A DNA stretch of 20,459 nt, from positions 1-20,459 of IMG/VR virus record IMGVR_UViG_3300029258_000580; one strand, 5' to 3'. The translations under genes and the position numbers were made by a program. How positions within the stretch are numbered: the first letter of the stretch is position 1; the number at the start of each line of letters is the position of its first letter. The DNA comes from a virus. Positions 1 to 20,459 of the stretch are shown piece after piece. The notes beneath the pieces were generated by a model. The model saw only the letters and a list, made by a program, of their open reading frames with translations. It was not told where the DNA came from and ran no database searches.

Positions 1-2
1 AG

Positions 3-437
3 GACCAGGACAGAGATGAGGCCGATCGGTTCATTAAGATCATCGACAACTATGAGGATTTGAAACAACCGAAATTCAATGCAGCAGAACACGCGCTGTT
101 GCACCCGAACGGAATGACCGATGAGTGTGGGAAGCTGGTGGAGGTTGAGCAGCCCGGCCCTGCCCTTGAAATTGAGCAGAGTTGTGGAAATTGCTTTCAT
201 TTTGCTAAATGCCGTTCATTGGGAATTACCGATAGTGCTGACCGAACAGAATGTGATTTCACTCCCAGTAGATGGAAAGAACCGACAACCTTCACCCCGA
301 AGCCCGAACCGCAGGAGCAGTCTGAGCAGGAAATAACCACAGAAGAATATGCCCGGTATGCACTGAAGTTCATTGGAGAACTACAGCAGCAGATAGACGA
401 GTTGAGCGAACGCATCAAGAAACTGGAGGAGATATGA
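3..437 (+). CDS. Cys-motif protein of unknown function (5' partial)
   Basis: The reading frame is open from base 3 and reads acidic, helix-like sequence (DQDRDEADRFIKIIDNYEDL) straight into the part after the in-frame TTG at 60. The true start is therefore probably upstream of the window and TTG 60 is only a leucine codon. A cysteine cluster lies at bases 183-275: C-x2-C-x5-C-x13-C followed by F and W, which could bind a metal. A Pro/Glu-rich linker follows, then a short C-terminal amphipathic helix (ALKFIGELQQQIDELSERIKKL) that could form a coiled coil. The gene ends in an ATGA overlap with the next gene, so the two are probably translationally coupled. I do not recognise the family. A similar Cys motif recurs in the gene at 879-1559. 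The coding call is firm; the function is unknown. Confidence 0.75.
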   Translation, partial: DQDRDEADRFIKIIDNYEDLKQPKFNAAEHALLHPNGMTDECGKLVEVEQPGPALEIEQSCGNCFHFAKCRSLGITDSADRTECDFTPSRWKEPTTFTPKPEPQEQSEQEITTEEYARYALKFIGELQQQIDELSERIKKLEEI

Positions 438-586
438 GTGAAACAGCACAAGGCCCTAACAGGGCGGAACGGCGCAGGATGGTCAAGAAAAATCAGATCA
501 AGGGTGGGTTGCTCACCCAGAAAGACATTGACAGGTTGAAAATGTTTTCTCCGGGGCGGGAACTGAAAATGCGGGGCGTGTTGTGA
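434..586 (+). CDS. Small basic protein, unknown function (50 aa)
   Basis: This 50-residue frame starts at an ATG overlapping the previous stop (ATGA) and ends in a GTGA overlap with the next start. GGAGGAG lies just before the ATG as a strong SD. The protein is rich in Arg and Lys (RAERRRMVKKNQIKGG, then LTQKDIDRLKMFSPG), with no membrane segment or Cys. It is too short for a family call. The tight overlaps on both sides and the good SD are the main reasons to believe it is real. A small nucleic-acid-binding or regulatory role is possible but unsupported. Confidence 0.6.
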   Translation: MSETAQGPNRAERRRMVKKNQIKGGLLTQKDIDRLKMFSPGRELKMRGVL

Positions 587-879
587 CTGGCACCTGGGAG
601 GATTTCTATAAGTTTGAATTTGATCATTTTGTGTACGGACTTTACTTTTTCCACGCTACCCCGGAGCAGCAGCGCCGCTTGAAAGACGCTGAAAGCCCGG
701 AATATAGGCGATTCATTGAAGCGGCTGGCCAGGTGTTTAACAGGATTCACAAACAACGCTTGCGGTTGACCTGGGCGGCTATGAATCACAAGCCCGACGC
801 TGATCCGTGCGGCAGCTTGCAGCGGGAAATCAATGAAATGTTTGAAGAACTAGATCAATACACGGGAGGAAAATATTGA
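583..879 (+). CDS. Small protein of unknown function (98 aa)
   Basis: The frame starts with a GTG inside a GTGA overlap with the previous gene and ends in a TGATG overlap with the next. The 98-residue product is soluble-looking and mainly helical. It opens with aromatic residues (WEDFYKFEFDHFVYGLYFF), continues with a charged helix (PEQQRRLKDAESPEYRRFIEAAG) and ends with an acidic helix (REINEMFEELDQYTGG). No signal peptide, Cys cluster or catalytic motif is visible. I do not recognise the family. The coupled position in a run of small genes ahead of the late operon fits the variable pre-late region of temperate phages. Confidence 0.65.
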   Translation: MTGTWEDFYKFEFDHFVYGLYFFHATPEQQRRLKDAESPEYRRFIEAAGQVFNRIHKQRLRLTWAAMNHKPDADPCGSLQREINEMFEELDQYTGGKY

Positions 880-1559
880 TGTTTGAAAAAATCAACACAG
901 CAGTGGACAAATTCAAAAACATGATGAGCGGGGCTGTTGCACGAAAAATTAAAAACCTTGAATTTCTTTTCGCTCTCCAGGTTGAAAACAGGAGAGTATT
1001 AAGCAATCGCCTTGAACAGCTGGAAAGAAAAATTAAGGTATTTGGAGCTTGTCAAAGAGGGCATGCAGATGATTGGAATATCCTTGAAAGGCGCATTGTA
1101 ACGATTGAAAACGGACATCTTGAGCAAATTAAACACGATATGCGAAAGTTTAACGAACGCATTGAGAAGTTGAAAGAGTGGGCCGCGATTACATCTGATA
1201 GGTTTGAAACGTCGAATTGGGAACATTATCAGGATGTGCTTAACCGCATTGAAAAGCTGGAAAGTTGGGAAAAGAGTGTATCACTATGGCTTGAACCGCG
1301 CATATATCCACAAGGAACAATTGTGTACGGATCAGGTCACAGCGGTGGAAAATCGTTTGAAATGGAAGAGCGGAAGCTTTATGAAAAGGTACTAAATGGC
1401 GAAAGGGTGCTAATTGGCGAAAGGGTGCTAATTGGGCGGTGCAAGGATTGCAAGAACTTCCCCAAACAAAAAAACGAAAAGTGCAAAAAGACAGGTGAGA
1501 ATGTTTTTTATTGCCCTGACTTCGGCTGCATTCATTGGGAAAAACGAGACCTGGCTTAA
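879..1559 (+). CDS. Coiled-coil protein with C-terminal Cys motif
   Basis: I take the ATG at 879 (TGATG overlap with the previous stop) rather than the TTG one codon earlier, giving 226 residues. Residues about 15-145 are charged and heptad-like, with repeated LEQLERKI, NGHLEQIKHDMRKFNERIEKLKEW and LNRIEKLESWEK segments, typical of a long coiled coil. Residues 174-185 are a perfect tandem GERVLI GERVLI duplication. The C-terminus carries C188-x2-C191-x10-C202-x9-C212-x4-C217-x2-W220, a probable metal-binding knuckle resembling the cluster in the first gene of the window. The coiled coil suggests an oligomer or a bridging role. No family is recognised and the function is unknown. Confidence 0.7.
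   Translation: MFEKINTAVDKFKNMMSGAVARKIKNLEFLFALQVENRRVLSNRLEQLERKIKVFGACQRGHADDWNILERRIVTIENGHLEQIKHDMRKFNERIEKLKEWAAITSDRFETSNWEHYQDVLNRIEKLESWEKSVSLWLEPRIYPQGTIVYGSGHSGGKSFEMEERKLYEKVLNGERVLIGERVLIGRCKDCKNFPKQKNEKCKKTGENVFYCPDFGCIHWEKRDLA
1398..1433 (+). repeat. 18-bp perfect tandem duplication
   Basis: The unit GGCGAAAGGGTGCTAATT occurs twice head to tail, at 1398-1415 and 1416-1433. A degenerate edge (AAATGG against AATTGG) lies just upstream. It is in frame and duplicates GERVLI between the coiled coil and the Cys motif of the host gene. Confidence 0.95.
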
Positions 1560-1585
1560 CCGGGCGAAATAAGAGAGGGTAAAGC

Positions 1586-1849
1586 ATGCCAATATTTCCA
1601 TCAGACTCAGAAGACGATAAATACACCGGGCCGGAGACCTGCAGCCCGAAGTGCAAACGGTACCTTGAGGCGGTCCTTGAATACGGTCTCTCCGCCGAGG
1701 AACGCATGATCCTGAGCTGCCGTTGGGAAGGCGACACCTGGACCTCGATTGCAACCAGGGTGCGAAAAAGCAGCACTGCAACCAGGCGCATGTATGATGC
1801 AGCCTGTGTTAAAACAAGGCGCATGGTCCAAATTATCAGGGATATCTAA
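1586..1849 (+). CDS. Sigma-70 region-4-like HTH protein, putative late regulator
   Basis: This 87-residue protein starts at an ATG behind GAGAGGG. Residues about 35-75 (LSAEERMILSCRWEGDTW, then IATRVRKSSTATRRMYDAA) follow the pattern of sigma-70 region 4-type helix-turn-helix domains: a helix, a W/IA turn and a Ser/Thr/Arg-rich recognition helix. Phage late activators of the ArpU/RinA type have this fold and typically sit immediately upstream of the terminase small subunit gene, as here. Two Cys (CSPKC) near the N-terminus are unexplained. By context the product would act on late transcription, perhaps at the hairpin element that directly follows its stop codon. The HTH call is moderate; the regulatory role is inferred from position. 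Confidence 0.6.
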   Translation: MPIFPSDSEDDKYTGPETCSPKCKRYLEAVLEYGLSAEERMILSCRWEGDTWTSIATRVRKSSTATRRMYDAACVKTRRMVQIIRDI

Positions 1850-1855
1850 ACCCAC

Positions 1856-1894
1856 TTTCTGCCATTTTCGGCAAATTTGAGCCCTTATTAGAGG
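1856..1894 (+). repeat. Two-hairpin element, copy A
   Basis: TTTCTGCCATTTTCGGCAAA (1856-1875) and CCCTTATTAGAGG (1882-1894) recur at 6448-6485 with 19/20 and 11/13 matches. The first part folds as TGCC/GGCA (1860-1863 with 1870-1873). The second part is the core of the terminator-like hairpin. Both copies begin a few bases after a stop codon, in non-coding gaps. Confidence 0.8.
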
Positions 1895-1903
1895 GCTTTT
1901 TTT
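1880..1903 (+). terminator. Terminator-like hairpin fused to the terminase SD
   Basis: AGCCCT (1880-1885) pairs with AGGGCT (1892-1897) around the loop TATTAG, followed by seven T (1897-1903), the form of an intrinsic terminator. The terminase ATG follows at 1904 with no gap. The only plausible SD, AGAGGG (1890-1895), is partly the 3' arm of the stem, so folding would both end transcripts and hide the ribosome site. Confidence 0.7.
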
Positions 1904-2428
1904 ATGCCAAAAGGCGAAAAATTAACAGCAAAACAAATGCGCTTTGTGGTCGAGTACCTGGTGGACTTGAACGGGACCCAGGCGGCGATCCGCGCGGGGT
2001 ACTCCGAAAAATCAGCCGCGCGCATTGCGTACAAGCTCATGCTGAACCCGAGAATCAAGGCGGCGATCCAGCAGGAAGCAAAGAAACTCATTGAGCGGGC
2101 AGAGATCCGCTCCTGGTCGGTTTTGCGCGAAGCCGGGCGCCTTGCGTTCGCTAACATCTCCGACTTTGTGCAGTGGACCGGCACAAGCTTCCGATTGAAA
2201 CCTGACGCTATGATCCCGAAAGAGGCCAGGGCGGCAATAGCTGAGATATCAGACACAAGGTACGGCATCAAACTCAAAATGCACTCAAAACCGGAAGCAT
2301 TGCGCCTACTGTTCGATTACCTGGCGCTGTCACAGTCGGGCGCTCAGGATGACGGGGGCAGCTCCACGGTGTTTGTCGCGCCCGAAATGTGCACGGAAGA
2401 GTCATGGCGAAAAATATCCAAGTCATAA
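1904..2428 (+). CDS. terS: Terminase small subunit
   Basis: This is the DNA-recognition subunit of the packaging motor, which binds the packaging site and delivers DNA to the large subunit. The 174-residue protein has the Terminase_2-type N-terminus: LTAKQMRFVVEYLVDLNGTQ at about residues 7-26, then AAIRAGYSEKSAARIAYKLM and PRIKAAIQQ. These form the helix-turn-helix DNA-binding domain. An oligomerisation region follows (VLREAGRLAFANISDFVQW and a C-terminal helical part). ATG 1904 sits directly at the end of the terminator T-run and uses the hairpin arm as its SD, an unusual arrangement. The 3' end overlaps the large-subunit gene by 25 bases. Family and length are typical. Confidence 0.93.
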   Translation: MPKGEKLTAKQMRFVVEYLVDLNGTQAAIRAGYSEKSAARIAYKLMLNPRIKAAIQQEAKKLIERAEIRSWSVLREAGRLAFANISDFVQWTGTSFRLKPDAMIPKEARAAIAEISDTRYGIKLKMHSKPEALRLLFDYLALSQSGAQDDGGSSTVFVAPEMCTEESWRKISKS

Positions 2429-3831
2429 AAGCCCAGGAAGGGCCACAATGGAAGCTGCTCTGCTGCCCTGCTGACCAGATACTATTCGGCGGGGGAAGGG
2501 GCGGCGGTAAGTCATACGGGCTGCTGCTTGACTGGCTCGCACACGCAGAACGCTGGAAGGCGGACGCGAGAGGCATAATTTTCAGACGCACATATGACGA
2601 GCTGGAAGACCTCATAGAAAAGGCTGACCGTATCTTCCCGCTTTTCGGCGCTAAATGGAAGGACTCGAAAAAGACCTGGCATTTCAAGAACGGCGCGCGT
2701 CTGAAAATGCGCTATCTCGATCGGGACAAGGATGTTGAACGATACCAGGGCCATGAATATACATGGATGGGGTTTGATGAGCTGGGGAACTGGCCGTCTC
2801 CGGTCCCTATAGACAAACTATACGCGTGCTTGCGATCCGCGAAGATCCCGGCTGAGTTTCTGCGCTGGGTGGCTTCCTGCAACCCGGGCGGCCCTGGGCA
2901 CAACTGGATCAAAAAGCGCTTTGTAGATCCAGCGCCTCCGTTTCAGATTCACTACGCCCTGCAAGAATTCGAAGGGCAGAGCATGCAAATATCGCGCTGC
3001 TTCCTGCCTTCTCTCTATACGGACAACAGCGCCCTGGTTGAGCAGGACCCAACCTACATAATCAGGATTACTGCAGGCCTTCCGGAATATCTCAAGCAGG
3101 CCTGGGCAAATGGAAATTGGGACATAACAGCAGGCGGCATGTTTGATGATATCTGGGAAAAGGGCATTCATGTTGTGAAGCCCTTCCGCATTCCCCCTGG
3201 CTGGCTTGTAAATCGCTCTTTTGACTGGGGGTCTGCAAAGCCGTTCAGCGTGGGGTGGTGGGCGCAATCAAACGGGGAAGAGTTCAAACGCGCAGACGGT
3301 TCAACCGGTTGTGTTCCCCCTGGCACCTTGTTCCGGATCAGCGAGTGGTACGGGTGCTCAGAGTTCGAGGATGACACAGGCCTGATGATGTCCCCGAGCG
3401 CAGTAGCGGAAGGAATCACAGAACGCGAGCAGTCCGGCATCCTGGCCAACCTTGAGATTGAACCGGGTCCGGCAGACTCAAGCATATATGCAAAGCCTAC
3501 GGGCATCGGGAAGGATGAAAAATCCATAGCTGAAAAGATGGAAGCGGCAGGCGTTTACTGGGAAAAGTGCGACAAAGGCCCGGGCAGCAGGATCAACGGA
3601 TGGGCGCTCATGCGCGAAATGATAGAAAACAGTGTTAAACACCCCCTGGAAAAGCCGGGGCTTTACATTTTCGACACATGCAGATCCTGGATATCAATAG
3701 TTCCGCTGATGCAACGGGATCAAAAAAAACCTGATGACATAGACACAAACACCGAGGATCACCTGGCGGATGAAACTCGTTACCGGATCATGAAAAAACA
3801 ACACGGCACATTCAGCGGCTCATTAAATTGA
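2404..3831 (+). CDS. terL: Terminase large subunit (ATPase and nuclease)
   Basis: This is the motor that pumps DNA into the prohead and cuts it. I chose ATG 2404 because GGAAGAG lies at proper spacing; an in-frame GTG at 2389 would add five residues. The product is 475 aa. The N-terminal ATPase shows Walker A GGGRGGGKS (residues 29-37), Walker B with catalytic acid WMGFDE (D125, E126) and a coupling motif ASCNPGG. The C-terminal RNase H-like nuclease shows the three expected acidic sites: FDWGS (D274), GPADSSIY (D358) and HLADETRY (D456). All key residues are present, so it should be active. It belongs to the Terminase_6-type family by motif pattern. Confidence 0.96.
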   Translation: MAKNIQVIKAQEGPQWKLLCCPADQILFGGGRGGGKSYGLLLDWLAHAERWKADARGIIFRRTYDELEDLIEKADRIFPLFGAKWKDSKKTWHFKNGARLKMRYLDRDKDVERYQGHEYTWMGFDELGNWPSPVPIDKLYACLRSAKIPAEFLRWVASCNPGGPGHNWIKKRFVDPAPPFQIHYALQEFEGQSMQISRCFLPSLYTDNSALVEQDPTYIIRITAGLPEYLKQAWANGNWDITAGGMFDDIWEKGIHVVKPFRIPPGWLVNRSFDWGSAKPFSVGWWAQSNGEEFKRADGSTGCVPPGTLFRISEWYGCSEFEDDTGLMMSPSAVAEGITEREQSGILANLEIEPGPADSSIYAKPTGIGKDEKSIAEKMEAAGVYWEKCDKGPGSRINGWALMREMIENSVKHPLEKPGLYIFDTCRSWISIVPLMQRDQKKPDDIDTNTEDHLADETRYRIMKKQHGTFSGSLN

Positions 3832-3847
3832 AGAGAGGTATAGAACC

Positions 3848-5326
3848 ATGCAGCTTGTGAACGAACAGCAGCAAAAGGCAAAGATTAACACCCCTGATGA
3901 CTACTGGAAGGAACGGCAGGAAGACTTCCAATTAGCGCGCGACCTGGACAAGGGGCGCAAGGCTATGATCAAGGCCGAAGTCAAGTATCTGCCAAAGGAG
4001 CCGAAGGAAAAGCCGAAGGCGTACGAGGTGCGGCTACACCGCACAGACTTTTACCCCGGCTTCAGCGAGTGCCTGGACGACCTTACAGGCGCAGTGTTCA
4101 AGCGGGATATCATGTTGGGGGAGGATGCAACCGAGGAGCAAAAAAAGTTCCTGGAAAATGTGGATTTGGAAGGGAACAACCTCAGTGTGTTCGCAAAGTC
4201 CCTTTTTCGGAATGCTGAAAAATACAGCATAGCGTATTTCCTGGTGGAATTTCCGAACGTCCAGAAGGGAATCAACCTGGCTCAGGAGCGCAAAATGGGC
4301 GCGCGGCCCTACTGGCGCGAAGTTGAGGCCCCGGACATTATTTTCATGGCTTCCAGGGTTGTGAACGGTGAACGCCGCCTGGTCGATTTACGCATTCAGG
4401 AAATGGTCACAATCCCGGACGGCTTTGGCCTGAAAAAGACTCAGCAGATCAGACGCTATGTGCAAAAGTTTGACGCCCAGGGCCAGCCCGAAAGGGTTGA
4501 CTGGGAAGTGTACAAAAAGAAACCGGACAAAGATGAGTACGAGGAAATTCCTACAGGCGGCACTGGAACGCTCAACCCGGTCAAACGCATTCCGCTTGTG
4601 CCGGTCTATACAAAACGTGACGGGTTTATGCGCGGAAAGTGGAGACTCGAACATTGCGCATGGCTGAACGTGATGCACTGGCAGAGCAGCAGCGATCAAC
4701 GCAACATTTTGCGGGTAGTCCGGTGCCCGATCTTGGCACATGCCGGGTTCTACAAAGACACCGACAAAGACATCACCATCAGTCCGAACACTCACCAGGG
4801 CACCACCAGGCCAGAGGCGAAAATGTGGTATGTGGAGCATTCTGGCCAGGCGATTGAAGCAGGGGCAAACGACCTGGAACGGCTGAAAGGCGAAATGCAG
4901 CAGACTGGAAAGAAAATGGCAATCAAGAAGACCGGCAGTATCACAGCGACCGAGGCCGGGATCAACACGGCCCAGAGTCAGTCCGAACTGCAATCCGACT
5001 CGAAGAGCCTGAAGGACGCCCTGGAAAACGGCTACGCGCTGAACGCGGAGTGGGTGGGCAGTAAAGACCCTGCCCCGTCAATAATCGTCAACACGGATTT
5101 CGGAATTCTTGAAGCAGATAGCGGCAATAACAAACTGCTGCTTGAGTCTACCCAGGCGGGAAAACTCTCTACGCGCACATACCTGCAGGAATTGAAGCGC
5201 CGGAACCTGCTTGAGGAAACCCTTGACGTCCATGAGGAGTTGGAACAAATCAAGATCGAGCAGGCGCTGAACTGGCTGGGTAACAGCGCTGGCGAGGATG
5301 AGGAAGGCGAGGGCGGGGAAGAGTGA
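3848..5326 (+). CDS. Portal protein, DUF4055 type
   Basis: The portal forms the dodecameric ring at the special capsid vertex through which DNA passes and to which terminase and neck bind. The 492-residue protein follows the DUF4055 pattern: an N-terminal DDYWKERQEDFQLARDLDKG region, a YEVRLHRTDFYPGFSECLDDLTGAVF block, a central beta-rich wing, and a long helical segment containing GSITATEAGINTAQSQSELQ. The C-terminus is very acidic (GEDEEGEGGEE). GAAGAGAGG precedes the ATG. It stands directly behind terminase large and overlaps the minor head gene by GTGA. The assignment rests on the sequence pattern plus position and is strong. Confidence 0.9.
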   Translation: MQLVNEQQQKAKINTPDDYWKERQEDFQLARDLDKGRKAMIKAEVKYLPKEPKEKPKAYEVRLHRTDFYPGFSECLDDLTGAVFKRDIMLGEDATEEQKKFLENVDLEGNNLSVFAKSLFRNAEKYSIAYFLVEFPNVQKGINLAQERKMGARPYWREVEAPDIIFMASRVVNGERRLVDLRIQEMVTIPDGFGLKKTQQIRRYVQKFDAQGQPERVDWEVYKKKPDKDEYEEIPTGGTGTLNPVKRIPLVPVYTKRDGFMRGKWRLEHCAWLNVMHWQSSSDQRNILRVVRCPILAHAGFYKDTDKDITISPNTHQGTTRPEAKMWYVEHSGQAIEAGANDLERLKGEMQQTGKKMAIKKTGSITATEAGINTAQSQSELQSDSKSLKDALENGYALNAEWVGSKDPAPSIIVNTDFGILEADSGNNKLLLESTQAGKLSTRTYLQELKRRNLLEETLDVHEELEQIKIEQALNWLGNSAGEDEEGEGGEE

Positions 5327-6444
5327 ACGCCGCTAACAAGCTGCATTATTACCACACGCTGCATTCCGTCAATCTGGAAAAGGTGAAGCTGGAATCAATT
5401 CAGCAGATCATGAAGTATTTTAAGCGCATGCGGTCCGACTTGGCTGGTGAACTTGCGAGGCTTGACCCGACCGAACCGGCAAGCATGACTTTTAAGCAAC
5501 GGCGCGCTCAGAAACTATTTGAGCGAGCCGAGCAGGTGATAGCAGAAGGCTACAGGGAAATCGAAAAAAGAATGCGCCCTGAATTAAAGGATGCAGCAGC
5601 CATGGAGGCAGAGTTTTCCCGTCAGGCCATAAACAGGGCGGTAGGGGTTGAGATAGCCTCTGTCGCCCTGCCTGCTACCACAATGGAAAAGATCGTTTCT
5701 GATGTGATGGTTATGGGCGCACCATCCAAGGAATTCTGGGCGCGTGAGGGTGCGAGGCTCACAAACAAATTCAAGGATTCAATCCGGATGCACCTTCTCA
5801 GAGGCGACACCCTGGGGAAGATGCTGCAAAGCGTCCGGGGCACCAGGGAAATGCAATTCACTGACGGCATTCTGACCGCGAGCACCAGGGAAGCAGCTGC
5901 CCTAATCAGAACATCCGTGCAAACTGTGGCTAACAGGGCCGCTGAAGCCGCCTACAGGGAAAATAATGACGTGGTGAAAGGTTACGTGTGGCTTTCCACG
6001 TTGGACAACCGCACGACCGAAATATGCGCGGTCAGGGACGGCCTGGAGTATACCCTTGACGTTGAACCGATCGGGCATACTATGCCCTGGCTGGAAGGTC
6101 CAGGCTCTGTGCATTACCAGTGCAGGTCCAGGTCCATGCCGCTTCTGGCTGACTATGACGGGCTACCCAAAGACAAGCAGGACGCAATCAGGACGGCCGG
6201 CAAGCGCTCAACCATGTTTGGGCCGGTTGAACGCGGGACAAAATTTGAGCCCTGGCTGAAAGACATGGATAAAAAGCGGCCTGGGTTTGCGGATGAGATC
6301 CTGGGCCAGAAAAAAGCGCAACTTTGGCGCAAATCAAAGCTGAAACTCAGCGACATGGTGAACGGGGACGGGAAACCACTTCCGGCCAGGCTCCTCAGAA
6401 AAAAATACAGTAAGGAATGGGCCAAAGCGTTCAAGGAAGAATAA
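5323..6444 (+). CDS. Minor head protein, Mu F / SPP1 gp7 type
   Basis: Proteins of this family bind the portal inside the prohead and are needed for head morphogenesis; some are ejected with the DNA. The GTG start lies in a GTGA overlap with the portal stop, giving 373 aa. The N-terminal half is helical. The diagnostic C-terminal motif is TLDNRTTEIC (C235) followed by HYQCRS (H264, C267), the D-x-R-T...C...H-x2-C-R arrangement of the Mu F-like domain, probably metal-binding. The last 80 residues are basic (KKRPGFADEILGQKKAQLWR and a Lys-rich end). Position between portal and scaffold is canonical. Confidence 0.9.
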   Translation: MNAANKLHYYHTLHSVNLEKVKLESIQQIMKYFKRMRSDLAGELARLDPTEPASMTFKQRRAQKLFERAEQVIAEGYREIEKRMRPELKDAAAMEAEFSRQAINRAVGVEIASVALPATTMEKIVSDVMVMGAPSKEFWAREGARLTNKFKDSIRMHLLRGDTLGKMLQSVRGTREMQFTDGILTASTREAAALIRTSVQTVANRAAEAAYRENNDVVKGYVWLSTLDNRTTEICAVRDGLEYTLDVEPIGHTMPWLEGPGSVHYQCRSRSMPLLADYDGLPKDKQDAIRTAGKRSTMFGPVERGTKFEPWLKDMDKKRPGFADEILGQKKAQLWRKSKLKLSDMVNGDGKPLPARLLRKKYSKEWAKAFKEE

Positions 6445-6447
6445 TCA

Positions 6448-6485
6448 TTTCTGCCGTTTTCGGCAAAAACTCCCCTTTATAGAGG
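6448..6485 (+). repeat. Two-hairpin element, copy B
   Basis: This is the second copy of the element at 1856-1894. TTTCTGCCGTTTTCGGCAAA makes a perfect TGCCG-TTTT-CGGCA hairpin (6452-6465). CCCTTTATAGAGG (6473-6485) forms only an imperfect stem. Here the element is followed by an A-run (6489-6496) instead of a T-run, so it is not a standard terminator on the + strand. Confidence 0.8.
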
Positions 6486-6497
6486 TACAAAAAAAAC

Positions 6498-6535
6498 GCG
6501 GAGGGATTCCGCACAATTTACAAGCGGGAGGCTTG
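6498..6535 (+). promoter_or_regulatory. Leader hairpins framing the scaffold gene SD
   Basis: GCGGA/TCCGC (6498-6502 with 6508-6512) and CAAGC/GCTTG (6521-6525 with 6531-6535) are two perfect 5-bp inverted repeats. The SD GGGAGG begins in the 5-base loop of the second hairpin, and the scaffold ATG follows at 6540. The arrangement may expose or modulate the ribosome site; no experimental support is implied. Confidence 0.5.
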
Positions 6536-6539
6536 CAGA

Positions 6540-7343
6540 ATGGCACTGAAAAAATTCTACGGCACACAAGAGGAAATCCCGGAAGCGCTCCGGAATCTGT
6601 ACATCCAGAAGGACGGGAAGTTCGTACTGGACATTGAGGGCGGCGTTGAAGACGTGACTGGGTTAAAATCGGCGCTTGGCAAGGAACGTGCCAGGGCGGA
6701 CAAGGCTGAGAAAGACTTGAAATCATGGGCTGAATCGGGCGTTGAAGCGCCTGACAAAGTAAGGGAGTTACTTGCGCAGCTCGACACACTCAGCAAACTC
6801 GACCCGAAAAGCGAGGCTGAAAAGCTTGCTCAGGCAAAAATCGAGTCAATCAAAACACAACTAACCGACTCCCATAGCAAGGAAAAGAAAATCTTGCAGG
6901 ACAAAAACGTCTCTATAACCTCGCAGCTCAAAGAGGTGCTTGTAGACAAAGAAGTGCAGAGGGTTCTGTCTCTGCCTGACGTCAAAGGCAATGCAACCTT
7001 GCTACTGCCGCATATCCGCAGCAAGGTCCAGATGGTCGAAAACTCACAGGGAACGTATGTTGCCCAGGTGCTCGATGACGCGGGAAACCCCCGTGTCAAC
7101 TCAGACGCCCGGGATATGTCGATCACCGACCTGGTGAACGAGTTCCGGCAGGATCCCGTGTTCGCAAGTGCTTTTGAAGGAACAGGCTCAAGCGGCTCAG
7201 GCCCTCAGAACAACGCGGGCGACAACTTTACGCCCGGAACAGTAGATAACCCTACTGTTTTACGCTCGAATGACCCGTTCGTGCTGGGAGAGCACGCGGA
7301 GGCAATCGCGGATGGTTCCGTGATTGTCGAACCACCGGAATAA
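6540..7343 (+). CDS. Capsid scaffold protein
   Basis: Scaffold proteins line the inside of the prohead during coat assembly and leave before or during DNA packaging. The 267-residue product starts with EEIPEALRNLYIQKDGKFVLD and IEGGVEDVTGLKSALGKER, a pattern common to phage scaffold-like proteins. A long charged coiled coil covers about residues 35-140 (KERARADKAEKDLKSW, EAEKLAQAKIESIKTQL, KEVLVDKEVQRVL). The C-terminus is Gly/Ser/Asn-rich and flexible. No protease motif is seen. It lies just upstream of the decoration and coat genes. The SD sits in a hairpin loop. Assignment is by composition, N-terminal pattern and position. Confidence 0.83.
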   Translation: MALKKFYGTQEEIPEALRNLYIQKDGKFVLDIEGGVEDVTGLKSALGKERARADKAEKDLKSWAESGVEAPDKVRELLAQLDTLSKLDPKSEAEKLAQAKIESIKTQLTDSHSKEKKILQDKNVSITSQLKEVLVDKEVQRVLSLPDVKGNATLLLPHIRSKVQMVENSQGTYVAQVLDDAGNPRVNSDARDMSITDLVNEFRQDPVFASAFEGTGSSGSGPQNNAGDNFTPGTVDNPTVLRSNDPFVLGEHAEAIADGSVIVEPPE

Positions 7344-7359
7344 CAAAAGGAGTAAAAAC

Positions 7360-8412
7360 ATGAAATTTCTGGTCATTATACTCATGGCCCTTACACTGCC
7401 GTTAAGCGCAGCTACATTTTCCAGCAGCGGCCTGCCCGAAGGCGCGTCCATTATCTTCGGCAGCACCTCAACAAGCTCAGACACATACTATGCGCCGTAT
7501 GTAAACAGTGATGGCAAACTGCGGATAGACACTGTCGATACCGTGAGCGCCATTACGCTGAGCGAGATTGACACGGTTGAAGTGCTTGAAACTGTAGAGA
7601 TTGTATCCGAGGTTTCGAACGTAACAAGCGTTGACACCGTGGACACGATCACGAGCATAACAGGCGGGTCCATTGATGTTGATTATTTGACTGAGGGTTT
7701 TCTCACCGAGGTTGCGCGCGGGAACGTGTCCGGCGTGGACCTGTGGACCCTTACCCAGATTAACGACACGCTGCCTACCAGTAAAGAACTGATTTCCCCG
7801 CAGAGCACGATCGAGCAGAACGCAGCAGCTGCTGCAACACTGTATATATCATCCTCAAGCGGAACCGATGACAAGGACCTGCAGGGTGTGCAGAGCGTAA
7901 AAATATGGGGAATCAACGGCAGCGACGCGCTTATTTCAGAGGAAATTGACATTGAAGGACAAGCCACGGTAGAAACCACCGCATCGTTCGCGTACGTGAT
8001 AAAAGCGGCGGCCCTGACCGAAGGAACATCCGGCCAGGTCGGTGATATCTACGTCCATAAAAACGATAATATCACTACAGGCGTTCCTGATGACACTACG
8101 TCAACCTACCTCAAGATCCCGATCGGGTATGGAAGTTCCGGGAACGGCAAGTTCTTTGTTCCTGCCGGAGATACTGCAGTCCTGGTGGATGCAAACATCA
8201 GCTGCAGTGGAACAGGGCCCTATGTGGTGTATCTGTTCAACAAGAAAGACGGGGCTGCAAATAATCTGTTGGGGATCTACTGCCTTGATGACGGTGCGGA
8301 TCACGTTCCGTTGAACATCCCACTTGAGGCCCTGGAATACATACACTGGGAAGCGCTGTCGGCAAACGCGGGCGATGATATCGCGGTTACTTTCCGCGTG
8401 CTGCTTTATTAA
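7360..8412 (+). CDS. Signal-peptide-bearing fibre/decoration-like virion protein
   Basis: ATG 7360 is chosen because AAAGGAG lies at 7346-7352; this gives 350 aa. The N-terminus MKFLVIILMALTLPLSAA looks like a Sec signal peptide (K2, hydrophobic core 3-15, cleavage near A17/A18). Residues 56-100 show hydrophobic Val/Ile/Leu at almost every third position (for example VSEVSNVTSVDTVDTITSI), a possible fibrous trimer shaft. Residues about 180-350 are beta-rich (VKIWGINGSDALISEEIDIE, then TTASFAYVIKAA, FFVPAGDTAVLVDAN, VYLFNKKDGA) and resemble a beta-sandwich recurring in phage head-fibre or decoration proteins. Position between scaffold and coat suits a head decoration protein, but a cleaved export signal would take it out of the assembly compartment. 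Function is unresolved. Confidence 0.7.
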   Translation: MKFLVIILMALTLPLSAATFSSSGLPEGASIIFGSTSTSSDTYYAPYVNSDGKLRIDTVDTVSAITLSEIDTVEVLETVEIVSEVSNVTSVDTVDTITSITGGSIDVDYLTEGFLTEVARGNVSGVDLWTLTQINDTLPTSKELISPQSTIEQNAAAAATLYISSSSGTDDKDLQGVQSVKIWGINGSDALISEEIDIEGQATVETTASFAYVIKAAALTEGTSGQVGDIYVHKNDNITTGVPDDTTSTYLKIPIGYGSSGNGKFFVPAGDTAVLVDANISCSGTGPYVVYLFNKKDGAANNLLGIYCLDDGADHVPLNIPLEALEYIHWEALSANAGDDIAVTFRVLLY

Positions 8413-8441
8413 GCAGTAAAACTAACAAAGGAGTTTAAACA

Positions 8442-9596
8442 ATGTCTTTATCAAATACACTAACCCCGTTGATCCCTAAGATTCTCGCCCGCACCCTGGC
8501 CGTCCTGCGCAATCAGTGCACCATGCCGCGCCTGGTGTTTCGTGGATATGAAAAAGAGGCGAAAAAGAAAGGAAATGTTGTTACCATCCCTCTTTCCGCT
8601 TCGCAGACTGTCGGAGACGTCACTCCCGCTGTGTACGGGCCGAGCTCTGGGAACAAGACAATTTCCAGCGTGTCCTTGACCCTGAACAAATGGAGAAACA
8701 CCTATTTCGGGCTGACTGATCAGGAAATGACCCACATTGCCGCGGACAAGGATTTTATTCCTGGCCAGATGGCCGAATCCGTGGCCGCCCTGGCGGACGA
8801 TGTGAACGAGTACCTGCTCAGCCTGTATGTGGGCATCTACGGTTATTCCGGCACTGCTGGCACGACCCCGTTTCAGACAAATGCCCGCGCGCTGACCGGT
8901 GCAAGGAACGCCCTGAACGCTCAGAAGTGCCCGAACTTTGACCGTGCTTGCGTCCTGGACAATGACGCAGCTGAGGAAGTCCTGAACCTGTCAAGCTTTG
9001 CGGATGCGAGCAAGACCGGTGAGAACAAGGTCAAGATCGAGGGCCAGATGGGCCGCAAATACGGATTCAACCTGTATGAGGACAACGCTGTTTCCTCTCA
9101 TACAGCCGGAACAGACGGTGGAGCAGCTACTATCAACTCCGCCACAGTTGAGCCTGTCGGAGAAACTACCATTAAGCTCAAGGCTGTCGGTGGAACTCTG
9201 GCGCTTCTGGAAGGCGATATCATCACCATTGCGGGCGACACACAGACTTACGTGGTTGACGATGACGTTACGATCACGAGCGGGAACACTGGCGATTGTG
9301 TAATCGCCCCTGGGCTCAAGGTCGCAACATCTGGAGATGAGGCAATCACCATCAAGTCAACTCACGTGTGCAATCTTGCGTTCAACCGGATGGCCTTTGC
9401 TTTCGCGTCCGCTCCCACTGCAAACGCTACCCTGCGCAATGCAGGCGCGCAGATTTCAAGCATGGCCGACCCTCAGACTGGATTGGTCATTGAGGCCGAA
9501 ATAATCAGGCAGTACAAGCAGGTAGTGTTTGACGTTTCAATGCTGTACGGCGCAGTGCTTCTGCAGGCAGCGAGGGCCGCGAGGGTCGCGGGATAA
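8442..9596 (+). CDS. Major capsid protein, P22 coat-like (HK97 fold)
   Basis: This is the shell subunit. AAAGGAG (8427-8433) precedes the ATG, as expected for a highly expressed gene; the product is 384 aa. The N-terminus (NTLTPLIPKILARTLAVLRN, then MPRLVFRGYEKEAKKKGNVV and TIPLSASQTVGDVTP) matches the P22 gp5-like coat pattern. The middle contains ALADDVNEYLLSLYVGIYGY and the FDRACVLDNDAAEEVLNL region. Residues about 222-307 are a Gly/Thr-rich beta insertion (LLEGDIITIAGDTQTYVVDD), corresponding in position to the P22-family I-domain. The C-terminus returns to the core fold (NLAFNRMAFAFASAP, EIIRQYKQVVFDVSMLYG). No N-terminal scaffold domain is fused, which agrees with a separate scaffold gene upstream. 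Confidence 0.88.
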   Translation: MSLSNTLTPLIPKILARTLAVLRNQCTMPRLVFRGYEKEAKKKGNVVTIPLSASQTVGDVTPAVYGPSSGNKTISSVSLTLNKWRNTYFGLTDQEMTHIAADKDFIPGQMAESVAALADDVNEYLLSLYVGIYGYSGTAGTTPFQTNARALTGARNALNAQKCPNFDRACVLDNDAAEEVLNLSSFADASKTGENKVKIEGQMGRKYGFNLYEDNAVSSHTAGTDGGAATINSATVEPVGETTIKLKAVGGTLALLEGDIITIAGDTQTYVVDDDVTITSGNTGDCVIAPGLKVATSGDEAITIKSTHVCNLAFNRMAFAFASAPTANATLRNAGAQISSMADPQTGLVIEAEIIRQYKQVVFDVSMLYGAVLLQAARAARVAG

Positions 9597-9612
9597 CTTA
9601 ACAAAGAGATCA

Positions 9613-9662
9613 CAGGCGCCGGGGCTGAACCCAACAGGCATACAGCCTGAGTCCCGGGCCTG
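9613..9662 (+). promoter_or_regulatory. Strong nested hairpin after the capsid gene
   Basis: The outer stem joins CAGGC (9613-9617) to GCCTG (9658-9662) and continues, with one bulged G, as CCGGGG (9619-9624) against TCCCGG (9652-9657), 11 pairs in all. Inside sits CAGGC-ATACA-GCCTG (9635-9649). No U-run follows, so it is not a clear intrinsic terminator. It may stabilise the capsid mRNA or reduce downstream readthrough. Confidence 0.65.
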
Positions 9663-9705
9663 ATTTCTATTATTTCAGAAAGATCAAAACTGGAGGAACA
9701 CACAA

Positions 9706-10188
9706 ATGGCACGTTACCAGGACGACAAAAAGGAAAACAAATTTGAGGAAAGGTACAACGCGAGTCTGATCACCAGGCGCAGACCCCCCGTGCCTGAATA
9801 TGACGAAATGGAGCGGGCGTACCTGGAAGCAAATCAGCACAAGTTCAAATGCACAACCATCCTAATGAAGAATAAAGAAACCGGGCATGTGATCAAGGTG
9901 TCTGAGCATGACAGCCAGCGCAGGCTGGAACTGGCTCAGCTCGGATACGAAACGGACAACAGCACGCCCAGGGCGCCGGAAGCAGGCGAACGGATTGAAC
10001 TTTCCAGCGATGCCCAGAAAGAACTGGACCAGGAAGAGTTCGAAAAGCGCGTTAAACGGATGAATAAAAAGGACCTGATCGAGCTTGCAAAGCGCATGCA
10101 GATCCCGGCGGAGGGAACTGTGGACGAACTCAGGGAAAAAATCCTGGAAAAGGGCTCCGACAAACAGGGCGAGGATAACGAGGAGTAA
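9706..10188 (+). CDS. Head-module protein with SAP/HeH-like C-terminal motif
   Basis: The 160-residue protein starts behind a strong GGAGG. The N-terminal half is charged (ARYQDDKKENKFEERYNASL, RRRPPVPEYDEMERAYLEAN) and contains a KCTTILMKNKETGHVIKVSE beta segment. The C-terminal about 40 residues (FEKRVKRMNKKDLIELAKRM, then QIPAEGTVDELREKILEKG) have the helix-turn-helix shape of SAP/HeH-type domains, which often bind DNA or nucleoprotein and occur in several phage head-region proteins. Position right after the capsid gene suggests a head accessory or head-tail joining role. The family is not known to me by name, and the exact role is inference. Confidence 0.65.
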   Translation: MARYQDDKKENKFEERYNASLITRRRPPVPEYDEMERAYLEANQHKFKCTTILMKNKETGHVIKVSEHDSQRRLELAQLGYETDNSTPRAPEAGERIELSSDAQKELDQEEFEKRVKRMNKKDLIELAKRMQIPAEGTVDELREKILEKGSDKQGEDNEE

Positions 10189-10194
10189 AACAGC

Positions 10195-10692
10195 ATGAGC
10201 TTTGTAGCTGAAGACGGGACAGGCAAATCAGACGCTAACAGTTTCGTCAGCCTGGCTGACGCTGACGCCTATCACGCTGATCGGCGCAGTGCCGCGGCCT
10301 GGGATGCGCTTGACGATGACGATGAAAAAAAGCCGTATATGATCGAGGCTACCACCTGGATTAATTCCCTGGACTTCGAGAACGGCAGCCCAATTAGCGA
10401 TACTCAGGCGCTGTTTTTCCCGGCATACGGGGCCTATGACCGCAACGGCTTTATGATCGACTCGGATGTTGTGCCTCAGCAAGTCAAGGACGCAACGGCT
10501 GAGCTGGCCTATCGCATACGAGACACGGAGGTTGAAGCGGACCAGGAACGGCAGAAAAACCGGGTAAAAATGGGACCTATGGAAGTTGGGTATGACCCCT
10601 ACAGCACTTTGCAGAAACAGTATCCCTTTGTCCTGCGCATCCTCAAGGGTTTGATCCGCGATTCTGGTTGTGGCGAGCTTGTGAGAGGGTAG
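10195..10692 (+). CDS. Head-tail adaptor, DnaT-like domain
   Basis: The 165-residue product has the pattern often annotated as a putative DnaT-like ssDNA-binding protein in phages: an N-terminal GKSDANSFVSLADADAYHAD block, AAAWDALDDDDEKKPYMIEA, then TTWINSLDFENG, a QALFFPAYGAYDRNG strand and a final helix VPQQVKDATAELAYRIRD. In structural modules, proteins of this kind act as the adaptor ring bound to the portal rather than in replication, and its place between capsid and closure genes supports that. The start follows GAGGAG at about 10 bases. The structural role is a context inference; the domain pattern is clear. Confidence 0.78.
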   Translation: MSFVAEDGTGKSDANSFVSLADADAYHADRRSAAAWDALDDDDEKKPYMIEATTWINSLDFENGSPISDTQALFFPAYGAYDRNGFMIDSDVVPQQVKDATAELAYRIRDTEVEADQERQKNRVKMGPMEVGYDPYSTLQKQYPFVLRILKGLIRDSGCGELVRG

Positions 10693-10698
10693 AGTGTT

Positions 10699-11076
10699 TT
10701 GAGCACTGAACTTGACAAGGTTTTTGTCCCGCTTGCGTATAACCTGCTTCAGGAGTTTGGTAAGTCTATGACCCTGACACAGACGACCAGGGGCGCGAAG
10801 AACTGGGATACCGGGGTTGTAGCTTCCGGGTCATCTACAGCCTATTCGATCAAGGGCATGGAGGTTGAATATTCTGCACGCGAAATTGACGGGAAAACGG
10901 TCAAGTTTGGTGATAAGAAAATCTTTATCTACGCCCAAGGGCTCCCGACCGACCTGGCCACAAGCGCAAAGCTCTACACGCTCACAATTGATTCAGTTGT
11001 CTGGAACATCGAAACCGTGAAAACGGGCGTGTCCGGTGAGGATAACGCCTACTACGAGTTACAGGTGAGGCGGTGA
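10699..11076 (+). CDS. Head closure / stopper protein
   Basis: The 125-residue product starts at TTG 10699, six bases past the previous stop; no ATG or GTG lies between them, and the N-terminal helix (LDKVFVPLAYNLLQEFGKSM) is expected in this family. The rest is beta: TRGAKNWDTGVV, KGMEVEYSAREIDGKTVKFG, DKKIFIYAQGLP, LYTLTIDSVVWNIETVKTG and YYELQVRR. This is the pattern of head-closure (stopper) proteins, where G-x-x-V-x-x-G-D precedes a long strand. They sit under the adaptor and seal DNA in the head. The SD is weak (GAGAGGG about 11 bases away), so expression may depend on coupling. Confidence 0.75.
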   Translation: MSTELDKVFVPLAYNLLQEFGKSMTLTQTTRGAKNWDTGVVASGSSTAYSIKGMEVEYSAREIDGKTVKFGDKKIFIYAQGLPTDLATSAKLYTLTIDSVVWNIETVKTGVSGEDNAYYELQVRR

Positions 11077-11077
11077 T

Positions 11078-11506
11078 ATGAGCACAAATGCAGCCGCACA
11101 GGAAGCTTTTGAACTTGGCATAGACAAGTTCTTTGATGAGGCAAAGCAGCGCACGCTCAAGAATTTCAAGCGGTTTGTGCTGGACCTTGCCTGGGCGATA
11201 ATTGAAGGCACACCGGTTGACACTGGGCGCTTAGCGCGGGGTTGGTCTATAGAGTTCAACCGGCCGGGCGGGTACATCCCACAGCAAAGGTCCGCAAAAG
11301 GCACCGCAAGCAAGCAAGCCGCACACAACGCAATCAAGCGGAAGCTGGGTGAACTCAGGGACCTAAAAGCACTGCCGCACTGCGCCTATCTTTACAACAA
11401 CCTCCCATACGCTCATGCAATCGAATACGGGCATTCAAGTGTGAAGGCGCCCCGTGGCATGGTGCGGGTTGCGATAGCTGAACTCAAGGGGGCTTTCGGG
11501 ATATGA
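11078..11506 (+). CDS. Neck/tail completion protein, HK97 gp10-like
   Basis: The 142-residue protein carries the signature of the HK97 gp10-like family: a long helix followed by IEGTPVDTGRLARGWSIEF at about residues 45-65, and later NNLPYAHAIEYGHSSVKAPR with GMVRVA. These proteins act at the head-tail interface or in tail completion. The ATG follows the previous stop by one base, and the 3' end overlaps the next start by ATGA, so translation is coupled. Length and motif order are normal and nothing is broken. Confidence 0.83.
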   Translation: MSTNAAAQEAFELGIDKFFDEAKQRTLKNFKRFVLDLAWAIIEGTPVDTGRLARGWSIEFNRPGGYIPQQRSAKGTASKQAAHNAIKRKLGELRDLKALPHCAYLYNNLPYAHAIEYGHSSVKAPRGMVRVAIAELKGAFGI

Positions 11507-11913
11507 GCACCTACAAACAGGCTAAAATAGACATACAGAAACACTTTTACACCGGTTGGACTGCAGCCGGTTATTCTGCCTCAATTGTAGCTTGGTTGAA
11601 TGAAAAGTTCACAAAACCCAGCAATTCCGTGTGGGTGCGTTTTACAATCCTGAACGCCGGCGGCCAGCGTGTAGAACTGGGAAGTGCCGACAACAAACTA
11701 TTCACAGGAATTGTTGATGTCGAACTGTTTTACCCGGAAGATCAGGCCGGGCTGAATACAATATATGACTACACGGACGCCATTGTGGCGATCTTCGAAA
11801 ATCAGACGGTCGAGGGCACGCATTTTGATGAACACAATCTGGAAGGACCGAATGAGTCAGAAGATGGGTGGCTGAAAACAAACATCAGCTTCCCCTTTCA
11901 AAGATATGGATAA
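11503..11913 (+). CDS. Tail terminator protein (DUF4128-like)
   Basis: The tail terminator caps the tail tube at the head-proximal end and joins it to the neck. The 136-residue product starts in an ATGA overlap. It shows an N-terminal helix (YKQAKIDIQKHFYTGWTAAG), then a WVRFTILNAGGQRVELG strand, the characteristic NKLFTGIVDVELFYPEDQAG block, and a helix YDYTDAIVAIFENQTVEG. A C-terminal strand ends in FPFQRYG. This order matches small phage terminator-like proteins. Its place between the gp10-like gene and the tube gene is canonical. Confidence 0.8.
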   Translation: MSTYKQAKIDIQKHFYTGWTAAGYSASIVAWLNEKFTKPSNSVWVRFTILNAGGQRVELGSADNKLFTGIVDVELFYPEDQAGLNTIYDYTDAIVAIFENQTVEGTHFDEHNLEGPNESEDGWLKTNISFPFQRYG

Positions 11914-11937
11914 GATAAAACCGGGAGGTAAACGGAA

Positions 11938-13104
11938 ATGTCTATAAACATCGGGCACGAAAGGGATATCAAACTTCTTGTAGAAGACGAATGGGGGACG
12001 ACACCCAGTTCTGCGCTGGAACTGTTCAAGGTTACAAGCGCGAAGATCAAGCCTGTATTCGACATTGCTGAGGATGACGAGATTCAGTCCAGCGGCAGGG
12101 AGCAGGACCACCAGATAGTTGCGCAGCATGCTGAAGGTGATATGCGTTTCAACGTCCGGTTCTGCGATTGCATGGCGGATATCTTCCAGAACGCTTTGGG
12201 TGCATCTTCCTGGACCTCCGTGGACATTGACGGGGAAACGGACATAGCGTTTAACGCCACTGACAACGCGCTTTCAAGCACGTCAACCAATTTCATATCA
12301 AACAATATGACTATTGGCATGATTATCAAGGTTTCTGGGGCCACCGAGAGCGAAAACGGAGGACTGGCAAAAGTAACCGCCTTGGCCGCGAACAAAGCGA
12401 CCCTGTCAAGCGGCTGGCTGGACTTGGAAGATGAAGCAGCGGGCGACGCAATAACCATTGTGGGCGATTACATACGTGACGGATCAACGCTCAAGGGATT
12501 CAGCATCGAGGATGAATACACGAATATTGCTGAGTTTGAAAGCGCTGTGGGCATGACTATTCGGAGCCTTGCAATCAATATACCGTCTAAGGGCCGGATT
12601 ACAGGTTCTACAAGTTTTTACGGGAAAACGCACGCCCTGGCGCAGGCTACGATCGGCACAGGCTCAGACACCGCTGCAAGCTCGAATAACCCCATGATTA
12701 CAGGGACTGGCGTGGATGCGTTCTACATTGACAATGCAAGCTCTGGTGTGGGTGACGTGTCTTTGGACTTCACATTTACACGCGACCTGATCCCGTCTGA
12801 GGTCATTGATTCAACCTATCCCGACACCCTGGGCATGGGAAAGTTTCGCGCCATGCTGAAAGCTGACCTCCTTTTCGAAAACGACACATTCTATGACTAC
12901 ATGCAAGGCCAAAACGAAAAGGAATACGATGTTGTGATCAAAGACTCAAGCAGCAACTACTATGTATTGAGTTATTTCGATGGCAAACATAAGGGTGTAG
13001 ACATCCCCGAGACTACTGAGATCGTGCGGGTGACGGCGGACATTACGGCATATGAGGACTCAAGCAGATCCGCAATATGCCAGATCACAAAGATTGCGGC
13101 GTAA
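11938..13104 (+). CDS. Major tail (tube) protein
   Basis: This protein polymerises into the tail tube around the tape measure. A very strong GGGAGG precedes ATG 11938, fitting high expression. The 388-residue protein opens with HERDIKLLVEDEWGTTPSSA and contains DIAEDDEIQSSGREQDHQIV, a pattern seen in siphovirus tail-tube proteins of the Phage_tube_2 type. A central insertion (about residues 100-175, ending WLDLEDEAAGDAITIVG) is flanked by tube sequence and may be a surface domain. Later blocks include LAINIPSKGRITGSTSFYG and LDFTFTRDLIPSEVIDST. It is longer than many tube proteins because of the insertion. Position before the chaperone pair is diagnostic. Confidence 0.85.
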   Translation: MSINIGHERDIKLLVEDEWGTTPSSALELFKVTSAKIKPVFDIAEDDEIQSSGREQDHQIVAQHAEGDMRFNVRFCDCMADIFQNALGASSWTSVDIDGETDIAFNATDNALSSTSTNFISNNMTIGMIIKVSGATESENGGLAKVTALAANKATLSSGWLDLEDEAAGDAITIVGDYIRDGSTLKGFSIEDEYTNIAEFESAVGMTIRSLAINIPSKGRITGSTSFYGKTHALAQATIGTGSDTAASSNNPMITGTGVDAFYIDNASSGVGDVSLDFTFTRDLIPSEVIDSTYPDTLGMGKFRAMLKADLLFENDTFYDYMQGQNEKEYDVVIKDSSSNYYVLSYFDGKHKGVDIPETTEIVRVTADITAYEDSSRSAICQITKIAA

Positions 13105-13114
13105 GGGGGCCAAG

Positions 13115-13519
13115 GTGGATATATTCAAGGCTTTCAAGACCGACCTGGACGCAGAAAAGAACGGCAAGTGGTTCTCAATTGACCCATGGGGCGATTCTGA
13201 GTTCCTGCTTGCATACCAGGGGAACCCCGAGTTCAAACAGTACCATGCTGAGCTGTTGCGACCATATAGGGTAGAGCTGAGTGCGGGAACAATGAGCGAG
13301 GAAACGCGCGAAGAGATAGAGACAAAGGCGCTTGCTGAAAAGATCGTGCAGGGCTGGAAAAACGTGCAGAACGAAACCGGGGAGGACATCCCCTACAGTC
13401 CGGAAAAAGCCGCTGAACTTCTGCGCGCGCTCCCGCACCTAAGACGGCGCATATGGACGCTGACTGTGAACTGGGAGAATTTCCGTGAGGCAGACCAAGA
13501 GGCAGCAATAAAAAACTGA
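13115..13519 (+). CDS. Tail assembly chaperone, short form (lambda G-like)
   Basis: The short chaperone binds the tape measure and tube subunits during tail assembly. GTG 13115 is chosen because GGGGG lies just upstream, 10 bases after the tube gene; the product is 134 aa. It begins DIFKAFKTDLDAEKNGKWFS and continues with DPWGDSEFLLAYQGNPEFKQ, a helical YHAELLRPYRVELSAG region, and an acidic ETREEIETKALAEKIVQGW. The gene ends on a slippery A_AAA_AAC immediately before TGA, so a fraction of ribosomes should continue in the -1 frame. Not catalytic, and absent from mature virions in studied relatives. Confidence 0.85.
   Translation: MDIFKAFKTDLDAEKNGKWFSIDPWGDSEFLLAYQGNPEFKQYHAELLRPYRVELSAGTMSEETREEIETKALAEKIVQGWKNVQNETGEDIPYSPEKAAELLRALPHLRRRIWTLTVNWENFREADQEAAIKN
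13510..13516 (+). promoter_or_regulatory. Programmed -1 frameshift site A_AAA_AAC
   Basis: In the zero frame the codons are ATA AAA AAC TGA, so the heptamer A AAA AAC fits X_XXY_YYZ exactly, with a stop codon next. Slipping by -1 continues at CTG ATT GAG, open to 13839. Only weak downstream stems are visible, such as TCCTG (13526-13530) against CGGGGA; a pseudoknot cannot be ruled out by eye. Confidence 0.85.
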
Positions 13520-13839
13520 TTGAGGTCCTGGAATGGCGTGTGAAATACGGGGATTGCACAGAGCAAATGATCAGAATGCGGAAGCGTTCCGGAAAGCCTG
13601 TAGATATCAATCCTCCGGAGCTGTTCCCGGACCTGCAGCCAACCTGGGCCGCGTTCTGCGTGCTCTCGGGCAGCAGAAACATGAACGGGCGTATACCCGT
13701 GTCCGAGATCACGGCTTACGGAAAGGAAAACGGCGTCAGGAACCTGCGTGAGTTTATCGACATCATACAGGCTCTTGACTCGAAAGCAGCGGAACTGAGG
13801 GAAGAGGAACAAGAGAGGAAACGCAAGCATGGCAGTTGA
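13516..13839 (+). CDS. Frameshift extension of tail chaperone (lambda G-T-like)
   Basis: After the -1 shift, 107 residues are added to the short form, giving a 241-residue fusion (13115-13516 joined to 13516-13839). The extension starts LIEVLEWRVKYGDCTEQMIR and contains PPELFPDLQPTWAAFCVLSG, RIPVSEITAYGKENGV and a charged C-terminal helix (AAELREEEQERKRKHGS). In lambda and relatives the T part contacts the tape measure. A GTG at 13540 could start the region independently, but no SD precedes it and the open frame runs back to the slippery site, so fusion is far more likely. The last bases overlap the tape measure start. Confidence 0.83.
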   Translation: MIEVLEWRVKYGDCTEQMIRMRKRSGKPVDINPPELFPDLQPTWAAFCVLSGSRNMNGRIPVSEITAYGKENGVRNLREFIDIIQALDSKAAELREEEQERKRKHGS

Positions 13840-15619
13840 AGTTTCTGTACTGCGACTAAAGATAGACTCCAACGGCGTTATAACCGGGTCTCGTGAAGCG
13901 GGGCGTGGTTTTGACGCCGTGAAGAACAAATCCAGGCAGGCAAGCGCTACTGTTGACAAAGGCACCACAGCCCTGGATAAATTCGGCAAAACTGCAAAGT
14001 ATGTGCGAGGCATTTTGTACGGGGCAGCGGCCTACACTCTTTACCGTTCCCTTACAAAGGTTGTGGACGCAGCGGCACAACATGAACAGGCAATCGTTAA
14101 ACTCAATGCAGTGCTGAAGGCAACTGGCGGGGCTGCTGGAATGTCAAGCCAAGCTATCCAGTCGTGGGCAACCGAGACGCAGCGAGCTACCGGGATCAGT
14201 GACGAAATGCTGATCAACGCTCAGTCCGTGATGCTTACCTTCACGCAGATCAGTGGCGATGTTATGCCCGCAGCCATGGAAGCGGTCCTGGACACAGCGA
14301 AAGTTTTTGGCGGGCTTGACCAGGCAACAATACAACTTGGCAAGGCTTTGAACGATCCTATAGTCGGGCTTACGGCACTGCGCAGAATTGGCCTTTCCTT
14401 CAACGAGGAACAGACTGAAATGATCCAGGGCCTTGCAAAGTCCGGGCGGCTCATGGAAGCGCAGCAGGAAATACTTGCAGAGATCAACCGTGAGTACGGC
14501 GGTGTTTCGAGGGCTATGGGCGATACATTCACGGCTACGAGGAACAAAACAACACAGGAATTCGGCGACCTGCTGGAAAACATAGGAAAAAATTTAACGC
14601 AGAAGGGTGCGCCTTTGTATGTGGGTTTTACATGGCTGAACGAAATCCTGCAGGACATCAACGACAACTTCGAAACCTTTTCCAAGGTTGCAGGCACAGC
14701 ATGGAAAATCGGGCTAATGGCGATTCCTGGGGCGAGCTCAATTGCAGCATTGAGCAAAGCAGGCAAGAGTGACGCCATGCAAAGCACTTTAGACTGGCTC
14801 ACTGGAAAATCCCAGCCAGGCTCAAAGTGGATCAATTCAAGCAGCCGGGGCAAATCGGGCGGGGGTGGTGCTACAACCGGAATTACATTGCCTGAAATAA
14901 CGATTCCGAGTAAAGCGGGCGATCCTTTCCAAGACGTGTTGAACTGGCAGAAATGGGACACCTACGAGCAACAACTTGCCGAGGTGACGATGGGCGCAAC
15001 AGCGCTTGATATTGAAATGAGAAATGCTTTTGATAGTGTCGGGCAGCTGGGAGATTCTTTTCCAAGGCTTCAAAACGCCGGAACAGCAGCAGCTCAAAAC
15101 CTGAGCAATTCATTCTCTAACTTTTTCGAGGAAAACCGCAACATGGTTGACGACTGGTCGGACGGGTTCACTGACGCAATCATGCGCGTAACCAGAGATG
15201 GGGCGGACGCCTTCGGTGATTTCTTTGATTACGTGGGGCAGAGCATGCTGAGGCTCTATATCAACAAGACTGTCACGCAGCCGTTGTTCAGTGGGATAGA
15301 GAGCTGGCTTTCAGGGCGCGCAGCTGGTGGCCCTGTACGAGCGGGGCAGCCGTACATGGTAGGGGAGCGCGGCCCTGAAATCGTGGTGCCGGGATCATCC
15401 GGGTCGGTCATTCCTAACCATGCGATCGGCGGTTCAACCGTGCAGATTATTGACCAGCGCGGGGCGAACTCGGCACCGCTGAAAGTCTCAAAAACACAGA
15501 ACAGCAGCGGCGAAATTATCCGGGTAGTCATTGAGGAAGTCAAGGGCGCTATGGGCTCAGGTGAGTTCGATAGTGTCCTGGGAAACAGCTTCGGCCTAGC
15601 CCGAGTGGGCAGGGGGTAA
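13829..15619 (+). CDS. Tail tape measure protein
   Basis: The tape measure sets tail length and helps DNA entry. ATG 13829 overlaps the chaperone by 11 bases, with AGAGAGGA upstream. The 596-residue protein shows an N-terminal VSVLRLKIDSNGVITGSREA strand, a helical region with a mildly hydrophobic segment (VRGILYGAAAYTLYRSL), then the common tape-measure block WATETQRATGISDEMLINAQ and LDQATIQLGKALNDPIVGL. The C-terminus has RAAGGPVRAGQPYMVGERGP with EIVVPGSSGSVIPNH, frequent at the ends of siphovirus tape measures. By the usual proportion of about 0.15 nm per residue the tail would be roughly 90 nm; this is an estimate. No lytic domain is seen. Confidence 0.92.
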   Translation: MAVEVSVLRLKIDSNGVITGSREAGRGFDAVKNKSRQASATVDKGTTALDKFGKTAKYVRGILYGAAAYTLYRSLTKVVDAAAQHEQAIVKLNAVLKATGGAAGMSSQAIQSWATETQRATGISDEMLINAQSVMLTFTQISGDVMPAAMEAVLDTAKVFGGLDQATIQLGKALNDPIVGLTALRRIGLSFNEEQTEMIQGLAKSGRLMEAQQEILAEINREYGGVSRAMGDTFTATRNKTTQEFGDLLENIGKNLTQKGAPLYVGFTWLNEILQDINDNFETFSKVAGTAWKIGLMAIPGASSIAALSKAGKSDAMQSTLDWLTGKSQPGSKWINSSSRGKSGGGGATTGITLPEITIPSKAGDPFQDVLNWQKWDTYEQQLAEVTMGATALDIEMRNAFDSVGQLGDSFPRLQNAGTAAAQNLSNSFSNFFEENRNMVDDWSDGFTDAIMRVTRDGADAFGDFFDYVGQSMLRLYINKTVTQPLFSGIESWLSGRAAGGPVRAGQPYMVGERGPEIVVPGSSGSVIPNHAIGGSTVQIIDQRGANSAPLKVSKTQNSSGEIIRVVIEEVKGAMGSGEFDSVLGNSFGLARVGRG

Positions 15620-15622
15620 AAC

Positions 15623-15988
15623 ATGGCTACCGTATGGCCTGTAGGCTTGCCACAGAAACCGCAGAAGATCGGCTATCAACCCGAGCCTGACGATATTACC
15701 CTTCGTTCTGAAATGGAATCAGGGCCGCCGAAAACGCGCAAAACATCATCCCTTGCAATAGACCGCATTAGAATGGTGTTCAGGCTCACAACCAGCACGC
15801 ACAAGTCAACGCTGGACACCTTCTACGAGACCACCCTAGACTATGGGAACAGCACGTTTCAATGGGATGATCCGGAAAGCGGGTCCACTTATAACTGGCA
15901 ATTTGCAGCCAGACCAAAACCAATCAAATTCCACGGGGGAGAGGTCAAGGACTACGAGGTTATTCTCGATAAACTGACAGCGGTATAA
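15623..15988 (+). CDS. Minor tail protein, lambda M-like
   Basis: The 121-residue protein starts behind GGGGG three bases after the tape measure stop. It follows the Phage_min_tail/gpM-like pattern: WPVGLPQKPQKIGY at the N-terminus, ITLRSEMESGPPKTRKTSS, a RMVFRLTTSTHKSTLDTFYE segment, then TFQWDDPESGSTYNWQF and a final strand EVKDYEVILDKL. Such proteins form part of the tail tip ring below the tape measure. Gene order (tape, M, L, K, J) supports the call. Length is close to that of lambda M. Confidence 0.83.
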   Translation: MATVWPVGLPQKPQKIGYQPEPDDITLRSEMESGPPKTRKTSSLAIDRIRMVFRLTTSTHKSTLDTFYETTLDYGNSTFQWDDPESGSTYNWQFAARPKPIKFHGGEVKDYEVILDKLTAV

Positions 15989-16005
15989 ACAGAGTGGGGG
16001 GAGTG

Positions 16006-16482
16006 GTGGCAGTATCTGCAACATTTACAGCAGCAGCAACAGCGCAGAATACAAGTGAAATTCTGCTGCATTCCATAGAAATCGCCCATGACGACCTGGT
16101 CACGCCTTTGCGGTTTGTGAATAACAAAGAGGATGTTGTCCGGGACGGCAACACTTACAGTGGGTATAACTTCGAGGTTTCCATGCCGGAGGATACGCCG
16201 GACAGCACCCCTGTCTGTAATGTCACGATCGGAAACATTAACAGGCAGGTCCTGGAAGCGGTTGAAAGCCTGTCCGGAATGAGCGAAATAACCGTAACGC
16301 TGTGGGAGGCTCTGCAGGGCACTCCGGACACAACCGAGCGCGGGCCGTATGAATTCAAACTCTATGACATTGATTATGACCGGCGCGCCGTTGTAGGACG
16401 CATGTCATATGAGGACTTTCTTAATGACCGATATCCTGCCGACCGCATGTCTCCCTCGAACGTGCCAGGGCTTTTTGGATGA
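16006..16482 (+). CDS. Tail tip protein, DUF1833 / lambda L-like position
   Basis: I prefer GTG 16006 (158 aa), since GGGGGG lies just upstream and the N-terminus AVSATFTAAATAQNTSEI matches the usual family start; GTG 15994 or 16003 would give slightly longer forms. The DUF1833 pattern is clear: SEILLHSIEIAHDDLVTPLR, FVNNKEDVV, YNFEVSMPEDTPDSTP, VTIGNINRQVLEAVESL, DIDYDRRAVVGRMSYEDF and the closing PSNVPGLFG. These proteins stand where lambda L stands in the tail tip and precede the NlpC/P60 gene. No L-type iron-sulfur Cys cluster is seen. The 3' end overlaps the next start by ATGA. Confidence 0.83.
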   Translation: MAVSATFTAAATAQNTSEILLHSIEIAHDDLVTPLRFVNNKEDVVRDGNTYSGYNFEVSMPEDTPDSTPVCNVTIGNINRQVLEAVESLSGMSEITVTLWEALQGTPDTTERGPYEFKLYDIDYDRRAVVGRMSYEDFLNDRYPADRMSPSNVPGLFG

Positions 16483-16834
16483 GCGGCCGCCTGAAGATCC
16501 CCGAACGGCTTTATCACATTCCCTGGGCGGATTGCGGTAGGGGCTGGAGCGGGTGCGACTGTTACGGTCTGGTCAGGCTGGCCGCATGTGAAATATTCGG
16601 GCAGGACTGGAACAGCTGATATTCAAGCATAGCGGAAAATTCAAGCGCGTACAGGAACCGCAGCCGGGGGACCTGGTGCTATTCCGGATCATTGGTTTCA
16701 ATTCGCACATCGGCCTGGTGCTGGAAAACGACAAGTTCCTGCACATGTGGAAAGGCGCAGGTGTGGGGATAGAGCGCTTTGTGGGGCCGAAATGGGTCCA
16801 CAGGGTAGAGGGGTTTTACAGACATGCAGCTTGA
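16479..16834 (+). pseudogene. Tail-tip NlpC/P60 peptidase (lambda K-like), frameshifted
   Basis: The N-terminal part (16479-16619, 46 aa) has the catalytic Cys context SGCDCYGLVRLA, then stops at TGA after FGQDWNS. The rest of the domain continues in the -1 frame from about 16592 to 16834: QPGDLVLFR, the catalytic His in SHIGLVLENDKFLH and a typical end WVHRVEGFYRHA. Intact relatives have one frame of about 140-150 aa, cut peptidoglycan for DNA entry and sit in the tail tip. Here about 20-30 linker residues between the two halves seem missing, so a small out-of-frame deletion is likely. There is no slippery heptamer and no usable start in the second frame. The 3' end overlaps the J-like start by 11 bases. 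Confidence 0.82.
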
Positions 16835-19800
16835 CCAGGGCAAATATAATGTAGTCATTCAAACCGTTGCATTCCAGGCGGCGAAGCAGGAATTTTCTGT
16901 AGATCCCGCAGAGCTTGGCCGGCGCGGAATAGCTCAGAATATCGCAGGTATATTACAATTTCTAGGCTTTGACGGCACTTTCAACGGTGCTGTTCACATC
17001 GGCGGCAGGATCATCGGGCATGAGCAGTTTAGTACAGAATTCCCGCCCCCTGGGTGTTTGATTCATGTTGTTTGTGTTCCTCAACGCGGTGGTGGCGATG
17101 GGGGAAAGGACTTCAAAAAGACCCTGACCTCTATCGCTATCATTGCAACCGCTTCATGGATAGCAGGCCCGATCCTGGGCGGGCACTTCGGGCTCTGGAC
17201 CTCTGCGAGCATAGCCCGCCCCTTAGTCACAACTGCAATAGCTTCAATGCTGAGCAAGTCCCTGATTGCACCACAGGCGAACGCTGCACCTATGGCGTCC
17301 AGGAATGTGCAGGACGGTTCAGGGCGCACGCATTCTATCACCGGGATCAGGAACACGGCGAACCCGAACGGGCCGGTTCCAAAAGTGTTTGGCAAGCGCA
17401 AGATGTTCCCCGTTTTCGGCGCTGAGCCATACACGGAAATCAGAGGCAATGACATATATCTGCTGTGCCTGTTCCTGATCGGATACGGCCCAGTAGACAT
17501 TTCGGACATGAAAATAGGCACAACTGATATTGACGATTACTCGGATGTTTCATACAACACGTTCGAGGGCTGGCCAGACGACTCGGCCCTGAGCATATAC
17601 ACGAACGACACACACTCTGAATCGGTCGACGCTTTGGTGGAAAACGGGACGCCCGTCACCAGGACCACACAGGAAGACACGACCCGGATCAGTGTTGACC
17701 TGTGTTTCAAGCAAGGCCTGTTCAGCCTGGCGGCAAACGGCGATCTTTCAAGCGAGACGGTTTCAATCAAGATTGAATATTCCCCGACCGGAGAAGAGGA
17801 CTGGAGTACAGCTACAACCCTAACAGTGACTGAGCAGGGCAACTCTGTTGTGTGGCGCAACCACACCTGGGACGTAACCTCTGGCCAGTATGACGTAAAG
17901 ATCACCCGCAATACGGCAGACTCCACAGACAGCACCGTTTACGACACGTTCTACTTTTTCCAGTTGAAATCAATTGCAGCCTCAACCCCTGTGAGCATGG
18001 ACGGAATGGCCATGGTAGAAATGTGCATCAAAGCAACAGATCAGCTTTCGGGCATCGTGGACCAGTTCAACTGCATTGTGGAAGCGTACCACCCTGAATA
18101 CTTGGGATCAGCAACAGATATCACTGCTGTCAACTCGACAAACGGCTGGATAAGCTCAAGCACGAATCTGGACACGCTCCTGGATGTTAACGATTACGTA
18201 CAGGTTTCAGGGTTTGACGAAAGCGCGAACAACTGGAACTACAGACGGGATGCGGGCGCGACCATGGCGAAGGTGGCAAGTGTTGCGAGCTTTGCGGCAA
18301 CCTTCACGAACCTGGTCACGGTTGCAGACGAGGCCCCTGGAGACACCGTATACCTCTGGAAATATTCCAAGACTAGGAACACTGCATGGTGTTACCTGGA
18401 TGTAGTCAGAGGCAGGGGCGCGCTCAATCCGATTGCAGACAGCCGTATATATTTGTCAGCTTTTTCCACCTGGGCAACTAATTGCGCAGCTGCAGGCTAT
18501 AAATTTGACTATGTCTTGACTGGCGAAACGACACAAAAGCAAATGCTACGCCTGATAGCACCTACCGGGCGCGGGTCGTTTGCACTTCGGGACGGCAAGC
18601 TCAGCATAGTAGAAGACGTGGACCAGGGCGACGACATCAAGCAAATGATCACGTCCCGGAATTCCTGGGACTCGAAAATCAACAAAAAATTCATTGCACA
18701 GCCGCACGCCTTTGACCTCTATTTCGAGAACGAGGACGCGGACTATGACGAGGATAACCGGGTAGTCTATTTCAGCGGGTATGATGAAAACTCGGCTACA
18801 AAGTTGGAAAAGGTAATGCTTGAAGGTGTGACCGACCCTGACCAGGTGTGGAAGGAAGGCAGATACAGAGCCGCCATGCTCGAACACAGGCCGCGCACAA
18901 TCACGACTCACATGGATTTTGAGCACATGCTGATTGACGGGCGCGGGGACCTGGTTCTGTTCAACAACGCCGGACTCGAACAAGGACTCTGTGGCGGCAG
19001 GATCACGGCGGTAACCCTTGACGGCTCTAACCGTTGCACTCATGTCACGGTTGACGATGAGTGCGCCATGAGCGGCGGCACAGACTACGGGATCACGGTC
19101 AGAAAGTCTGATAACAGCTATGACATAGTTTCAGAGCAGATAGTCACAAATGCGGGAAATCAGACCACCCTGGAATTCACTACGCCCCTGGGGGCTGCTG
19201 ATCCTCAGCCGGAGGTGGGCGATCTGTTCAGCTTCGGTGAATACGAGTCCGAAACAATCAAGTGTATTGTGTCCAGGATCATCCCTATGAGCAACCGGGC
19301 CGCCACCCTGATCCTTGAGGACGAGGGGCCAGCCATATACACGGCTGATACAGGCGAGATTCCAGCTTGGACTAGTTCAATCACTTTGCCGACTGCGCAA
19401 AAGCTCAAATACCCGCCCGCTCCGACACTCCTGACCATCCGGAGTAACGAGGAAGTGCTGATCAGGCAGGGCCGGAAGGGCGACTTGATTACACGCGCGC
19501 TGCTTTCCTTTGCTCCGCCTACTCAGGCGGGGATTCCCGCAGAATGGTATCAGGCGCGCTGGAAGCGGTCCGATGAAACACAATGGCATAAAGACCCGGC
19601 TGTCCCAGCAGAGGCAAACGAGCTGTCTGTAATCGGCCTTGATGATGGCGTTTCCTATGACTTCCAGGTGCGCTCAATTTCTGCCTACGGCCTGGCCAGC
19701 GACTGGACCACCTGCAGCGGGGCTTTGACAGCATATACGGTAATAGGGAAATCAACCGACCCGTCTGATGTAACAGGCTTTTCAGTTGCTATTCAGGGTG

Positions 19801-20459
19801 AAAAAATTCGGAGCTCCTGGACAAAAGTCGATGACCGCGATGTGTCAAATTACATAGTGAGGTATGGTGAGACCAGCGATGATTGGGACGATATGCTACC
19901 CGTCAACGAAGACAGCGGAGAAACCGGAGACGTGAGCAGTTTTCTTTCCGATGCGCTTGTAGCAGGCACTTACAAGTTTGCAATCAAGGCAAAAGACACA
20001 AGCGGAAACACAAGCGATACTGAGGCAAATGCAGTCCTGGCGATCAGCGTCCCGGAAGATTCCACAGTAACATACGACATAACAGATAACGGCGTGGTGG
20101 TAGACTGGGACGACTGCAAGGACGCAAACGGTTTCCCGATCAAACATTACAAGGTCAGGGAGACTGAAGGCGATAACGTTGTGGGCTACTTTGACACCAC
20201 GCAGTGTTTTATTCCGGCCATGACTGCAGGAACATACAACTGGGAAGTAACGGCCATAGATGCAGCTGGAAACGAAAGCGGCACACCAGGCACAACAGGA
20301 GCGATTACGATTTCTGGCCCGAGTCAGCCCAGGGACGACGGCTCTTTTGTAGAGCGATCGCACGTGCAGATCCGCGTAACAGACTGCGAGACGGACTTCG
20401 ACATTCTACGCTATGAATACAGGCGCGGGCTCACGACACAGGAGGTCGGAAACGCCACA
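16824..20459 (+). CDS. Tail tip host-specificity protein, lambda J-like (3' partial)
   Basis: The frame runs from ATG 16824 (GAGGGG 10 bases upstream) to the window end without a stop: 1212 codons. Residues 1-94 form a small N-terminal domain ending GCLIHVVCVPQRGGGDGGK. Residues about 98-155 are hydrophobic (TLTSIAIIATASWIAGPILG, then TAIASMLSKSLIAPQ), as in J proteins. The long beta-rich middle contains GPVPKVFGKRKMFPVFGAEP, LYLDVV-like hub blocks and GRGDLVLFNNAG. Three fibronectin type III-like repeats occupy about 863-975, 980-1076 and 1078-1165 (e.g. YDFQVRSISAYGLASDW, YKFAIKAKDTSGNTSD, YNWEVTAIDAAGNESG). It forms the baseplate hub and central fibre that contacts the host receptor. No separate I-like gene lies between it and the NlpC gene. 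Confidence 0.92.
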   Translation, partial: MQLDQGKYNVVIQTVAFQAAKQEFSVDPAELGRRGIAQNIAGILQFLGFDGTFNGAVHIGGRIIGHEQFSTEFPPPGCLIHVVCVPQRGGGDGGKDFKKTLTSIAIIATASWIAGPILGGHFGLWTSASIARPLVTTAIASMLSKSLIAPQANAAPMASRNVQDGSGRTHSITGIRNTANPNGPVPKVFGKRKMFPVFGAEPYTEIRGNDIYLLCLFLIGYGPVDISDMKIGTTDIDDYSDVSYNTFEGWPDDSALSIYTNDTHSESVDALVENGTPVTRTTQEDTTRISVDLCFKQGLFSLAANGDLSSETVSIKIEYSPTGEEDWSTATTLTVTEQGNSVVWRNHTWDVTSGQYDVKITRNTADSTDSTVYDTFYFFQLKSIAASTPVSMDGMAMVEMCIKATDQLSGIVDQFNCIVEAYHPEYLGSATDITAVNSTNGWISSSTNLDTLLDVNDYVQVSGFDESANNWNYRRDAGATMAKVASVASFAATFTNLVTVADEAPGDTVYLWKYSKTRNTAWCYLDVVRGRGALNPIADSRIYLSAFSTWATNCAAAGYKFDYVLTGETTQKQMLRLIAPTGRGSFALRDGKLSIVEDVDQGDDIKQMITSRNSWDSKINKKFIAQPHAFDLYFENEDADYDEDNRVVYFSGYDENSATKLEKVMLEGVTDPDQVWKEGRYRAAMLEHRPRTITTHMDFEHMLIDGRGDLVLFNNAGLEQGLCGGRITAVTLDGSNRCTHVTVDDECAMSGGTDYGITVRKSDNSYDIVSEQIVTNAGNQTTLEFTTPLGAADPQPEVGDLFSFGEYESETIKCIVSRIIPMSNRAATLILEDEGPAIYTADTGEIPAWTSSITLPTAQKLKYPPAPTLLTIRSNEEVLIRQGRKGDLITRALLSFAPPTQAGIPAEWYQARWKRSDETQWHKDPAVPAEANELSVIGLDDGVSYDFQVRSISAYGLASDWTTCSGALTAYTVIGKSTDPSDVTGFSVAIQGEKIRSSWTKVDDRDVSNYIVRYGETSDDWDDMLPVNEDSGETGDVSSFLSDALVAGTYKFAIKAKDTSGNTSDTEANAVLAISVPEDSTVTYDITDNGVVVDWDDCKDANGFPIKHYKVRETEGDNVVGYFDTTQCFIPAMTAGTYNWEVTAIDAAGNESGTPGTTGAITISGPSQPRDDGSFVERSHVQIRVTDCETDFDILRYEYRRGLTTQEVGNAT

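Follow-up and report, generated by a model that had tools for sequence, protein, structure and literature searches.

The heads of tailed phages are thought to be finished wholly in the cytoplasm, and phage decoration and cement proteins are made and added there, without a signal peptide. In phage lambda the decoration gene D lies between the scaffold gene nu3 and the coat gene E. The lambda record also marks the first 22 codons of the portal gene B as sig_peptide, a segment that we take to be a proteolytic leader and not a Sec signal. Genes for proteins of the phrog_8198 type (S-SCSM1 QFG06287, Syn1_111, DSL-LC05 and ctjtQ328) keep company with head, neck and packaging genes; the proteins begin at their domain or at a short non-hydrophobic leader, with neither a signal nor a stalk of period 3. 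XepA and YomS of Bacillus prophages are jelly-roll beta-sandwich phage proteins of a family with two jelly rolls and a pentameric assembly; XepA is presented as a lytic-cassette protein and reported to be exported late, and the available part of its description names no signal peptide (PMC6834076). Searches of the open-licence literature turned up no account of a Sec signal on a head protein of a tailed phage.

The window, by which we mean the whole 20,459-nt stretch of viral DNA analyzed here (record G000), carries a siphovirus-type head and tail cluster in the order terminase, DUF4055 portal, Mu-F-like protein, scaffold, a gene for a protein of 350 aa, P22-type coat, tail tube and tape measure. 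At 16824-20459 a frame that stays open for more than 1,212 aa and runs off the contig end probably encodes a tail-tip or host-specificity protein. The 350-aa gene lies in the slot of lambda gpD, scaffold-X-coat corresponding to nu3-D-E. Its product shares with the phrog_8198-type proteins a homologous beta-sandwich region of 240 residues and a genomic setting among head, neck and packaging genes, and unlike them it opens with a putative Sec signal followed by a possible period-3 stalk.

The N-terminal segment of the 350-aa protein

The features of the locus are as follows.

6540-7343, plus strand: head scaffolding protein (phrog_206, 2.6e-33)
7301-7328, plus strand: predicted 12-bp RNA hairpin at the 3' end of the scaffold gene, in a block nearly unchanged among relatives
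7347-7352, plus strand: Shine-Dalgarno (SD) sequence AAGGAG, 7 nt 5' of the ATG
7360-8412, plus strand: 350-aa coding sequence, with putative signal, linker, possible period-3 stalk and beta-sandwich virion-type region
7360-7413, plus strand: predicted Sec/SPase I-type signal peptide, residues 1-18, the first 18 codons (rule-based score, shuffles, ORF-set baselines)
7414-7521, plus strand: low-complexity linker, residues 19-54, with a predicted beta hairpin at 43-59 (AlphaFold2 model, low-to-middling confidence)
7522-7683, plus strand: residues 55-108, hydrophobics at a strict period of 3 (autocorrelation)
7693-8409, plus strand: beta-sandwich region, residues 112-350, homologous to phrog_8198-type virion proteins (tblastn, AlphaFold2, fold matches)
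8442-9596, plus strand: P22-type major coat protein (phrog_283, 4.6e-66; PF11651, 8.2e-16)

The coordinates, neighbours, length and strong SD of the gene agree with an earlier reading made from the sequence only. The gene opens with MKFLVIILMALTLPLSAATFSS after AAGGAG at a 7-nt spacing, and the motif AAAGGAGT is found 5' of both this gene and the coat gene. The protein begins with MKFLVIILMALTLPLSAA, followed beyond the predicted cleavage site by TFSS, and the segment consists of K2, a hydrophobic core from F3 to L13, P14, and S16-A17-A18 at positions -3 to -1. It thus has the positive n-region, the hydrophobic core of 7-15 residues and the small residues at -3 and -1 by which Sec/SPase I signals are recognized in sequence. 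A lipobox cysteine, as in an SPase II signal, is absent: residues 1-40 contain no cysteine, and the protein has only C282 and C308.

We scored N-termini by rules that combine a positive n-region, an uncharged core of eight residues averaging 2 or more in hydropathy, small residues at -3 and -1, and no intervening charge. The 350-aa protein scored 4.94, with the site after A18. Among 200,000 shuffles of the protein, 0.56% had any such N-terminus and 0.013% scored equally high, so few that chance is an unlikely source of the segment. The same rules, applied to 156 loci with 828 distinct SD-led ORF products, gave a score to eight: the 350-aa protein, its close relative, the products of two adjoining genes of one distant contig (L034), a membrane protein resembling spanins and three antisense frames, the 350-aa family and the two L034 genes being the strongest. 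Across 1.69 Mb of whole viral contigs carrying the same domain, 19 of 1,757 products scored at least 3.3; inspected by eye, the others at this level were lipoproteins, small proteins of unknown kind and probable non-genes, and head-protein domains occurred among them only in a phage, G001, described below. No other ORF of the window reached the score. Since no SD-led start codon was found just 3' of the signal, a mis-called start is also unlikely. Cumulatively, these baselines and the retention of the signal in close relatives bear out the sequence-only reading that a head-cluster gene carries a Sec-type signal, and residues 1-18 probably work as an export signal. That reading had also called such a signal unexpected, and we concur: an export signal on a gene of this cluster is odd when phages assemble their heads within the cell.

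The virion-type body and its relatives

Residues 111-298 matched, by tblastn, proteins of DSL-LC05 (3e-9) and ctjtQ328 (4e-7), both phrog_8198; relatives of the body on viral contigs were found from 4e-18, and the domain occurs at 133 loci that include named phages. A PHROG profile search with the 350-aa protein gave no match at an E-value of 1, and its relatives P0001, P0002 and L034 matched the phrog_8198 profile at 8.6e-40, 1.4e-50 and 3.1e-20, respectively. Genes of this type adjoin terminase, portal, coat or adaptor genes, and the record of Synechococcus phage S-SCSM1 names its homologue (QFG06287) 'virion protein'. In the study of purified S-SCSM1 virions, 45 phage proteins were detected by mass spectrometry (PMC9602691), and the naming in the record suggests that the homologue is among them. 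An NCBIfam search with the 350-aa protein gave no match, and weak matches to Pfam FlgK_2nd (0.042) and PADLOC AbiEi (0.031) were taken as chance.

In an AlphaFold2 model built from 61 sequences, residues 112-350 had block-mean pLDDT values of 80-96, with values below 50 for residues 1-39 and most of 69-101. The best rows from a structural aligner were an archaeal virus turret (4ind, Z 10.6), XepA (6i56, Z 10.2 over 96 residues and one sandwich only), an endospore fibre (9i0y, Z 9.8), PirA (3x0t, Z 9.6) and the trimeric cement protein of phage KHP40 (7dou, Z 9.6, 107 residues aligned), the last tied with unrelated beta-sandwiches. Tied, middling Z values for a common fold support only the description 'jelly-roll-like' for the model, and a Z near 10 at about 10% identity denotes a shared beta-sandwich arrangement, not function. 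Foldseek alone returned low-TM matches, and a sequence search of solved structures with the 350-aa protein gave no meaningful match. Decoration and cement proteins are smaller than the window protein, and a sequence relation to them was not found. Ahead of the body, residues 55-108 repeat VxxVxxI, unlike a heptad coiled coil, with a lag-3 autocorrelation of 14 against an expected 6.8 that none of 20,000 shuffles attained; this stretch may be a fibrous stalk. The linker and stalk alone found no match in a phage and plasmid search, in which the BLAST low-complexity filter may hide relatives.

The closest relative lies on a contig from another metagenome (L004/L026), where the same gene, 83% identical, again stands between scaffold and coat. 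It opens with MKFLVIILMALILLPAQAAVFSS, and its signal is MKFLVIILMALILLPAQA, followed by A. The first 11 codons are identical in the two genes, and this identity is no evidence for the signal, because those codons fall within a block of about 91 identical nt (window 7303-7393) that starts in the scaffold gene and takes in its 3' end with the hairpin, the SD and the 11 codons; synonymous sites elsewhere differ by about 0.6. This block may be a recombination joint or an RNA element, and a conserved block of 110 nt was discounted as signal evidence, recombination or RNA structure explaining it equally well. Codons 12-19, in contrast, differ and include an indel, so that the c-region reads TLPLSAA in the window and ILLPAQAA in the relative, with AQA as the relative's cleavage motif and small residues at -3 and -1 in both. 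That the signal chemistry is retained although the cleavage region has changed argues modestly for selection on the signal. Near the 3' end of the L026 gene (about 1081-1110), a deletion and a frameshift, which may be an assembly error, remove about 30 codons; a further contig, L005, covers the C-terminal third of the protein with an intact C-terminus and retains both C282 and C308.

Whether homologues share the segment, a point raised by the sequence-only reading, has a divided answer: it is absent from about 130 distant homologous loci and kept in the close lineage, which makes it a lineage-specific addition and not an ancestral trait of the family. Across the 133 loci, relatives begin at or just before the domain, the exceptions being the window lineage and L034. 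A DNA pattern search for the start of the signal recovered only the known relative. A first genome scan found no host or prophage relatives; the one relative from a second, a distant contig within a Poseidonia MAG, lacks the signal. In nine other phages with a related coat, some of them incompletely annotated, no comparable large gene was found between scaffold and coat (Rhizobium phage P106B has small ORFs there), from which we conclude that the 350-aa gene is an accessory insert.

A second phage with predicted signals on structural genes

L034, the sole other signal-bearing relative, lies on the 43-kb phage contig G001 (IMGVR_UViG_3300020171_000063), whose coat family (phrog_334) is unrelated to that of the window. 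Its phrog_8198 member is about 26% identical to the window protein, and its signal was acquired separately from that of the window lineage; further relatives of L034 showed no signal. The four genes of G001, in or near its structural cluster, that bear predicted Sec- or lipoprotein-type signals are as follows.

L173:10867-11571, minus strand
L034:2830-3396
L034:3399-4127
L173:9009-9353, minus strand

The phrog_8198 member begins with MNRTIACAICFLMLTGVSFS, followed beyond the predicted cleavage site by E, and the gene immediately before it opens with MKYKALALLLALILCPAAYA, followed by D. Two more proteins are encoded on the same strand: one of 235 aa carries MKKLIMLCALAGAFLCNDLIPCYA, a candidate signal of 25 residues, ahead of a complete SU10-adaptor domain that starts at residue 26 (PF24175, 8.7e-16), and the other, of 114 aa, has a start that resembles a lipobox. 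The adaptor signal was found by eye and falls below the rule-based threshold, its core being broken by N and D; SU10-adaptor N-termini of other phages (eight among the matches listed) have no such signal. A second adaptor of G001, without a signal, adjoins the phrog_8198 gene. AlphaFold2 gave an unusable model (pLDDT 39.6) for the second putatively exported G001 protein. Like the window gene, then, the phrog_8198 member of G001 and its structural-cluster neighbours bear predicted Sec-type signals, and this makes a one-off accident a less likely origin of the window signal.

Possible roles of the protein

The sequence-only reading had offered a host-surface protein carried by the phage, or a virion fibre with an uncleaved N-terminal anchor. 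Both stand as alternatives, and homology adds an option between them, a virion- or decoration-type body. The reading that we prefer, tentatively and at somewhat short of an even chance, is that the 350-aa protein is of decoration or head-fibre type, has acquired a Sec signal, matures outside the cytoplasm and joins capsids after lysis. With a virion-type body, a decoration slot and a protein that would be exported, joining capsids from outside after lysis is the simplest reconciliation. On this view the gene would be expressed late and at a high level, and its product would pass through Sec and be cut after A18. Folding would take place in the periplasm, where C282 and C308 might form a disulphide and the period-3 stalk might hold a trimer together, and only lysis would bring the protein into contact with completed capsids, to whose exterior it would bind. 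The rarity of the signal, its retention, the virion-type body, the slot and the G001 case all speak for this decoration reading; against it, all the remaining relatives do without a signal, and export through Sec would draw the protein out of the cytoplasm in which heads are assembled. We know of no precedent for post-lysis decoration by an exported phage protein. As to the main site of action, we lean with similar reserve to the capsid after lysis, the host envelope or another site being the alternative.

In an unlikely, though not negligible, alternative, the exported protein would never enter the particle but would remain at the host envelope, on its surface or within it, and serve there as an adhesin, as a decoy, or to block receptors or bring about superinfection exclusion. 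The apparently functional signal is consistent with such a role, as are the emptiness of the slot in related phages, typical of accessory genes, and the frequency of beta-sandwich folds among surface binders; however, the body comes from a family located among head, neck and packaging genes with a virion-labelled member, the gene lies within the head operon and not at its edge, and no known defence family was matched beyond AbiEi at its chance level.

Slightly less likely, in our judgement, is an N-terminus that remains uncleaved as an anchor in the membrane, or in the capsid or trimer core, of a protein assembled as an ordinary virion fibre. The mean hydropathy of the 19 residues 3-21 (2.13, the best 19-mer of the protein) and that of the best 19-mer in the relative (2.66) exceed the usual membrane thresholds, and the body is of virion type; yet before P14 the core spans no more than about 11 residues, the small-residue motif for cleavage that comes after it is kept, as AQA, in the relative, and about 130 relatives do without any such anchor.

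A jelly-roll protein exported late that aids lysis and is missing from mature particles, as is reported of XepA of PBSX, which is also described as cytotoxic (PMC6834076), is a very improbable model for the window protein: XepA is the second-best fold match, but the likeness is at the level of a common fold, with 9% identity over one sandwich, and a lytic-cassette protein there stands against a signal-bearing head-cluster gene here. An artefact, whether a wrong start codon or a chance hydrophobic N-terminus, is scarcely credible given the strong SD at the ATG, the lack of an alternative start, conservation in the second contig and the scarcity of equally good shuffles.

More broadly, it is possible, if on the doubtful side, that some tailed phages deliberately use the host Sec pathway for virion-type proteins, among them decoration proteins and even an adaptor of the neck; the particle would then be finished in part beyond the cytoplasm, during lysis or later, or the exported copies would act on the host envelope. 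Two unrelated phages have predicted Sec signals on a virion-family protein, and one of the two has them on several structural genes, a head-tail adaptor among these; if the signals act as proposed, there would be a post-lysis step in the completion of the particle, or virion parts would be re-used as exported effectors.
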